A stretch of DNA of 64,000 bases from Pseudoalteromonas sp. GCY (GTDB taxonomy: Bacteria; Pseudomonadota; Gammaproteobacteria; Enterobacterales; Alteromonadaceae), in assembly GCF_016695175.1 (NCBI RefSeq), contig NZ_CP068023.1:1751501-1815500 (forward strand). The letters run 5' to 3'. Below the pieces are notes generated by a model. That model saw only the letters and a list, made by a program, of their open reading frames with translations. It was not told where the DNA came from and did no database searches. Position 1 is the stretch's first letter, and every line of letters starts with the position of its first letter. Both the position numbers and the translations under genes were made by a program. Shown here piece after piece: positions 1-64,000 of the stretch.

Positions 1-19
1 GATGCTTAGGTAGTTAGTG

Positions 20-160
20 TGAGGTGACGAGACCAATGACCACTAGTGAGGGAAGTATTCGCCGAGGAGAAAAGTTGCTCGTCGCAACGATTCTTCGGTT
101 TACGAGGCTGAATCCTCGGAACTGTCACCGTATTGGTGGAGAGCTTCTGGCAAAGGTCAT
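20..160 (+). promoter_or_regulatory. Lysine riboswitch (L-box) ahead of lysC
   Basis: The leader carries the conserved blocks of the L-box in the right order: GAGGTGACGAG (21-31), CGCCGAGGAG (60-69), GGCTGAATCCTCGG (about 106-119), ACTGTCACC (121-129) and GGTGGAGAGCTTCTGG (about 134-149). It ends roughly 90 bases before an aspartokinase start, so it most likely lowers lysC expression when lysine is high. The 3' strand GCTTCTGG of the closing P1 stem has no clear 5' partner in the bases before position 20, which is odd. The short ORF that can be read through this region is only a shadow of the RNA. Confidence 0.88.
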
Positions 161-242
161 TTCAAGCGTTCGTCTTTCTAGAAATCCCATGCCGAGTTCT
201 CCTTATAAAATTTGACTGTGCCAACAGTCGAGAGGAGAGAAA

Positions 243-1589
243 ATGAATTCGCAGTATGTTGTAGCCAAATTTGGCGGTACCAGTGTCGCTGACTTTGAAG
301 CTATGTCTCGTTGTGCTCACATTGTTCGTGACAACCCAAATGTTCGAGTGGTCGTTGTGAGTGCATGTGCTGGCGTAACCAATCACCTTGTAACGCTAAC
401 CCAACAAAAGGAAGATGAAGCCGGGCGCAAAGCAGTTGTTGCAGCGGTTGAAAACATACAGCAAGCGATTATCGACCAAGTGTCTTTGGATGCTGATCTT
501 GCTGAGGGTTACAAGCAAACTTTCAGTGAATTTGAAAGCCTTGCGAGTTTACCAGCACTTAGCAGACAGCAATGCGATGAAATGCTGAGCTTTGGCGAAC
601 GTTTTTCTTCTTATTTGTTTACCCAAATATTACGTAATAACCAAGTTCAGGCGTCGCGCTTTGATGTGCGTAAAGTGCTTAAAACAGATAATCAATTTGG
701 TAAAGCGAATCCGAATGTTGCAGCTACGCGTGAAGCCGCGCAAACCAGTTTGGTCGCACTACTTGGCGACACAGTGCAGGTGACGCAAGGGTTTATTGGT
801 AGTGACCAATACGGCCAGACGACCACGCTGGGTCGTGGAGGCTCTGACTATAGTGCTGCATTGTTAGCTGAGGCAATTGATGCGTCTAGCGTGCATATTT
901 GGACCGATGTCATTGGTATTTTTAGTACTGATCCGCGCTTGTGCGCAAAGGCTAGACCTATTCCTCGTTTAAGTTTCGATGAAGCGGCTGAAATGGCTAC
1001 ATTTGGTGCTAAGGTGTTACATCCCGCAACCATATTACCAGCTAGTCGTAAAGGTATTTCAGTATTTGTTGGTTCAAGTCGTGATCCGCAAGCGGGTGGT
1101 ACTTGGATTGAAAAAGAGAAAACGGCGCAGGCAGGCATTCGCGCTGTGACACAACGTAAAAACCAAATACTATTGACGCTAAAAAGCCCTGAAATGCTCC
1201 TTGCTAGCGGCTTTTTGGCTCGTATCTTCACCATTCTAAGCAATTACAATATATCGGTTGACTTGGTAACGACTTCGGAAATTAGTGTCGCGCTTACGCT
1301 AGATAATGCGCCGAATGCTTCTCGACCAGAGTTAGAACAAGCTTGTTTGGATGAACTTGGCGAGTTTTGTCATGTGACCGTTGAAAATAATCTTACTTTA
1401 GTGGCCATGATAGGTTCTGAGATCCAGTTGAAGAAGTGTCAACTTAACCTCATGGATGTGTTGTCAGAGTTCAATATTCGACTAATATGCCATGGTGCGA
1501 GCAAGCACAATCTGTGCTTTTTAGTTGAGCAACAGGAGTCAGATCAGGTCGTGCAGTCAATTCATGCTAAATTACTAGAGGTTGCGTAA
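243..1589 (+). CDS. lysC: Lysine-sensitive aspartokinase III
   Basis: Phosphorylates aspartate to aspartyl-phosphate, the first step toward lysine, threonine and methionine, in the cytoplasm. The 448 residues match the usual LysC length. The nucleotide/substrate motif KFGGTS sits at residues 9-14, the GRGGSDYSA motif near residue 197 and a C-terminal ACT regulatory region from about residue 310. The start follows GAGAGGAGA, a strong ribosome binding site. The lysine riboswitch upstream shows which of the aspartokinase isozymes this is and how it is controlled; the ACT region adds feedback inhibition by lysine, as known for the family. It appears to be a single-gene transcript. Confidence 0.95.
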   Translation: MNSQYVVAKFGGTSVADFEAMSRCAHIVRDNPNVRVVVVSACAGVTNHLVTLTQQKEDEAGRKAVVAAVENIQQAIIDQVSLDADLAEGYKQTFSEFESLASLPALSRQQCDEMLSFGERFSSYLFTQILRNNQVQASRFDVRKVLKTDNQFGKANPNVAATREAAQTSLVALLGDTVQVTQGFIGSDQYGQTTTLGRGGSDYSAALLAEAIDASSVHIWTDVIGIFSTDPRLCAKARPIPRLSFDEAAEMATFGAKVLHPATILPASRKGISVFVGSSRDPQAGGTWIEKEKTAQAGIRAVTQRKNQILLTLKSPEMLLASGFLARIFTILSNYNISVDLVTTSEISVALTLDNAPNASRPELEQACLDELGEFCHVTVENNLTLVAMIGSEIQLKKCQLNLMDVLSEFNIRLICHGASKHNLCFLVEQQESDQVVQSIHAKLLEVA

Positions 1590-1711
1590 GTGAATTTATT
1601 GTTGTTAAGGAACTAATAAAAAAGTTGCATTATTGAGCAAGGGGTGGCACTTTGTTTATAACGGTTAGGGTCTGCTGACCTTCAAGTTTGTTTTTCCCTA
1701 GGAGTGCCATC

Positions 1712-2242
1712 ATGAATTATAAAGACGTCTACGAATTCTGGTTTGTTGAATGCACTGAATCAGACTGGTGGAAGAAGTCTGCGGACTTTGATCGCATAAT
1801 AAAAAATCGCTTCGGTATTTTGCACCAAATGGCGCACCAAGGTGAGCTTTCGAGCTGGAGAGCGACACCTCTTGGCGCGCTGTGCGAAATCATTATCTTA
1901 GATCAGTTTTCACGCAATATATTCAGAGACACTCCAGAGGCGTTTGCCAGTGATCCTTTGGCGCTGAGCCTCACCCAACACGCCATCGAAAAGGGCTATC
2001 ACCGACAGCTTAACGATACTGAATTGATGTTTTTATACCTACCTATGATGCACAGCGAAAGTCGCATCATACACCGTGCCGCGGATCATTATTTTCGAGA
2101 CCTGCCTAACTATGATTTTGAAGTCGCGCATAAAAAAATTATCGATAGATTTGGCCGTTACCCCCATCGAAATGAAATACTCAATCGCGATTCAACAGAA
2201 GAAGAAATGGACTTTCTAGAGACGCCCGACTCGAGTTTCTGA
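1712..2242 (+). CDS. DUF924 family protein
   Basis: A 176-residue cytoplasmic protein of the DUF924 family, which has a TPR-like all-helical fold and no established biochemical role. Family hallmarks visible are the N-terminal VYEFWF, the central LDQFSRNIFRDTPEAFA stretch and the YLPMMHSES segment with the FGRYPHRN motif near the C terminus. I start at the ATG at 1712, preceded by AGGAGTGCCATC; the reading frame stays open 24 bases farther upstream but without a matching ribosome binding site. It stands alone between lysC and a transporter and gives no contextual hint of function. Confidence 0.85.
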   Translation: MNYKDVYEFWFVECTESDWWKKSADFDRIIKNRFGILHQMAHQGELSSWRATPLGALCEIIILDQFSRNIFRDTPEAFASDPLALSLTQHAIEKGYHRQLNDTELMFLYLPMMHSESRIIHRAADHYFRDLPNYDFEVAHKKIIDRFGRYPHRNEILNRDSTEEEMDFLETPDSSF

Positions 2243-2322
2243 GGCGCACCGAGAACCTCTCGCATTTTCAGCGGAAGTACGTATAATCGGCCGTCTACAA
2301 AAAATAATGATTGATTACAGAC

Positions 2323-3648
2323 ATGGCTCATACGCGCGATGGATTTCAAAGCCGACTTGGCTTTGTGTTAGCAGCAGCTGGTGCGGCTGTTGGACTTGGT
2401 AACATTTGGGGATTTCCCACACAAGCTGCAAACCACGGTGGCGGTGCATTTTTACTGGTTTATTTTGCGGTGATTTTCTTACTCGCATTACCTGCACTTT
2501 ACACAGAATTGTATTTAGGCCATCAGGCACAAGCAAACCCAGTTAAAGCACTCAAAACAGCCTGGCGTGAAGGTAATCCGAAAATAGGGGCCGCGGCGGG
2601 TTATATCGGCCTTGCTGGTGCTATCGTGATGCTAAGCTTTTACTCCATTGTGGCTGGATGGATGCTGTCTCATGCACTTGATCCTCTTGCGCAAATGGCA
2701 GAATTAGATGCCGCACACCAGTTTCTTAGCGGTGACTCGATGCTTAGAAACTTTATCTTTACGCCATTGATGTTAATTCTGACTGCGAGCATTATTCTCA
2801 AAGGCGTAAAATCAGGCATAGAAGCCTGGTCGCGCAGACTCATGCCGTTGTTGCTGGTATTACTGCTTTGCCTTATTGGTTATATGGCGACTTTAGATGG
2901 CGCTGCAGAAGGGTTTAGAACGTATTTAGTTCCGGACTTTTCAAAAATTAGTGATCCTGATTTGATCATCGCGGCGATGGGGCAGGCATTCTTTTCGTTG
3001 TCGTTGGGAGTGGGCTGCATGATGATTTATGGCTCGTACTTAAAACCGAACGAAAATCTACCTAAGCTCACGTTTAGTGTTGCAATGCTAGACACCAGTG
3101 TCGCATTTTTGGCCGGTTTACTTATTATCCCTGCTATATTTGTTGCGCAGCAAAATGGTGTTCAAGTATTTCAAGACGGCAAATTAATCGGTGAAGGCCG
3201 GTTGATTTTTGCCATTTTACCCGAGCTATTTACCAATATGGGGGAAATGGGGTTATTAGTTAGCCTGACTTTCTTTGTGCTTATGTCTATTGCGTCGGTA
3301 ACTTCTACCATTTCTTCAACAGAAATTCCGGTATCGTTCTTGGTTGAAAACCATGGCTTTAAACGTAAACAAGCGACTTGGTTGGTTACGTTAGTTATCT
3401 TATTAGCATCGAGCACGATTATTCTAAATTTTGATTGGCTGTTCGAATTGGTGATCAGTCTCTTCACGCAATATCAGCTACCATTGATGGGACTCTTCTA
3501 CTTTATTACTGTTGGCTGGGTTTGGAAACGCGGTAATCAGCTTCACTTAGAATCCCGTGGTGCACATTACTGGTTTGCTCAATATGTTAGATTTGTTTGC
3601 CCAGTCTTGATGACCGCAGTATTTATTAACGTAGCACTTGCAAAGTAG
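2323..3648 (+). CDS. Sodium-dependent transporter, NSS (SNF) family
   Basis: An inner-membrane symporter of the neurotransmitter:sodium symporter family, probably importing an amino acid or related amine with sodium. The family signature near the N terminus is clear: SRLGFVLAAAGAAVGLGNIW, in which the unwound first helix binds sodium and substrate. About 11 to 12 hydrophobic helices follow over 441 residues, the usual bacterial length. The ATG at 2323 gives the typical MAHTRDGF start; a TTG four codons upstream is possible but neither has a strong ribosome binding site. A hairpin terminator follows the stop. The substrate cannot be read from the sequence. Confidence 0.92.
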   Translation: MAHTRDGFQSRLGFVLAAAGAAVGLGNIWGFPTQAANHGGGAFLLVYFAVIFLLALPALYTELYLGHQAQANPVKALKTAWREGNPKIGAAAGYIGLAGAIVMLSFYSIVAGWMLSHALDPLAQMAELDAAHQFLSGDSMLRNFIFTPLMLILTASIILKGVKSGIEAWSRRLMPLLLVLLLCLIGYMATLDGAAEGFRTYLVPDFSKISDPDLIIAAMGQAFFSLSLGVGCMMIYGSYLKPNENLPKLTFSVAMLDTSVAFLAGLLIIPAIFVAQQNGVQVFQDGKLIGEGRLIFAILPELFTNMGEMGLLVSLTFFVLMSIASVTSTISSTEIPVSFLVENHGFKRKQATWLVTLVILLASSTIILNFDWLFELVISLFTQYQLPLMGLFYFITVGWVWKRGNQLHLESRGAHYWFAQYVRFVCPVLMTAVFINVALAK

Positions 3649-3665
3649 TGGTGATATTATTTTCA

Positions 3666-3695
3666 AAAACGGGAAGCATAGGCTTCCCGTTTTGA
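3666..3695 (+). terminator. Intrinsic terminator, probably bidirectional
   Basis: AACGGGAAGC and GGCTTCCCGTT form a long stem with a short loop, with A residues before and T residues after. It lies between two convergent genes (the NSS transporter and the DUF2989 gene) and can serve both. Confidence 0.85.
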
Positions 3696-3710
3696 TTTTG
3701 ATAATAAGGC

Positions 3711-4511
3711 TCAGAAATCACGTGGGGAAACGAATTCCCCAGCTTGAATGCTCTCATAAGTTCGTTGCGCCAATGAATCTAAGTTGGCTAAATCTTTTCC
3801 CATTGAAGCCAGTTGGTTTGTCACTGGAATAATATCAATATCTTCAACCCCAGAAAGCTGAGCCACTCGGGCAAACGTATATGCGTGCTTATACTTTTCA
3901 TGTTTGTAGAAGATACTGACTAAAGATGAATAGACTTCAGGGTTAGGGGTATGGCCGCTTTTATTCAGCTCTAATACGCGGTAGAGAATATCAACGGTTT
4001 TATCATCATCTACTTTGGCGTAAAACTCTGCGAGGAAAAGCTGAATTTCGGGATCGTTTTGCACTCTAGAGTCGTCCTGCATATTCAAAAGCTTGTTCAT
4101 TGCAGTGCGATCATTGTTACGAGACCAATGATAATAAAGTAGGCCTGGGTGGTTACTGTCTTTTGTTTCATTATAAATACGTGTCATTTCTTTTAGTGCG
4201 GTAAGATGACCTTCCACTCGTGAAGTGGTTTTTTCTTTTAACTTGATGTGCTCAATTTTGGCGGCGCGAGAAACACATAGGTTGTAGCTTTCTAAATTTT
4301 GCAACAAGTCATATTTGTTTTCGTCCGTCGGCGACTTGTATTCGTGGTAGCGCGCGTAGATAAGCGACGCACGTTCGTCTTTACAGTGACTGTCTGTATT
4401 TAAGTCTTCACAAAAACCAGGCGTTTCGCTACACACTTGGTTCAATGTTAGGGTGTCGTCGCAACCAGCAAGTAGTAACGCTGCAAAAACTAGCGACTTT
4501 TTAAACGCCAT
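3711..4511 (-). CDS. DUF2989 family lipoprotein
   Basis: A 266-residue predicted lipoprotein: a short signal peptide ends in the lipobox LLAGC, giving a lipidated cysteine at residue 16. The mature part holds the family pattern of an early cysteine cluster (VCSETPGFCED, SHCKDER) and a helical, TPR-like C-terminal half. The family is found in Alteromonadales and Vibrionales and has no known function. It is convergent with the NSS gene and sits alone. The membrane destination (inner or outer) cannot be settled; the residues after the cysteine are Asp-Asp, and Asp at +2 is the inner-membrane retention signal known from E. coli. Confidence 0.8.
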   Translation of the reverse strand: MAFKKSLVFAALLLAGCDDTLTLNQVCSETPGFCEDLNTDSHCKDERASLIYARYHEYKSPTDENKYDLLQNLESYNLCVSRAAKIEHIKLKEKTTSRVEGHLTALKEMTRIYNETKDSNHPGLLYYHWSRNNDRTAMNKLLNMQDDSRVQNDPEIQLFLAEFYAKVDDDKTVDILYRVLELNKSGHTPNPEVYSSLVSIFYKHEKYKHAYTFARVAQLSGVEDIDIIPVTNQLASMGKDLANLDSLAQRTYESIQAGEFVSPRDF

Positions 4512-4699
4512 AGTTTGACCTCAATGATTTTTTATAATTATAGGGTGTGATCCCCTAATAAACAGGGTAGAGCTAATAGTTTACTAGTTTAACGCAATGA
4601 ATTGCTCGGTAACAGTGGAGAATCATGGCAGTTTAAATTAGAATAGCTGTGCCCATTCGGGCTATCCGTTCAAAGAAAATTGTTTATTAGGCAGAAAAA

Positions 4700-6145
4700 A
4701 TGACCTTATCTCACGAGCAAGAATATCAAAACAGCTGGCAAGAGCGTCAAGATTATGCAGAAAGCATGCAACCCCTAATCGGTCGTCTATACCGTAATAA
4801 AGGCGTTGAAATCTCTGTATATGGTCGTCCTCTTGTGAGCGCAAGCACCATTGATGTTATCAAAGCACACAAAACAGTAGCACGCTTTGAAGAGCGCAAA
4901 CTACGTCTTCGTGAAAGCTTTCCATTCTTAGAAGTGATCAGCAAAATGGAATTAGCACCAGGTCGCGTTGACCTTGGTAAGCTAGCTTATGCCTACATTT
5001 ATAAAAATGCAGGTGAAGGTCGCTCAATCGAAGAGTTTTTAAATGCAGAACTTGCAGAATTACTAAACCAAGGTGCACGTCCAGAACCTCGTGACGTCGT
5101 TCTTTATGGTTTTGGTCGCATTGGCCGTTTATTAGCACGCCTACTTATCGAACGTGGCGGCTCTCACGCTGATTTACGCCTACGTGCAATCGTTGTTCGC
5201 GGTGGCCACGATGGTGATCTTGAGAAACGTGCAAGTTTACTGCGCCGTGACTCAATTCATGGTCCTTTCAATGGTTCAATCACAGTAGACCATGAAAAAG
5301 GTGCGATTAAAGCAAACGGTAACTACATTCAAGTTATCTACGCAAACTCACCTGAAGAAGTAGATTACACAAAATACGGTATTGAAAACGCACTTATCGT
5401 AGATAATACAGGTGTTTGGAAAGACGAAGATGGCTTAGGTAAACACCTTAAGTCAATCGGTGCGTCCAAAGTGCTACTTACAGCGCCAGCTAAAGGTGAC
5501 ATCAAAAACATCGTTTATGGTGTTAACAACTCAGACATTCAGTCTGAAGACAAGATTGTTTCTGCAGCAAGCTGTACAACTAACGCAATCACACCGGTAT
5601 TAAAAGCACTTAACGACAAGTTTGGTATTAAGAATGGCCACGTTGAGACGGTTCACTCTTACACCAATGACCAAAACTTGATCGACAACTACCACAAAGC
5701 TGAGCGTCGTGGTCGTAGTGCAGCATTGAACATGGTTATTACTTCAACCGGTGCTGCAAAAGCGGTTGCTAAAGCACTTCCAGAGCTTGCTGGTAAACTA
5801 ACTGGTAACGCAATCCGTGTACCAACACCAAACGTATCAATGGCAATTCTTAACCTAAATCTAGGTAAAGAAACAACCGCTGAAGAGCTAAATGAATTCC
5901 TTCGCGAGTCTTCACTTTACTCTGAACTGCGTGACCAGATTGACTACACAGCATCAACAGAAATCGTGTCTACTGACCTTGTGGGTAGTCGTTATGCAGG
6001 TGTGGTTGACTCAAAAGCAACCATCGTTGATGGCGACCGTGTAGTACTTTACGTATGGTACGATAACGAGTTTGGTTACAGCTGTCAGGTTGTACGTGTA
6101 ATGCAGGACATGGCGGAAGTAAAATTCCCGAGCCTACCTCGCTAA
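4700..6145 (+). CDS. Glyceraldehyde-3-phosphate dehydrogenase, long form
   Basis: Converts glyceraldehyde 3-phosphate, phosphate and NAD(P)+ to 1,3-bisphosphoglycerate. The protein has 481 residues, about 145 more than the common GapA; the extra part is an N-terminal helical extension seen in marine gammaproteobacteria. The dinucleotide-binding motif YGFGRIGRLLAR begins near residue 136, the catalytic cysteine is C292 in SAASCTTNAITPV, and the catalytic histidine lies in the VHSYTNDQ segment. Codon use is strongly biased to few codons, as in highly expressed genes. It is monocistronic with its own terminator. Whether it works in glycolysis or mainly in gluconeogenesis cannot be told from the sequence. 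Confidence 0.93.
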   Translation: MTLSHEQEYQNSWQERQDYAESMQPLIGRLYRNKGVEISVYGRPLVSASTIDVIKAHKTVARFEERKLRLRESFPFLEVISKMELAPGRVDLGKLAYAYIYKNAGEGRSIEEFLNAELAELLNQGARPEPRDVVLYGFGRIGRLLARLLIERGGSHADLRLRAIVVRGGHDGDLEKRASLLRRDSIHGPFNGSITVDHEKGAIKANGNYIQVIYANSPEEVDYTKYGIENALIVDNTGVWKDEDGLGKHLKSIGASKVLLTAPAKGDIKNIVYGVNNSDIQSEDKIVSAASCTTNAITPVLKALNDKFGIKNGHVETVHSYTNDQNLIDNYHKAERRGRSAALNMVITSTGAAKAVAKALPELAGKLTGNAIRVPTPNVSMAILNLNLGKETTAEELNEFLRESSLYSELRDQIDYTASTEIVSTDLVGSRYAGVVDSKATIVDGDRVVLYVWYDNEFGYSCQVVRVMQDMAEVKFPSLPR

Positions 6146-6161
6146 CACGAAATTTACGATA

Positions 6162-6187
6162 AAAAGCCAGCACCAGCTGGCTTTTTT
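6162..6187 (+). terminator. Intrinsic terminator of the GAPDH gene
   Basis: AAAAGCCAGC and GCTGGCTTTT form a 10-base stem around ACCA, followed by more T residues, 16 bases after the stop codon. Confidence 0.9.
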
Positions 6188-6390
6188 AGTTTTTGAAACA
6201 AGTTCGTTGTGGTAGGCTTGCAAAGATAGGTCAGCTACAATTAGCTAACAAAAAGTTACACCTCAACTTTGTGCAAAGACAGGCACAATATTACCTCTCT
6301 TTGAGGTTTGATATTATTCTAGACTGAAGCATAGTTGAGTATGGTAACAGTGTATTTACACAGCAGTTTTTAACTTATTTAGGGAAACCT

Positions 6391-7518
6391 ATGCGCATTA
6401 CGAGTAATTTCGATAGTGGTAATATCAAGGTGGTAAAAGCAGAATCACCTGCAGATATTCAACTAGAAATCAATAAAGACAATGAGTCTGACTTTTTTCA
6501 ATGGTTTCACTTTAGACTTGAGTCTACGCCTTTTTTAGAGCACAAAATTCATATCAACCAACTACTGAACTCAGCATATCCAGAAGGTTGGGATGACTAT
6601 CACGCGGTTGCATCTTACGATCGTCAAACTTGGTTCCGTGTGCCAACCCGTTATGAGAATGGCACATTAACTATCGATTTTGAGCCTGAATGTGCTCACA
6701 CCTACTTTGCTTATTTTGCTCCTTATAGTTATGAGCGTCATTTAGACCTAGTCTACTGGGCTCAAGCCCACGACGCGTGCGTTGTAGAGACTCTAGGTCA
6801 AACGCTTGACGGCCGTGATATGAGCTTACTCACTATTGGTGAGCCGTCAGATGAGAAGAAAAAGATTTGGATCACGGCGCGTCAGCACCCGGGTGAAACG
6901 ATGGCAGAATGGTTTGTTGAAGGTCTACTTCACAAACTATTGGATGACGAAGATCCACATACCGCTGCACTGTTATCGAAAGCGGTATTTTATGTCGTGC
7001 CAAATATGAATCCGGACGGCAGCGTTCGTGGCCATCTTCGCACTAATGCAAAAGGCGTAAACCTTAACCGTGAATGGCAAACGCCAACACTTGAGAACTC
7101 ACCTGAAGTTTATTATGTATTAAATAAAATGCATGAAACTGGGCTGGATATGTACCTAGATATTCATGGTGATGAAGCACTACCGTATAACTTCGTTGCG
7201 GGCAGTGAAGGTATTCCGAGTTATGATGAGCGCCTACAGCGTTTGGAAGAATCTTTTAAGGCGGCACTGTTAACTATCACACCTGAGTTCCAAGATGAAT
7301 TTGGTTACGACAAAGATGCACCGGGTGAAGCAAATCTTACCGTTGCTTCGTGTGCTGTTGGTGAAGCGTTCAAAGCGTTGGCCTATACCGTTGAAATGCC
7401 GTTTAAGGACAATGCAAATCTGCCGGATCCTTACTTCGGCTGGTCAGACCGACGTTCATATCAGTTTGGTCAAGACACGTTAGCTGCAATCTTAAATGTG
7501 GTTGATGACTTAAGATAA
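6391..7518 (+). CDS. M14 family zinc carboxypeptidase, cytosolic type
   Basis: A 375-residue metallocarboxypeptidase with no signal peptide, so it should act in the cytoplasm. An N-terminal beta domain (to about residue 125), typical of the cytosolic carboxypeptidase (M14D, CCP-like) branch, precedes the catalytic domain. The zinc ligands can be placed: H166 and E169 in QHPGETM and H259 in DIHGDE; the catalytic glutamate is E335 in YTVEMPF. NPDGSVRGHLRTN and NLNREW are the substrate-binding blocks. Eukaryotic relatives remove C-terminal or side-chain glutamates; the bacterial substrate is not known. A good terminator follows. Confidence 0.9.
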   Translation: MRITSNFDSGNIKVVKAESPADIQLEINKDNESDFFQWFHFRLESTPFLEHKIHINQLLNSAYPEGWDDYHAVASYDRQTWFRVPTRYENGTLTIDFEPECAHTYFAYFAPYSYERHLDLVYWAQAHDACVVETLGQTLDGRDMSLLTIGEPSDEKKKIWITARQHPGETMAEWFVEGLLHKLLDDEDPHTAALLSKAVFYVVPNMNPDGSVRGHLRTNAKGVNLNREWQTPTLENSPEVYYVLNKMHETGLDMYLDIHGDEALPYNFVAGSEGIPSYDERLQRLEESFKAALLTITPEFQDEFGYDKDAPGEANLTVASCAVGEAFKALAYTVEMPFKDNANLPDPYFGWSDRRSYQFGQDTLAAILNVVDDLR

Positions 7519-7525
7519 GCTTAAA

Positions 7526-7560
7526 GACGGGTAATCACCATTTTGATTACCCGTTTATTT
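7526..7560 (+). terminator. Intrinsic terminator of the M14 carboxypeptidase gene
   Basis: ACGGGTAATCA and TGATTACCCGT pair around CCATTT and run into TTATTTTTG, shortly after the stop codon. Confidence 0.9.
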
Positions 7561-7672
7561 TTGTGCGTTTAAAAGAACAACAAAAAATAATATTTAAAAC
7601 AAAGTAGTATTTAAAAATAATAAGGTAGAGCACCTCGACAGGGTGTAATAACAACAATAAAGGGGAATATTT

Positions 7673-9343
7673 GTGGATGCGTTAGGCAGCTTATTAGATA
7701 GCTTAGATGGAATGTTAGGTGGTTCACCTTGGTTCCCGTATGTACTGTTAGGGGTAGGTTTATTTTTTACAATCTACTTGAAATTTCCACAGATCAGATA
7801 TTTCAAACATGCGTGTAAAGTCGTTACCGGTAAATATGATAAAAAAGGCCTAGAAGGCGATACCACGCACTTCCAAGCACTCGCAACGGCACTCTCTGGC
7901 ACGGTTGGTACTGGTAATATTGGTGGGGTGGCGCTGGCAATTTCAATCGGTGGACCAGCAGCATTATTTTGGATGTGGATGACGGCCTTTTTTGGTATGA
8001 CAACCAAATTTGTGGAAGTTACGCTATCGCATAAATACCGCGTACAAACAGATGATGGCACAATGGCTGGTGGTCCAATGTACTATATGGATCGTCGCCT
8101 AAACATGAAATGGCTAGCGGTATTATTTGCAATTGCCACTGTGATTAGCTCATTTGGTACAGGTAGTTTGCCGCAGATCAACAACATTGCTCAAGGCATG
8201 GAAGCGACTTTTGGTTTTGCGCCTATGGCCACAGGTGCGGTGCTTTCTATTCTACTTGCTTTGGTTATTCTTGGTGGTATCAAGCGCATTGCTGCCATCA
8301 CTTCTCGCGTTGTGCCATTAATGGCTGCGATTTATATTCTTGGTTCTTTTGCCGTTATTTTCTACAACGTTGAGAATATCGTTCCTTCTTTCCTTTCTGT
8401 ATTTACAGATGCCTTTACGGGCTCTGCGGCAGCGGGTGGTTTCTTAGGGGCTTCTTTTGCGTATGCATTCAACCGTGGGGTTAACCGAGGTTTGTTTTCT
8501 AACGAAGCGGGTCAAGGTTCAGCACCAATCGCGCACGCTTCGGCAAAAGCCGATGAGCCAGTGTCTGAAGGTATGGTTTCAATTCTTGAACCGTTTATTG
8601 ACACAATCATTATCTGTACCTTGACGGGATTGGTTATTTTGTCATCGGGTGTGTGGACTGAAAAGTTCGAAACCCATTTTGAGCGCTCGTCTATGGTTAT
8701 CTTAGACGGTAAATATGACGAATCGAATCAACAAGACCGAGATGCATTGTACGCCTATTTGAATGGTAAAAAAGAGCACAATGTCAAACCTTTCAATGGT
8801 GAGATTGAAGTCGTACAGGGTAAGGCGGTAACAGAAAACTTTACCGTGATCCACTCGCGTTCTATTGGTGAGCAAGTACGTTTTGGTATTACAGAGCGTC
8901 ACAAGTACACGGGTACCGTCGAAGTGAAAGACGGCTTGCCAACAGACAACAGTATCAGCGTGATTGGGTATTCTTTGGTGCACTCGGCAGAGCTGACAAC
9001 CAAAGCATTTACCCGAGGTTATTTGGGCGAAAATGGTAAATACATCGTTTCGATTGGTTTGTTGTTATTCGCGTTTTCTACGGCAATTGCATGGTCATAC
9101 TATGGCGACCGCGCGATGATTTATCTTCTAGGTAGTCGTTCGGTCATGCCATATCGCGTGTTCTATGTTGCAGGTTTCTTCTGGGCGTCGTTTGCTGATA
9201 CGACACTGGTGTGGAAGTTGGCTGCAGTGGCCATCGTCGTGATGACGTTACCTAACTTATTTGGTATTTTACTGCTCAGAAAAGAAATGAAATCTTCGGT
9301 TAAAGAATACTGGGAAGATTTCAACAAAGAACACAAACAGTGA
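7673..9343 (+). CDS. Alanine/glycine:cation symporter (AGCS family)
   Basis: A sodium-driven amino acid importer of the inner membrane. The family signatures are present: [16 protein letters not shown] near residue 75 and [19 protein letters not shown] near residue 280. Translation starts at GTG 7673, set by AAAGGGG about 8 bases upstream. At 556 residues it is longer than the usual 450-490; the excess is a hydrophilic segment of roughly 100 residues (about 330-440, MVILDGKY to NSISVIGY) between two late membrane helices. Single gene with a terminator at 9406. Alanine or glycine is the expected substrate from the family. Confidence 0.93.
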
Positions 9344-9405
9344 GCGAATTTTAATTAAAATTATCTTGTCATGTAAGGACAAGACTTCGCAAAGGTAGTA
9401 GAATA

Positions 9406-9430
9406 GGGCGCCTCACAGGTGCCCTTTTTT
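9406..9430 (+). terminator. Intrinsic terminator of the AGCS gene
   Basis: GGGCGCCT and AGGTGCCC pair (with one G-T pair) around CAC and are followed by six T residues. A second small hairpin, CTTGTC/GACAAG, lies at 9365-9383. Confidence 0.85.
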
Positions 9431-9451
9431 GTATTATGGAGAAGTAACACG

Positions 9452-9778
9452 ATGGCAATAGCACAGTGTCCAAGCTGCGGTAAACCTATTTCCTCCAAAC
9501 ATAAGTCCTGCCCGCATTGTGAAACCAATTTAGCAGACTTTTCTCAAGAAGACAGAGAGAAAGCGGCCTCTAGAAATCGCGTAAAACGTCAACAATCTGT
9601 AATGAATTACTCGTTTATTGCACTGATCCTAGTGCTAGGTGGATTCTTATATATCTATTGGCAGCAGCCTGAACCTAACTCGTTTGAAATGATCGCAAGC
9701 AAAAGCGCTATAGGCATTGGTGCGGTTTGGTACTTAATTAATCGAGTCATCCTCGTTATTTTGAAAAAGAAAAAGTAG
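9452..9778 (+). CDS. Small zinc-ribbon membrane protein
   Basis: A 108-residue protein with an N-terminal zinc ribbon, cysteines C6, C9, C20 and C23 in CPSCGKP...CPHC, followed by a basic linker and two hydrophobic segments at about residues 49-67 and 85-103. Predicted to sit in the inner membrane with the ribbon in the cytoplasm. Function unknown. The ATG at 9452 follows GGAGAAG and begins right before the ribbon; the frame stays open upstream into the terminator, which is not coding. It lies 2 bases before yeaC and probably forms an operon with yeaC and the DUF349 gene. Confidence 0.8.
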   Translation: MAIAQCPSCGKPISSKHKSCPHCETNLADFSQEDREKAASRNRVKRQQSVMNYSFIALILVLGGFLYIYWQQPEPNSFEMIASKSAIGIGAVWYLINRVILVILKKKK

Positions 9779-9780
9779 TA

Positions 9781-10062
9781 ATGAATGTAGATAGCTTAGT
9801 TCAAAATATTACCCCTGAAGTATTCGAGCGTTTGCAATATGGTGCGTCAACCGGAAAGTGGCCTGATGGTACGCCGCTAAGTGATGCGCAAAAAGAGCAA
9901 ACTGTGCAGTTGGTCATGCTATATCAAGCAAAAGTAGCTAAGTCCAATGAGCAGTTCACCATCAACGAAAAAGGTGAAATGGTGCAAAAATCCAAACGCG
10001 AATTACAACAAGAATTCAAAGCCGACAATGAAATAGCTAGGTTCAGTGAAAATGATCTTTAA
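9781..10062 (+). CDS. yeaC: YeaC-like DUF1315 protein
   Basis: A 93-residue acidic, soluble protein of the DUF1315 family (E. coli YeaC), recognised by the N-terminal pattern of the form ITPEVFERLQYGASTGKWPDG and the LSDAQKEQTVQLVMLYQ stretch. The family has no known function. It follows the zinc-ribbon gene by 2 bases and its stop overlaps the start of the DUF349 gene, so the three are probably translated from one message. Confidence 0.85.
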   Translation: MNVDSLVQNITPEVFERLQYGASTGKWPDGTPLSDAQKEQTVQLVMLYQAKVAKSNEQFTINEKGEMVQKSKRELQQEFKADNEIARFSENDL

Positions 10063-12736
10063 ACACCTTTTTACACCGAAATGGAAACACCCTAAGGTTG
10101 ACGTTCGCTCGCAAGCAGTGGACAAGTTAGACTTAAGCAAAGACGCAACTTTACTACACACGCTAGCACTTGAGGACGAGTCTGCGCAGATCAGAAAAAA
10201 GGTACTTACTAAGGTAAATGACCTTGGTCTTTGGTGGAAAGTTTATAAGCAAGATAGCGAGCTAAAAGAGCTTGCTGAGCAGAAAATTTCGAGTGCGGTC
10301 ATTAATCAAGACACCGCACTGCAGAGCAACATTCGTGAAGAATACATTGAACGCTATGCGCCAGCTAAAACGCTTGAGAAAGTCGCGTTAATTGAAACCG
10401 ATTTAACAAACAAAGTTAAACTCCTCAAGCGCCTTGCGAACGCCACGTTAATCGAAAAATCATTCAAAGAAGGTGATGAAGCACTTCAGGTTGCCATGTT
10501 GGAACTGATTGCACAGCATTCACTTGAAAAGAGTGTCCTAAAGGCAGCCAAAGGTGAAGCGTTTACTTCTCTTAGTGGATCACTGGAGCAGCAGCGATTA
10601 GCAAAAGAAATGCCAGCTCAAGTTGCTGAGCAAACGCGAGTTGTGCTTGCTAAGTTAAACGCGCTAAGAGATAAGCAAAACTATGAAACGGTGAACGCGC
10701 AAGCACAGCAGTTATTTGCACAGTGGCAAAGCATTGAGCTTAAGTGGTTAGATGCTGAAACGGTAACTGCATTAGATGCAAAGTATCAACAAGTAGCAGA
10801 TAAATTAAACCGTCATCTCAATGAGTTACAAGTTAAACATCAAGCACAGCAAGCTGAGTTAATGCAAAAGCAAAATGAAGCCCTAGAGGTCGCTGAATTA
10901 ACTGCTGAACTTGAAGCCATTGAAAAATCGGTCGAAATTGCATGTAAAACACTAGACTTAGCCTCGCACGATGCACTGGTTAAACGTAGTGAAGTATTAA
11001 AAGGTAAGGTGTCTGCACCTCAATATGTCACTGTTGAAGCGCTTGGCGAGTTCACCCGAAAACTGCAAAATATTGAGCGTGATCTTGCTGATCTACCTGC
11101 GCTTATTGCCGCAAGTGAAACCTTCAATAACACCTTAGCAGAGTTGAAGACGGTTGAGGTACCAACTTCATTAGAAGCGCTTGATACCCAAGTGCAAGTA
11201 CAAAAAGACCGCTATGTTGCAGCGCGTAAAGCACTAGATTCACTGCCTAAGGTATTGCATAAATCAGCAAAAGCTGAGCTGTCAGATGCAAGCCAAGCGT
11301 TTATGACAGCTATCGAACCGCTGAAAAATGAGCAAGAAAAAGCACTCAAAATCGCGAAGAAGAAAGCACGCGATGTTCAAAGATTAATTGATCAGGGTCG
11401 ATTTAACGTGGCATTTGGTGTTTTTAATGGCTTTATTGAGCAGTTTGAGTTGCTTACGCCAAGCTACAAAAAGCAGCTCGAAAACCAGCATGAAAGCTTG
11501 TCTCAAGCATTAAAAGACCTTAAAGATTGGCAAAAGTATGCCGCCACACCTAAACGTGAAGAACTGCTTGCGGAGCTTGATATCAAACTGGCTGAGGAGT
11601 CGGTAGACCCAGTTAAGCGTGCTGAGGAAGTAAAATTACTTAGAACACGTTGGAACGAGCTTGGTCATGTTGAAACGGAACAGGAAAAGGCGCAAGCAGC
11701 TCAATTTGACGAAAAAATTGAGTTATTGTTTGCACCTTGTCGCGCTTACTTTGCGGAGCAAGAAGTACAGCGTGAGCAGGCAAAAATAGCGCGTGAAGTG
11801 GTGATTGAAGAAGTGAAAGCGCTGCTAAGTGCTTTGGATAACGAGGGTATTGATTGGCGAGAAGTGGAAGCACAATTTAATCGCCTAGCCAAAGCGTGGA
11901 AAAATGCTGGTAATGTGGATGCTAAAGTCTATCAAAAGCTGAATTCGATTTACCGTGAGCATCATCAAGCGGTTTACGAGAAACTTAAAGCCTTCCATCA
12001 AGCCAATGCCGTTGAAAAGGCAAAGCTAGTTGAAACTGCGCAGCAGCAGTTAGAGGCTGAAGATTTGGCAGCAGCTTGTGACTTACTGAAATCATTGCAA
12101 AAACAGTGGCAGCAAATTGGTTTTGCTGGTGCCAAGCAAGAGCATACTTTGTGGAAAGCATTTCGTGCCCATAATGATGCCGTGTTTGAAAAACGCAGTG
12201 CACAGTATGCAGAGCAAAAAGCACAGGAAAAGTCGCAGGAAGCCGAGCAGCGTCAGTTGCTAGCAGAGTTCGACAGCAAAGTCATCGAAGCGATTACTCA
12301 AAATGAACTGGCTGCCATTCGTGACGAACTCAATACGTTTATTGTAGTGCCAGGACTGAAGCAAGAAAAGAATCGTTTATTGTCACAAGTGAAGTCGAAA
12401 TTAGATGATCTATTTTCTTCACAGCGTCGTGAAAAGTTCAATGAACTGGTGGAAGCGGTAGACACTGATGGTGATATTCCAGGCTCTTGGCAAGGTAGTA
12501 ATAAAACCTCGCTAAACGCCGCTCAGTTGCTGTTAAGACTTGAGATTTTAACGAATCAGTCATCACCGGAAGGGTTGCAAAGCGAGAGAATGTCTGAGCA
12601 AGTCGCGATGCTGGATGCAAAACTGCAAGGTGAAGAAAGCAGCCTTGAGACTTACCTTATCAGTTATCTAGCTGAGGCTGACAAAGCCGATTTAGTGACT
12701 TCAAAAGGCAGGTTACTTGCTGTTTTGAATGCTTAG
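10052..12736 (+). CDS. DUF349 domain protein, long coiled-coil
   Basis: An 894-residue cytoplasmic protein built largely of charged helices. Several DUF349 repeats are visible by their spacing of W residues, for example LAKAWKNAGNVD and LLKSLQKQWQQIGFAG, with long Glu/Gln/Lys/Ala coiled-coil stretches between. DUF349 proteins occur across Gammaproteobacteria and lack an assigned role. The ATG at 10052 overlaps the end of yeaC; a GTG at 10046 is the alternative. Being in an operon with yeaC and the zinc-ribbon gene hints at a shared but unknown job. A strong terminator closes the operon. Confidence 0.85.
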   Translation: MIFKHLFTPKWKHPKVDVRSQAVDKLDLSKDATLLHTLALEDESAQIRKKVLTKVNDLGLWWKVYKQDSELKELAEQKISSAVINQDTALQSNIREEYIERYAPAKTLEKVALIETDLTNKVKLLKRLANATLIEKSFKEGDEALQVAMLELIAQHSLEKSVLKAAKGEAFTSLSGSLEQQRLAKEMPAQVAEQTRVVLAKLNALRDKQNYETVNAQAQQLFAQWQSIELKWLDAETVTALDAKYQQVADKLNRHLNELQVKHQAQQAELMQKQNEALEVAELTAELEAIEKSVEIACKTLDLASHDALVKRSEVLKGKVSAPQYVTVEALGEFTRKLQNIERDLADLPALIAASETFNNTLAELKTVEVPTSLEALDTQVQVQKDRYVAARKALDSLPKVLHKSAKAELSDASQAFMTAIEPLKNEQEKALKIAKKKARDVQRLIDQGRFNVAFGVFNGFIEQFELLTPSYKKQLENQHESLSQALKDLKDWQKYAATPKREELLAELDIKLAEESVDPVKRAEEVKLLRTRWNELGHVETEQEKAQAAQFDEKIELLFAPCRAYFAEQEVQREQAKIAREVVIEEVKALLSALDNEGIDWREVEAQFNRLAKAWKNAGNVDAKVYQKLNSIYREHHQAVYEKLKAFHQANAVEKAKLVETAQQQLEAEDLAAACDLLKSLQKQWQQIGFAGAKQEHTLWKAFRAHNDAVFEKRSAQYAEQKAQEKSQEAEQRQLLAEFDSKVIEAITQNELAAIRDELNTFIVVPGLKQEKNRLLSQVKSKLDDLFSSQRREKFNELVEAVDTDGDIPGSWQGSNKTSLNAAQLLLRLEILTNQSSPEGLQSERMSEQVAMLDAKLQGEESSLETYLISYLAEADKADLVTSKGRLLAVLNA

Positions 12737-12751
12737 ACTCACACTCAAGAA

Positions 12752-12782
12752 CCTACTCAGATCTCCTTGAGTAGGTTTTTTA
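12752..12782 (+). terminator. Intrinsic terminator of the zinc-ribbon/yeaC/DUF349 operon
   Basis: CCTACTCA and TGAGTAGG pair around a short loop and run into seven T residues. Confidence 0.9.
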
Positions 12783-12907
12783 TCGAACTAGAATTCTATT
12801 CGCGCTTAATACCACTCGAGCTTAATTTGAACGTTAAAGTCACGTGAAACTTGCTTAGCACCGCTCAAGGTAGTTGCGAAAATTGCCAATAACAAGAAGA
12901 AAAAATA

Positions 12908-13507
12908 ATGACCAACAAACTTTATCAATATCCACTCGCGCTTGCGTTTACCTTCAACTTGGTTGCATGCTCTGTCGGTAATCTTAATGCTACTCATGGT
13001 GAAAACCTAAGACATTTTGCTGGAAATATTGATGTGGCAAGTGGCCAAAGAGCGGGGAATTTATCCCTACAAAATGGCAATATTACGCTAGCTGAAGGGG
13101 CCAAAGTTAAATCCGCAGAAGTGACCAACGGTAATATTCTGCTTGATAAGCATAGCGAGGCGCAGTCGGTTCGTGTTGATAATGGCAATATTATGCTGAT
13201 GGAAAAAGCGCACGTATATGGGAGTATTCAAGTTACCAATGGTAATATTGAGGTTGGTGAGTCGGTTTTTATTGAAGGAAACGTAATCAATGCGAGCGGA
13301 GATATTACGATTGCCAGCGGCGGTACCGTTCAAGGTGATGTGATTTTTCGTCAGGCAGGATATATTGCTTCTAAGCTTGAGGATGACTTACCAACGCTTA
13401 CAATTAGTGATGGTGCAACGCTTGTGGGCACTATCCAGCTTTATCGTCCTATTAATATTGAGCCTAAGCATCTAGAAAGTAAGATTACCTATCACTATAA
13501 ACATTAA
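12908..13507 (+). CDS. Lipoprotein with bactofilin-like beta-helix repeats
   Basis: A 199-residue predicted lipoprotein: signal peptide ending in the lipobox LVAC with the lipidated cysteine at residue 21. The mature part is a right-handed beta-helix type repeat in which NGNI recurs about every 21 residues (QNGNITL, TNGNILL, DNGNIML, TNGNIEV), followed by a SGGTVQGDVIF turn. The pattern resembles bactofilins and other polymer-forming adhesin-like proteins, but bactofilins are cytoplasmic and this one is exported. Probably a surface or periplasmic scaffold; no function is known. It stands alone and converges on the azoreductase gene. Confidence 0.75.
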   Translation: MTNKLYQYPLALAFTFNLVACSVGNLNATHGENLRHFAGNIDVASGQRAGNLSLQNGNITLAEGAKVKSAEVTNGNILLDKHSEAQSVRVDNGNIMLMEKAHVYGSIQVTNGNIEVGESVFIEGNVINASGDITIASGGTVQGDVIFRQAGYIASKLEDDLPTLTISDGATLVGTIQLYRPINIEPKHLESKITYHYKH

Positions 13508-13550
13508 GCTGCGTGAGAGTATGGTGAGCGCAATACGCTCACTTGTGCTC

Positions 13551-14213
13551 TTACTTAGCGCTAAGTATTTGCGCTAGTTTGTGTACTTCATCGATAGCAC
13601 TTTGTTTGGAGTTTTTATGCCTGTCGTCTCCAAACTCTTGATACTCAGATGCGATTTCATAAAAGTCTTCAGCACCTAAATATGGAGCCAGCTGCTCGAT
13701 ATGGCTACTTAGGTGATTCAAATGATATTGTGACTCACCTTTTTTAAATGCAAACTCCCCCCAAGAGGCCAGTAATACCAGTGTTTTACCTGATAAAATT
13801 GGCTCCAGTGGTTTATCACCTCGCGCTAAATCAAAGCTGAAGGTTTTATTTACTCGGATCACCATATCAAACCAAGCCTTTAGCACGGCAGGCATTCCGT
13901 AGTTATACATAGGACTTGCGATCACAATAATATCGGCATTGGTCACTTCTTTGATAATTTCGTCAGACTCAGCGAGTACTAAGCGTTGCTCTTCGCTCAA
14001 CACTCCTTTTGCAAATGCAGCCGCGATAAATGTTTCATCGATGAATGCTGGTTGTTTCACGGAGAGGTCGCGATGGGTGATTTCTACTTTATGTGTTTGG
14101 CAGCTAAATTCTGTCAAAAACTGCTCACCTAACATCCGACTAATTGACTGATGTTGCGAACTCGTCTCGCTATACTTTCTTGCGCTACTACTTATATATA
14201 GAATGTTTTTCAT
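13551..14213 (-). CDS. azoR: FMN-dependent NADH azoreductase
   Basis: A 220-residue flavodoxin-fold enzyme of the AzoR family, which uses NADH to reduce azo compounds and, more likely in nature, quinones. The FMN phosphate loop is seen at the N terminus (ISSSARKYSETSSQ), with SPMYNYGMPAVLKAWFDMVIR forming the flavin and dimer contact region; family proteins are about 200 residues. It is transcribed away from the LysR gene 107 bases off, which is the classic arrangement of a regulator and its target. Confidence 0.88.
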   Translation of the reverse strand: MKNILYISSSARKYSETSSQHQSISRMLGEQFLTEFSCQTHKVEITHRDLSVKQPAFIDETFIAAAFAKGVLSEEQRLVLAESDEIIKEVTNADIIVIASPMYNYGMPAVLKAWFDMVIRVNKTFSFDLARGDKPLEPILSGKTLVLLASWGEFAFKKGESQYHLNHLSSHIEQLAPYLGAEDFYEIASEYQEFGDDRHKNSKQSAIDEVHKLAQILSAK

Positions 14214-14320
14214 GATTTTTATCCAGTTGTTTACTGTGTTTTATTTTGTGCTTACGTAAGCAATGTGACAACTGAGAAGAATCCACAAATAGATGAGATA
14301 AACTAATTTATAGGTTTGCT

Positions 14321-15208
14321 ATGTTCACACATTTACCGTCTTTGAATAACATAAAAACCTTTGCGGTTGCTGCGCACTACTTGAGCTTTAAAGATGCGGC
14401 GCGGGTACTTAATGTTACGCCTACGGCAGTGTCACATCAGATAAAGTCACTTGAATCACAGTTAAGAGTTCAGCTTTTTGAGCGAAAAACGCGAGCAGTG
14501 CAATTAACATTACAAGGACAGGCACTGGCAAAGGTGTGTATTGATTCACTCAATATACTTGATAATGCGTTTATTGAGTTTACTGAGCAAAAGAACGACT
14601 TGCTTATTTCATGTTGTAATTCATTTGCTGCACTTTGGTTTGCTCCGAATATGGCTGCCATTAATCATGCTTTCCCAAACCAAACCGTCACAATATGCGC
14701 GAGCGATCAACTCATTGATTTAAATAAAGAGAAGCATATTGATATCGCCCTGCGTTATGGCAAAGCGGATCCGAATTCCAATGAAACTCATCTTATTACC
14801 GAAAAAATAGGGCTTTATGCTAGTCCAAGTTATCGGGTGCCAGACCAAGGTAAACCTGTACTATTTCTCACCCATTGGCAAGACGAAACGGGGCTTGAAA
14901 ATATTCCTTGGCGAGCGCACATTGACGAAAGTCATTATGACTTGCGTTATTTTGAGCAAGAACACTTTGTCTTGCAGGCGGCTGTGGCCGGGCAAGGGCT
15001 GGCACTATTGAGCGATGTATTAGCTGAGTCAGCAGTTATACAGGGGTGGTTAAGTAAAAGCACGACAATGGAGGAATTTTCAGGCTATGGCTATTGGCTC
15101 AGGCAAACGACTTATCGCAAGAGTTCGGCGATTGTCCACCAGTTTACCATTTGGCTGGCAAGCGCGTTACAAAATATCAAGGCCAACAAAGATAAGGATA
15201 TAAGATAA
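14321..15208 (+). CDS. LysR-type regulator (GcvA-like) beside azoR
   Basis: A 295-residue LysR-type transcription factor. The winged helix-turn-helix occupies residues 10-65 (FAVAAHYLSFKDAARVLNVTPTA..., SHQIKSLESQLRVQLFERK), and the remaining part is a periplasmic-binding-protein-like effector domain. The N-terminal pattern LPSLNNIKTFAVAAHYLSF puts it in the GcvA-like branch. It is divergent from azoR, so it most likely controls that gene in response to a quinone or other electrophile; the effector is inferred, not seen. Confidence 0.88.
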   Translation: MFTHLPSLNNIKTFAVAAHYLSFKDAARVLNVTPTAVSHQIKSLESQLRVQLFERKTRAVQLTLQGQALAKVCIDSLNILDNAFIEFTEQKNDLLISCCNSFAALWFAPNMAAINHAFPNQTVTICASDQLIDLNKEKHIDIALRYGKADPNSNETHLITEKIGLYASPSYRVPDQGKPVLFLTHWQDETGLENIPWRAHIDESHYDLRYFEQEHFVLQAAVAGQGLALLSDVLAESAVIQGWLSKSTTMEEFSGYGYWLRQTTYRKSSAIVHQFTIWLASALQNIKANKDKDIR

Positions 15209-15220
15209 AGTAAAGATAAA

Positions 15221-15230
15221 GGACAGGCAC
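15221..15230 (+). repeat. GGACAGGCAC intergenic repeat, copy 1
   Basis: The sequence AAAGGACAGGCACTTTTAT lies just after the LysR stop codon. The same core occurs in other intergenic spots in this window (32356 and 32384 in reverse, 50674, 51374, 58279, 61657 in reverse), one of them in front of a REP-associated transposase relic. Confidence 0.55.
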
Positions 15231-15330
15231 TTTTATCAATGAGCAAATAAGCCGTTTTTTAATATTGATCTATACTTTTGTGGAACTTAAGTCCTTATTC
15301 GAAAAGTGTTTATTGCTAGGTGGTGATGTG

Positions 15331-16134
15331 ATGATAAAAATCCTGCTGATGAGTCTCATTTTTTTTCCCGCTTTATGTTTGAGTGGTGATTATACCTTCG
15401 CCTTTGTGCCGCAGCAGTCTGCAAATAAGTTAGCCAAAAATTGGCAGCCTATTCTCGATTATCTCAGTGATAAAACCGGAGATAACTACACGTTTAAAAC
15501 CGCTAAAGATATACCAACCTTTGAAGCCCGCGTGCTGCAGCAAGAGTATGATGTGGCATACATGAATCCCTATCACTTTGTTGTATTTAATGAGCGGGCA
15601 GGTTATCAAGCTATCGCCAAGCAAAGAGATAAAATGATAAAAGGGATCATCGTGGTTAAAAAGGGAGCGGGTATTACTGACTTATCGCAGTTGCGAGGAG
15701 AGACGCTCGCTTTTCCGGCTCCTGCTGCATTTGCTGCGAGCATTTTGCCCCGAGGGGAATTGGCGAAACAAGGTATTGAATTTACGCCAAGATATGTATC
15801 TTCCCATGATTCCGTTTATCTCAACGTGTCGAGAGGATTTGTCAAAGCAGGGGGCGGTGTCATGCGTACTTTCAACAACGCCGATCCTAAAATTAAATCA
15901 CAACTCGACATTCTCTGGACGACAAAAGGTTATACACCACATGCATTCGCCGTAAAAAGAGCAATGCCAGAAGATGCAAGGCAAAGATTAGTCGCGGCGT
16001 TGACCTCTCTTGAACTGAGTGAAGAGGGAATTAGGCTACTCGAAGCGGTGAATTTTAAAGGAATTATGGCAGCGTCGAACGAGGACTGGCAAGACGTAAA
16101 AGCATTAGAATTAGAAACCTTGGTTGGCAAATAG
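15331..16134 (+). CDS. PhnD-like periplasmic binding protein
   Basis: A 267-residue exported protein of the phosphate/phosphite/phosphonate (PhnD/SsuA-type) binding family. The signal peptide covers roughly residues 1-20 (MIKILLMSLIFFPALCLSG); the domain then shows the family path, FVPQQSANKLAKNWQPILDY, YDVAYMNPYHFVVF and LAFPAPAAFAAS. I use the ATG at 15331 with AGGTGG before it; longer starts upstream lack a good site and precede a poor signal peptide. There is no ABC permease or ATPase next to it. The next gene, 31 bases on, is a histidine kinase, so it probably acts as the ligand sensor for that kinase and not in transport. Confidence 0.8.
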   Translation: MIKILLMSLIFFPALCLSGDYTFAFVPQQSANKLAKNWQPILDYLSDKTGDNYTFKTAKDIPTFEARVLQQEYDVAYMNPYHFVVFNERAGYQAIAKQRDKMIKGIIVVKKGAGITDLSQLRGETLAFPAPAAFAASILPRGELAKQGIEFTPRYVSSHDSVYLNVSRGFVKAGGGVMRTFNNADPKIKSQLDILWTTKGYTPHAFAVKRAMPEDARQRLVAALTSLELSEEGIRLLEAVNFKGIMAASNEDWQDVKALELETLVGK

Positions 16135-16165
16135 TACTCGGATGATTAAGAAGCGCCACGACTGA

Positions 16166-17779
16166 ATGAAAAGGCTATCGTTAAGACTCAAAACCATGAT
16201 TGGCACCGCTATTATTGAAGCGGTGCTGTTGAGTGCACTTATATTTGTGGTGATTGATTTTATGATGGAGTCTGCAAATGACGCCATGAATAAACGCGCA
16301 ACCACGACCGCAAGCTTGTTTGCGAGCGCAACCAAGGATGCTGTGCTGTCGTACGATTTAGCCTCGCTAGATGCTTTTACCAATGAGTTATTAAGTAACC
16401 CAGATATCCTTTACGTTAAAGTGATCGATGGTGAAAACCAAACTCTTTCCTTTGCGGGAAACGAGCGCTTTAAAGCGCGCATATTTGAAGATGATACGTT
16501 AGTTGCGAAAGTCACCGACGGTATTTTTGATATTCATGCTGATATTGTTGAGGGAGGGACACTGTTTGGCACCATTCAGATAGGCATTGATATTGGTACG
16601 ATAAATCGAACGATGTCTGAAGTAAAACGCTGGACGGTTTCTATCGCGCTGTTTGAAATGGCGTTAGTTGCTATTTTCTCCTATTTTCTGGGTATATACC
16701 TCACAACCAATCTGTATATATTGAAAAGCCAAGCTAAATTTATCGCTCGTAATGTCAAAAAAGGCGTATTTGATTTCAAATGGAAACCAATACAAAGTAA
16801 AGATGAGTTACAAGAACTGTCTTTAGCGTTTGATGAGCTATCACAAACTTTAGCCGAAGAGCATGAGCGTCGAGAGCGATATAAGCATGATTTGATTGAG
16901 CTAAATAAACACTTAGAAGAATTGGTGGCACAGAGAACTGAAAAGCTGAATCAGAAAAATCAGCAGCTTGAGGCCACCAACAGAGAGCTTGAAGCCGCGC
17001 AGCAACAACTTGTTCACTCAGAAAAAATGGCCTCTGTGGGTCAATTGGCCGCTGGAGTTGCCCATGAAATAAATAACCCGCTCGGTTTTGTGATGAGTAA
17101 CCTCGATGTGATGCGTCACTATCATGGCGATTATGCCGAACTTGCAAAGCGTGCGGTTCAGCTCGGACTTGAACCCGGTGAACGTAATGCGTTCAATCAA
17201 TTTGTTCAAGACAAAGACTTTGCTTTTATTAATAGCGATTGTACTGAACTGATTGATGAGTCGATGACCGGGCTACAAAGAGTTTCTGCGATTGTGAACG
17301 ATCTCAAACAGTTTTCTAGAGCAGATACTATTCAATTGCAACCTTGCGATATTAATACCTGCATAAAGACAACGTTAAATCTGGTGAAGAGTAAGCTCAA
17401 GTATCATGCTAACGTGATCACACAGTTAAGTGAAGTCCCTCAAGTGCTGGGGAACCAAGGCAAGCTAATTCAAGTAATGACAAACTTGCTCATCAATGCA
17501 GCGCAAGCATTAGAGAGTGAGGGAGAAATTAAGGTAAAAACGGATTTGGAAAATGGCAGTGTTGCGATCAGTGTGCAAGACAGTGGCGTTGGGATCCCCA
17601 AGGAGATCATTGATAAGATATTTGACCCCTTTTTTACTACTAAGCCTGTCGGTAAAGGCACTGGGCTCGGGCTCTCCATTAGCTACGATATAATCAAAGA
17701 GCATGGTGGAGAGTTATTGGTTGAGAGTGAAGAGGGTGTTGGGACATGTTTTACTATTTTATTGCCGCCATGTCAGTAA
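16166..17779 (+). CDS. Sensor histidine kinase paired with a binding protein
   Basis: A 537-residue inner-membrane kinase. One membrane helix at about residues 10-32, a periplasmic domain of about 130 residues, a second helix near 155-178, a HAMP-like stretch, a coiled coil (about 240-290), the phosphoacceptor motif [10 protein letters not shown] near residue 300, then the ATP-binding region with [24 protein letters not shown] and GTGLGLS. No response regulator lies beside it, so its partner is elsewhere. The upstream PhnD-like protein probably provides ligand sensing. The HEINNPL type of H box is that of the NtrB/DctB-like kinases. Confidence 0.9.
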
Positions 17780-17878
17780 GAAGTTGGGTGATTTGATTTG
17801 GAGGGTAAGCAGCGTGTTACTATGGGTTGGTTTGTCAAGACCTGTTACACCTTGAAGCGCTAGCTGCTTTTGCCAAAT

Positions 17879-18247
17879 TTATTCATTTACGACAAACGCG
17901 CGAATACGATGTTTATCTGGGTCTAATACGATAAAACTAGCGCCATATACCTCGGCTTGCGGGACCTGAGCAAACTCAATATCTAGTAACTTCCATGTAT
18001 CGTATAAAGCAAAAAACGCCTTTTGGCTTGGTTGCATAATAGAGATTTCAGTACCGCCCCCGGTAATGCGACTTGGTGGTGTAAGGGCTGTGTTTTGTTT
18101 AAGTGCAATGGAGATGTTGTTTGCACACTTCATAGAAACAAAAGTTGGAGAAAGCTTTACAGTCTCACATTGGAATAGCTGTCTATAAAACGCTTCGCTA
18201 AGCTCGATATCGCTTACATATAACACCAAAGAATCAACGGTGACCAT
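17879..18247 (-). CDS. VOC (glyoxalase/bleomycin resistance) family protein
   Basis: A 122-residue protein with the paired beta-alpha-beta-beta-beta fold of the vicinal oxygen chelate superfamily: LVLYVSDIELSEAFYRQLF at the start and VYGASFIVLDPDKHRIRAFV at the end. Such proteins include metal-dependent dioxygenases, glyoxalases and drug-binding proteins; metal ligands cannot be assigned safely here. I take the second of two adjacent ATG codons, which is better spaced from GGAA. It is isolated and its substrate unknown. Confidence 0.75.
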   Translation of the reverse strand: MVTVDSLVLYVSDIELSEAFYRQLFQCETVKLSPTFVSMKCANNISIALKQNTALTPPSRITGGGTEISIMQPSQKAFFALYDTWKLLDIEFAQVPQAEVYGASFIVLDPDKHRIRAFVVNE

Positions 18248-18478
18248 CATGGAATTCCATCATTTTTTAAAAGTTGCAGCTACGATACTCTCTCGGTGTG
18301 TCAGTTACTGTCAGTAGCATTACGCTGAGTTAATACCTTGAGTTGAGCATTTAATCGAGACAGATAGTCCCATATCACTTTAACTTCATGTTATTAACGC
18401 TTAAAGTAATCTCGCACACTGTCTAACGGTGTATAGAGCAATGTGAAACTGGTGTTTTTAACAAAAAGGAAAGGTTGT

Positions 18479-18784
18479 ATGGTTACTTGCTACTTAAAAT
18501 ATGTTGTTGATCCGGCAAAAATTGCTGACTTTGAGGAATATGCCAAAATGTGGATCCCACTCGTCAATCGCTTTGGTGGGCAGCATAATGGCTACTTTTT
18601 ACCATCGGAAGGTGCAAGTAATATTGCCTTGGCATTATTCACCTTTCCCAGTTTGGCGGCCTATGAAACGTATCGCAACGAGTCGTTTCAAGATGCACAG
18701 TGTCAGGCTGCAATTAAATTTGCAGAAGATACCGGTTGCATAATTAGCTATGAACGCTGCTTCTTTAGACCTGTATTTGAATAA
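18479..18784 (+). CDS. NIPSNAP family protein
   Basis: A 101-residue protein of the NIPSNAP type, a ferredoxin-like alpha/beta-barrel fold. The family look is given by MVTCYLKYVVDPAKIADFEEY, the LVNRFGGQHNGYFLPSEG loop and the FPSLAAYETYRN stretch. Role unknown in bacteria. The ATG at 18479 follows AAAAAGGAAAGG; the longer frame upstream begins with a sequence unlike the family. The next gene, an acetyltransferase, starts 27 bases after its stop and may be co-transcribed. Confidence 0.8.
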   Translation: MVTCYLKYVVDPAKIADFEEYAKMWIPLVNRFGGQHNGYFLPSEGASNIALALFTFPSLAAYETYRNESFQDAQCQAAIKFAEDTGCIISYERCFFRPVFE

Positions 18785-18811
18785 AGGTGATTAAATGGAG
18801 CTGAACATCCC

Positions 18812-19327
18812 GTGCAACTAGATATTTCTGCCAATCTCAAACTACAAAACCTTGCTTTGACGCATGCAAAGCCATTATTTGATTGTGTACAAAGTAGTCG
18901 CGCAAGTTTACAAAATGTGCTGCCGTGGGTTGCGACATTACATACCGAGGCTGATGCAGAGCGTTACATCGACACACGTATAAACAACCAAGTCGGCGGA
19001 CTTTGGTCTGCTATTGAATTTAATTGCGAGTTTTGTGGTGTGTTTGGGATCAAATATATGGATGCTCAAACGCAAACTGCCGAAATTGGCTATTGGCTTG
19101 GCGAAAAGGCAAGAGGTCAGGGCTTAATCGGTCTAGTGCTTGAACAGGTTATTGCCAAGCTTCGAGAGGTAAGTGATATTAAAACTGTGGAGTTTCAATG
19201 TTTACAGTCAAATATTGCGAGCCAGCGGATCATTGAAAAAATAGGCGGCCAGTTTGTTGAGTCCTGTGTCAATGATCTGGGCGTAGCAAGTGACGAGTCG
19301 CTATATATCTATCGACTCGCACTTTAA
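18812..19327 (+). CDS. GNAT acetyltransferase, RimL-like
   Basis: A 171-residue N-acetyltransferase of the RimJ/RimL branch, with acetyl-CoA binding in the GYWLGEKARGQGLIG segment (residues about 91-105) and the QCLQSNIASQRIIEKIGG tail strand typical of ribosomal-protein serine acetyltransferases. It begins at GTG 18812; there is no ATG at an equivalent place. The target (protein N terminus or small molecule) is not visible in the sequence. Confidence 0.82.
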   Translation: MQLDISANLKLQNLALTHAKPLFDCVQSSRASLQNVLPWVATLHTEADAERYIDTRINNQVGGLWSAIEFNCEFCGVFGIKYMDAQTQTAEIGYWLGEKARGQGLIGLVLEQVIAKLREVSDIKTVEFQCLQSNIASQRIIEKIGGQFVESCVNDLGVASDESLYIYRLAL

Positions 19328-19347
19328 TTTCGTCTATTTAAGGGAAT

Positions 19348-19370
19348 GAGCGCATAGTTGCTATGCGCTC
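19348..19370 (+). terminator. Hairpin between convergent genes
   Basis: GAGCGCATAG and CTATGCGCTC form a perfect 10-base stem around TTG. It lies between the acetyltransferase and the EamA gene, which point at each other. There is no T tract on either side, so it may be an imperfect or factor-assisted terminator. Confidence 0.45.
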
Positions 19371-19376
19371 CTCTGA

Positions 19377-20276
19377 TTAGTTTACCTCACACTTTGTAGG
19401 CACAGCTCGGTTTCGTAGGGTGGTGACGATAATTTGCGGCAATAGCGGCATTACAATCATGCCAACCATCAAGCTATACTGAAGCGGCGTGAACGTCTCG
19501 CCCAGTAGCACCAGCCCCGTCAAAATACCCGCAATCGGATTTGCAATACCACCAAAGGTAAAGTCCACCACAGACATACGTTGTAGTAACCACACGTACA
19601 AGCTATAACCCAGCGCGGTGTTCAGGAGCACAACCCATAATATGCCGCTGAGATTGGTCGTCGAGAAATTGTTAAAAGCCGCAATATACTTAGCTGGTGC
19701 AATAACACCGTGAACGCTTGATGCGAGCGTGAGAATAACGCCGCCAATAATGAGCTGCCAAGTTAACACTGTCCACCAATGCATGCGATCACCAAGAGAC
19801 TTAGTGATTGAGCTGCCGATCACGATACAGGTTATTGCCGCAAGTATTGCCGCTAAACCAAGAGGGTTTAAACTCAGTGAACTCGGATCAAATAGCGACC
19901 AAGCCAACACAATAAGCGCCGCGCCGCATAACGCTTGCACCAATCCCGGGCGTTGCTTGTTGACTAACCAATGATAAAGCATGGCGAACACCGGCACAGA
20001 CACCATGCCCACGCTAGATATGGCAGATGGTAGCGTTAACGACATCACGAAGATCATGCTAAAAAAGGCCGCGATATTAATCGCCCCAAGGCCGAATAGT
20101 GTTCTCCAGTCCGCTTTTTTTGGCAAACTCGGCTTAACTGCCAGCAAAATAAGCCCAGCCGGCAGCGCTCTAATAGCGCCAAGTAAAAGAGGCGGCCAGT
20201 CCGCAAGGGTGTATTGTGTCACCGCATACGTGGTGCCCCATAAAAATGCAGGGATCATCGCGAGGAGTATATTCAC
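19377..20276 (-). CDS. EamA (DMT) family exporter
   Basis: A 299-residue inner-membrane protein with ten predicted helices in two five-helix EamA repeats (RhaT/YdcZ-like drug/metabolite transporter superfamily); the PAFLWGTTYAVTQYTLA start is characteristic. Probably exports an amino acid or drug-like metabolite. It is divergent from a MarR regulator, and a palindrome lies 7 bases before its start codon, so repression by that regulator is likely. Confidence 0.88.
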   Translation of the reverse strand: MNILLAMIPAFLWGTTYAVTQYTLADWPPLLLGAIRALPAGLILLAVKPSLPKKADWRTLFGLGAINIAAFFSMIFVMSLTLPSAISSVGMVSVPVFAMLYHWLVNKQRPGLVQALCGAALIVLAWSLFDPSSLSLNPLGLAAILAAITCIVIGSSITKSLGDRMHWWTVLTWQLIIGGVILTLASSVHGVIAPAKYIAAFNNFSTTNLSGILWVVLLNTALGYSLYVWLLQRMSVVDFTFGGIANPIAGILTGLVLLGETFTPLQYSLMVGMIVMPLLPQIIVTTLRNRAVPTKCEVN

Positions 20277-20282
20277 ATTAAT

Positions 20283-20300
20283 TATCTTTATGTTGAGATA
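20283..20300. promoter_or_regulatory. Predicted MarR operator 1
   Basis: TATCTT-TATGTT-GAGATA, an inverted repeat with one mismatch, placed 7 bases before the EamA start codon. Its sequence is almost the same as operator 2 at 20340, including the central TATGTT. Confidence 0.65.
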
Positions 20301-20339
20301 CTTTGCGCTAAGGTATTACTAAAAACACTTTTTGTAAAG

Positions 20340-20357
20340 TATCTTTATGTTAAGATA
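20340..20357. promoter_or_regulatory. Predicted MarR operator 2
   Basis: TATCTT-TATGTT-AAGATA, a perfect 6-6-6 inverted repeat 36 bases before the MarR start codon and 57 bases (centre to centre) from operator 1. Two such matching sites in a divergent promoter region suggest that the MarR protein controls both its own gene and the exporter. Confidence 0.7.
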
Positions 20358-20392
20358 TTTCTTTACAAAGTTTGTAGTCGGGGCAAATATTG

Positions 20393-20875
20393 ATGGATGC
20401 AATTGATAGAGTACAAGAGCAGTGGGCTCGCGAAAAACCACAGTTAGAAACAATGCCCATGGCAATAATGGGTCGCTTAGTGCGCATAGCTAAACATATG
20501 GAAGCCGAAGTTGAAAAGCTGCACAAGCAATACGGCTTAAATTTGGGCGAATTTGATGTGTTAGCTACCTTGCGCCGCAGCGGCAAACCATTTCGTTTAA
20601 CCCCATCAGAGCTATTTAAAACCATGCTACTCACCTCTGGTGCGATGACCAATCGTTTAGATAAGCTAGCGGCAAAAGGCCTTATTAAGCGTGAGCACTG
20701 TATAGAAGACCGCCGCAGTGTAACAGTTGAATTGACAGCCGAAGGCCTCGCCCTGATTGAAGAGCTGATTGAACCGCATATCGCCATTCAAGCCCAATTG
20801 GTTGAAGGGATGAGTAGAGAACAGCAAGCATTGTTAAATGGTGTGTTAAAAGAGTGGTTAACGCAATTTGAGTGA
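20393..20875 (+). CDS. MarR family regulator
   Basis: A 160-residue dimeric winged-helix regulator. The winged helix is at about residues 50-110 (LGEFDVLATLRRSG, LTPSELFKTMLLTSGAMTNRLDKL, then the wing IEDRRSVTVELTAEG), flanked by N- and C-terminal dimer helices. I use ATG 20393; the TTG one codon before is unlikely. The gene is divergent from an EamA exporter with two near-identical palindromes in between, the usual layout for ligand-released repression of an efflux gene. Confidence 0.9.
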   Translation: MDAIDRVQEQWAREKPQLETMPMAIMGRLVRIAKHMEAEVEKLHKQYGLNLGEFDVLATLRRSGKPFRLTPSELFKTMLLTSGAMTNRLDKLAAKGLIKREHCIEDRRSVTVELTAEGLALIEELIEPHIAIQAQLVEGMSREQQALLNGVLKEWLTQFE

Positions 20876-20980
20876 GGATGTAAACAGTCTTGTAGGAGGC
20901 GGTTTACCCGCCGAGAAGTTATGTTTTCGAGCGTTGACCTGGCGATACTGTCACTTGACGATAAAGCCCAAACCCCAAAC

Positions 20981-21008
20981 AAAAAAGCCACCTTGTTAAG
21001 GTGGCTTA
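20981..21008 (-). terminator. Intrinsic terminator of the speA-speB operon
   Basis: On the minus strand AGCCACCTT and AAGGTGGCT pair around a three-base loop and are followed by six T residues, 18 bases after the speB stop. Confidence 0.85.
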
Positions 21009-21026
21009 GTCCAAACCCGCATCCGG

Positions 21027-21947
21027 TTATTTATGCTTTACAGCCCACAGATGCAGTAGTTCGTGTGCAATGGTGGCGGCGGCGATTGCGGTGAGCTCGC
21101 TTTGGTCGTAGGAAGGGGAGACTTCTACTACGTCCATGCCTATCATGTTTAGCCCTTGCAGTGCGCGTAAAATCTTCAGCACTTTGTCGCTGGTTAGGCC
21201 GCCGCATACAGGGGTGCCGGTGCCTGGTGCGAATGCTGGGTCTAGACAGTCGATATCAAAGGTTAAGTACACCGGCAAGTCGCCGACGCGTGCTTTGATT
21301 TGCGCTGCTATTTTTTCAGCGCTTAAGTCGTTTGCTGTCATAGCGTCAATCACGCCAAACTCGTGGCCTTGCTCTGTGTACTCGGTTCTAATGCCAATTT
21401 GCATTGAATGCTCTGGGCTTATTAGGCCTTCAATGGGGGCATGATAGAACATAGTACCGTGATCATAGCGTGAGCCTTGGCTGTACGTGTCTGTGTGCGC
21501 ATCAAAATGTACGAGCGCCATTTTACCGTGAATTTGCTGGTGAGCACGCAGCAGTGGCAGGGTCACAAAGTGATCGCCGCCTAGGCTTAATAGCGTTTTG
21601 CCTTGCTGCAAAATTTGCAGAGCGGCTAGCTCGAGTTGCGCAGTGAAATACTCAGGATCGCCAACTGGGTAAGTGAAATCGCCGGCGTCCTGAAGTTTAA
21701 TTTTGTCCCACAATGCAAATGACCAAGGGTATTTTTTACTTTCCCAAGCTAAGTGCACGGATGCGCGACGGATTGCATCTGGACCCAAGCGTGCGCCTGG
21801 GCGTCCAGAGGTTGCCAAGTCAAATGGCAAGCCAAGTACCACAACGTCTGCATCAATATCTGTGATATTGCGTACCATTGGCTGACGTAAAAACGTCATG
21901 CCGTTGGAGTACAGAGAATGATCGGTGTGATCGAATAAGTGGCTCAT
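21027..21947 (-). CDS. speB: Agmatinase
   Basis: Splits agmatine into putrescine and urea in the cytoplasm. The 306 residues carry all manganese-binding blocks of the ureohydrolase family: GGDHFVTLP, HFDAHTDTY and DIDCLDPAFAPGTGTP. Its start lies 3 bases after the speA stop, so the two are translated from one message, and together they make putrescine from arginine. Confidence 0.95.
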   Translation of the reverse strand: MSHLFDHTDHSLYSNGMTFLRQPMVRNITDIDADVVVLGLPFDLATSGRPGARLGPDAIRRASVHLAWESKKYPWSFALWDKIKLQDAGDFTYPVGDPEYFTAQLELAALQILQQGKTLLSLGGDHFVTLPLLRAHQQIHGKMALVHFDAHTDTYSQGSRYDHGTMFYHAPIEGLISPEHSMQIGIRTEYTEQGHEFGVIDAMTANDLSAEKIAAQIKARVGDLPVYLTFDIDCLDPAFAPGTGTPVCGGLTSDKVLKILRALQGLNMIGMDVVEVSPSYDQSELTAIAAATIAHELLHLWAVKHK

Positions 21948-21950
21948 GGG

Positions 21951-23864
21951 TTAAAAATCTTCCAAATAAGTATAGCCGTCAAGGCCGGTTTCAAGCTCTG
22001 CCAGGCAAGTAGCTCGTTCTTCAAGCGGTAGTTTGCTTTCAACTAAGTTGGCAAAGTTACGCTTAAATTGTTCAACATCAAGGTGTACATAACGCATCAT
22101 ATCGGCAACGGTGTCGCCCGCATCAACATTACCAAGCGCCAATTCGCCTTGGTCATCTAATGTGGCTACAACGGTGTGGGTGTCGCCAAATAGGTTGTGC
22201 ATGTCACCTAAAATCTCTTGGTATGCACCCACCAAGAAAAATCCCAATAAATAGGGTTTATCTTTGCAAAACTCTGGTACTGGTAGCGTGGCTTCAATAC
22301 CTTGGCCATCCACATAATGCTCCACCGTACCGTCAGAATCACAGGTAATATCCAGTAATACCGCGCGGCGCTTTGGCGCCTCTGTTAACCCGCTGAGTGG
22401 CAGGACAGGGAATACCTGTTCAATACCCCAAGCGTCTGGCAAAGATTGAAATAGCGAGAAATTCACAAAGAATTTATCCGCAAGCTTAGCACTGAGTTCG
22501 TCAATAATTGGGCGATGGAAACGGTTTTTGTTGTCCATACGCTTGTTCAGCTCATAACATACGCGCAGATTTACTTGCTCCGCCCATGCTCTTTGCTCAA
22601 GGCTTAATAGGCCCATCGCAAATTGGCTGTGTACTTCTGCCAAGTCGCCTTGCGTATCATGAAAAATTTCAATCAACGCGCGGTCATCACTCTGCTCGTT
22701 GAGCGCCTGCCAAGACGTCCACATATTATGTAGTAATCTTGGGGCGTCACTTACCGGTGCCGTTATCTCTTCTACTTGATAGCTTTCGGTGCCAATCACA
22801 TCGGTGATTAATACCGCATGGTGGGCAGTTAACGCACGACCCGACTCAGAGATGATCTTTGGCATTGGCTGATTGTATTGCTTACAGGTATCGCCTACGG
22901 TGTAAACGATGTTGTTTGCATATTCAGCTAAGCTGTAGTTCATCGAGTTGGACGACTGACTGCGCGTCCCATCGTAATCTACTGCAAGTCCGCCACCTAC
23001 GTCTAAATTCAGCAGGTTTGCACCTAAACGGCGTAATTCGCAGTAGAATCTAGCGGCTTCACCCACACCAACGCGCACGTCACGAATATTGGCCATTTGC
23101 GAGCCTAAGTGAAAGTGCACCAATTGCAGCGCGTCTAGCATGTCAGCTTGCTCTAATTGGTTAACAACCGTTAGGACTTGCGATGCAGACAGACCAAATT
23201 TGGACTTTTCGCCGCCGCTTGCTTGCCATTTACCTTTACCTTGCGATGCCAAACGTACGCGTAAGCCTAAACGTGGTTTAACGTTGAGTGCTTTGGCCTC
23301 TGCCATCACGATGTCGAGCTCAGAACGCTTTTCTAAAACGATATAAACCTGATGACCTAATTTTTCACCGATAAGCGCAAGACGGACGTATTCTCTGTCT
23401 TTGTAGCCGTTACATACGATCACTGCGCTGGTTTTTTCACTGAGCGCCAGTACGGTAAGTAACTCAGCTTTACTGCCAGCTTCCAAGCCAAGCTGTTTTT
23501 TATCGCTGGCCGCTTGGCTTGCGATAAGCCCCTCAATGACTTCTTTTTGTTGGTTTACTTTAATTGGGTAAACCAATAAATAATCTTCTGGGTAGCTGTA
23601 ATCAGTAATCGCCTGATTAAACGCACCAACAATATTATGTACGCGCTGTTCTAGAATTTGTGGAAAACGCACTAGCGCAGGTAGGGTATAACCCTCAGAT
23701 TTAATTTGTTGTGCAATGTTTGTCAGAGTTACGGCGTGCTGTGGCTGCTGTTGGTTCGGCATCGCAGTAACCTCTCCCTGATCATTAATACCAAAGAAGC
23801 CTTGGCTCCAGTGGCGCACGTTGTAGCATTCACGTGCTTGCTCAGAAGAGGTAAATTTGGTCAT
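21951..23864 (-). CDS. speA: Biosynthetic arginine decarboxylase
   Basis: Removes CO2 from arginine to give agmatine, using pyridoxal phosphate. At 637 residues it matches the SpeA type (alanine-racemase fold III). The PLP lysine is K102 in [21 protein letters not shown] and the [10 protein letters not shown] region hold phosphate and substrate contacts, and the C-terminal CDSDG motif is present near residue 515. First gene of the speA-speB operon. Its upstream region is filled by a MITE-like element (23941-24145), which leaves only about 75 bases for a native promoter unless the element itself supplies one. Confidence 0.95.
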
Positions 23865-23940
23865 TCAAGTTCCTTAACGTAAGTTAGAGTTCAGCCTGCA
23901 GTGCGCCATCATTGGCGGCTACTCACTGAGTGATAGGTAG

Positions 23941-24145
23941 AATTAACCTGAACTCGGCATAACAACTTATTCTCTGGCAGCTGTTATCCCTTACTACAGC
24001 GTTAAATTTGTTTGCAATAGGCCAGCTATTGACGCACAAATTTGCCTTGTATTAAGAAATAACATCTGGCCAGAGCGATATTACGCTTTTGAGCATGGAT
24101 ATTTTAGTTGATTAACTAACTTTTTATCCCGAGTTCAGGTTAATT
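23941..24145. mobile_element. MITE-like element with 17-bp terminal inverted repeats
   Basis: A 205-base non-coding block bounded by perfect 17-base inverted repeats, AATTAACCTGAACTCGG (23941-23957) and its complement (24129-24145). Inside are further inverted pieces: CTCTGGCAGCTGTTAT (23972-23987) against ATAACATCTGGCCAGAG (24059-24075), and a small hairpin CAATAG/CTATTG near 24015-24031. It contains no reading frame of note. It lies between speA and the divergent exchanger gene, in a spacer of 472 bases. No clear target duplication could be picked out because the flanks are AT-rich. Confidence 0.65.
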
Positions 24146-24336
24146 AATTTTCGCGCATTAGACACAAATAGAAAGTCTCAGTCTAATGAGTTATTTTGCT
24201 CGTCAAGAGTGACAAATCTTTCCCTCAGTTTAGTTGCGCTATAACGTGAATTAAGTGAGTGTAAACAAGGAGTAGTAAATTCTACTCTCGTGGTTTTTTC
24301 TAGTTAACGTTCCATCAAAACGCAAGGTTTGCATCG

Positions 24337-25287
24337 ATGACAATCAATATTATTTATATCGCTTTAGGTTTATCACTGTTGGTATTTGGTGCTGATCGTT
24401 TAGTCGCGGGTGCATCTAAACTGGCTGCAAGTTTCAACGTACCCAGTTTACTAATTGGTTTAACGATTGTGTCTTTTGGTACCAGTGCTCCTGAGCTTGC
24501 GGTCAGTGTGCAATCTGCAGTTGCAGGGCAAGGCAGCCTAGCTGTTGCCAACGTGCTAGGCAGTAACACCTTTAATATTTTATTTATATTGGGTATATCA
24601 GCGCTGATAGCACCGCTGGTGGTTTCACAAGTATTGGTAAAAAGAGATATTCCAATGCTAGTGATCGCCTGTTTTATTGTCGCTGCGTTGGTTTGGGATG
24701 GCGCACTAAGCCGGTTTGATGCTGGATTGCTGAGTTTGCTCTTGTTGCTTTATGTTGTGTATTTATTTGTGCAAGGTCGTGCGCTTAGTCACAAAAATGA
24801 TGAACCAGCGTTATCGCAACAACCAAACCGCTGGCGTGAGCGCGCTGTTAACACGGTGCAATTTATTTTAGGGCTTGGCTTGTTGATATTTGGTGCACAA
24901 TTGATGGTTGATAACGCGGTGCAACTTGCTCGTACTTTAGCGGTGGATGAAGTGATGATTGGCTTAACCATTATTGCAATAGGTACTTCGCTACCAGAAG
25001 TGGTTACCTCAGTAACGGCGAGCATAAAAGGGCATGCTGATATTGCGGTAGGAAATGTGATTGGCAGTAACTTATTCAATTTACTTGGTGTACTAGGTGT
25101 TGCGGGACTTATCAGCGATAGCCCTTTGGAAGTGACAAATCGTATGCTAAGTGCGGATGTTTCAGTCATGATCGTTGCAACTTTACTTTGTACTCCACTG
25201 CTTATTTCAGGCCTGAAGCTTAGTCGTCGAGAAGGTGGTATCTTGTTTATGGGCTATGTTACTTATTTCATTTACACGTTGAGTTAA
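24337..25287 (+). CDS. Calcium/sodium antiporter (CaCA family, YrbG-like)
   Basis: A 316-residue inner-membrane exchanger with two inverted sets of five helices. The two alpha repeats that form the ion site are plain: GTSAPELAVS (about residues 49-58) and GTSLPEVVTS (about 217-226), each followed by the NVLGSNTFN or NVIGSNLFN motif. It exports calcium (or a similar ion) against sodium or proton influx. It appears monocistronic with a perfect hairpin at its end. Confidence 0.92.
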   Translation: MTINIIYIALGLSLLVFGADRLVAGASKLAASFNVPSLLIGLTIVSFGTSAPELAVSVQSAVAGQGSLAVANVLGSNTFNILFILGISALIAPLVVSQVLVKRDIPMLVIACFIVAALVWDGALSRFDAGLLSLLLLLYVVYLFVQGRALSHKNDEPALSQQPNRWRERAVNTVQFILGLGLLIFGAQLMVDNAVQLARTLAVDEVMIGLTIIAIGTSLPEVVTSVTASIKGHADIAVGNVIGSNLFNLLGVLGVAGLISDSPLEVTNRMLSADVSVMIVATLLCTPLLISGLKLSRREGGILFMGYVTYFIYTLS

Positions 25288-25320
25288 TAAAGTTTCAGAA
25301 GTTTCTGAAACTTTATTGCA
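25286..25320 (+). terminator. Hairpin terminator of the exchanger gene
   Basis: AATAAAGTTTCAGAA and TTCTGAAACTTTATT form a perfect 15-base stem with a two-base gap at the centre; it starts at the stop codon itself. The T tract is built into the stem. Confidence 0.75.
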
Positions 25321-25377
25321 TTTGTTAAGTGAACTAATTAGTATGTTATTGGGAAAACTTAAAAATGAGAAAGGACA

Positions 25378-26220
25378 ATGAAAACAATAACATCAGCAGT
25401 ACTAGGGCTTGTTGCGGTCAGCTCAGTGGCCAGTGCCAACCAAGAAACGCACCAAGATAACTATCAATTTGTGGAGTTAAACGGTAACAAACTTGCCTAC
25501 GCCTGTAAGGGAGAAGGAGAGACTACCGCACTTCTACTCGCCGGGATGGGGCTGGATGCCCATGAAACCTATAAAAATACCTTCCATAATGCAGAGCCAA
25601 AAGGGTATCGCTTGTGTTTTTATGACAGAGCAGGGACCGGGAAAAGCACTTTTGCAAAGCCTCGAGTGCGCACGATACTGGAGCTTACGGACGAGCTTGA
25701 GGCATTCACTAAGGCTACCGAAATGGATAAATTAGTGCTTGTGCCTCACTCTTTTGGTGGGTTTGTTGCAAGAGCTTATGCCAATCGAAACCCCGAAAAA
25801 GTGAAAGGTATGGTGCTTATCGATATTGCTCATGAGTCTTGGTATCAAGATATGAAGAGTAAGATGTCTAAAGCGGGTTGGAAGATCATGGATTGGATCA
25901 TCAACTGGGAGCGTAATACCCATTCGCTAGAAGATTTTGAAGAGGCTTCTTCCCATACAGCAATGTACAAAATCAGTCGAAAAATGCCGGTTACCATATT
26001 GTCCCGTGGGATCCCTCATGTCTCGATTCGCTCAGCAGGTATGAGTTATGCTGATGTCGATATTTACACCCAAACTTGGAATGACGCCCAAATAAAGCTG
26101 CAAAAAATTGGCGACAATGTCACGCCCATTACCATGGAATACGCGTCTCACCTGTTTGATGAAACAGATCCATTTATTGCTATTAAATATATTGAAGAAA
26201 TGGTGAGCAAGGTCAAATAA
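25378..26220 (+). CDS. Exported alpha/beta hydrolase
   Basis: A 280-residue alpha/beta hydrolase with a signal peptide (cleavage likely after ASA near residue 20). The oxyanion region LLLAGMGLDAH, the YDRAGTGKS loop and the nucleophile elbow PHSFGGF (serine near residue 124) are visible; the acid and the histidine (in ASHLFDE near the C terminus) complete the triad. It is predicted to act on an ester in the periplasm or outside. Substrate unknown. The next genes at 26284 and 26677 follow closely on the same strand. Confidence 0.8.
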   Translation: MKTITSAVLGLVAVSSVASANQETHQDNYQFVELNGNKLAYACKGEGETTALLLAGMGLDAHETYKNTFHNAEPKGYRLCFYDRAGTGKSTFAKPRVRTILELTDELEAFTKATEMDKLVLVPHSFGGFVARAYANRNPEKVKGMVLIDIAHESWYQDMKSKMSKAGWKIMDWIINWERNTHSLEDFEEASSHTAMYKISRKMPVTILSRGIPHVSIRSAGMSYADVDIYTQTWNDAQIKLQKIGDNVTPITMEYASHLFDETDPFIAIKYIEEMVSKVK

Positions 26221-26283
26221 TATTTTTTACTCAAAGGGTTAGCAGTTATACTGCTGCTGACCTAACTAAAAATAATAAAAGCA

Positions 26284-26673
26284 ATGTTCTCTCATCACAT
26301 CATCAGTTCAAAAATCACTACCTTCTTATTAGCCGCAGCTGGATTGGCAGGGTTTGTATTGTCAGTACTGGGTGTATTTAACCATCTGGAATTGACGTTA
26401 ATCCTGGACTTTACAGCAAGCTTTTTATGCTTGATGGTCGCGTTTAAGTTATATCAAAAGCAACTCAGGGCCTTAAATTGGGCAGCGGTGATCGGCGCGC
26501 TCATGTCCATTGGCGTAGTCGTCGATGATACGCTAGTCCAATTTTCATCAGGGCTGCTGTTAACGGTTCAGTTGAACCTAGAAACCATAGCCGTAAACAT
26601 CAACTTGCTTGGCTTGATTATCATCGCGACTGCGCTTACGGCAAAAATAAAGCTAACAAATGCAAAGGAATAA
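26284..26673 (+). CDS. Small four-helix membrane protein
   Basis: A 129-residue hydrophobic protein with four likely membrane helices (about residues 8-28, 33-55, 63-83 and 92-120). I do not recognise a family. Its stop lies 3 bases before the start of the DUF6058 gene, which suggests a two-gene operon. Confidence 0.6.
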   Translation: MFSHHIISSKITTFLLAAAGLAGFVLSVLGVFNHLELTLILDFTASFLCLMVAFKLYQKQLRALNWAAVIGALMSIGVVVDDTLVQFSSGLLLTVQLNLETIAVNINLLGLIIIATALTAKIKLTNAKE

Positions 26674-26676
26674 TCA

Positions 26677-27321
26677 ATGGAATTACTTAATTATCTGCAG
26701 ACGCATTTTATTACCAAAGAGAGCTTGCTGCGCGAGTCGCAGTTATCCTACCTTGAATTGGCTACGTTAATTGAAAAGCGTTTGATGCCAAAGGCCGCCT
26801 ATAAGTTAGCATTAAAGCTCGAATGCGACTCTTTCTTTGGCGAGCACAGTGATGAAAGCAGCCTAGAATTTTATCCGCAAGGCGCTTTAGTGTGGCTTGG
26901 TGCTGTGTCGCAAGTAACGGATGAAGCACAAGCCTTTGCACTCTTCAGTAAACGTTATAAAGACCAACTGCATAGATTAAAAGCGCAAGGTCTTAATCCG
27001 CGAGATGCAAAACTGGATCAAGACATAGACGCACACTTAGAAAGTGAATGGCAACACTTCCTTGGCGGTATTTATGGACTTTGTACTAAAACGGGTTTAC
27101 CTGAGGATATTGCGAATAAAGAAGCCGCTATTGTTATCATCAACGAGTATTTGGCACGAGATGAACACTTGAGCCCAGATGAACTAACCAACCTTCACCA
27201 AGTGGTCGATTTATTGGATGAGGCAAGTGCCTTATTCGCGCCTCATGAGCTTGAACGTAGCTCGCGCAAGCGCTTAATAGACGACGTAAGAGCTAAATTT
27301 CCAAAGCCTTTAACATCATAA
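26677..27321 (+). CDS. DUF6058 family protein
   Basis: A 214-residue soluble helical protein that I match to the DUF6058 family, annotated in databases as linked to natural-product biosynthesis, though with little direct evidence. Features: FITKESLLRESQLSYLELATLIEKR at the N-terminal helix pair (like a helix-turn-helix), the PQGALVWLGAV segment, and FLGGIYGLCTKTGLPEDIANKEAA. There are no biosynthetic genes beside it. It is preceded by a small membrane protein gene and probably shares its transcript. Confidence 0.65.
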   Translation: MELLNYLQTHFITKESLLRESQLSYLELATLIEKRLMPKAAYKLALKLECDSFFGEHSDESSLEFYPQGALVWLGAVSQVTDEAQAFALFSKRYKDQLHRLKAQGLNPRDAKLDQDIDAHLESEWQHFLGGIYGLCTKTGLPEDIANKEAAIVIINEYLARDEHLSPDELTNLHQVVDLLDEASALFAPHELERSSRKRLIDDVRAKFPKPLTS

Positions 27322-27347
27322 TTAACTGTTTTTTGTTTTTTAATAAT

Positions 27348-27378
27348 GTGAATTGACTTCACTTCACATCCATTTCAC
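27348..27378. promoter_or_regulatory. TTCAC repeats ahead of the DJ-1/two-component operon
   Basis: GTGAA-TTGAC-TTCAC (27348-27362) is an inverted repeat, followed at once by another TTCAC (27363-27367) and a third at 27374-27378, 11 bases on. Spacing of about one helical turn is what OmpR-type response regulators often bind, and such a regulator is encoded in the operon. The link is inferred. Confidence 0.4.
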
Positions 27379-27442
27379 ACCTGTCCGCATAAAGTGTCTG
27401 TAACAAAACAACACAAGGGTCAACAGGCCCGAGGACAGGATG

Positions 27443-28573
27443 ATGAACAAATCACTATTAACCTTATCTCTCGTTGCTGCGTTGTCAGCAACTTCAATCA
27501 ATGCGGTTGCACAAGATAAAAACACACCTCATGTGCTCATGGTGCTCAGTAGTTATGGCGAAATGGGGGCTGATGGCACCTTAAGCAAACCCGGATTTGA
27601 ATTTGATGAGCTCAGTAAAGCGTATGCTGTGTTCAAACAAAATGGCGTAAAAGTCACGTTAGCCTCGCCAAAGGGCGGTGAACCAATGGCCGATAAGTTC
27701 GATAAGAATAAATCCTACAATCAAGCATACAGTAACGATACGACTGCGATGGCGCAGCTTAAAAACACTAAAAGACTGAGTGAGTTAGAGCCCGCGCAAT
27801 TCGATGCTGTGTTTGTGGTTGGCGGCAAAGGCCCAATGTTCGACTTGCATGGCTCCAAGCCGTTACAGGCAATTATTCGTGATATCTACATTAACAACGG
27901 CGTAATTGGTGCGGTTTGCCATGGTCCTGCGGCATTGGTGGATGTGAAACTTGAAAATGGTGAGTACTTAATCGCTGGTAAGCGGGTAAATGGCTTTACT
28001 AACGAAGAAGAAGCAGCTTTTGGTAAAAAGTGGACTAAACAGTTTCCATTCCTACTTGAAGATAAACTCATTGAGCGTGGTGCATCGTTTGTGCAAGACG
28101 GTTTGATGTTGAATCAGGTCAGTATTGACGGTCAATTGATCACAGGGCAAAACCCTTTTTCTACGGTAGATACTGCCAAAGCGATGGTTGCGGCGCTAGG
28201 TCTGACGGTAAGCGAGTTACCTCGTTTCAAAGACGATGAAAGTATCTTGTTGGTAGAGCAATTTTTTTCAGATAGCAGCAAAGCGAAGGCGCGTTATTTA
28301 GCGGATAAGTCATCGTTTGATCCTATGTTACTTGGGATCTCTGGTTTATATCAAGCGCAGCATGCGCAAACTGCTCATCAACTCGCAGTGGCCGTTGAGT
28401 TGATGCAGTTAACCCTTGCAGATATTGATCATCCCATGCTGTACGAAGCACTAATAAATGCACAGCTCAAACTAAATGATATGTCTGGCGCAAAATCCAC
28501 ATTAGAAACAGCGCTTAAAAAGCACGGTACGGCGGAGAATCTGATTTCACTAAAGGAGAAAGTTTATGGTTAA
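27443..28573 (+). CDS. Exported DJ-1/PfpI family protein
   Basis: A 376-residue protein with a signal peptide (cleavage likely after AVA near residue 23), then a DJ-1/PfpI domain to about residue 255, and a helical C-terminal part of about 110 residues that resembles TPR repeats. The nucleophile elbow is AVCHGPAAL with C159; the acidic partner residue of the Hsp31-like branch is expected near FEFDE. Relatives are glyoxalase III or deglycase-like enzymes and chaperones, mostly cytoplasmic, so export is unusual. First gene of an operon with a hydrolase and a two-component system; it overlaps the hydrolase gene by 8 bases. Confidence 0.82.
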   Translation: MNKSLLTLSLVAALSATSINAVAQDKNTPHVLMVLSSYGEMGADGTLSKPGFEFDELSKAYAVFKQNGVKVTLASPKGGEPMADKFDKNKSYNQAYSNDTTAMAQLKNTKRLSELEPAQFDAVFVVGGKGPMFDLHGSKPLQAIIRDIYINNGVIGAVCHGPAALVDVKLENGEYLIAGKRVNGFTNEEEAAFGKKWTKQFPFLLEDKLIERGASFVQDGLMLNQVSIDGQLITGQNPFSTVDTAKAMVAALGLTVSELPRFKDDESILLVEQFFSDSSKAKARYLADKSSFDPMLLGISGLYQAQHAQTAHQLAVAVELMQLTLADIDHPMLYEALINAQLKLNDMSGAKSTLETALKKHGTAENLISLKEKVYG

Positions 28574-29477
28574 GCAAAGCTGGAGAAAAACAATGTTAGT
28601 AGTTACTGGAATTATTGCAGGCGTTGCCGCTGTTTGGTACGCAGTCTTTGGATTAAAACCATACAGCGTTACGTCGGAGGAATTAACGCAAATATATAGC
28701 TATGAGCAAAAAGCGGTGGAGGTAAATCTATCGCCATTAAAAGCCAATCACTTTGCGCTTGAGTACAAAACGTTTGATGGCGATAAAGTCAATGGGCATA
28801 TTCTCTACCCAAGTAATTATGATGAGACTAAACCAATTCCTGTTATGGTGGGTGTCCATGGTATGGGTCGAAGTGATGTGCGCTGGATACAAGAGAGCTT
28901 TAAAGGACGCGACACATACGAGCAAACGGATGAACTTACCAAAATGGCACTAGCAAAAGGTTATGCTGTTATCGCTATCGACTCGAGAAACCACGGTAAA
29001 CGTAAAAATCCAGACTATAACCTTATTGATGTTATGCATGATTTAGATTGGTGGGGAAAACGCGAACCATACGAAAACATGGTTATCGATTCGGTAAAGG
29101 ACCACAGGGTACTGCTTGACTGGATTGCAACCCAACCGCAATTTGATCAAAACCAAATCAGCGTTGCGGGATATAGCATGGGAGGTCAAATCAGTTTAAT
29201 TTTAGCAGCACTGGATAAACGAGTAGATAATGTGTTATCAATTGTGCCGCCTTACCTGACTAACGCGGTGGCACGAGTGGCGATTAAAAACTTCGCAACG
29301 GCTGTTGATTCTCCCAAGGTGTGGTTGGTCTCGGCTGATAACGATGAATACGCGAGTGAACGTGAAAATGAAGCATTATTCGAAGCACTTGCGAGTGTTC
29401 AAAAACATCACGTGGTGATTGAAGGTGAGCATATTTTGCCAGAAGGCTACTATACAAAACTACAAGGTTGGTATTAA
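28566..29477 (+). CDS. Membrane-anchored alpha/beta hydrolase
   Basis: A 303-residue hydrolase with an N-terminal membrane anchor (about residues 9-29), so the catalytic domain lies in the periplasm. The fold markers are VGVHGMGRSDVR for the oxyanion loop, IDSRNHGKR, and the nucleophile elbow VAGYSMGGQIS; it looks like the dienelactone hydrolase/acetyl-esterase branch. It overlaps the gene before it by 8 bases and the gene after it by 1 base (TAATG), so translation is coupled across the operon. Confidence 0.82.
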   Translation: MVKQSWRKTMLVVTGIIAGVAAVWYAVFGLKPYSVTSEELTQIYSYEQKAVEVNLSPLKANHFALEYKTFDGDKVNGHILYPSNYDETKPIPVMVGVHGMGRSDVRWIQESFKGRDTYEQTDELTKMALAKGYAVIAIDSRNHGKRKNPDYNLIDVMHDLDWWGKREPYENMVIDSVKDHRVLLDWIATQPQFDQNQISVAGYSMGGQISLILAALDKRVDNVLSIVPPYLTNAVARVAIKNFATAVDSPKVWLVSADNDEYASERENEALFEALASVQKHHVVIEGEHILPEGYYTKLQGWY

Positions 29478-30178
29478 TGAAAACAAGCTCACAACTCAAT
29501 ATTTTAGTGATTGAAGACAACCCCGCGATTGCAAGTAATATAGCTGATTACTTCGATATGCAGGGGCATAGTCTGGATTTTGCCTATACGGGGGAGCAGG
29601 GTTGTGAGCTTGCATTAACGCAATATTTTGACTGTATTATTTTGGATATTATGCTGCCAGATATTGAAGGGCTTGAGGTCTGTCAGCGGTTAAGGATTAA
29701 AGCCGACAGGCACATTCCCATCATAATGTTGACTGCTCGAGATACATTGGACGATAAATTAGCAGGATTTGCGCAGGGTGCGGATGATTATCTCACCAAA
29801 CCTTTTTCGCTAGAGGAGCTAGCAGCTCGAGTCAGCGCATTAACTTGCCGATTAAATCCCACATTTGCTGCAAGAACACTAAGTGTAGGGGACGCAGATA
29901 AACAGGTTACGCTCAATTACCAAAATCAAACGGTAACGCGGGGTGAGACTGCACTCGTGTTACCGCCAATTTTGTTCAATATTCTTAAAATCCTGATGGA
30001 AAGTTACCCTCGAGCGGTATCAAAGAGTGAGCTTGTTGAGCGTATTTGGGGCGAGGAAGGCACCGACTCTGATTCTTTACGGTCACACATCTATCAATTA
30101 CGCAAAGCGGTAGATAAGCCATTTCCAACTGCCATTATTAAAACCATTCACAGCGTTGGCTTAGTGCTGGATTTATAG
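29477..30178 (+). CDS. OmpR-type response regulator
   Basis: A 233-residue two-component regulator: receiver domain (residues 6-120) with acidic pocket EDN and phosphoacceptor D57 in DCIILDIML, the conserved KPF lysine near residue 107, and a C-terminal winged helix (about 135-230). The start ATG overlaps the stop of the hydrolase gene. Its partner kinase begins 22 bases downstream. It probably controls this operon, whose promoter carries repeated TTCAC boxes. Confidence 0.92.
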   Translation: MKTSSQLNILVIEDNPAIASNIADYFDMQGHSLDFAYTGEQGCELALTQYFDCIILDIMLPDIEGLEVCQRLRIKADRHIPIIMLTARDTLDDKLAGFAQGADDYLTKPFSLEELAARVSALTCRLNPTFAARTLSVGDADKQVTLNYQNQTVTRGETALVLPPILFNILKILMESYPRAVSKSELVERIWGEEGTDSDSLRSHIYQLRKAVDKPFPTAIIKTIHSVGLVLDL

Positions 30179-30199
30179 CTGAAATAGCAACCGAGAAAA

Positions 30200-31462
30200 A
30201 TGAAAACAAAACAACTAAGAAACCGCATCATCACTTATTTTGTCTCTATCGTCGTGCTGCTCAGTGTATTATTCTCACTGATCACTTTGCTTTTTAGCTA
30301 CATCATAGAAGACAGCTTTTTTTATCAAATTTTAGAGGATGAAAGAAAGCAGATAGCGCTTCAAATCGTCAATAACGAGACGCCAAAAGCGCATTTTGAC
30401 TTCGTCACGTTTCATCCTACAACCGAGACGTTGCCCACGGTTGTGAAAACACTGCTCGCAGAGGAGCCAAACCGCAAAGAGTTTAGTGCAGAGGCGGGTA
30501 AACATTATCATATCGCCTTTCTAAATAAGGATGACCGTGGACAAGGCATATTGCTTGCTGAAGTAAGCGGCCATCTTGTGGTACGCGAACTTAGAGGTTT
30601 GATGCTTGGTTTTTCACTGACCTTATTGGCGATTGGACTAATAATTGCGTTATTGTTAGCGCTCGGTACAGTAAAGCTCGCGAAAAGACTACTTAAACCT
30701 TTGGATGAGCTAATGGTAATTGTAGAGGCGAGTCCCGTTGAAAACCTACCGACCAATTTTGCATCTCAGTTTTCGCAAAATGAAATTGGTAAATTTGCAC
30801 AAACGCTTGAATCAGCCCTTGCTCGCATTCGAGCATTCGTCGAGCGTGAGCGCCAATTTACCAGAGATATTTCCCATGAATTGAGAACACCTGTCACCAT
30901 TTCCCAAGGGGCGGTCAGTTTACTCAACCACACCGAGTTAAATAGTAAACAGCAAGAGCTGGTTGCAAGAATAGCGGAGTCTGATCAGCAGATGCAGCTA
31001 ACACTAGAAGCGCTACTAGCCCTTGCTCGGGAAAAAGCAGATACACCGGAGCAGACTAATCTACAATCCGTGATTGAAGCCTGCATTATCAATAACCAAG
31101 CGCTGTTTGAGCATAAAGTCCTAAGTATTGACTTACCTGGCAATGTATTTGTTCCTATGGCCGCGCAGGAGCTAAGATTGGTGGTGCAAAACCTGTTACA
31201 GAACGCTGTGCATCATAGCCAAGGTGAGCAAATCCATATTCGTTATCGAGATAACACACTAACGATTGCGGATAATGGCCGAGGGTTACCACAGACCTTT
31301 ACGGCAAACGAGCAGGCCTTTGAGTCTGGAATGCGGGGTCCCAATAGTTTAGGCACGGGCATTGGGTTATCGCTAGTAAAGCGTCTTTGTGAGAAGTTTT
31401 CTGTGGAGGTGATGATTGAAAGTGGCGAAACGGGTGTGTCGGTTCACTTAAAGTTTGCTTAG
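30200..31462 (+). CDS. Sensor histidine kinase of the DJ-1 operon
   Basis: A 420-residue membrane kinase. Helices at about residues 13-36 and 135-158 enclose a short periplasmic domain of roughly 95 residues; a HAMP domain follows, then the H box with H226 in RDISHELRTPV, and the ATPase domain with NLLQNAVHHS, IADNGRGLP and GTGIGLSLVKRL. It forms a pair with the response regulator just upstream. The signal may be a product of the two exported enzymes in the same operon. Confidence 0.92.
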   Translation: MKTKQLRNRIITYFVSIVVLLSVLFSLITLLFSYIIEDSFFYQILEDERKQIALQIVNNETPKAHFDFVTFHPTTETLPTVVKTLLAEEPNRKEFSAEAGKHYHIAFLNKDDRGQGILLAEVSGHLVVRELRGLMLGFSLTLLAIGLIIALLLALGTVKLAKRLLKPLDELMVIVEASPVENLPTNFASQFSQNEIGKFAQTLESALARIRAFVERERQFTRDISHELRTPVTISQGAVSLLNHTELNSKQQELVARIAESDQQMQLTLEALLALAREKADTPEQTNLQSVIEACIINNQALFEHKVLSIDLPGNVFVPMAAQELRLVVQNLLQNAVHHSQGEQIHIRYRDNTLTIADNGRGLPQTFTANEQAFESGMRGPNSLGTGIGLSLVKRLCEKFSVEVMIESGETGVSVHLKFA

Positions 31463-31495
31463 GGTCGTTGTTGACCTGACCTAACAGAGGATGAA

Positions 31496-31525
31496 AAGGC
31501 ACGGCGACTTTCGTTATCGTGCCTT
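31496..31525 (+). terminator. Hairpin after the two-component operon
   Basis: AAGGCACG and CGTGCCTT pair around a 14-base loop, 34 bases after the kinase stop. There is no clear T tract, so its role as a terminator is uncertain. Confidence 0.4.
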
Positions 31526-31565
31526 GAGAGAGTTTAATTGATACAGCTAAGCTTCTTAATTGAAC

Positions 31566-32261
31566 TTAAGAAAACTCGGCGATAACCAATACTCTCTTGT
31601 GCTTAGCACTATAAAAAACAATCCCTTCACCACCGCCCTCAAAATAAGTGGAGAAGCAGAAGGTGCCAAGGTACGTAAAATCTACGTCATGCTCTTCATC
31701 AAAAAAGCCAATTTCACGAGTGGAGTAGTGGCTGTAATTCTCGCCGCTTTGCTCATCCATAGCGTCAAAATAGCGCGTTTCATCATCACCTTCTTCATCC
31801 CACAAATAGGCGTCCCAATTGCAACCGAGTATGGGTTGGCCACCTAATTCAAATAGCGGATCGCTTTCATCGTTTTCGTCAAGAGAGTAGTTAAGTCGTT
31901 GATGTTTGGCGTAGAAGCTGGCTGCTTGCTGATAATATTCGCTATAGTCTTCGAAACCCTCATTCTCTTCACTTAGATTGTCAACATTGTGAGCGTCAAC
32001 CTGCCACCCAATGTCTGTCAGTGAGTAGGAAATATAAGGAAGGTCGCCATCAAAAATTTCCATAGAAATCGGTAATGCGATAAGTACATTATCATCGCTG
32101 TTTACGTCTAACTTTGAATAGGCAAGTAGTCCTATTGGTAATAGCTGATTGTCATTAAACGCGACCTCTTGGCTGCTCGGGAATGGCTTGTAAAAATCAG
32201 TCGCTTGTAACACTTTTGTCGCAGGGCATGCGAGCGCCGAATCTTTAATGTAGAGGGCCAT
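31566..32261 (-). CDS. Acidic protein of unknown function
   Basis: A 231-residue, very acidic soluble protein (many Asp and Glu, for example DEEGDDETR). The C-terminal part (LGGQPILGCNW, then FTYLGTFCFSTYFEGGGEGIVFY) has the look of a DUF1963/YwqG-like or other immunity-protein beta fold, but I cannot assign a family. No signal peptide. It is convergent with the two-component operon; a tandem repeat lies 90 bases before its start. Confidence 0.6.
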   Translation of the reverse strand: MALYIKDSALACPATKVLQATDFYKPFPSSQEVAFNDNQLLPIGLLAYSKLDVNSDDNVLIALPISMEIFDGDLPYISYSLTDIGWQVDAHNVDNLSEENEGFEDYSEYYQQAASFYAKHQRLNYSLDENDESDPLFELGGQPILGCNWDAYLWDEEGDDETRYFDAMDEQSGENYSHYSTREIGFFDEEHDVDFTYLGTFCFSTYFEGGGEGIVFYSAKHKRVLVIAEFS

Positions 32262-32350
32262 AAAACAACTCCTTTTTATGGTTTATTTTGTGGTGCACAC
32301 CATATAGCGATGCGTGTGGAAAATCAATCAGTGTAATAACAGTTCGGGCG

Positions 32351-32422
32351 TTAGTGTGCCTGTCCTTTATATTTCTCCTTAGTGTGCCTGTCCTTTATAT
32401 TTCTCCCTTTATATTTGCTCCA
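32351..32422. repeat. Tandem 28-base repeat containing TGTGCCTGTCC
   Basis: Two perfect copies of a 28-base unit (32351-32378 and 32379-32406; each begins TTAGTGTGCCTGTCC and ends TTTCTCC), followed by a partial third copy CTTTATATTTGCTCC (32407-32421). Each full unit holds one copy of the GTGCCTGTCC core, the reverse complement of GGACAGGCAC found elsewhere in the window. Confidence 0.85.
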
Positions 32423-32516
32423 AATTTGAGGCTTATTATGCCTATCACTGGGCCATTGCAGTGCAGGATTGTCCGCTATAATTCAAGCTACATCAGGTGA
32501 GGAAAGTAGATACGCC

Positions 32517-33368
32517 ATGGAAAATAGAGCATTTAAAATAAAAGTAATGGACCTAACTGAATTAGAAATTGCAGCAAAGTGGGCTCTGCAAGAAGGGTGG
32601 AATCCTGGGCTTAGCGACGCACAGTGCTACTATCAGGCCGATCCGAATGGCTTTTTAATTGGCTATCTAGGCGATGAGCCTATCGCTTCGATTTCGGTGG
32701 TTAAGTACGATGATTCATTTGGTTTTTTAGGCTTTTATATTGTTAAACCAGAATATCGAGGTCAGGGTTATGGGATGCAGATTTGGCAGGCAGGACTTCA
32801 ATATTTAGCTGGTTGTAACGTCGCACTGGATGGAGTGGTCGCGCAGCAAGAGAATTACAAAAAATCGGATTTTAAGCTCGCCTATCGTAATATTCGCTAC
32901 GAAGGAGTGGGTGGTGGCGAAGCGCCAGATTGCTCAAACTTAGTGGTACTTGAAAGATTACCGATAGAAGAGGTCATTGCGTACGACAGTGCGTTTTTCC
33001 CAGCAAAAAGAGTAGCCTTTGTTAATGCTTGGATTAACCAGCCGGACTGCTACGCTTTGGGTATTAAGCAGGGTGACATACTTGCAGCCATAGGTGTGAT
33101 CCGCCCTTGTCACGTTGGCTATAAAATAGGTCCTCTTTACGCTGATAGCGCAGAACATGCAGAAACACTCTTCTTAGCGCTTAGGTCCAAGGTATCAGCA
33201 ACTGAGGCCATTTACTTGGATGTGCCAGAAGTAAATGCAGTTGCTGTTGCGCTTGCACAAAAGTACAAGATGTCGCTTTCTTTTGAAACCGCGAGAATGT
33301 ATACCGGTGAACGCCCCGATTTGCCATTAATGCAAGTGTTCGGGGTAACTTCGTTTGAAATTGGCTAG
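32517..33368 (+). CDS. Two-domain GNAT acetyltransferase (YitH-like)
   Basis: A 283-residue protein with a full GNAT domain to about residue 125 (acetyl-CoA loop YRGQGYGMQIWQAGL, and LGFYIVKPEYRG before it) and a C-terminal Acetyltransf_18-type domain (about 140-280; YKIGPLYADSAEHAE, YLDVPEVN) as in YitH-like proteins. The ATG at 32517 follows AGGTGAGGAAAG. Target unknown. It is convergent with a LysR gene, with only 6 bases between the two stops. Confidence 0.85.
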   Translation: MENRAFKIKVMDLTELEIAAKWALQEGWNPGLSDAQCYYQADPNGFLIGYLGDEPIASISVVKYDDSFGFLGFYIVKPEYRGQGYGMQIWQAGLQYLAGCNVALDGVVAQQENYKKSDFKLAYRNIRYEGVGGGEAPDCSNLVVLERLPIEEVIAYDSAFFPAKRVAFVNAWINQPDCYALGIKQGDILAAIGVIRPCHVGYKIGPLYADSAEHAETLFLALRSKVSATEAIYLDVPEVNAVAVALAQKYKMSLSFETARMYTGERPDLPLMQVFGVTSFEIG

Positions 33369-33374
33369 TTTGAT

Positions 33375-34271
33375 TCAATCGAAGCGGTATTGCTGATAGG
33401 TTGAAGTCAATAGCGCAACAAACTCCCGTACCTTTGCGGGAGTATATTGCTTCGACAAGTACAGTGCGTGAATAGGATAACTTTCATCGTGTAGTTCAGG
33501 TAGTAGCTGTACACAACTGCCCATAGCTAATTCATCTTTAAATGCCCATAGCGGCCCGTAATGCACACCAAGGCCAGCGTTTACCCAATTTTTTAGTACT
33601 GCAACACTATTGGCGACGAGTTTACCACTTACCGCAACGGCTTCACGATGCAGGCCTTTACCGAGAATGAGCTGATCACCAAGCTTAGGTTTATTGTAAA
33701 AGATAAAGTCCAGTTTGCTTAAATCGCTAAAGCGTTGTGGTTGTCCCATGCGCTCAATATACGATTTAGAGGCCACCAAGACCCTTGGTACTTGGCCTAG
33801 TTGTCGGCAAATCAAGGAGGAATCATCCAGTTTGCCAATCCTAATTGCAATATCGATTTGCTTAGCCTTGAGATCTTCAAAATGACTGCCGAGCAGTAAC
33901 TCGATATTGAGGTCTGGATAGGTGGTTATCATGGTTTGTACCACAGGAGCAATGAAGCGCTCGGCGAAGTCTTGTGGAGCTGCAACCCTTAATGTGCCAG
34001 AAGGCAGTGCTGAGGTGCCCGAAATCGACTCTTCTAATTCCCTTTTTTCATCTAGTAGTTGTTTTATACCTTTATAGTACTCAAGCCCAACTTCAGTTGC
34101 GGCCGTTTGCTTAGTGGAGCGCTGTAAAAGCTTTACTCCTAATCGACTTTCTAAGTTTGCGAGCTTTCGGCTTACCGAGGAGGGATCGGTACCTATCACT
34201 TCAGCCGCAGATTTGAGGCTGCCAGATTCAACGGTAAGAACAAACAAATCTTCTTCAGTAATCGATTTCAT
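33375..34271 (-). CDS. LysR-type regulator beside an SDR gene
   Basis: A 298-residue LysR-type regulator: helix-turn-helix within residues 1-62 (TVESGSLKSAAEVIGTDPSS, VSRKLANLESRLGVKLLQR), then an effector domain with CrgA/DsdC-like features. It is divergent from the short-chain dehydrogenase at 34381, 109 bases away, and probably regulates it. Confidence 0.9.
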   Translation of the reverse strand: MKSITEEDLFVLTVESGSLKSAAEVIGTDPSSVSRKLANLESRLGVKLLQRSTKQTAATEVGLEYYKGIKQLLDEKRELEESISGTSALPSGTLRVAAPQDFAERFIAPVVQTMITTYPDLNIELLLGSHFEDLKAKQIDIAIRIGKLDDSSLICRQLGQVPRVLVASKSYIERMGQPQRFSDLSKLDFIFYNKPKLGDQLILGKGLHREAVAVSGKLVANSVAVLKNWVNAGLGVHYGPLWAFKDELAMGSCVQLLPELHDESYPIHALYLSKQYTPAKVREFVALLTSTYQQYRFD

Positions 34272-34380
34272 AGCGGATGTAAAAAATGCAATTAGTAAAT
34301 GACTAAAATCACTATACCTGTATCCCTTTCACCTAGCTACACTAAAAGTCGATTGAATATTTCAAGTAGGAGAAATAGGT

Positions 34381-35136
34381 ATGTCTAAGCAATTAACAGG
34401 TAAGGTTGCGTTTATCACTGGGTCATCCAAAAATATGGGGAAGGATTTTGCCATTGCGCTGGCAAAGCAAGGCGCTGATCTTGTCATTCACTATCATAGT
34501 GCCCATTCTAAACCACAAGCACTTGAAACCCAGAAGGAAGTTGAAGCTCTTGGTGTTAAGACGACGCTAGTACACGGAGATGTCAGCAATAAAGCGCAAG
34601 TAATGAATATATTTGAGCATATTATTAGTGAGTTTGGCGGCGTAGATATCGTTATCAATAATGCCGGTACTATCAGCAAAAAACCGTTTGTTGAATATAG
34701 CGAGGAAGATTTTGACAGGCTATTTGGGATCAACTGTAAAGGGGCATTTTTTGTGATGCAAGAAGCCGCTAAACATATTCGTGATAACGGTCGGATCATT
34801 AATATGGGCACTTCGCTGTTGGCAGCATTTACTGGAAATTACGCGCTCTATGCTGGCTCAAAAGCGCCACTTGAGCATTTCACTCGTGCGCTGGCAAAGG
34901 AAATCGGACATCGAGGGGTGACCGTCAATACTATTGCACCAGGTCCAATTGACACAGACTTTTTCCATGGCGAAGAAAACGAGCAAACCGTTAATTATTT
35001 GCAGTCTGCAAGTGTAATGAACCGACTAGGGCAAGTGGATGATATTACCCCTGCGGTGCTTTATCTTGCGTCGGAGCAATCACGCTGGACGACTGGGCAA
35101 ACTTTGTTTGTTAACGGAGGCTTTGTCACTCGTTAA
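34381..35136 (+). CDS. Short-chain dehydrogenase/reductase
   Basis: A 251-residue classical SDR. The cofactor loop is TGSSKNMGKDFA (a variant of TGxxxGxG in which the middle glycine is Asn-Met-Gly), NNAG lies near residue 91, and the active site is Ser (MGTSLLAAF), Tyr-x-x-x-Lys (YAGSK). An NADP preference is suggested by the basic and His-containing region after the second strand, but is not certain. It resembles 3-oxoacyl-ACP reductases by sequence, yet lies with a LysR regulator and not with fatty-acid genes, so another carbonyl substrate is likely. Confidence 0.88.
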   Translation: MSKQLTGKVAFITGSSKNMGKDFAIALAKQGADLVIHYHSAHSKPQALETQKEVEALGVKTTLVHGDVSNKAQVMNIFEHIISEFGGVDIVINNAGTISKKPFVEYSEEDFDRLFGINCKGAFFVMQEAAKHIRDNGRIINMGTSLLAAFTGNYALYAGSKAPLEHFTRALAKEIGHRGVTVNTIAPGPIDTDFFHGEENEQTVNYLQSASVMNRLGQVDDITPAVLYLASEQSRWTTGQTLFVNGGFVTR

Positions 35137-35160
35137 GTATGCTATTAGGGCACAAGTTGG

Positions 35161-35650
35161 TTAGGCGGTTTGTGCCAACGTTTTGTTCGCCAACAAGATG
35201 GTAAAAGTGGTGCCATTTCCGGCTTTGGAATTGACTTTTAAGTCACCTTCTAAATGCTTTTTGACGAGATTATAGGTGACGGAAAGTCCAAGCCCGGCAT
35301 GACCATGTTGGCGAGCTGTGGTGTAAAACGGCTCGAAGATCCGGTTTAGGATCTCATTACTCATACCGACGCCTTCGTCTTTGACTCGAATAAATATTTT
35401 ATTGTCAGTGATCTCTAAACGAACTTTCCATCACATCCACTTGCTCTTGGAAGGATGACACCGCGTTAATTGAGACGCAAAGTGGGGTATTTACCTCGTG
35501 AGCCAATCCTGAAACTAAACTACCTAGGCTCGACAATTTTTCCGCCTCTACCAGTTGCTGGCGGATCACATGAATGTGGCTAAGGAGCTGATTGATGGCG
35601 AGGCTAACATCAGTCTGTGGTTATCAATGTCGATACGTTTTTCGAGACTC
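35161..35650 (-). pseudogene. Decayed histidine kinase with internal deletion
   Basis: Reading the minus strand, 35640 down to 35410 encodes a coiled coil and H box (NQLLSHIHVIRQQLVEAEKL, then GLAHEVNTPL), stops at a TGA shortly after VDVMESSFRDH, and the frame then shifts to LEITDNKIFIRVKDEGVGMS and FEPFYTT...GHAGLGLS down to 35161. The H box and the ATP-binding G boxes are thus joined with the N box and most of the middle missing. This is a remnant of a NtrB/DctB-like kinase; only the last 67 codons remain as an open frame. No upstream membrane or sensor part remains. Confidence 0.8.
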
Positions 35651-35703
35651 GAGCTTTCAATAATGTCGCCATTTTTCGTTGTGAAAATTCAAAAAAGCAC
35701 AGT

Positions 35704-35754
35704 GTGCGACTTGTGTCGCACTTTTTTGTTTGTTAATGTGTGACATATGTCGCA
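35704..35754. promoter_or_regulatory. Two predicted operators of the BlaI-type repressor
   Basis: GTGCGAC-TTGT-GTCGCAC (35704-35721) is a perfect palindrome and TGTGAC-ATAT-GTCGCA (35739-35754) a near match; their centres are 34 bases apart. Both sit directly before the repressor start at 35770, as expected for autoregulation. The first palindrome is also followed by six T residues and could double as a terminator. Confidence 0.7.
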
Positions 35755-35769
35755 GTTGTGAGAAAAACA

Positions 35770-36150
35770 ATGAAACCAAACTCAACCGAACTAATCGTTT
35801 TAAAGATCCTTTGGCGTGAACAGCCAAGAACAGGCAAAGAAATTCACACAGAAATAGGATCAAAGCTCAGCTGGAGCTATTCATCAACTCGAAAAACCCT
35901 AGAGAGAATGTGTGAAAAGGGTTATCTCGCCGAGCAAATGCAAGGCAATAAAAAAATATACTCAGCTGTCCTTGCGAAGGTACCGACTCTCGCACTTTAT
36001 GCCCAAGAGTTTGCAAAGCAAATCATGGAGTTGGATGAGCCTCTTCCAATCGCTATGTTTTCAGATAGTAAGTTAATTGCAGCGGATGAATTAGATGAAT
36101 TAGAAGCCATGTTAGATGAGTTAGCTAAGGCGCAAGGTGATAAAGAGTAG
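35770..36150 (+). CDS. BlaI/MecI/CopY-type repressor
   Basis: A 126-residue winged-helix repressor. ELIVLKILWREQPRTGKEIH and SYSSTRKTLERMCEKGYL form the DNA-binding domain, followed by a wing and dimerisation helices. I start at ATG 35770; the frame open before it runs through the operator and is not protein-like. In known systems such repressors are cut by, or released through, a BlaR1/MecR1-type membrane protease; here the next gene, 3 bases on, encodes just such an M56 domain. Two TGCGAC-type palindromes lie in front. Confidence 0.88.
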   Translation: MKPNSTELIVLKILWREQPRTGKEIHTEIGSKLSWSYSSTRKTLERMCEKGYLAEQMQGNKKIYSAVLAKVPTLALYAQEFAKQIMELDEPLPIAMFSDSKLIAADELDELEAMLDELAKAQGDKE

Positions 36151-36153
36151 GGT

Positions 36154-37482
36154 ATGGAACTAATATTACTTTCGGTCTTGCTGTGGGTGGCGCTTAGTGG
36201 CTTAACGTACGCACTTGGAGTGAAATTCTCCGCTCGGTATTTACAGAATAAAGGACTTTGGTGGGGCGTGTTGGCAGTGACTTTTGTGCCTTGGATCCCA
36301 CTTGAACACATGGAGCAACACAACGCCATTCCAGCCATACTGTTTAATGCCAATTTACAACAATTTGCAGAGCCGCTGCTGGCAATGACGAAGCGCACTC
36401 AAGTTGGGTCTGACTGGCTCAATCTGACGCTTATGGCTTTATTTATAGTCTATTGCGTTGGGCTTATTGCTCATTTTTTGGTACTTGGGAGACAGTATTG
36501 GCGAGTAAAACGCCTCTGTAGTACTGCCTCAAAAATAAAACTCGGCGCACGGAGTTGCTATCAATTGCCAATTACTTGCTCTCCTTTTGTGTTCGGACTG
36601 TGGCAACCTAAAGTGTATTTGCCGATGGAATTTGACACGCTACCAGAGGCAGAGCAGCAAGCACTTATTCTGCATGAGTTAACACACATAGATAAAGGCG
36701 ATCATATTGCCGTCGTAATTTGGCGAATACTCGCGACGCTTGCTTGGTTTAATCCGTTTATTGCAAAAATGGAACAGGGCTTTATTCGAGCGATGGAATA
36801 TCGCTGTGATGAGGTGACGATAGCGAAGCACAGCCTTGAGCCTGTGGCTTATAGCAAAGCATTAATGAACTCTTTAAAACGGGCTGCTGGGCAGCCGAAA
36901 ACGATGAATATGACAGCAAGTTTTGCGTCTAACTCATTGACTTTAGATGACTATAAAAAGCGTTTTAGCGTTATTCTTAAATCTAAAAATAAGCCAAACA
37001 ACCTAGTGTTGATAGGGTTTTTTGTGTTGCTTAGTTCAGGTTTAGCCTATGGTAATATTCAGTGGACAATGGGAACGGCAATGGTCAGTAAAACATGGAC
37101 ATACCCAGTCGTCAGTCCTGAAATAACGTCAAGGTTTGGGCATGTATCGAACTTTCGTCACAATAAAGCACATCAAGGACTGGATCTAGCTGGTGGTATT
37201 GGTGAACCTGTGATGGCGGTTGCCAGCGGCACGGTCACGATTGCAGATGATAAAACCTTGCCTGCGAATTACGGTAAAGTGGTGTTGATCCATCATGACA
37301 ATGGTTATCAAAGTCTCTACGCACACCTAGATAGCATTGATGTTGAAGTGGGTGAGCAAGTATCGCAAGGAGAAGTGATTGGTACCATAGGTGAAACCGG
37401 TCGAGTTACCGGTCCACATCTACATCTAGAAGCTCTGCATAACAACACGCGCATTGATCCGCTGACCTTATTGGAAAATTAA
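36154..37482 (+). CDS. M56 membrane protease fused to an M23 endopeptidase domain
   Basis: A 442-residue fusion. Residues 1-290 are a BlaR1/MecR1-like M56 domain: several membrane helices and the zinc motif HELTHIDKGDH (H174, E175, H178) with MEYRCDEVTIAKH as the later block. A last membrane helix near 287-305 is followed by an M23 (LytM-like) domain, about 315-440, with zinc ligands H340 and D344 (HQGLD) and H424 (in GPHLHLE, with H422). In BlaR1 this outside position holds a penicillin-binding sensor domain; here it is a peptidoglycan endopeptidase or peptidoglycan-binding domain. Its ligands look intact. Operon with the repressor and a second M23 gene. Confidence 0.88.
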   Translation: MELILLSVLLWVALSGLTYALGVKFSARYLQNKGLWWGVLAVTFVPWIPLEHMEQHNAIPAILFNANLQQFAEPLLAMTKRTQVGSDWLNLTLMALFIVYCVGLIAHFLVLGRQYWRVKRLCSTASKIKLGARSCYQLPITCSPFVFGLWQPKVYLPMEFDTLPEAEQQALILHELTHIDKGDHIAVVIWRILATLAWFNPFIAKMEQGFIRAMEYRCDEVTIAKHSLEPVAYSKALMNSLKRAAGQPKTMNMTASFASNSLTLDDYKKRFSVILKSKNKPNNLVLIGFFVLLSSGLAYGNIQWTMGTAMVSKTWTYPVVSPEITSRFGHVSNFRHNKAHQGLDLAGGIGEPVMAVASGTVTIADDKTLPANYGKVVLIHHDNGYQSLYAHLDSIDVEVGEQVSQGEVIGTIGETGRVTGPHLHLEALHNNTRIDPLTLLEN

Positions 37483-37483
37483 C

Positions 37484-38827
37484 ATGATAAAAAAGCTTTC
37501 TATCGCCATTGCAATGATGGCAACTTTAGGCTGCTCGAAACAACCCGAGCAGATACATTCGGTTAATAAAGCGCAAGAGAACACCTTTGTGTCGGCGCAA
37601 CCAGATCAAGAGCAAGCTGTTGTACATAGTGGAGCCGCTGGAGCTTCAGCCGCGGCCCAAATCACCCAGGAGCTACAGCCAGTTCAAGATATTCGTTTAC
37701 TTGAACTTAAATCGGGTGAGAGTTTAGCTAATCTTTTAAGTGGGTTTGCGTTTAGTGACCGAGATAGTTGGCTGGTGGAACAAGCCGTGAGTACGTGGAC
37801 ATCGCTGACTAAACTCAAGGCTGGACAGTTAATAGAAGCAGAGCTTGTAGACGGACAAGTACAGCAGATCCGCTTTGAATATGCATTTGCACAGGTTATT
37901 GAGATTAAAAGAGTAGATGAACAGTGGCATGCATCGCTAAGTGAGCTTGAAACCGTCACGCAAACAAAGCGTTTATCGACAAGCATAGATTCTAGTTTTT
38001 TTGTGGACGCCAGCAAAATTGGGGTGCCTAATGATATTATCAATCAAAGTATTGTGGCCTTATCTCACCTTGTCGATTTTCAAAGAGAAGTATATGCCGG
38101 CGATCAAATTGATTTTGTATTTCAAGAACAGCAGCTTGTGGCAGCCGAAGATATACTCAAGCAAATCTCCAAACCTTTAGAATTACAACATGTTGCGCTA
38201 CTTTCAGGAAAAGAAAAATACCGCTTATACCGGTTTACTGATAATGGCGGAACGACCGCTTTTTACCACCCTGATGGTACTCTCGCGCAAAGCTTTCTAA
38301 TGAAAACTCCGCTTAACGGTGCTCGATTATCGTCAAACTTCGGTAAACGTCATCACCCTGTATTGGGCTATACCCGAATGCACAAAGGGATCGATTTTGG
38401 TGCGCCTGTTGGTACGCCTATTATGGCTGCGGGTTCTGGAAAAGTACTCAAAGCTGGGTGGGGCGGCAGCTTTGGTAATCGCGTAGTGTTAGATCACGGT
38501 AAAGGCTATCAAACACTTTATGCTCACTTAAATGGCTTTGCGAACGGCCTCAAGGCTGGGACGCGAGTAAAGCAAGGCGATGTGATTGGCTATCTTGGTA
38601 ATACCGGCTTGTCGCAGGCGCGTCACTTACATTATGAAGTGCATAAAGACGGAAAAGCCATCAATCCACTCACCCTAAAACAACCAAAAAACACTAAGCT
38701 AAGTGACACGCAATTTGATGAATTTAGCGCGCAGGTAGCACAAATTACCACACTGCTCGATAGCGAAAACACAAAGCTGGCTCACAATGAAGGACAGTCG
38801 GGCAGCATGGGTAATGCCGATGACTAG
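37484..38827 (+). CDS. M23 family peptidoglycan endopeptidase lipoprotein
   Basis: A 447-residue lipoprotein: signal peptide with lipobox TLGC (C17), a low-complexity linker, an OapA/LysM-like region of about residues 65-230, then an M23 domain with H300 and D304 (HKGIDFG) and H383 in the RHLHYEVH motif (with H381). This is the MepM/NlpD-like layout, and the enzyme should cut peptide cross-links of peptidoglycan. The catalytic residues look complete. It starts 1 base after the stop of the M56-M23 gene, so the three-gene set is very likely one transcript under the BlaI-type repressor. Confidence 0.9.
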   Translation: MIKKLSIAIAMMATLGCSKQPEQIHSVNKAQENTFVSAQPDQEQAVVHSGAAGASAAAQITQELQPVQDIRLLELKSGESLANLLSGFAFSDRDSWLVEQAVSTWTSLTKLKAGQLIEAELVDGQVQQIRFEYAFAQVIEIKRVDEQWHASLSELETVTQTKRLSTSIDSSFFVDASKIGVPNDIINQSIVALSHLVDFQREVYAGDQIDFVFQEQQLVAAEDILKQISKPLELQHVALLSGKEKYRLYRFTDNGGTTAFYHPDGTLAQSFLMKTPLNGARLSSNFGKRHHPVLGYTRMHKGIDFGAPVGTPIMAAGSGKVLKAGWGGSFGNRVVLDHGKGYQTLYAHLNGFANGLKAGTRVKQGDVIGYLGNTGLSQARHLHYEVHKDGKAINPLTLKQPKNTKLSDTQFDEFSAQVAQITTLLDSENTKLAHNEGQSGSMGNADD

Positions 38828-40043
38828 CCCTGAAATAAATCGCATTAACAGCCTCGACTTTATTCGCGGGGTAGCAATCCTGTGTATTTTACTTATCAAC
38901 ATCGAAAGCTTTGCCTATCCCAATCCATGGGGCAGTTACCAATATGGCTTTATGACGGATATAGACAGTGAGGTAAGGTACTGGGTTTATGTATTTGCTC
39001 AGGGCAAGTTTTACGGACTGTTGGCGATGTTATTTGGCGCAGGTCTCACCATTATTCTTCAAAAACAGCCATTTGAATTTGCTATTAAATTAAGTGCGGC
39101 AAGGCTAGTGGCTTTATTTATACTCGGCCTTGTTCATGCTTATTGTATTTGGAGTGGCGACATTCTTTATCACTATGCCGTGATAGGAATGATTGCCACC
39201 ACCGCCATATTACTTGGCGCCCGGGCCATTAAAGTCAGCATAGTAATTTGTTTGGCGTTTATGTTAGTTGCAGGTTTTGGCAGAGCAGAGCGTACCAACG
39301 CCCAATACGATGCCTACCAAGCAGCACTTAATGTGGACGAAGCGTCTCGCACACGAGACCAGCAAAAAGCGATTAATCGGTGGCAGAATAAAACCGAACC
39401 ACGGACACCCACCCATCGTACTTTGGAAGAAACGCCAAGCTTAACTGAGTATTGGCAGGAAAACTTCGACAGTCCGCAAGTCCACAAAGGTAAGCTGTTT
39501 TATTCAAGTATTTTTTGGTCCACGCTAATGATGATGCTGATAGGCTCGCAGCTGTTTCAATGGGGATTGTTCTCAAAGACTAAACTTAGCCCATTTGCGG
39601 TTGTGGCACTGCTTTGCTTGATTGCGGTGTCGTGTTATGCCACTCAAGCTCGCTATTTTCATTGGCTGCAAAGTTCACATATCCCAGTGTTGTCTTACGC
39701 TAAACAAATGATCATTGTACTTAACCGGGAGCTGCAAGCGATTGTTTACTTGGTTTTGTTATCTTTACTATATAACTGTTGGTTACATCGGTTCAAATCC
39801 CTTGAGGCGATAAATCAAGTGGGTCGATTTGCGCTGAGTAATTACATTGGACAGCCACTGTTATTGGTGGTGATATTTTATGGCATTGGATTACATAATA
39901 CGCTAAGTCGCAGTGAGCTCTTGCTCTTATGGCTTGTTATTACGGCAGTGCAGCTGCTATTAAATGTGATTTACGGGCGATTCTTTAAGGTGGGTCCCGT
40001 TGAACGAGTATGGCGCAAACTAACAATTAAGTTACATGCATAA
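38820..40043 (+). CDS. DUF418 family membrane protein
   Basis: A 407-residue integral membrane protein with about ten helices. The N-terminal INSLDFIRGVAILCILLINIE and the C-terminal RFALSNYIGQPLL with GPVERVWRKLT are hallmarks of the DUF418 family, related to acyltransferase-3-like membrane proteins; function unknown. It overlaps the M23 gene by 8 bases, so it is probably the fourth gene of the envelope operon. Starts at 38814 or 38787 are also possible. Confidence 0.85.
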   Translation: MTSPEINRINSLDFIRGVAILCILLINIESFAYPNPWGSYQYGFMTDIDSEVRYWVYVFAQGKFYGLLAMLFGAGLTIILQKQPFEFAIKLSAARLVALFILGLVHAYCIWSGDILYHYAVIGMIATTAILLGARAIKVSIVICLAFMLVAGFGRAERTNAQYDAYQAALNVDEASRTRDQQKAINRWQNKTEPRTPTHRTLEETPSLTEYWQENFDSPQVHKGKLFYSSIFWSTLMMMLIGSQLFQWGLFSKTKLSPFAVVALLCLIAVSCYATQARYFHWLQSSHIPVLSYAKQMIIVLNRELQAIVYLVLLSLLYNCWLHRFKSLEAINQVGRFALSNYIGQPLLLVVIFYGIGLHNTLSRSELLLLWLVITAVQLLLNVIYGRFFKVGPVERVWRKLTIKLHA

Positions 40044-40131
40044 TCGACTCGAATTTTTTACAAATTCGAACTTCATACCTAAGCTAATTTTGACCTAATA
40101 TTGAAGTCGACACGTTAGCTTGAGGTAAGGT

Positions 40132-40716
40132 ATGGAAATAGAAATAACACAAGGATGGGATATTGAGCATGCGCAAGCGGCTGCTGAGCTTTATGTTGAC
40201 GCGTTTGGTAGCAAATTCACAGCCGCAGTGCCGGATCGCAATAAGCTGATCACTCTTATCGCGAAGAGCTTTATCTCAGAATACTCTTTTGCTGCCTTTG
40301 CAGACGGCAAGTTAGTGGGGATTGCGGGCTTTCAATATGGCAAAAGCGGTTTTACAGCGAATATGGGCTTTACTGGACTCATTGACGAGTTAGGCTTGCT
40401 AGGCGGGATTAAAGCCGCAGCGGTGTTTACCCTATTTGAGCGAAAGCCTGCGCCCAATGAAGTGGTGATGGACGGCATCGCTGTTGCAAAATCGGTCAGA
40501 GGACAAGGTGTTGGCACTGCGCTTCTAGTGGCACTGCAGCGCTATACCAAACAAAGCGGGTTTCACGCTTTACGACTTGATGTAATTGATTCTAATCCCC
40601 AAGCAAAAAAGCTTTATATGAGAATGGGCTTTGTTGCCTCCCATCACGAAGATTTTTCTTATCTCAATTGGTTAATCGGTTTTAGCGGGGCAACAACGAT
40701 GTTGTGGCGTCCATAG
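40132..40716 (+). CDS. GNAT family acetyltransferase
   Basis: A 194-residue acetyltransferase. The acetyl-CoA loop SVRGQGVGTALL lies near residues 122-133 and the LRLDVIDSNPQAKKLYMRMGF segment at about 145-165 is the usual last block. It has its own promoter region of 88 bases. Substrate unknown. Confidence 0.85.
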   Translation: MEIEITQGWDIEHAQAAAELYVDAFGSKFTAAVPDRNKLITLIAKSFISEYSFAAFADGKLVGIAGFQYGKSGFTANMGFTGLIDELGLLGGIKAAAVFTLFERKPAPNEVVMDGIAVAKSVRGQGVGTALLVALQRYTKQSGFHALRLDVIDSNPQAKKLYMRMGFVASHHEDFSYLNWLIGFSGATTMLWRP

Positions 40717-40832
40717 GACCGGTTCTCTTTGCTGCTAAAAATAAACGTGAATGATAAGCAGACCTTAGGCATTTGCTTTTGCTTTGAAGTAACAAGTAAA
40801 ATGCCGAACTTTATGCATAACCAGACACCGAC

Positions 40833-41765
40833 ATGACAGCAATAAATCCTGTATCGACCCTACTTAATCATCTGCAAACCCAAGAAGTACCAAACGAGCT
40901 TAGGCGTTTATTTCATGGACGTGGTCGTTGCTATGAAGGGCTTGAACAAATCACAGTAGATTGGTTACAAGGTCAGCTCCTAGTTTCTTTATTCAAGGAG
41001 CACGACGTTGACTTGATAGCGTGGTTAAAGCAGGCCTTATTATCACTTGTGGAGACAGAAGCGTTTAACGGAAAACTCTCTGCTATTTTGTTACAACATC
41101 GTTATTTGCCTGACTCAGATCTCGAGGTCTTATATGGTGAATTAACAGCTATGCCTATCGTTGAAGAAAATGGACTTAAATATGGCTTAAAGCTCGGCGT
41201 AAAGCAGAACATGGGACTGTTTTTAGACATGCGTTTGGGTCGTGAGTTTGTTAAAGCTCAGTCAGCGGGTGCTCGGGTACTTAATCTGTTTTCTTATACT
41301 TGTGGGTTTTCTGTTGCTGCGATTGCGGGCGGTGCTGCCCATGTTGTGAATCTAGATATGGCAAAAGCGGCGCTCAAGCAAGGCCGAGTCAACCACCAAC
41401 TCAATGAACACGACCTCAGTAATGTGTCTTTTTTAGGCCATGATTTATTTAAATCTTGGGGAAAAGTACGTAAATATGGGCCGTACGACCTTATCGTAAT
41501 TGATCCGCCAAGTTTTCAGAAAGGCAGCTTTGCACTGACCAAAGACTATCAACGTATTTTAAGAAAGCTTCCAGAGTTACTTACGCCAAATGCCCAAGTG
41601 TTGGCGTGTGTGAATTCTCCCGATGTTTCAAGCCAATTTCTGATTGATGAAATGACTAGAGAGGCACCAACACTTACGTTTGTTGAACGTTTACAAAATC
41701 CACCTGAATTTAAAGACATTGATGAGCAAAGTAGCCTCAAGTGTTTACGATTTAAAGCGGATTAA
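40833..41765 (+). CDS. SAM-dependent methyltransferase, RlmI/RlmK-like
   Basis: A 310-residue class I methyltransferase of the type of the 23S rRNA methyltransferases RlmI and RlmK-N. The SAM motif is VLNLFSYTCGFSVAA (about residue 146), the acidic ribose contact follows in VNLDMAKAA, and motif IV is DPPSFQKGSF. No N-terminal PUA domain is seen, which sets it apart from RlmI itself. An rRNA target is likely but not shown. Confidence 0.85.
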   Translation: MTAINPVSTLLNHLQTQEVPNELRRLFHGRGRCYEGLEQITVDWLQGQLLVSLFKEHDVDLIAWLKQALLSLVETEAFNGKLSAILLQHRYLPDSDLEVLYGELTAMPIVEENGLKYGLKLGVKQNMGLFLDMRLGREFVKAQSAGARVLNLFSYTCGFSVAAIAGGAAHVVNLDMAKAALKQGRVNHQLNEHDLSNVSFLGHDLFKSWGKVRKYGPYDLIVIDPPSFQKGSFALTKDYQRILRKLPELLTPNAQVLACVNSPDVSSQFLIDEMTREAPTLTFVERLQNPPEFKDIDEQSSLKCLRFKAD

Positions 41766-42070
41766 TGTAGCGCAGATTTGATTTGATACTGGTTCAATTT
41801 GAGAGATTAAATTTGATGCTAGCGGCATTAAAAATGTTTTATGTAGAACAACTAACAAAATTTTTGCTTTGTTTAAATTGATGTAGGCACCTTGGTGATG
41901 GTTGAATGCGTAAGTGGAGCATTGATCTTGGGGTGCAGCAAGTACGCTATTGGCAGTATGTTTAGGTAAAACGAACAAAGCGCCGGGGGAATAGCATTGT
42001 AATGAAACGTGATTGCGAGCAACCGAAAAAACTAACCCATCGGTTTATGCTCGCACTCCCGCATCTTTTG
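41766..42070. other. 305-base spacer with nothing recognised
   Basis: This spacer lies between two convergent genes. I see no protein-like frame, no strong hairpin with a T tract and no copy of the repeats noted elsewhere. A short frame from 42002 runs into the opposite strand of the next gene and is a shadow. Confidence 0.5.
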
Positions 42071-43453
42071 TCAAAATTGATAGCTTTTACTGCCCAATTT
42101 TTTTCCTTTTCTAGAGTAAAACTCAACCTTTACCTTGTCTGTAGAAATGCAAAGACGAGTAAAGGCATCTTCAGGGTAGACCTCACTAGCGTTTTCTACT
42201 TTGTATTCATTGGTCGTAGTGGTATCTAACACACCACTGAGCTTAAAGCCTTTTCGATTTGGATGAGGGTATGGCCAGAAAAATGCAGAGGAAACGATTG
42301 AGGTAACTTTGATGTCATTATTGATTTTTACTTGAGATGCCATGCAGGCATGGACATCTCCCGAAAGAAACAGCACCTTAGGAATTTGCTGGCTGTTTAT
42401 GCACTCAAAAATTTCATCTCTTTGATTGATAAATCCATGCCACTTATCCTCTGATTCAGACTCATAGGGAGGAACACTAGTTACAATGACTTTTACCTGA
42501 CCATTGCCATTGTTCAACCAGCTGAGTAGCTCGGTCATTTGTCTAGGACCTATAATTTCTTTGTTGGTATGTGAAATATCTCTTTCTGTACGAGTGTCGC
42601 AGATAAAAAAGTCACAGCAACCATCTTGGTAGCTGTACCAAAGGTGAGTTGGCGTTCCCGTGATCCTATTATTTTTTAAAGAAAAAAGCGGGCTGTGGCT
42701 AGCTTGATAAGTTGTATATGCGTGTATTGCAGAAGGAAACTTTGTGACCCAATCCTTTTTGTTGGCTGATGATGGCCAATTATCTTCTATTTCATGATCA
42801 TCAAGTATCATATAGGTCGGAGTGCAGGACATCAGTTTACGTATATGTGGTGTGTTTAATGCTACGCGATACCTGCTGTTAAATTCATCGACATAAGTGT
42901 CAGCACCAACAAAGTTGAGGTCATCGGCATAAATTTGGTCGCCACACATGATAACTTGATCGACTTCCTTGCCTTCGTCTATTTGCGTTAATATCGAGCG
43001 GAATGTTCTGTCGCCTCTGTCGTCCCACCACATGCCTCCAAATAGGCGTAAAGCGTATCGACAAGAGCCAAAAATAATATTTCTTTTAGCTGTAGTGTCT
43101 GTTGAGGCGGTTTTAAATTGGTGAGATTCTATATTTTGCCAATTAAGGATTTTCTTAACATTAATTTCGGCTGTATCTAAATCGGAAAAAAACCACCCAA
43201 CTTGATATTCATATTTGGTATTAGAATCAAGGTTGGGTATTACTATTACACCTGTGAGGTCAAAGTTAGGGTTCATCTTAAAATACATTGGGGAGGAATA
43301 TTTCGCATTAGAGCGCTTTTTATACCTAATGACACCATGTGCTTTTCTTGGTCTGTGGTCAGCGATTGATAATTCGGCTCGACCAAAAATGCGAACCTGA
43401 TCTCCTGAAGTGTAACCGACGATTGGACCAACCGTCAGGCGCTGAACGTCCAT
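42071..43453 (-). CDS. PhoD-like metallophosphatase
   Basis: A 460-residue protein with an N-terminal beta domain (to about residue 115) and a PhoD-type phosphatase domain. The metal-binding motifs are GDQIYADD, DDHEIEDNW and FLSGDVHACM, with SCRY near residue 131 as the first block. Known PhoD enzymes are exported phosphodiesterases of the Tat pathway, but no signal peptide is seen here, so it may be cytoplasmic. The region is more AT-rich than its neighbours, which fits acquisition by transfer. Confidence 0.85.
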   Translation of the reverse strand: MDVQRLTVGPIVGYTSGDQVRIFGRAELSIADHRPRKAHGVIRYKKRSNAKYSSPMYFKMNPNFDLTGVIVIPNLDSNTKYEYQVGWFFSDLDTAEINVKKILNWQNIESHQFKTASTDTTAKRNIIFGSCRYALRLFGGMWWDDRGDRTFRSILTQIDEGKEVDQVIMCGDQIYADDLNFVGADTYVDEFNSRYRVALNTPHIRKLMSCTPTYMILDDHEIEDNWPSSANKKDWVTKFPSAIHAYTTYQASHSPLFSLKNNRITGTPTHLWYSYQDGCCDFFICDTRTERDISHTNKEIIGPRQMTELLSWLNNGNGQVKVIVTSVPPYESESEDKWHGFINQRDEIFECINSQQIPKVLFLSGDVHACMASQVKINNDIKVTSIVSSAFFWPYPHPNRKGFKLSGVLDTTTTNEYKVENASEVYPEDAFTRLCISTDKVKVEFYSRKGKKLGSKSYQF

Positions 43454-43631
43454 ATAGATCTCCTTGCCTAAAATAAGTGGTTTGTTTTTTGTTCAGTTTT
43501 AATTAATGATAGTGTAAAAATCATCAATCGCAATTATTGAGCAATCATTTAAGGGAAGATTCAATTTTGGTACCATTTTTATAATGGTGTTTTGGTTGAT
43601 TAGAAAAGGAAACTGTATATTAATTAAATGA

Positions 43632-44393
43632 TTATTTTCTATTTTTATTATTGTTCGCACATTCGATGAGCTTTCTATACTTTGCGGGAGTGATCTTTAA
43701 TATCGTGCCAAACTCTCTGATAAAGTGTGACTGATCTGAGTACCCACATTCTTGTGCTATTTGAGAAAGTGCGAGTCTCGGATTTGCTTGTAGTCTTTCT
43801 TTAGCCTGTCTGGCACGATAAATTCGCTCTAGCTGTTTCGGGGTGATACCACAGAGTTGTTTCATATTTCTTTCTAGTTGCCTTGTACTTAACGGAGCTT
43901 GATCATAAGCCTCATTGAGTGGCACATACGCAGTGAGTAGTTTAACGAGCTTTTGCGTGTAGTATGTAGAGCTATGAAGCGGTACAAGTGTATTTAAACT
44001 GGGTGCGAGTAACGATTTGAACGTAAGAAAATCGGATCTGTCCTGCAGTTTTTCTGCAAGTGTAGTTAGCTCTTCGGGCAATGCAAGTGGATGTTGAACA
44101 TGTTGTAATTGTGCGAATCCGCCTGGGTGAAAGCGCACTCCGCAAAACTGTGCCTTTGCGGAGTAGCTAATTTTTCTTGATTGTGTGGCGGTAGCCTGCA
44201 TATAAACGGAATGTGTTAATGCTTCTCCGTCAATGGCTATAATTCCCGTTAAGGGGAAAATAAATCCAGTTGCCCCGTCGCTTGGAAGCCAAGTTTCTCC
44301 GCGCTTGTGTGATTGTGCAAACCAGATAGCTTGCACATAGTTAGCGATTTCACCTGTTGGGTTTATTAATTCAAGTGTTAGATCTGTGCTCAT
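43632..44393 (-). CDS. AraC family regulator
   Basis: A 253-residue regulator with an N-terminal sensor part (DUF6597-like, residues 1-110) and a C-terminal AraC DNA-binding domain with two helix-turn-helices (ARLALSQIAQECGYSDQSHF, then FGTILKITPAKYRKL). It overlaps the AhpD-like gene by 23 bases and is downstream of it on the same strand, so the two are a unit; the regulator probably controls that gene. Confidence 0.88.
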   Translation of the reverse strand: MSTDLTLELINPTGEIANYVQAIWFAQSHKRGETWLPSDGATGFIFPLTGIIAIDGEALTHSVYMQATATQSRKISYSAKAQFCGVRFHPGGFAQLQHVQHPLALPEELTTLAEKLQDRSDFLTFKSLLAPSLNTLVPLHSSTYYTQKLVKLLTAYVPLNEAYDQAPLSTRQLERNMKQLCGITPKQLERIYRARQAKERLQANPRLALSQIAQECGYSDQSHFIREFGTILKITPAKYRKLIECANNNKNRK

Positions 44394-44832
44394 TGAACTC
44401 TACATTCGGCTTAAACATTTTCACGATCCGATTCCAGCTGTTGATGGCATTAATAGCGATAGTTAACGTGGTCAAAGCTTTATCATCAAATTCTAAAATG
44501 AGTGTTTGATAAAAAGCGTCGTCAATCATTTGTGCGTTTGTTAGCTTTTCACAAAGCGCTAATGCCAGTTTTTCTTTATTGGAGTATAGCGGCATGTCTT
44601 GCCATGCACTTAATCCAATAATACGATTAGTGGTTTCACCATACTCTAGTGCCTGTTTAGTGTGCATTGCAATACAAAAAGCGCATTGATTGATTTGTGA
44701 TGCTCTAAGTTTAATAAGCTCCCAGATTGTGACTCCAAAAGTTGCATGTGCCTGCTGTTTTAATAATTCCTCTTGTCCCAATAAGTGCTGAATAAGCTCA
44801 GGTGCCTGATTGAAGTAGTCTGCTCTTTTCAT
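44371..44832 (-). CDS. Carboxymuconolactone decarboxylase (AhpD-like) protein
   Basis: A 153-residue AhpD-type protein. The redox motif is CAFCIAMHT (CxxC with the following histidine), and the helix that precedes it holds WELIKLRASQINQ. Such proteins act as alkylhydroperoxidase-like reductases. I start at ATG 44832, preceded by GAGGA at good spacing; the frame stays open 84 bases more upstream without a site. Operon with an AraC regulator. Confidence 0.88.
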   Translation of the reverse strand: MKRADYFNQAPELIQHLLGQEELLKQQAHATFGVTIWELIKLRASQINQCAFCIAMHTKQALEYGETTNRIIGLSAWQDMPLYSNKEKLALALCEKLTNAQMIDDAFYQTLILEFDDKALTTLTIAINAINSWNRIVKMFKPNVEFNEHRSNT

Positions 44833-44965
44833 TTCTAAATCCTCATGTTTAGTGATACGTATAGTGTAATGAGGTGTAAGCGGTAAAAATTGAAAAAAAA
44901 CGTCTTTGTAATACAATTTTAAGGAGGGTACACATAACTCTAATTTAAAGGATGGTTGTAAAATA

Positions 44966-45973
44966 ATGTGTGATGTAAACCTTGCTCTAGCGCTTTATCA
45001 TTTATCCACACTCAAAAAAATCTGGCTTCAGGCCAACAGCACTTTTACAAATAAACAGCAGCAGGTAGAGCCAGTTGGTTTCGAATTATATAAAACGACT
45101 TTTGACATACTCGGCCTAAGTCTATCTCAAGCACATCAACTACAGTTTCAGTATGCCCATGACTACGATAGCTTTATTGATGCAATTGTAACAATTGCTC
45201 AGCCGAGTAGTGAAAAAATAGCACTGTTAAAACATGTCACCTGTCATTTTCCTTGCCCCGACAGTTATCAAGAAAAAATAGCTGCTGTTCAGAATATGCC
45301 GAATGTACTCACTGAGGACGACCTGAAATGCTGGCAGGACAACGGCTATGTCATCGTTAAAAATGCAGTGAGTGCTGAAGGTTGTGCCAATGCGAGAAAC
45401 GCCATCCAAGACTATTTGGAGATAGAGTTAGCAGATCCAAAGACTTGGTATAAGGTTAACCAAGAAAAATTGAGTCGCAGTATGGTGCATTTGGTACAAC
45501 ATAAAGCACTGGAAGACAATCGGAATTCGATGAGAATTCATAAGGCCTTTAGCCAGTTATGGCAAAGCGAACAACTGATAGTTTCAACCGATCAGTGTGG
45601 TTTTAACCCGCCTGAAACCGTGCAATGTAGTTTTCAAGGTCCTGATCTACATTGGGATTTAGATTTCTCTAAGCAACTTAAGTTTGGCACGCAAGGGATT
45701 TTGTACCTATCAGACACGGAAGAAAAGCAGGGTGCAACAACGATTGTGCCAGGATTTCATACAAAGCTAGAGTCATGGCTTGCAACTGCCCCATGGGATC
45801 CATGTATACCAAACACTGAGTACTTACATCAATTGGGTTCCAAAGCAATTGCAGCCAATGCGGGAGACATGGTGATTTGGCACCAGTTTTTACCCCATGG
45901 TGGCAGCGCGAATACAGCAAACGCACCTCGTATAGTGCAATACATCAATATGCATCCATTCCCAGAAATGTAG
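44966..45973 (+). CDS. Phytanoyl-CoA dioxygenase family protein
   Basis: A 335-residue Fe(II)/2-oxoglutarate oxygenase of the PhyH type. The first two iron ligands are His and Asp in the LHWDLDFSKQ segment, and the third His lies in the late block GDMVIWHQFLPHGGSA, with APRIVQY (Arg) for the 2-oxoglutarate carboxylate. The N-terminal 110 residues are not part of the common domain. It is divergent from the AhpD-like gene. Bacterial members hydroxylate varied small molecules; the substrate here is unknown. Confidence 0.82.
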   Translation: MCDVNLALALYHLSTLKKIWLQANSTFTNKQQQVEPVGFELYKTTFDILGLSLSQAHQLQFQYAHDYDSFIDAIVTIAQPSSEKIALLKHVTCHFPCPDSYQEKIAAVQNMPNVLTEDDLKCWQDNGYVIVKNAVSAEGCANARNAIQDYLEIELADPKTWYKVNQEKLSRSMVHLVQHKALEDNRNSMRIHKAFSQLWQSEQLIVSTDQCGFNPPETVQCSFQGPDLHWDLDFSKQLKFGTQGILYLSDTEEKQGATTIVPGFHTKLESWLATAPWDPCIPNTEYLHQLGSKAIAANAGDMVIWHQFLPHGGSANTANAPRIVQYINMHPFPEM

Positions 45974-46088
45974 AAGGTGAAAAAATCTCTATTTGGTTAA
46001 ATTTTGTCTTAACTTGGCGGCGAGCAAACAGTAGTATGATTGTGAAGTTTGGGAGAATGTAGCAACTCACCATAAGGAAAAGCCGTCG

Positions 46089-46559
46089 ATGCAATTAGCA
46101 CAACTCAATATAGCCACCGCTAAATACCAAATGGATGCGCCAGAAATTCAATACTTTGTAGAAAGTTTAGACCGCATTAATTTACTCGCAGAGCAAAGCC
46201 CTGGCTTTATTTGGCGCTTAAAAGATGAAACCGGTAATGCAACAGAGATTGAGGCGTTTGATGATCCAAATATTATCGTGAACATGTCTGTGTGGCAGTC
46301 GGAGCAAGCGCTCAAAGATTTTATGTTTAAAACCGCGCATAAAGAATTTTTGGCTCGCAAAAAGGAGTGGTTTCACCGCGCTGAGCAGGAAACTTACGTG
46401 TTATGGTGGGTTGAAGAGGGCCATATCCCAACGCTTGATGAGGCGAAAGAAAGACTCGATTACCTGCGTCGTTTTGGAGATTCGGCTTATGCCTTTACGT
46501 TTAGAAGTAGTTTCACCGAACTAGACGTAAGGGAGAGGGAAGCTTGTGAAGAAGATTAA
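46089..46559 (+). CDS. DUF3291 family protein
   Basis: A 156-residue protein of the DUF3291 family, related to antibiotic-biosynthesis monooxygenase-type dimeric barrels. The family signatures are QLAQLNIATAKY, SPGFIWRLKDE, NMSVWQSEQALKDF and VLWWVEEGHIPTLDEA. No catalytic role is known. It overlaps the cupin gene by 14 bases, so the two, and probably the DUF6500 gene, form an operon. Confidence 0.88.
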   Translation: MQLAQLNIATAKYQMDAPEIQYFVESLDRINLLAEQSPGFIWRLKDETGNATEIEAFDDPNIIVNMSVWQSEQALKDFMFKTAHKEFLARKKEWFHRAEQETYVLWWVEEGHIPTLDEAKERLDYLRRFGDSAYAFTFRSSFTELDVREREACEED

Positions 46560-46905
46560 TCTTGGCGAAAAGTATTCGTTATTTTCTGAGCTCTGGTCGC
46601 CGAAAGTAATTGCTCAGATGAATGATTATCAATTTAAACTTGTAAAAGTCGAAGGTGAATTTGTTTGGCACCAGCATGACCAGACGGATGAGGTTTTTAT
46701 CGTGATAGCAGGAGAGCTTAATATTGCATTTCGCGATGAGGTGGTAACGTTGTGTGCAGGTGAAATGATAGTCGTACCTAAAGGTGTAGTGCATAAGCCA
46801 TTTGCTGAGCGTGAGTGCCAAGTTATGATTGTTGAGCCGTGTGGTGTGGTGAATACCGGTGATGTTGGTGGTACACTTACCGCAGATAATGATGTATGGA
46901 TTTAA
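46546..46905 (+). CDS. Cupin domain protein
   Basis: A 119-residue single-domain cupin. Cupin motif 1 is FVWHQHDQTDEVFIVIAGEL and motif 2 is VPKGVVHKPFAERE; the metal ligands H, H, E and H are all present. Start is GTG 46546, overlapping the DUF3291 gene and preceded by GAGGGAAG. Likely a small isomerase, dioxygenase or sugar-binding protein. Confidence 0.85.
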   Translation: MKKINLGEKYSLFSELWSPKVIAQMNDYQFKLVKVEGEFVWHQHDQTDEVFIVIAGELNIAFRDEVVTLCAGEMIVVPKGVVHKPFAERECQVMIVEPCGVVNTGDVGGTLTADNDVWI

Positions 46906-47129
46906 CGAAAATGCGCGCGGCACTAAGAAGTAAGATAATAGAGGTATGTGATAAAAAAATTGCACAAAAAGGGGATAATGTTAGCGTTTCATTTTACGCT
47001 TTTTTTGCCAATAAAAACACAGAACCTGCACTGCTCATGGAAGCGGCAACTTGGTGGATACAAATCCACGAGCTTGATCACTTCGAAAAGGCACAAAAGA
47101 TAAAAACAATAGTTGAAAGTGGAAAATAG
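46896..47129 (+). CDS. DUF6500 family small protein
   Basis: A 77-residue protein that I match to the DUF6500 family through IIEVCDKKIAQKGDNVSVSF and the YAFFANKNTEPALLMEAATW stretch. No function known. It overlaps the cupin gene by 10 bases; a start at 46911 would remove the overlap. Confidence 0.75.
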   Translation: MDLTKMRAALRSKIIEVCDKKIAQKGDNVSVSFYAFFANKNTEPALLMEAATWWIQIHELDHFEKAQKIKTIVESGK

Positions 47130-47180
47130 GCCTTAAAGGACATGGTTTTGGGTCATCAATCGAGATGACCCAACTGGCAG

Positions 47181-47366
47181 TTACAGCGTGTAAAAAGACA
47201 CAAAAAATACTGCAACAGATGCAAGTGCAAACATAGTGTACTCAGTGATCGTTTGTTTGCGTTTCTCATCATCAGTTTTAGGGGCTGTCGCTATCATTAG
47301 CAGGCTAGTGACAAACATTGCTAATGAATATAAGCATAAGATTGATAAGGTAGCATCTGTAAACAT
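47181..47366 (-). CDS. Small two-helix membrane protein
   Basis: A 61-residue protein with two hydrophobic segments (about 7-26 and 44-60) joined by a charged loop with TDDEKRKQTITEY. No family recognised. It is the only protein-like frame in this stretch and has a hairpin (GGGTCATC/GATGACCC, 47150-47171) shortly after its stop. A real but uncharacterised gene is likely; it could still be spurious. Confidence 0.5.
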   Translation of the reverse strand: MFTDATLSILCLYSLAMFVTSLLMIATAPKTDDEKRKQTITEYTMFALASVAVFFVSFYTL

Positions 47367-47512
47367 ATAAGCCTCAACTTGGTTCTACTCATTTTAACTA
47401 CGTGCATCATGGTCTCACAGATCAACCTCAACACACGTTTATTTAAGTTGTATTCGCTTCTAATTACAGTAAATTATACTGTGTTTTTAGGTGTTTCTGA
47501 AAGGAGTAAAAG

Positions 47513-48310
47513 ATGCAAGTTGAGTATTTTGTGGTTGACGCATTTACGCGTAAACGTTTTGGTGGCAATAACGCTGCAATCGTTGAGGTTGAAAATTGGC
47601 TTAGCGACGGCCTAATGCAGCAGATAGCCATCGAAAATAACCTTTCAGAAACCGCCTTTTTGAAGCCAATTGGTAACAATCATTATGAGATCCGGTGGTT
47701 TTCTCCAATTACTGAAATTGATTTTTGTGGTCATGCCACGCTCGCCGCTGCGTACGTGCTTTTTAATCACAAGGGAAAGTCAGGTGAGATAAAATTTCAA
47801 ACCCAAGAAGTCGGGACACTCACAGTTAAGCAAGTGGCTGATGGTCGCATTGTGATAGAATTTCCGAACTTGGCCCCTGAGTTAACGGAAGCCCCCGACG
47901 CACTGCTGGAAGGGCTTAACGTAACACCGACGCGGGTACTTAAAAATCGCCAAGCGTACTTTGTGATTGTTGAGACCGAGCAGCAAGTACGCAGCTGTGA
48001 GTACGACAGCGATAAACTGAAAACCCTTGCGCCTTTTGATGTTGTGGTGACAGCAAAAGGCGATGATGTTGATTTTGTGTCGCGCTACTTTTGGCCCGCC
48101 AACGGGGGCGATGAAGATCCGGTTACCGGCTCAATTCATGCCGGGTTAGCGCCATATTGGGCAAAAGCACTAAACAAACAGAAACTTCATGCACATCAGG
48201 CTTCAACACGTGGCGGTGAGCTATTTTGTGAAGTGACTGATACGAATGTCATCGTATCTGGATTTGGTGTACTTTACGCAAAAGGAATATTCGAAATTGA
48301 GGACGAATAA
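47513..48310 (+). CDS. PhzF family isomerase-like protein
   Basis: A 265-residue protein of the PhzF family, diaminopimelate-epimerase fold. The catalytic glutamate is E46 in NNLSETAFL, and DFCGHATLAAAYVLF and DEDPVTGSIHAGLAPYW are the two conserved blocks. The ATG follows AAGGAG. PhzF itself isomerises a phenazine precursor, but members like this one occur without phenazine genes and have other roles. The broken acetyltransferase downstream overlaps its end. Confidence 0.9.
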   Translation: MQVEYFVVDAFTRKRFGGNNAAIVEVENWLSDGLMQQIAIENNLSETAFLKPIGNNHYEIRWFSPITEIDFCGHATLAAAYVLFNHKGKSGEIKFQTQEVGTLTVKQVADGRIVIEFPNLAPELTEAPDALLEGLNVTPTRVLKNRQAYFVIVETEQQVRSCEYDSDKLKTLAPFDVVVTAKGDDVDFVSRYFWPANGGDEDPVTGSIHAGLAPYWAKALNKQKLHAHQASTRGGELFCEVTDTNVIVSGFGVLYAKGIFEIEDE

Positions 48311-48738
48311 GATTTGCTTCATACAGGCAAAAGACAGTGACTTTGATTACCTAGTGGCACTGCGTAAAGCGACCATGGTGCTGCACTTGGAAAATGCCGG
48401 GCTGTTTTTGACTGAGGCTGAACATAAAGCCCGAGTATTATACGAATACTCAAGCTCACATTTGATATACGTGAACGAAAAGTGTGTTGGCTTGGCTAAG
48501 TTTAAGCAACGTGAACATGACTATTACCTCTTTCAGCTGCAAATAGAGCCCCAGCAACAAGGAAAAGGGGCTCGGTGCGCAAGTCATTAAAAGCTTGATA
48601 GAAGCCCACTCAACATTGCCTTGGGTATTGACGGTGCTTAAAGCTAATCCCGTGAAGCGTTTATATGAAAAGCTGGGATTTGTGCAGTTTGATGACGATG
48701 AACATGAGTTTCATTTTAGGCGTGAACCTAATCCCTAA
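48297..48738 (+). pseudogene. GNAT acetyltransferase broken by a frameshift
   Basis: The frame from TTG 48297 encodes a GNAT protein (QAKDSDFDYLVALRKATM, then LFQLQIEPQQQGKG) and runs off-frame at the run of four G residues at 48567-48570, ending at a TAA at 48588. Removing one G restores the acetyl-CoA loop as QQGKGLGAQVIKSLIEAH and the tail LKANPVKRLYEKLGFVQF to a stop at 48736-48738, for about 146 residues in all. The break sits in the cofactor loop, so the product would be inactive. A sequencing error in the G run is the alternative. Confidence 0.85.
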
Positions 48739-48779
48739 ATTTAGTATTCTCTAGCCAATTTAAATTTAAAAGAGTTGTT

Positions 48780-49238
48780 ATGGCAAAACAAATATGGGTA
48801 GATGCCGATGCCTGTCCCGTGGTAATAAAAGAAATGCTGTTTCGCGCTGCGGTGCGTACTTCTACCACGGTTACATTGGTTGCAAATCAATATCTAAAAA
48901 CGCCTCCGTCTCCTTTTATTCAAAAGCTTCAGGTTCCAAAGGGATTTGATATTGCAGATAACGAAATCGTGAAGCGCGTTAATGAAGGTGATTTGGTTAT
49001 TACTGGCGATATTCCACTCGCAGACGAAGTCATTGAGAAAAAGTGCACCGCACTTAATACGCGCGGTGAATTGCTGACGAAAGAAAACATAAAATCTCGC
49101 TTAAATATTCGTGACTTTATGGACACGATGCGTGCCAGCGGCGTACAAACTCAAGGGCCACCACCTTTGTCTCAAGCTGATAAGCAAAACTTCGCCAATC
49201 AATTGGATACTTGGATCACCAGAAACACAAAGGGGTAG
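48780..49238 (+). CDS. YaiI/YqxD family (DUF188) protein
   Basis: A 152-residue PIN-like protein of the DUF188 (UPF0178) family. Family blocks: [16 protein letters not shown] at the start, VVKR-like [20 protein letters not shown], and [13 protein letters not shown]. The acidic residues expected of a PIN-type nuclease are present ([13 protein letters not shown]). Function not established. It is followed by the GFA gene with 2 bases between them. Confidence 0.9.
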
Positions 49239-49240
49239 GT

Positions 49241-49678
49241 ATGGCTTACAAGGCGAGTTGTTTGTGTAAAGCGGTTCAAGTTGAGATCCGTGGACCAATC
49301 AGCGATATCATTCACTGTCATTGCTCTTTATGTCGCAAATCTGCGGGCACGGCTTATGCAACCAATGGCTTTGTGCTGTGGAGTGATTTTGTGATTCTCA
49401 GTGGCGAAGAGGCACTAAACATCTTCGAGTTTAAACCTGGAAGAAAGCGCCATTTTTGCAAACATTGTGCAAGTCCAATTTTTAGTTCGAATGAAAGCGA
49501 TCCGAAACGGGTGAGGTTAAGACTTGGCATTTTGGACTCGGATATCAAAGAGCGGCCAATATCACATAATTTTGTCTCTTCAAAAGCCAATTGGGACGAC
49601 TTAGATGCGCCGCTTCCTCGTTACGATGCATTTGAGCCTAGCCGCGATTTATCAACAACATCGGGAGGTAATTTGTGA
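49241..49678 (+). CDS. GFA family (glutathione-dependent formaldehyde-activating type) protein
   Basis: A 145-residue zinc protein of the GFA/Mss4-like fold. The zinc ligands are the cysteines of SCLCKAV, HCHCSLCRKSAG and FCKHCASPIF. Known members help form S-hydroxymethyl-glutathione, but most bacterial copies are uncharacterised. ATG 49241 follows AAAGGGGTAGGT. Stop and the ACT gene start overlap (GTGA). Confidence 0.9.
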   Translation: MAYKASCLCKAVQVEIRGPISDIIHCHCSLCRKSAGTAYATNGFVLWSDFVILSGEEALNIFEFKPGRKRHFCKHCASPIFSSNESDPKRVRLRLGILDSDIKERPISHNFVSSKANWDDLDAPLPRYDAFEPSRDLSTTSGGNL

Positions 49679-50076
49679 CGGGTATTAGTGATTTATCGCA
49701 GTTATTAAAAGACATTTCGCCGACGCTTGATGAAACACCTTATGTATTTTGTACAGTGCAAAAAAGCCTTGCTGAGTGCGTAATTTTCAATCCAATTGCG
49801 ACCTTTGTGGAGCGCGAAGGGTTAACGCTGGTGGTCACCAAGCAAATGGCAGACGAACATGGATTGGATTACAGCTGTGTGATGAATAAAATTACTTTGC
49901 AAGTGCATTCGAGCTTAGAAGCCGTGGGGTTAACTGCTGCATTTTCTAATGCACTGAAAAATGTTGATATTAGCGCGAATGTAATTGCTGGCTTCTATCA
50001 TGATCATATTTTCGTACCCGTAAATGATGCTAAACGGGCGATACACGCGATACAAACGTTGGCAAAATGGCACTGA
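49675..50076 (+). CDS. ACT domain protein
   Basis: A 133-residue protein with an ACT_3/ACT_7-type double-ACT fold (LAECVIFNPIATFVEREGLTL, then LTAAFSNALKNVDISANVIAG and FYHDHIFVPVNDAKRAI). Likely binds an amino acid and acts as a regulatory subunit or sensor; no partner is known. It starts at GTG 49675, overlapping the GFA gene by 4 bases. Confidence 0.82.
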   Translation: MTGISDLSQLLKDISPTLDETPYVFCTVQKSLAECVIFNPIATFVEREGLTLVVTKQMADEHGLDYSCVMNKITLQVHSSLEAVGLTAAFSNALKNVDISANVIAGFYHDHIFVPVNDAKRAIHAIQTLAKWH

Positions 50077-50101
50077 AAAATCTCGAAGATTGTTAGATAG
50101 C

Positions 50102-50650
50102 ATGAAAGTTTACTTTAAAAGAATGGCCTCCAAAGGTGTGTGCCCTCCGAGAAAACCGCTTAAGAAAATCCTTTGGTCATGGGTTGGTGCAATGGTGGGG
50201 ATCTTGTTGATTACGGTGATTTCGAACCTCGCTTTACCATTTGGTGTTGGCAGCGCATTGCTCATCGGCTCTTTTGGTGCAACTGCCGTTTTACTCTATG
50301 GTGCTCCGATGGCGGAGTTCTCTCAACCAAGGAATTTACTGGGCGGGCATTTCTTTTCAGCCTTACTCGGCGTCAGCATTTTCATTTTGCTTGGAGAAGA
50401 GAGTCTGTTTACAGCACCGCTTGCCGTATCGCTTTCTATTGTCGTGATGCACATTACTCGAACTTTGCATCCACCCGGTGGAGCGACTGCGCTAATCGCT
50501 ATTATAGGTGGTGAGTCCGTTCATAACTTGGGATATATGTATGCATTTTATCCGGTGTTAGTGGGGGCTGTACTGATGTTATTGGTCGCGTTGTCTGTGA
50601 ACAACATGTCGCGCAACCCCAAGCGGCATTACCCCGTTTATTGGTTCTAA
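50102..50650 (+). CDS. HPP family membrane protein
   Basis: A 182-residue inner-membrane protein with four predicted helices. The naming motif HPP is in TRTLHPPGGATALIA (about residue 121), preceded by GSFGATAVLLYGAPMAEFSQ and PRNLLGGHFFSALLG. A cyanobacterial member has been tied to nitrite transport; its role here is unknown. ATG 50102 is chosen since the upstream residues are not family-like. Confidence 0.85.
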   Translation: MKVYFKRMASKGVCPPRKPLKKILWSWVGAMVGILLITVISNLALPFGVGSALLIGSFGATAVLLYGAPMAEFSQPRNLLGGHFFSALLGVSIFILLGEESLFTAPLAVSLSIVVMHITRTLHPPGGATALIAIIGGESVHNLGYMYAFYPVLVGAVLMLLVALSVNNMSRNPKRHYPVYWF

Positions 50651-50681
50651 CTACTTTATATAAAAATTTAAAAGGACAGGC

Positions 50682-51215
50682 ATGTCAAAAATTGAATTCG
50701 TTCCTTACCAATTAGTCTCAGCTAGCTTTAATCCATGGCGTGAAGTATTTGTTGAAGTTGCAGAAGAAGTGATGGTGGCACTAGCACACCCTGAACTTGA
50801 ATTTCTACACTTTGGTTCTAGCTCTTTTAAGGTTGCCGGCAAAGGGATCATCGATATCTCTGTGTTATACAAACCCGGGCAATTAACTCAAGCTGTTGGA
50901 CATCTGAAAAAGTTAGGCTTTAAAGATCAGCACAGCGATAATCCATTTCCTGATACCCGTCCGAGAAAAGACATCGCGGTGATGTATCAAAGTGAGTTGT
51001 TTCAAGTGCATGCTCATGCTATTGAAAAAGGGAGTGAAGAACATATAAAACAAGAAAAATTTAAAGCTTATATGCTTAGCAATCCTGACGCGCGTGCGGA
51101 GTATGAAGCTCAGAAGCGGTTAGTAATAGCGCAAGGTATAGCCTCTCAAGATGAGTACGGAAAAGCTAAAGCACCATTTGTAAAGCGCACTTTAAAGGAC
51201 ATCCACTTTAATTAA
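50682..51215 (+). CDS. GrpB family protein
   Basis: A 177-residue nucleotidyltransferase-fold protein of the GrpB family (UPF0157): the core LEFLHFGSSSFKVAGKGIIDI and the later RKDIAVMYQSELFQVHAHAIEKG are typical. Often annotated as dephospho-CoA kinase-associated. The start codon is embedded in the repeat-like AAAAGGACAGGCATG, in which AAGGACAGG serves as the ribosome binding site. Confidence 0.85.
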   Translation: MSKIEFVPYQLVSASFNPWREVFVEVAEEVMVALAHPELEFLHFGSSSFKVAGKGIIDISVLYKPGQLTQAVGHLKKLGFKDQHSDNPFPDTRPRKDIAVMYQSELFQVHAHAIEKGSEEHIKQEKFKAYMLSNPDARAEYEAQKRLVIAQGIASQDEYGKAKAPFVKRTLKDIHFN

Positions 51216-51373
51216 CTAAAGCTCGAATAAATCATATCGTTATAGCTGTTAGTGTTAGAACTAACTGCTAACATTTAATTCCGATAGCTCGCTATTTGTG
51301 CTTACCTACACTACGTAGGCGCACTGGTCATCTCAGGATGCGAGATTGGTGTTTATCTAGTTATAAGTTTTAA

Positions 51374-51383
51374 GGACAGGCAC
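51374..51383 (+). repeat. GGACAGGCAC repeat ahead of the transposase relic
   Basis: TTTTAAGGACAGGCACATTT lies 85 bases before the RAYT start. It matches the copies at 15221, 32356 and 32384 (reverse), and is the copy with the clearest link to a transposase. Upstream (51300-51350) are imperfect hairpins such as CCTAC/GTAGG. Confidence 0.6.
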
Positions 51384-51467
51384 ATTTATGTTGATGTTTA
51401 CAAATTTAAGGCATGTGTCTAAGCTTTAATTTCTTCAATTAGCATTTGCATGTTCAAGGAGTGAACA

Positions 51468-52442
51468 ATGGGATTAGCAAGGAAGTATCAAATCAACTTG
51501 TCAGATACACGTTATTATCATTGTGTATCACGTTGCGTCCGCCGCGCCTTTTTGTGCGGTGAAGATATGTTGACTGGCAAATCTTATGAGCATCGGCGGG
51601 CCTAGGTTGAAATGCGATTGCTCTTTCTATCCAAAATATTTTGCCTGGATGTCTGTGCTTATGCGGTAATGCCTAATCACACCCATGTGGTGTTGTATAT
51701 CGATGATCAAAAAGCACAAAGACTCAATGATAAAGCTATTTTGCTACGCTGGAGCAAGCTTTATAAGATATCTTCACACGCTCAGCAGTTCCTGCAAGGT
51801 GAATGCTTAAATGAGGGGCAAAAAGGTGTATTGAGCAAAGAAATAAATGAATATAGAAGCCGCTTAGCGAGTATTAGCTGGTTTATGAGAGGGCTCAATG
51901 AGCACATCGCTCGACGTGCTAATCAAGAGGATGAATGTACCGGACACTTTTGGGAAGGGCGATTTAAATCTCAGGCCTTGCTTGATGCTTCAGCCTTGTT
52001 AGCATGCATGGCTTACGTAGACTTAAACCCAATTCGTGCAGAATTAGCTAGTAACCTCGAAGATTCAGAGCATACCAGCATAAAGCTTAGGTGTGAGTTT
52101 GCAAAAAGATGCAAGCAGCCAAAGTATCTAGCGCGGTTTTTAGGAAATACCAAAAGACATGTGCACAAAGGAATTCCTTTTGAATTACGGTCATATCTAG
52201 ACTTAGTTGATTCTACAGGAAGATGCATTCGTGCTGATAAACCCGGGTTTATCGATCCGCGTCAAAAACCTATTTTGGAACAATTAGGTCTAAAAGCATG
52301 TAATTGGTTTAAACTTACTACCCAGCTTGAGCAAACCTTTCACGGTGCGATCGGTAGAGCAGATTCGATAGAGGCTTATTGTGAGCATCGCAATTTAAGG
52401 CGACGAAGTAATATTTCGCAAAGCCAGCGACTTTTTACGTAA
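51468..52442 (+). pseudogene. REP-associated tyrosine transposase with an in-frame amber stop
   Basis: The frame from ATG 51468 reads GLARKYQINLSDTRYYHCVS and CVRRAFLCGEDMLTG, typical of RAYT (Y1 transposase, IS200-like) proteins. It meets TAG at 51603-51605 within SYEHRRA-TAG-VEMRLL, where the family normally has tryptophan, then continues in the same frame through the metal motif AYAVMPNHTHVVL, the SISWFMRGLNEHIARRANQE stretch and the FWEGRFKSQALLD block to 52442. The full length would be 324 residues. A single base change (TGG to TAG) explains it, so loss is recent. An internal start at 51612 could still make a truncated protein that keeps the HxH and later residues but lacks the first 48. 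Confidence 0.88.
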
Positions 52443-52486
52443 TATGAATTAACGTAGATGGCCAATTTAATATGGATTGTAAGTGT

Positions 52487-52519
52487 CTAGCTGCTCGCTC
52501 AGGTTGAGGGAGCAGTTAG
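52487..52519. repeat. Hairpin behind the transposase relic, REP-like
   Basis: CTAGCTGCTCGCTCA and TGAGGGAGCAGTTAG pair over most of their length with two mismatches around GGT. It lies 45 bases after the relic's stop and may be a REP-type palindrome or a terminator without T tract. Confidence 0.4.
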
Positions 52520-52609
52520 TCGTGTATGTTGTATGAAACACTTAATCTTATTTGCAAAAAACCGTCGTTTCTACTTTATTTGGCTTTGTAGATTCCCAAT
52601 TAATTGTTT

Positions 52610-55024
52610 CTACAAATTGATTATTTTAACTAGCCTAATTGGCTCACCATCAATGTCAAACTCACCTGTAATCTCAAGTAATCCATTTTTTAATCCTTGT
52701 AACTTATCTACTTCAATTACTTGTGTTTGATAAGGTAAGAAAGTAACAGGCTGCTGCCAAAGTGAACCTTCATTTTTAAATGATTGAAATGGGGTAAAAT
52801 CGACGCGTAAGGCGCCACTCGATGCACCTGAATAGGGACCGGTTAGCGTAATGGTTATATTTTCACGAATAGTTACTTCCATTTTTACCCCATCAAAAGG
52901 TTTCTCTGGCGTTCGAAGAGGCTTATGTTGTGTTAGTCCGTTCCAACTAATCACTAAGTTCTGAAAGGTGTGTTTTGGCAATAGAACACGGTGTTCACCT
53001 GAAGCTAGAATTTTTATGTAGTTACTGTAAGTTAGCGCAATATCATGGATACTGGGATTGTTGACGTAAAGATAGTGCATTCCATCAGAAAAGTAGCCCT
53101 GAGTGTTGATACCACTTAACGTAAAGAGTGCTTCGTCGCCAAGTGTTGATTGCCAATTTTGCATCAAGCGGTCGAGGATTTTATTCTCAGTTTGAGTGAC
53201 TGTCCTTGATTTCTGTTTGCTAAATATTTCGCGAAGTGTGGTCATACAGTCACTTAACTGAGCGCTATATTCCACACAGGTGTTAAAGGCTCTGCGAAGT
53301 AGCGATGCACCTTTAAAGTGCCAGGGATTAGTGGTGTGTTCATTCGTGATCAAGTAATCATGCGCGGCAAAGTAGGGCGCTATTCTATGATTATTATTTC
53401 GGCCAAGAAGACTGATTTTTTGCAAGCTAAGCGCTGAAATGTCGATTTGGCTCAATTGTAACCTAGCCAGTTGCTCATGGTATTGTGTTTTCATTTTAAT
53501 AACTAGTGCATCGTCCTGTTTTGAAAGCGTGAGCGCAAGTTTATGATATTGCTTGATATCCATGCGTAATTGCGGCAGCAGTGCGATAGACTTCGAGGAA
53601 AACAATGCTTGATTGCTTGAGACCGTTAACTTTACTCCTTCTTGAAGGGTAAATTGCAGTAAGTTGTCTTTACTAAAATCAACTTCTTCAACTTTAGAGC
53701 GTCCAAGACGCGCATCTAAGCTTTGGTTTGTTAAATCGGCGATTAACGCAAAGCCAATTTCCCCACGTCTAATCTGCTCCGGCTCGAAGTCGATTAGTGC
53801 TGCAACACTATTCTCATCAAGTGAGTTGATTAGAGGTGTTTTATCTGGTGCGGGAAAATCCATCACGGCATGTGTAGAAGAAAAGTTTGGATGAATGTCA
53901 AGACGATTAAGTGCTTTGCTTTTGGTATTTCTGAGCCAATATGCAGCACCGTTTTGCTCCCAAGGCCCATCGACAATATAAAAACTTGGCGTGGCAGAGC
54001 GCACAAACGCTGCAAACTGCTGTTCAAGCTGGGGCCAATTGGGGAAGGTCCGTTTTAAGAGTGCATTTGCAGTTGACAAGGTGTTTTCAGAGTGAGGATT
54101 TGCGTCCATTAATTTGCCGATAAAGCGTTTAAAATATTGATATCGCTCAGGGTCGCTCAATAAAAAATGCACGATAAAAAAGTTGAGTCCGCGTTTGAGT
54201 GATGGGTCATCATTGATTGCTTCGAAAGATGGCTGTCCATTTTGGTGATATTGCTGTAAACCTAAGTGCAGATAATTCATTGGAGCACGGTCGAAAACCA
54301 TCACAGTTAGCTGCTTTTTATTTGGATCATATACGTGGCTTGCGATGGCATCTGCCATCCCCTCAGTGATCCAATTGGGTGCCCAAGTTGAGTGACCGTT
54401 CAGTGCCATATGAAACGCATGCATGGTTTCATGGATCACGATGTAGCGCTGGTGATGCTGGCGATGACTCGGAAAGTTGTACCCTGCACGGTTATAAAAC
54501 ATGGTTTCGCCGCCAGCCGTTTTATGTACGCCTCGCAAAAAGCCATCGTCCAGCATGGCTTCTTTTGTGCGTTGGCGTGAACTGCCATAGACGACAGCAA
54601 TTCTCTTTTTATCAATCGCCGCGGGTGCCATACCAAACAATTCAACATAGTGAGGGTAAGACATTTCTAGTAATTCTAAATAGAGTTTTACTTTGTCCTC
54701 AGGAAAGTCACTTTTTAACGCAAAATGTTTACTCACCCACCAGTCATACCCCCGCGAGTTAGCTATTTTTCCATCGCTATAAGTGAGCGGAATTTGTTTA
54801 CCAATATATTGGATATCGATGTGTTTCAACGTACTAACTCGGCCATTAACGCTTACTTCAGAGCGCATATCAGCGGGGCTTGGTATAGCGACAATATCGC
54901 TTCGAGTAGTTTTACATCCGCTGAGTAAAGCAAGTATTGCAATTAGAGGAGCAAATACTTGCCGGGGCTTTTGCACAGAGGGTATTCGACGATAAAAGGT
55001 ATGGAATAGATAAAATAAAGACAT
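52610..55024 (-). CDS. Large zinc metallopeptidase lipoprotein
   Basis: An 804-residue lipoprotein: basic N terminus, membrane segment and lipobox LLSGC (C37). The catalytic zinc site is H198-E199-x-x-H202 in VIHETMHAFH with E221 in WITEGMADAIA as the probable third ligand, a gluzincin (MA clan, DUF1570-like) layout. The remaining 550 residues are two or more beta-rich domains with no enzyme motif I know. Family assignment beyond the peptidase core is open. It is divergent from a POT peptide transporter 74 bases away, and an exported amidohydrolase follows that gene, which suggests extracellular peptide breakdown and uptake. Confidence 0.75.
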   Translation of the reverse strand: MSLFYLFHTFYRRIPSVQKPRQVFAPLIAILALLSGCKTTRSDIVAIPSPADMRSEVSVNGRVSTLKHIDIQYIGKQIPLTYSDGKIANSRGYDWWVSKHFALKSDFPEDKVKLYLELLEMSYPHYVELFGMAPAAIDKKRIAVVYGSSRQRTKEAMLDDGFLRGVHKTAGGETMFYNRAGYNFPSHRQHHQRYIVIHETMHAFHMALNGHSTWAPNWITEGMADAIASHVYDPNKKQLTVMVFDRAPMNYLHLGLQQYHQNGQPSFEAINDDPSLKRGLNFFIVHFLLSDPERYQYFKRFIGKLMDANPHSENTLSTANALLKRTFPNWPQLEQQFAAFVRSATPSFYIVDGPWEQNGAAYWLRNTKSKALNRLDIHPNFSSTHAVMDFPAPDKTPLINSLDENSVAALIDFEPEQIRRGEIGFALIADLTNQSLDARLGRSKVEEVDFSKDNLLQFTLQEGVKLTVSSNQALFSSKSIALLPQLRMDIKQYHKLALTLSKQDDALVIKMKTQYHEQLARLQLSQIDISALSLQKISLLGRNNNHRIAPYFAAHDYLITNEHTTNPWHFKGASLLRRAFNTCVEYSAQLSDCMTTLREIFSKQKSRTVTQTENKILDRLMQNWQSTLGDEALFTLSGINTQGYFSDGMHYLYVNNPSIHDIALTYSNYIKILASGEHRVLLPKHTFQNLVISWNGLTQHKPLRTPEKPFDGVKMEVTIRENITITLTGPYSGASSGALRVDFTPFQSFKNEGSLWQQPVTFLPYQTQVIEVDKLQGLKNGLLEITGEFDIDGEPIRLVKIINL

Positions 55025-55098
55025 GATACTTTTCTCTCGTTATTATTTGTGTATATTGTATGCAATATAAAATAACAAAGATAACAGGTATTGTCATT

Positions 55099-56844
55099 AT
55101 GCAAAATCAGCAGCAGTGGTGTGAAGCAGATCTCACTGGGACAAATTGGTCAAAATCGTCTTCCGGATTTGGTCGAACTTTTTACATTGCGAATATCATG
55201 GAAATATTTGAACGGCTCGCTTGGTATGGCTTTTTCGCCGTGTCATCAATTTATATGACAACACCAAAGTCGCAAGGCGGTATTGGCTTTACTGATATAG
55301 AGCGTGGCGCCGTACAGGGGATTATTCCCTTCTTTTTATATCTTTTGCCTGTTTTAACTGGTGCGCTGGGAGATCGCGTTGGGTATAAAAAGATGTTCTT
55401 TTTTGCATTTTTGGTCATGACGCCAAGCTATTATTTATTGGGACAGGCACAGAGTTTTTGGCCGTTTTTCGCTGCGCTGAGCTTTGTTGCGCTGGGCGCT
55501 GCTTGCTTTAAACCTGTTGTCGTTGGTACCGTAAGCCACAGTACAAACGATGGTAATCGTGGTCTTGGATTTGGGATCTTTTATACCATGGTGAATATTG
55601 GTGGATTTTTAGGTCCATTGGTTGCGGGATATATGCGCGCCATTAGTTGGGATGCGGTATTTATGATGTCGGCGGTTTGGATTGCCATAAACTTTATTCC
55701 CTTGATGTTATTTTACAAAGACCCGCAAACATTGCCTAAAACCAAGCAATCTCTTACTCAAGTATTAAAAACTGCACAGTCGGTGCTGGGTAATACACGT
55801 TTAGCACTTACGCTGTTTGTCGCACTGGCGCTCTTGATGTCAGCGGGAGTTGGGTTTGCTAACTACAGTCAAGGGTTTACTTGGATTGCAATTTGGTTCT
55901 TTATCAACTGGATGTGGGACAGAACTCTAATAAATCGAGCGCCAAATAAAGCTTGGTGGCAACAACCGATGAAGGTGAGTAACCTGCCGTTTGCGTTATA
56001 TTTGCTGATCCTTGCAGGCTTTTGGACTGTTTATAATCAGCTTTTTTATACTTTACCTGTGTATATCCGTGATTATGCAGATACCCGAGATATATTGGCG
56101 TGGTTTGGCGATTCTGGCGTCGCGTTTTTAGCACATGTTGATATTGATAAGTTAACTGCTGCCATTTTTGCGCTGTTCAATGAGCTTAAGGAAAGCGGCG
56201 CGGTATCCATTGAAACCATTAGGCTTGAATGGGTTCACCTCAAAGTGAATGTCCCGCATGAGCAAATACAGTTGATACTGCAAACCCTAAATGCGCTTCA
56301 CGATAATGGACAGGCACTTTCACAGCACCAAGCGCAAACCCTTGCTGCACAACTCGTACAATATCGTCAAATCAACCCTGAGTATCTCATTAATTTAGAC
56401 TTTGCAGCGATCGTAGTCGCACAAATTTTGGTGAGCTTTCTCTGTCAGCGATTTAGACCATTTTATGTGTTAGTCACTGGCTTACTGGTGATGGCGGTTG
56501 CGTTTATCGCATTACTTAGCGATAGCGACTGGTTAAGCGGTCAGCTCATTGTCACTGTCATATTGCTTATCGCGCTTGGTGAAATGCTTGCCTCTCCTAA
56601 AAGCCAAGAGTATGTCGCGAGTATCGCGCCTCAATCTCAAGCTGCGTTGTATATGGGGTACTACTTTGTTTCTATGGCGCTGGGCTTCTTATTTGCTGGA
56701 TTTTTATCTGGTTGGAGCTATAAAGTGTTGGTGCAAGAAATGGCGGCACCAGAGTTAATGTGGGGGCTATTTGCGGCTATCGCACTTATAACCGCCGTTG
56801 CATTATTCTGGTTTAACAAAGTGATAATAGACAGAAAAGAATAG
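55099..56844 (+). CDS. POT family peptide transporter with an inserted domain
   Basis: A 581-residue proton-coupled oligopeptide transporter (MFS, PTR2/POT). The signature ExxER lies in MEIFERLAWYGFFA near residue 37, and LGDRVGYKKMFFF and FKPVVVGTVSH are the next family motifs. Twelve or more helices are predicted. A soluble, mostly helical stretch of about 100 residues (roughly 330-430, DTRDILAWFGDSG through QYRQINPEYL) splits helices 7-8 and is absent from E. coli DtpA (500 residues). I start at ATG 55099; the preceding 13 codons are not protein-like. Confidence 0.85.
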   Translation: MQNQQQWCEADLTGTNWSKSSSGFGRTFYIANIMEIFERLAWYGFFAVSSIYMTTPKSQGGIGFTDIERGAVQGIIPFFLYLLPVLTGALGDRVGYKKMFFFAFLVMTPSYYLLGQAQSFWPFFAALSFVALGAACFKPVVVGTVSHSTNDGNRGLGFGIFYTMVNIGGFLGPLVAGYMRAISWDAVFMMSAVWIAINFIPLMLFYKDPQTLPKTKQSLTQVLKTAQSVLGNTRLALTLFVALALLMSAGVGFANYSQGFTWIAIWFFINWMWDRTLINRAPNKAWWQQPMKVSNLPFALYLLILAGFWTVYNQLFYTLPVYIRDYADTRDILAWFGDSGVAFLAHVDIDKLTAAIFALFNELKESGAVSIETIRLEWVHLKVNVPHEQIQLILQTLNALHDNGQALSQHQAQTLAAQLVQYRQINPEYLINLDFAAIVVAQILVSFLCQRFRPFYVLVTGLLVMAVAFIALLSDSDWLSGQLIVTVILLIALGEMLASPKSQEYVASIAPQSQAALYMGYYFVSMALGFLFAGFLSGWSYKVLVQEMAAPELMWGLFAAIALITAVALFWFNKVIIDRKE

Positions 56845-56934
56845 TTTTTTTGAAATGGGAACAGTTATTGGTCGCGATCGATTTGTTTGCAAGTCATATT
56901 CTTTCTACACTCAAGCAAAAAATGAGGAAGTAAC

Positions 56935-58200
56935 ATGAATAAAAAAATATGGATGAGCACGGCACTCTTTGTTTCAAGCAGTGTGTACGCGCAAACGTAT
57001 GTTTTAAACGCTGACTCTGCGATTGATGTGGTGTCAGGCAAGCTTATCTCACCTGCAACTGTGGTCGTTGAAGACAATAAAATTATCTCAGTCGGAAAAT
57101 CAAATCGTAAAGCCTATCCAAAAGGCGCTGAGGTGATAGACCTAAGCGGCCACACATTATTACCCGGTCTATTTGATATGCATGTCCACCTAACTTCAGA
57201 CGCACATGTTCATGGCTACAAAAGGTTGCAACGCACTGCACCTCGAGCGGCAATCACTGGGGTTAGAAACGCCAAGCGCACACTAGATGCGGGCTTTACG
57301 TCTGTTCGTAACCTCGGTGCTGCTGGCTATGCTGACATCGCGCTGAGAGATGCCATTTATGATGGTGACGTAGCTGGTCCACGTATAAACGCAGCAGGAC
57401 CTTCTCTTGGGATCACTGGCGGTCATTGTGACAACAACCTCTTAACCCATGAGCATAAAGTCTTTTCAGAAGGGGTTGCGGATGGTCCTTGGGCAGTAAG
57501 GCAAAAGGTACGTGAAAATATTAAGTATGGCGCTAACTTAATCAAGTTCTGTGCAACAGGTGGTGTACTATCTAAAGGCACTAAGGTGGGTGCTCAGCAA
57601 TATTCTCAAGAGGAAATGACAGCTATTGTGACCGAAGCGCATTTACGCGGCTTAACAGTTGCTGCCCACGCGCATGGCACTGATGGTATCAAGTCTGCAA
57701 TTAAAGCGGGTGTGAACTCGGTAGAGCACGTGAGTTTTGTTGATGATGAAGCCATTCAACTGGCCAAAGACAAAGGCACGTATTTCTCTATGGACATCTA
57801 CAATACAGAATATATCCTTGGCGAGGGCGAAAAGGCAGGTATTTTGCCTGAAAGCTTGGATAAAGAGCGTAAAGTCGGTGCTACTCAGCGTGCCAGTTTT
57901 ATAAAAGCGGTAAAAGCAGGCGTGAATATGGTGTTTGGCTCTGACGCTGGCGTTTATCCTCACGGTGACAACGGTAAGCAGTTTAGTCGCATGGTGAAAT
58001 TTGGCATGACTGAACTACAAGCCTTACAGGCTGCCACTATTAACTCGGCGACGTTACTCAAGCAAAATACACAATTAGGCTCGCTTGAGGTGGGCAAACT
58101 TGCTGACATTATTGCGGTTAAAGGCAACCCACTAGAAGACATTAGTGTGATGGAAAACGTCACCTTTGTGATGAAAGATGGCCAAATAGAAAAGCAATAG
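56935..58200 (+). CDS. Exported amidohydrolase, imidazolonepropionase/prolidase-like
   Basis: A 421-residue exported metal-dependent hydrolase with a signal peptide (cleavage after VYA, near residue 20). Metal motifs of the amidohydrolase superfamily are all present: FDMHVHLTSD, the lysine in ANLIKFCATGG, AAHAHGTDG, SVEHVSF and GSDAGVYPHG. The nearest types are the Xaa-Pro or Xaa-Arg dipeptidases of the Sgx9260/Cc2672 group. Placed right after a POT peptide transporter (90 bases), it probably trims di- or tripeptides in the periplasm. Confidence 0.88.
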   Translation: MNKKIWMSTALFVSSSVYAQTYVLNADSAIDVVSGKLISPATVVVEDNKIISVGKSNRKAYPKGAEVIDLSGHTLLPGLFDMHVHLTSDAHVHGYKRLQRTAPRAAITGVRNAKRTLDAGFTSVRNLGAAGYADIALRDAIYDGDVAGPRINAAGPSLGITGGHCDNNLLTHEHKVFSEGVADGPWAVRQKVRENIKYGANLIKFCATGGVLSKGTKVGAQQYSQEEMTAIVTEAHLRGLTVAAHAHGTDGIKSAIKAGVNSVEHVSFVDDEAIQLAKDKGTYFSMDIYNTEYILGEGEKAGILPESLDKERKVGATQRASFIKAVKAGVNMVFGSDAGVYPHGDNGKQFSRMVKFGMTELQALQAATINSATLLKQNTQLGSLEVGKLADIIAVKGNPLEDISVMENVTFVMKDGQIEKQ

Positions 58201-58209
58201 CCAAACGTT

Positions 58210-58244
58210 CTGCGCAGTTCTTATGCAAAGAACTGCGCAGTTTT
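58210..58244 (+). terminator. Intrinsic terminator of the amidohydrolase gene
   Basis: CTGCGCAGTTCTT and AAGAACTGCGCAG form a 13-base stem followed by TTTT, 10 bases after the stop. Confidence 0.9.
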
Positions 58245-58278
58245 GCAATATATCGTTGTAATCATAATAAAAATCAGT

Positions 58279-58288
58279 GGACAGGCAA
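58279..58288 (+). repeat. GGACAGGCAA repeat variant
   Basis: CAGTGGACAGGCAACG lies between the amidohydrolase terminator and the convergent end of the R-body operon; nine of ten bases match the GGACAGGCAC core. Confidence 0.45.
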
Positions 58289-58319
58289 CGCTTTGAGACA
58301 GACTACATATTTTATCGTA

Positions 58320-59228
58320 TTAACTGTGGTTGCTCGGTAAATATTGTTCCCAATTCGACACGGCAAATGGATATTCACCCGTTACATCTACTCGACTGCG
58401 CCAAAACTGCATCGCGCCAGTATTAATCCCTTGATAGACAAAAATAACATCTGCAGCAACTCTATCTCCACTGTTGCTAACATTGACGTCAACATTGATT
58501 AGCTGATAACCATTGGGATTAGGACCATCTTGGCGGCTTTGGTAGTAAAGGTGAAATGACTGTTGGTATATTGTAGGGTTGTTATATAACACATAGTTTA
58601 ACGCGCGTGTTGCATCACTATTACCTCTAGATATATTGAGCGAAGTTATTTCAGTAACAAGGTTTTGAAACTTATCGTTATTTGCCTTGACGCCGTGCAA
58701 CACCTCACCAAATGGCAGTACCATCACTGGAATGATTGCACTAACTAGTACTGTGTTTGGTGAGTGCATCTCGCCGATAATTACTACTTGTCCGGTTTCA
58801 CCATTTGTTGTTCGATCCAGTGCGGTAATACATTGAGTTAACAGTTCATCCGTTGGAATGAGTAAAGTATAAAGTTGCTCAATGTAGCGATTGTCCAAGA
58901 CCCATTTCATGCTGCGCGCGATGTAACGATTTTTACCTAAACTCAAGCCTTTAAACAGCTCCTGATTAAGTTGCTTATTCCTGTTGAGCCTTCGTAGCGC
59001 AATGTCGTCATTGACGTTCTCCAACATGGGGAGCTGTGTTTCTTGGTTGCCCATTAAGCTATTTTGATATAGCTCTTTTTCTAGATTAAGGGTCGGAAAT
59101 TGGGCATTTATCACACCAACGGCATAGACAAAGTTTGTGAATACGACTGAAGGTTCTGAGTTTGTTTCATCGTTGGCCAACTTCTGACTAAGTGGCAAAT
59201 TTTGTTGAGTGGATAATGATTGGTTCAT
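58320..59228 (-). CDS. PatG C-terminal-like protein 1 of the R-body locus
   Basis: A 302-residue soluble protein, the last gene of the rebB operon. It shares an ordered set of motifs with its two upstream paralogues: YAVGVINAQFPTLNLEKE near residue 35, ARSMKWVLD near 105, DATRALNYVLYNNPTIYQQ near 205, and RVDVTGEYPF near the C terminus. I think the pattern is that of the C-terminal domain of the cyanobactin maturation protease PatG, here as a stand-alone protein with no protease domain. This likeness is from memory. Start set by AGGGAGG. Function unknown. Confidence 0.7.
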   Translation of the reverse strand: MNQSLSTQQNLPLSQKLANDETNSEPSVVFTNFVYAVGVINAQFPTLNLEKELYQNSLMGNQETQLPMLENVNDDIALRRLNRNKQLNQELFKGLSLGKNRYIARSMKWVLDNRYIEQLYTLLIPTDELLTQCITALDRTTNGETGQVVIIGEMHSPNTVLVSAIIPVMVLPFGEVLHGVKANNDKFQNLVTEITSLNISRGNSDATRALNYVLYNNPTIYQQSFHLYYQSRQDGPNPNGYQLINVDVNVSNSGDRVAADVIFVYQGINTGAMQFWRSRVDVTGEYPFAVSNWEQYLPSNHS

Positions 59229-59237
59229 GAAGCCTCC

Positions 59238-60032
59238 CTAAATACTTTTCGCAAATGGCGCTAGTCTGGATGAAACAAAAGGATAGTGGTTGGTTACGTC
59301 GATATTACAGGCATAGCGGCTACGATCTGAACTACACAGAATAAACTCAACAACGTGGCGCATTGGTTCAGAGTGTATCTGTTGCAATTGAATAGCTTGA
59401 ATATCATTAATCAATAAGTGTTGGCTGCTATCAACGACGATTTGATAGAAGTGACTCAAAAAATAGTTACTGGCTCTGTCTTTTTTAGTTAACCCAATAG
59501 TAGGCTTAAGTGCGGGCAGCTCAAGCTGTTGATTGGCTGGTTTACCATCTTTGAGTATTGGAACTTGGATATCGGTAACTGCGATTAGGTGCTTTACCGT
59601 GGCGGTTGGTAAAGCGATGTCATCGTAGTGCTGTGCGGCATGTTCGCCTGTTAGCTCGCCAATAACCACATAAGTATTTTTTTGCTCTGTTGTATTGATC
59701 AGTGCATTCAGTTGTGTCGGTGTATCTGGCTCAAGGATGTAAGTGTCTACCAGGTTTATGGTAAGAACCCATGTTGCCTGCTGCGCTAAATATAAAAATG
59801 GCCTGTAACTCAACTGAGGTTGATTGTCCATGGTTACGCGATAGTTGAACACTTTATAAAACTCTTCGGGATTGGCCTTTATAGACAACGCAGCAGCTTC
59901 ATATTGCTTTTCGAGGTTTAAGGTCGGAAAGCTTGGTTGAATAACACCAATTGCATAAATAGATGTATCATGGTTGTCATGAGGCGCAAACTGTATTGGC
60001 ACTGTTTTACCATTGTGAATTGAGGTCTTCAT
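59238..60032 (-). CDS. PatG C-terminal-like protein 2 of the R-body locus
   Basis: A 264-residue paralogue of the genes on both sides: YAIGVIQPSFPTLNLEKQ near residue 26, AQQATWVLTI near 90, DRASNYFLSHFYQIV near 185, and NIDVTNHYPF at the C terminus. It is the shortest of the three, with a reduced middle region. It starts behind AAGGAAGG, 18 bases after the preceding gene's stop and 9 bases before the next start. Soluble; no catalytic motif seen. Confidence 0.7.
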   Translation of the reverse strand: MKTSIHNGKTVPIQFAPHDNHDTSIYAIGVIQPSFPTLNLEKQYEAAALSIKANPEEFYKVFNYRVTMDNQPQLSYRPFLYLAQQATWVLTINLVDTYILEPDTPTQLNALINTTEQKNTYVVIGELTGEHAAQHYDDIALPTATVKHLIAVTDIQVPILKDGKPANQQLELPALKPTIGLTKKDRASNYFLSHFYQIVVDSSQHLLINDIQAIQLQQIHSEPMRHVVEFILCSSDRSRYACNIDVTNHYPFVSSRLAPFAKSI

Positions 60033-60050
60033 TTCTATCCTTCCTTTGCA

Positions 60051-61067
60051 TTAATCTTGTGGCATCGTATTCAGCAGCGGGAGGAATTGTTGTATTTCTG
60101 TATTGATAAAAGGATACAAGCCACTCACGTCGATACGACAAAAGTAATAGTGATGTTTAGCAGAAGCGTTTTCTTTATAGGTTAGCGTAATATCAACAAT
60201 CTTATGTTCAGACACCGCGTCAAATTGGGAAAACGTGATGTCGGTTAGAGAAGCACTTGGCAGGGTTGCGGACCCAAGACGCATTTTATGGGTTTGTAAG
60301 TAGATATCTGGATAGCGAAATGCAACAAAATTCTTAGCTCTATCAAAGTCATCACGGCCTGCATTTGGTTCGACTTCTAGTGCTTTTATCACATCTTGAA
60401 TGGCATTGGTTTCCGCACTGGAAATTTTTTGAATTGTATTATGCAGCTCTGACAATGTTTGATGATATACCTGATGACAAGCTATCTCAGCTAAATTGGT
60501 GTCGTGGTTATTAGAGGAATGGCCAATGACACAAGTATACACAAGCTCCAGTGTATCTTTAGGTGGCTGTAGCGCTTCAATTAGCGCTTCTAACTCGACT
60601 TTTGTCGCGGGAGTTAAGTGGTAACTTAGCTGTTTTTGAATGACTAAAATCCAAGAAACTTGCTCAGCAAGATAAAGATACTTGTCTCTGTTAGGATCCC
60701 CAATCGGCAATGATTTATTAGTGAAAACTTCGTAATAGGCTCTTTCATCGACTGCGAGCTCCATTGCGGCTTGTAAAAATTGCTTTTCTATTCCCTCATT
60801 AGGAAAGACTATTTCTACTTGGCCCACTGCATAAATGTAGTCAAAAGCGGCGCATTGCACGGAAGTAGGATGCTGAATTTCCTGCGCTTGCATTTGCTCG
60901 GATGAGTCAAGGTCTTGCGGGGTGCTCGGTAGCCTAGCATCGTTTGTTTCTACCGGCGCTATGCCAAAAGTGTCTGAGTCACAAGTTTGGCTATCTTGTG
61001 TTTCAGCTTTTTTAGAACTGCAAATTGCGGGATCTGCTGAGGTGACCTCAGGGTGTAATTCGCTCAT
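60051..61067 (-). CDS. PatG C-terminal-like protein 3 of the R-body locus
   Basis: A 338-residue paralogue with an extra acidic, low-complexity N-terminal segment of about 75 residues before the shared domain: YAVGQVEIVFPNEGIEKQ, AEQVSWILVI, DDFDRAKNFVAFRYPDIYLQ and RIDVSGLYPF. ATG 61067 follows AAAGAGAATAAT; a GTG at 61106 inside a hairpin is less likely. It lies 56 bases after the rebB stop, with a perfect hairpin between. The acidic N terminus might be an interaction or targeting tail; that is a guess. Confidence 0.7.
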   Translation of the reverse strand: MSELHPEVTSADPAICSSKKAETQDSQTCDSDTFGIAPVETNDARLPSTPQDLDSSEQMQAQEIQHPTSVQCAAFDYIYAVGQVEIVFPNEGIEKQFLQAAMELAVDERAYYEVFTNKSLPIGDPNRDKYLYLAEQVSWILVIQKQLSYHLTPATKVELEALIEALQPPKDTLELVYTCVIGHSSNNHDTNLAEIACHQVYHQTLSELHNTIQKISSAETNAIQDVIKALEVEPNAGRDDFDRAKNFVAFRYPDIYLQTHKMRLGSATLPSASLTDITFSQFDAVSEHKIVDITLTYKENASAKHHYYFCRIDVSGLYPFINTEIQQFLPLLNTMPQD

Positions 61068-61088
61068 ATTATTCTCTTTTTTGATGAG

Positions 61089-61114
61089 GAAGTGCTGATG
61101 GAGCACAGCACTTC
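61089..61114 (-). promoter_or_regulatory. Hairpin between rebB and the downstream operon genes
   Basis: GAAGTGCTG and CAGCACTTC form a perfect 9-base stem with an 8-base loop, 10 bases after the rebB stop. It lacks a T tract. It may stabilise the rebB part of the message or partly end transcription, giving more RebB than the downstream proteins. Confidence 0.55.
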
Positions 61115-61123
61115 ACTTTGATG

Positions 61124-61396
61124 TTAACTACTTGCAAGGATCTTCTTCGTTGCAATACCTGTAGTTGCTGTGTCTATCGAATAGAGGGTTGTAACACCCA
61201 TAGTGGTGGCAGCTTGAGCAGTAACAGCCATTTGCTGCTGAGCTGTGGTTGCATTATGAGCTGCGTTTGCAAGCGCTTGTGAAGTTGCTTGGAACAAGTT
61301 ACCCATTGACATTGCTGGAGCATCACCTAGTACTTTTACGTTTGCTTGGGTGACTGAGTCAGTGATTTGATCGTTTACAGAAGTTGGAAATGCCAT
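61124..61396 (-). CDS. rebB: RebB-type R-body structural protein
   Basis: A 90-residue protein rich in Ala, Thr, Gln and Asn. Its sequence is that of the RebB family (R-body or killing-trait proteins): FPTSVNDQITDSVTQANVKV at the N terminus, then DAPAMSMGNLFQATSQALAN and AAHNATTAQQQM. In Caedibacter the Reb proteins polymerise into ribbons that coil up and unroll when the pH drops, breaking membranes. Strong ribosome binding site AAGGAAAA. It leads an operon with three paralogous genes. Only one Reb structural gene is in the window, whereas the known type uses several small Reb proteins, so others may lie past the right edge. Confidence 0.85.
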   Translation of the reverse strand: MAFPTSVNDQITDSVTQANVKVLGDAPAMSMGNLFQATSQALANAAHNATTAQQQMAVTAQAATTMGVTTLYSIDTATTGIATKKILASS

Positions 61397-61595
61397 AATT
61401 TTTTCCTTAATGGTTAGTTGCTTTTTAGCGTTATTAACTAAAGAATAATGTAGCCCGCTCCGTCACAGATGTTTTGGTTTAACTAACTGTTTTTATGGTA
61501 GATTAGACGACTTTCAAGCGCGCAATATTTAACAGTGTTTGGTGGTTTTTACGCATTGCGGCTGTACGATTGAGCTAAGGCTGGTATTGACGGTG

Positions 61596-61644
61596 TAAAA
61601 ATAACCCCATCGTGAGAGCTCCATACTTTCCTCGCAATGGGGTT
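61596..61644 (-). terminator. Terminator of the AAA+ ATPase transcript
   Basis: On the minus strand AACCCCAT and ATGGGGTT close a long imperfect hairpin that is followed by ATTTTT. It separates the ATPase transcript from rebB, which should then have its own promoter in 61397-61590. Confidence 0.65.
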
Positions 61645-61656
61645 AGTCATTAGCTA

Positions 61657-61665
61657 TGCCTGTCC
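61657..61665 (-). repeat. GGACAGGCA repeat inside the R-body locus
   Basis: TATGCCTGTCCATC is the reverse complement of the GGACAGGCA core. It lies between the ATPase terminator and the relic frame after the ATPase gene. Confidence 0.45.
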
Positions 61666-61694
61666 ATCAAAAGGTTTAAGCTACAACTCGTTTA

Positions 61695-61934
61695 TCAGCT
61701 AAGGAATGCTTTATTCGCTGTCAGCTTTTGATTCACAGCGAACTTGCCCCTTAGCTCAGTCACCTGCTGACTAAACCACTTTTGATAAAGTGGGCATAAA
61801 TTGACATTTCCAACTGAGTTGGCATTTTTAACTATATCGCGGGCCGCTTTTACCAACTTGGTAGAAGTTATGATGTTTGCAAATTGTGAGTTTAACCAGT
61901 CTGTGAAAAAGTAAAAGGTGTGAGTGTGAAGAGA
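61695..61934 (-). pseudogene. 79-codon open frame in phase after the ATPase stop
   Basis: Directly after the TGA of the ATPase gene the same frame stays open for 79 codons and reads like protein (FFTDWLNSQFANIIT, then LVKAARDIVKNAN and CPLYQKWFSQQVTEL), ending at TGA 61695-61697. It has no ATG or GTG start near its head. It may be an old C-terminal part cut off by a nonsense change, or a relic of another gene. It is still in front of the ATPase terminator, so it is transcribed with that gene. Confidence 0.45.
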
Positions 61935-63308
61935 TCACCACCTAAGTTGAGTTTGATGCTCAGAAAGTCGACTTATGCCCTCACGAATATCCGTCATGGA
62001 TATCTCTGTGCGCGCTTCGCTGAGCAATCTTAATGATACAAAGCGTAATACATTGATAATATCTGCTCCACTTAGTGGATATTGCTCTGCAAGTTTGTTT
62101 AAGCATACGTTGCTTGACAGGCTAGATTGGTGACAAAGTCCGCTTTGCCAAATTTCCAGTCGCTGTGCAGCCCTTGGTGCTTGAAATTGGACAATCGATT
62201 CAAATCGGCGAAAAAACGCGTCGTCGATATTATCTTTATAGTTTGAAGCTAAGATCACCACACCGCTAAAGCTTTCAATACGCTGCAGCAGATAGGCGAC
62301 ATTTTGATTAGCAAACTGATCGTTAGAAGAGGTGGTTTTTAAGCGCTTAGTGAAAAGCGCGTCCGCTTCATCAAAGAAAAGGATCCAGTCACGATGCTCT
62401 GCAAGGCTAAACAGCTGTTCAAGGTTTTTCTCTGTTTCTCCAATGTACTTTGAGGTGATCAGCGATAAATCGACCTTATAGACTGATTTATCTAGTATTT
62501 TTCCAAGTACGCTCGCCGTTAGGGTTTTTCCTGTTCCGGGAGGGCCGTAAAACAGTGCACGGTAACCGGGGCGGAGTTGTTTACCAATTTTCCATTGCGT
62601 TTGTAGTGTCTTGCCATATTGAACCCAAGTAATAATTTCGTTTAGCTGATGACGAGTGGTATCTGGTAGCTTTACATCATCCCATTCAAGTGCTGTGTTT
62701 ACTTGGGTTGCAGGAAACTGATGACTTGTTTCTGGCCGATATGGCTCTGCAGTAGTGAACATTTGTATAAACTCGGGTTTAAGAACCAGGGGGATGTTTA
62801 ATCGTGATATACCCTCAGATTCTCGATGACTGTCCACCATAAGGTTAAGCAATTGGCTGGAGTGGAGCGTTTGAAGGACATCAAACTCCGTGTTGAGATT
62901 ATTTCCGTCAAGAATGAATGCCGCCGTGATCCCCGTTGTGAATATCTGCCCTTGAGATTCTTGTATACCAAACTCACTGAAAGGGCGGTTTGTTTGTTCG
63001 TTGATTGACAGGAAAATGTCGAGTACAGGGGCTTTGATAACCGGAACAAATGCTAGAATAATTAATAATCTTTCAATCAGGTTTGGCTTGCTGCGGGTAA
63101 TAAAGTCCGCAAATTGAGAGTCTGAGTTATCTAGCGTAGGTGGCAGTGGAAATTCTTGCTCAGTATTCTCGAGTGACTGTCCAAAGTAATGTGACACACG
63201 ATATTGAATAGCATGCTGCAGCCAGTCGCACTCTTGTTCTACGTCTTTGGCATTTAAAGCCGCTTTGGAAGGAGTTTGAGCTAAAGGCTCAAAGTTAGAT
63301 TGCCACAT
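61935..63308 (-). CDS. AAA+ ATPase of the R-body locus
   Basis: A 457-residue AAA+ protein. The C-terminal half holds the module: Walker A GPPGTGKT (255-262), pore-like segment KYIGETEKNL, Walker B ILFFDEADALF (309-319), sensor 1 ILASNYKDNID and arginine finger RRF (367-369). The N-terminal 220 residues are of a type I associate with ATPases found in loci of extracellular contractile injection systems and similar assemblies, with LPPTLDNSDSQFADFI at the start. It probably remodels or unfolds proteins to help assembly. Good ribosome binding site AAGGAAG. Separate transcript from rebB, same strand. Confidence 0.85.
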   Translation of the reverse strand: MWQSNFEPLAQTPSKAALNAKDVEQECDWLQHAIQYRVSHYFGQSLENTEQEFPLPPTLDNSDSQFADFITRSKPNLIERLLIILAFVPVIKAPVLDIFLSINEQTNRPFSEFGIQESQGQIFTTGITAAFILDGNNLNTEFDVLQTLHSSQLLNLMVDSHRESEGISRLNIPLVLKPEFIQMFTTAEPYRPETSHQFPATQVNTALEWDDVKLPDTTRHQLNEIITWVQYGKTLQTQWKIGKQLRPGYRALFYGPPGTGKTLTASVLGKILDKSVYKVDLSLITSKYIGETEKNLEQLFSLAEHRDWILFFDEADALFTKRLKTTSSNDQFANQNVAYLLQRIESFSGVVILASNYKDNIDDAFFRRFESIVQFQAPRAAQRLEIWQSGLCHQSSLSSNVCLNKLAEQYPLSGADIINVLRFVSLRLLSEARTEISMTDIREGISRLSEHQTQLRW

Positions 63309-63451
63309 TTTACTTCCTTATTTTCTAAATAAGCGTTCCACAGTGTAGTTTGTACGGCTGCGAATCTGATTGGCAACTTTAGGGATTATGTTGGTATAAC
63401 AGACTAATTGCTGCAGGTTCTTTTATTTAAGAGGTGGTTGGTTACGTAAAA

Positions 63452-63477
63452 GAGCAGGCGAGTTGGTTATCCTGCTC
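63452..63477 (-). terminator. Hairpin after the unknown protein at the window end
   Basis: GAGCAGG and CCTGCTC pair around a 12-base loop and on the minus strand are followed by TTTTACG. A weak terminator is possible. Confidence 0.5.
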
Positions 63478-63493
63478 AGTCTTTACATAAAGA

Positions 63494-64000
63494 TCATTGA
63501 AGTGCCCAGTAAATTGGGTAAGTACCTGAGTTTTCGCCAATCATAATTGTGCGTATTGTGGTGCCACTGTTTGATTCTTCAAATGGAGTATAAGTTGATT
63601 CAAGTACACGGCCGTTAGTTTGCTGCTGTAGCTGCACCTCATCGCCTAAAATACCTATTGAATAACCTGACTGAAATATATAGTGTTCAATTTCTTGTAT
63701 TTGATCAGATTTAGCACCATTGTCATTGTCTTTTAGCTGTAGCCAAACTGTCGTACCGATAGGAATAGAGGCGCTATTTAACAGGTCAAGAACGTTGTTA
63801 GCTATATCAAGAGGATTGTTATTTGTGTTATTGATAGAAGACACATTGAGGATAAACATCGGCATCAATGCCAGCGCGTATCCGTGCTTGTCACTGGTGC
63901 CCGTAATTCTGTCGGTTTCTTGAGCCGTTAGCGCAACATCCCACTCATTGTCTTGTGTGTTAAGGTTGCGCATACAAAAGCTATAACCTTCGCCTTTATA
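63494..64000 (-). CDS. Unknown protein of the R-body locus, 5' end probably outside the window
   Basis: The frame from the ATG at 63973 encodes 159 residues, but it stays open upstream for all 9 remaining codons to the window edge, and the ATG has no well-spaced ribosome binding site, so the gene may begin beyond position 64000. The visible part has a polar N-terminal portion (NLNTQDNEWDVALTAQETDRITGTSDKHG), a middle with MPMFILNVSSI and NNTNNNPLDIANNVLDLLN, and an end rich in Ser, Thr and Gly. No family is recognised and no membrane helix is clear. It is on the same strand as the ATPase and rebB and likely part of the locus. Confidence 0.6.
   Translation of the reverse strand, partial: YKGEGYSFCMRNLNTQDNEWDVALTAQETDRITGTSDKHGYALALMPMFILNVSSINNTNNNPLDIANNVLDLLNSASIPIGTTVWLQLKDNDNGAKSDQIQEIEHYIFQSGYSIGILGDEVQLQQQTNGRVLESTYTPFEESNSGTTIRTIMIGENSGTYPIYWALQ

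Follow-up and report, generated by a model that had tools for sequence, protein, structure and literature searches.

What do three PatG-like proteins and an AAA+ ATPase do beside a gene for an R-body protein? The locus lies at the end of the window, the 64,000-nucleotide stretch of the Pseudoalteromonas sp. GCY genome that we analyzed. In the part of PMC3583457 on which we draw, RebA, RebB, and RebC are enough for ribbons in E. coli but insufficient for killing, and the partners responsible have yet to be named. The first-pass annotation, made from the sequence alone, left open whether the neighboring proteins process, cap, load, or regulate the R-body.

Its gene positions and its RebB call both held up. 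The 90-residue product of rebB (61124..61396, minus strand) matches PF11747 with an E value of 1.6e-30; a sequence search for a solved relative of RebB gave one chance row and no true match. Three paralogous genes follow on the same strand, with intergenic gaps of 56, 18, and 9 bases: position 1 at 60051..61067 (338 aa), position 2 at 59238..60032 (264 aa), and position 3 at 58320..59228 (302 aa). The position 1 gene was assigned an ATG start, with an alternative GTG possible at 61106; its ∼75 N-terminal residues lack conservation. The ATPase gene (61935..63308, minus strand) encodes 457 aa, an N domain and a single AAA domain (PF00004, E value of 1.4e-28), with Walker A at 255, Walker B at 309, and FFRRFE at 365, in agreement with its earlier identification. 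It precedes rebB on the same strand as described; it does not, however, belong to the same tight operon, since the two are separated by 538 bases containing a terminator-like hairpin with a U run (61592..61660, minus strand; −21.4 kcal/mol, z = −2.70). The gene of unknown function reported farther upstream is present but is cut by the window end: its minus-strand frame covers 63494..64000 in the window, starts at 64156, and encodes 220 aa. This protein matched no Pfam or NCBIfam family, and its gene was found at 11 of 22 other PatG loci compared.

Two further hairpins flank the paralogues. One, with a 9-bp stem, lies between rebB and the first paralogue (61068..61123, minus strand; −15.3 kcal/mol, z = −4.22), has no U run on this strand, and is possibly an mRNA stabilizer or attenuator. 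The other lies between the last paralogue and a converging amidohydrolase gene (58198..58252; minus-strand fold of −22.5 kcal/mol, z = −4.57); a T run follows it on the plus strand only, and it is therefore a terminator for the plus-strand gene, perhaps for both. Promoter and terminator sites called by plain scanning were about as numerous in the region as in shuffled sequence.

The three paralogues had been read as the C-terminal domain of the cyanobactin protein PatG without its protease, and domain searches bear this out. PatG_D (PF18047) scored above the cut-off in all three (E values of 3e-14 at position 2 and 4.9e-11 at position 3) and PatG_C (PF18065) in two (E value of 4.7e-9 at position 3), the middle paralogue reaching 15.4 bits versus the 25.9 required. 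The motifs quoted earlier are invariant columns of their alignment (YA-G, FP, EK, W, RA-N, and DV--YPF). The paralogue fold matches that of the cyanobactin PatG DUF (PDB 4uvq); this link comes from the fold comparison only, because sequence searches of the PDB found no relative (one chance row with an E value of 0.88, and none in a second search). The structural comparison was made with VIA-align, and a family missing from its list may nevertheless be related. In contrast to the cyanobactin domain, the proteins here stand alone, without a protease, in two or three diverged copies, at 14% identity. The position 2 and position 3 proteins fall into groups with support of 99/98 and 82/89, respectively.

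An R-body cluster continues beyond the window end, where the first-pass annotation had suggested looking for more reb genes. It contains other reb genes, giving six above-cut-off PF11747 matches within 12 kb with the window's rebB counted, together with AraC/AAA and STAND regulators, an eCIS_core protein (PF13699, E value of 5.5e-12, with an HELGH motif), and eCIS-type leader proteins. The RebB of the window, which we call dedicated, shares 94% (local) or 91% (global) identity with the Reb encoded first in the main reb operon. The putative cargo is variable and is encoded in the cluster with an MYxQ-type leader, alongside the eCIS_core protein. An MY start, spotted in the same data that were used for counting, occurs in 24 of 73 cargo-slot open reading frames (ORFs) versus 6 of 256 elsewhere, or, counted by family, in 16/44 versus 5/178; two thirds of slot ORFs, including a Shewanella lipase and lysozyme, lack it. 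The cluster leader bears a modest resemblance to eCIS-locus cargo (E values between 1.6e-5 and 4e-4 among several thousand ORFs). A Pfam search of 19 proteins of or near cargo slots gave weak matches only. These were an XOO_2897-like deaminase (25.6 bits; cut-off, 27) and Ntox30 (20.2 bits; cut-off, 25), both below cut-off, and C58 peptidase, DUF4156, Big_9, and SH3_3 (E values of 0.009 to 0.04), which were judged chance matches.

The transcription units appear to share a regulatory element. A TACCA-N18-CCAA box, first picked by eye from 14 upstream regions in 7 genomes, lies upstream of rebB (61474..61500, minus strand) and of the ATPase gene (63370..63396, minus strand). It precedes rebB in 10/10 genomes and main reb in 10/10, and occurs in 17 of 279 other upstream regions, all 17 belonging to cluster genes; some cargo genes also carry it. 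Within the window alone the count is weak (4 versus 1.12 expected, a level that 4 of 100 shuffles attained). Apart from L119, the two-PatG loci, nine in number, yielded no site before a cluster gene.

The neighborhood comparison proposed in the first-pass annotation showed that these partners travel with rebB. Within Pseudoalteromonas, PatG_D is found in 9 of 33 Reb-bearing genomes versus 0 of 75 Reb-free genomes (Fisher P of 1e-5, kinship ignored). Among 23 distinct PatG loci, Reb occurs in the same genome or record in 22 of the 22 that were searchable and on the same fetched stretch in 17/23, and the ATPase and eCIS_core lie nearby in 21/23 and 20/23. Marinomonas MED121 and Oceanospirillum D5 differ in that the reb genes detected and those for PatG and eCIS_core sit on separate contigs.

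Known systems resemble parts of this arrangement. eCIS cargo loading (Pvc15, PMC11495950; DUF4157, PMC8213781) likewise employs an AAA+ ATPase, an eCIS_core protein with HExxH, and variable effectors with N-terminal leaders; Pvc15, however, has two AAA domains where the cluster ATPase has one (PMC11495950), and the longer eCIS ATPase frames (647 to 708 aa) score ∼230 to 250 bits on the family profile versus 650 to 770. The module here is linked to reb, in a genome where neither the eCIS tail tube (PF06841, present in 11/17 genomes searched) nor the tail terminator (PF14065, present in 14/21 genomes or records tested) was detected. The group 1 reb loci of Raymann 2013, in the portion of PMC3583457 used, also have several Reb genes and Reb-like small genes; a 335-aa gene and its neighbors here correspond, by size and order only, to HP1.4-HP1.3-HP1.2-HP1.1, and HP2.1/HP2.2 are similar in size to the 220-aa gene. 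The group 1 partners named there include neither eCIS_core, the AAA+ ATPase, variable leader proteins, a dedicated rebB, nor PatG-DUF, all found here. The P. aeruginosa PA14 reb cluster also has a non-Reb R-body partner, RapA, but uses RcgA/FecI2 with it, and the words ATPase and PatG are absent from the main text of PMC8322103. We considered whether the reb island that PMC7457808 links to the death of oyster larvae, in Vibrio coralliilyticus, might be an example of this cluster and set it aside; its table there fits the simple AraC-plus-Reb kind.

Of the four roles left open earlier, we favor loading, because the neighborhood past the window end has an eCIS_core protein and eCIS-type leaders, and the ATPase is related to ATPases of eCIS loci. 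That the whole is a single AraC-controlled R-body cluster with its own eCIS-type cargo-loading module seems to us somewhat better than an even proposition. Alternatively, the ATPase and PatG-DUF proteins might be ribbon assembly factors (a chaperone, a cap, or length or disassembly control) and the adjoining small proteins unrelated toxins. The PatG-DUF genes start 56 bases after rebB and are linked to a Reb gene in three-PatG Pseudoalteromonas clusters, as assembly factors might be, and we know of no catalytic motif in the PatG DUF, which also counts for this reading. Many R-body clusters of the genus lack the module, however (e.g., G331, G336, and G307), and V. ostreicida carries both kinds, so the module is dispensable for ribbons as such. 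Assembly also leaves the eCIS_core protein, the leaders, and the box before some cargo genes unexplained, and we consider it unlikely.

It is less probable again that the eCIS-like genes and leader proteins form a cargo store for a trans-acting eCIS and owe their place beside reb to chance or shared mobility. Relatives of the leader, eCIS_core, and ATPase do occur at eCIS loci in some of the same genomes, full-length ATPase relatives lying near eCIS_core there, and the cargo could serve an eCIS in the 14 of 21 genomes or records that hold the terminator gene. Six genomes, some of them draft assemblies, nevertheless yielded neither the tube nor the terminator marker (G000, G301, G338, G386, G404, and G408), and all but one of these retain the module; nor was the box found before the ATPase or eCIS_core genes at five eCIS loci examined. 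The R-body-locus ATPases form their own group, all on one side of a branch with 100/100 support.

Slightly more doubtful still is a cyanobactin-like peptide maturation, in which PatG-DUF would offer the tails of Reb proteins, or the leaders, to a protease located elsewhere. PatG contains the same DUF, and an annotated S8 peptidase adjoins a PatG-DUF gene on three rhizobial or Streptomyces plasmids; against this, a Pfam scan of the 21 cluster genes and two neighbors found no S8 peptidase, and five PatG-DUF copies from Reb-less records group apart (99/99). An anti-phage defense island is very improbable, since the NCBIfam matches that suggest it, of the ATPase to IteA (100.5 bits) and of the cluster's HNH protein to PtuB (35.1 bits), fall far below their cut-offs (510 and 150 bits), and the ATPase box is common to the reb promoters here.

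We return to a cluster that would load its own cargo, the composition of which suggests, short of proof, that the ribbons carry protein toxins. AraC/AAA and STAND regulators would switch on several transcription units, presumably by binding the shared box, and the main Reb proteins, judging from their family, would polymerize into a coiled ribbon. By analogy with Pvc15, the AAA+ ATPase may handle the MYxQ-leader cargo and the eCIS_core protein, unfolding or loading them. The PatG-DUF proteins, probably two or three distinct subunits of old divergence, would be noncatalytic adaptors through which cargo docks to the dedicated RebB; this RebB would copolymerize into the ribbon. Ingestion or lysis of the cell would then make the ribbon unroll and release its cargo, as the R-body literature leads us to expect.

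We give an even chance to the broader proposal that these marine bacteria deliver effectors with R-bodies loaded for the purpose. A phage-tail-independent ribbon would have taken over the system by which contractile injection systems load their cargo (AAA+ ATPase, DUF4157, and exchangeable toxins tagged with a leader), and PatG-DUF proteins would be the new adaptors that connect it to a dedicated Reb. The cluster supplies candidates for the cargo, its loader, an adaptor, and a docking subunit, and its genome has no detected eCIS, so the question is directly testable. If the proposal is true, eCIS-type effectors would have a second chassis in the ribbon, candidates would be named for the long-missing R-body toxins, and the PatG DUF would have a first role; an effector-loading module could then pass between two unrelated delivery machines.

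The cluster is real, conserved, and unusual. The genome of Pseudoalteromonas sp. GCY is assembled in two contigs (completeness 100), and the upstream end of the cluster lies on the same strand at C2:1827025, ∼11.5 kb past the window end. From the regulator end, it begins with a STAND ATPase (gene 1), an AraC protein with a sigma-54-type AAA domain (gene 2), and Reb proteins of 98, 88, and 88 amino acids (aa) (genes 3 to 5), all on that strand. Reb-type proteins of 71, 132, and 119 aa follow (genes 6 to 8), the 119-aa one below the RebB cutoff; the first-pass annotation had proposed a look past position 64000 for more reb genes, and this is where they lie. Next are a 335-aa protein (gene 9), a 155-aa protein that we label coiled-coil-like (gene 10), a 469-aa protein with a weak PtuB HNH nuclease match (35 bits, well below the cutoff; gene 11), an 85-aa protein (gene 12), the eCIS_core (DUF4157) protein (gene 13), two small proteins (genes 14 and 15), and a GH18 protein (gene 16). 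A 220-aa protein, the ATPase, and the dedicated rebB (window 61396-61124) come next (genes 17 to 19), and three protease-free PatG-DUF genes are the last of the cluster (genes 20 to 22). The eCIS_core frame is 274 aa long; the start of close relatives matches an inner Met, which gives 139 aa.

Among 108 Pseudoalteromonas genomes, 33 have RebB and 9 have PatG_D, and every one of the 9 is also RebB-bearing (Fisher p 1e-5, uncorrected for kinship). Eight of the nine have a RebB gene and then three PatG_D genes on one strand; the ninth, G301, retains a single PatG-DUF gene along with the regulators, with a Reb gene lying 12 kb off, and looks like a deletion remnant. A cross-species scan (one genome per species, two peptide patterns) gave 19 loci, extending to Shewanella, Vibrio, Marinomonas, Oceanospirillum, and Algicola, and a further PatG-DUF locus was found on a Photobacterium plasmid. 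Loci were pooled to 23 distinct ones, with L103 (P. luteoviolacea HI1) merged with the near-identical G325. The proposal that RebB, PatG-DUF proteins, and the ATPase travel together was borne out: the ATPase lies near PatG in 21/23 loci, and RebB occurs in all 22 searchable genomes or records (for Photobacterium, the plasmid only). eCIS_core is near PatG in 20/23. Both ATPase and eCIS_core are missing in L109 (a 6.9-kb contig) and the remnant G301, and eCIS_core additionally in L118 (a contig start). Reb is within the same fetched stretch as PatG in 17/23 loci. The misses are L109, L112, and L118, which are contig ends with Reb present on other contigs; L113 (Oceanospirillum D5) and L114 (Marinomonas MED121), where reb genes occupy internal positions on other contigs; and L115, whose genome was outside the search. 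PatG-DUF occurs without Reb in genome G137 and in four rhizobial or Streptomyces records, for which plasmids rather than whole genomes were searched; an S8 peptidase is annotated near PatG-DUF in three of the four, and none near the gene in the S. xanthophaeus plasmid record. These five copies form a separate group (support 99/99), with G137 on a very long branch.

Simple reb clusters, with many Reb genes, are found in G331, G336, G307, G404 (contig C11), G407 (C75), and G408 (C8). An AraC gene was recognized in five of these six, and accessory genes of the PatG, eCIS_core, or ATPase kind are absent from all six. The accessory-bearing kind was mapped in eleven genomes, and the two kinds occur together in Vibrio ostreicida (G404). 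eCIS_core was found in 0/7 searched Reb-bearing, PatG-free Pseudoalteromonas genomes (24 such genomes in all), and the R-body-type ATPase in 0/29 Reb-bearing, PatG-free genomes, 5 of which have an ATPase scoring like eCIS-locus copies. The chromosomal site of the cluster is flanked by an amidohydrolase gene and a gene that we label NDH-like. Five relatives (G339, G365, G327, G368, and G340; loci L096, L043 to L046, and L049) have a diverged Reb gene, either a remnant or a precursor, between the same flanking genes, with a flank-to-flank distance of 786 bases in G339 versus ∼18 kb here; the cluster is therefore gained or lost as a unit. Adjoining the site is an 804-aa protein with a HETMH stretch (window 52610-55024, minus strand), kept at this place in G338 and G339 and with no Pfam match at E 0.01. 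A transposase-like ORF family, presumably REP-type, occurs near the cluster (window 51612-52442) and, in Shewanella and V. ostreicida, within the cargo slot itself (L108 2675-3742 and L110 3743-4231).

In the PatG-DUF tree, the three positions after rebB are separate (support 100/99, 99/98, and 82/89). At two-gene loci, the first gene falls on the side of positions 1 and 2 (support 100/99) and the second on the side of position 3 (98/99); the second genes form no single group of their own. The topology suggests an ancient pair of distinct subunits, one duplicated later, and a hetero-oligomeric adaptor would fit such a pair better than redundant copies. On the Photobacterium plasmid (L078 14810-15798), the second gene is broken across two frames. 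In the 10 genomes compared, the dedicated RebB shares 86 to 91% identity with the first main Reb, close enough that it could plausibly join the main Reb ribbon. Between rebB and the first of the PatG-DUF genes is a strong hairpin (window 61068-61123) that perhaps tunes output, with Reb high and PatG-DUF low.

A shared box, TACCA-N18/19-CCAA, stands upstream of the dedicated rebB (10/10) and of the first main reb (10/10) in three-PatG genomes; it was spotted by eye in seven of these ten, and the counts are therefore not independent. Better support for a regulon comes from the remaining 279 upstream regions of these loci: 17 contain the box, and every one of the 17 lies before a cluster gene (3 ATPase, 9 220-aa gene, 1 GH18, 3 variable cargo, and 1 conserved 172-aa gene). 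The box also precedes eCIS_core in most three-PatG genomes and, in V. ostreicida, which is outside the discovery set, the main reb, eCIS_core, the 220-aa gene, and one PatG-DUF gene. Over 11 loci, 64 sites are on the cluster strand within its span (extended in G386 and G387 to the second Reb gene), 4 on the opposite strand, and 4 outside the span, including a main reb promoter past the 20-kb limit. Five eCIS loci were examined, and at none was the box found before the ATPase or eCIS_core; nor was it found before reb in any of the six simple clusters. Two results count against a regulon: the box was also not found before cluster genes of two-PatG loci (L111 to L118 and Photobacterium), the lone exception being L119, before PatG-DUF, and within the window alone the signal is weak (4 sites versus 1.12 expected). 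A half-site spacing of ∼21 to 22 bases would suit an AraC protein.

Geller et al. (PMC8213781) describe DUF4157 as a toxin-linked eCIS core domain, and Evans and Waterfield (PMC11495950) showed Pvc15 to associate leader-tagged payloads with the PVC. Of ten terminator-bearing genomes, five (G387, G403, G405, G407, and G411) encode another full-length ATPase relative on the contig with the eCIS terminator, and an eCIS_core gene is at most 4 kb from that ATPase in all of these except G403; the other five have just longer Pvc15-type ATPases at the eCIS locus. In a tree of 41 ATPase sequences, the 17 from R-body loci share one side of a branch (support 100/100) with 8 unassigned proteins. The eight include Marinomonas mediterranea, which also has a PatG-DUF protein and is reported as an R-body maker (cited in PMC3583457). 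The GCY genome gave no match to the eCIS terminator or to the tube family; the same searches were positive elsewhere (terminator 14/21, tube 11/17 genomes or records). G338, G386, G404, and G408 (some are draft assemblies) also have the module, again with no match to either marker. In G411, a metagenome-derived genome, a Reb-type gene (143-aa frame; C35 ∼44660, L177) lies 8 to 9 kb from the ATPase/eCIS_core pair of the eCIS locus.

Between eCIS_core and the ATPase, in what we call the cargo slot, many genes vary among genomes. Twenty-one loci entered the slot count, and L118 was dropped because eCIS_core is absent from its stretch. An MY start was seen in 24/73 slot ORFs of at least 100 aa versus 6/256 elsewhere in the same loci, or by families 16/44 versus 5/178 (p 4e-9), in mechanically called ORFs and in the data where this start was first spotted. 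The 223-aa slot protein of GCY has the leader MYTQVEKSKENK...DNR, and its first 75 residues match a P. aurantia eCIS-locus protein encoded next to eCIS_core (E 1.6e-5), an Oceanospirillum PatG-locus protein (E 9.4e-5), and an Oceanospirillum eCIS-locus protein (E 3.9e-4). Two slot proteins have weak toxin-domain matches, below the cutoff. Conserved slot genes that lack the leader include a LysM-like 130-aa gene, a 174-aa gene, and GH18. The Shewanella slot has a class 3 lipase as well as a lysozyme-family protein, both leaderless, and transposase-like ORFs are also present in slots. In L186 (G325 C1, 11067-16016), an HNH C-terminal piece, the 85-aa gene, and eCIS_core are repeated around a leader protein, an arrangement like that of a cargo cassette swapped by recombination.

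The literature searched, with subscription papers and preprints mostly outside its scope, gave no joint mention of R-body and PatG; it joined R-bodies and a contractile injection system just through a cited R-body title, and none of the matches listed placed DUF4157 beside R-bodies, reb genes, or cyanobactin. The available text of PMC13430693 has no words starting with ATPase or PatG. An earlier description of the cluster is possible in literature beyond this scope. That the cluster parts form one set is well supported; the best reading, toward which we lean modestly, is that they would load cargo onto R-body ribbons.
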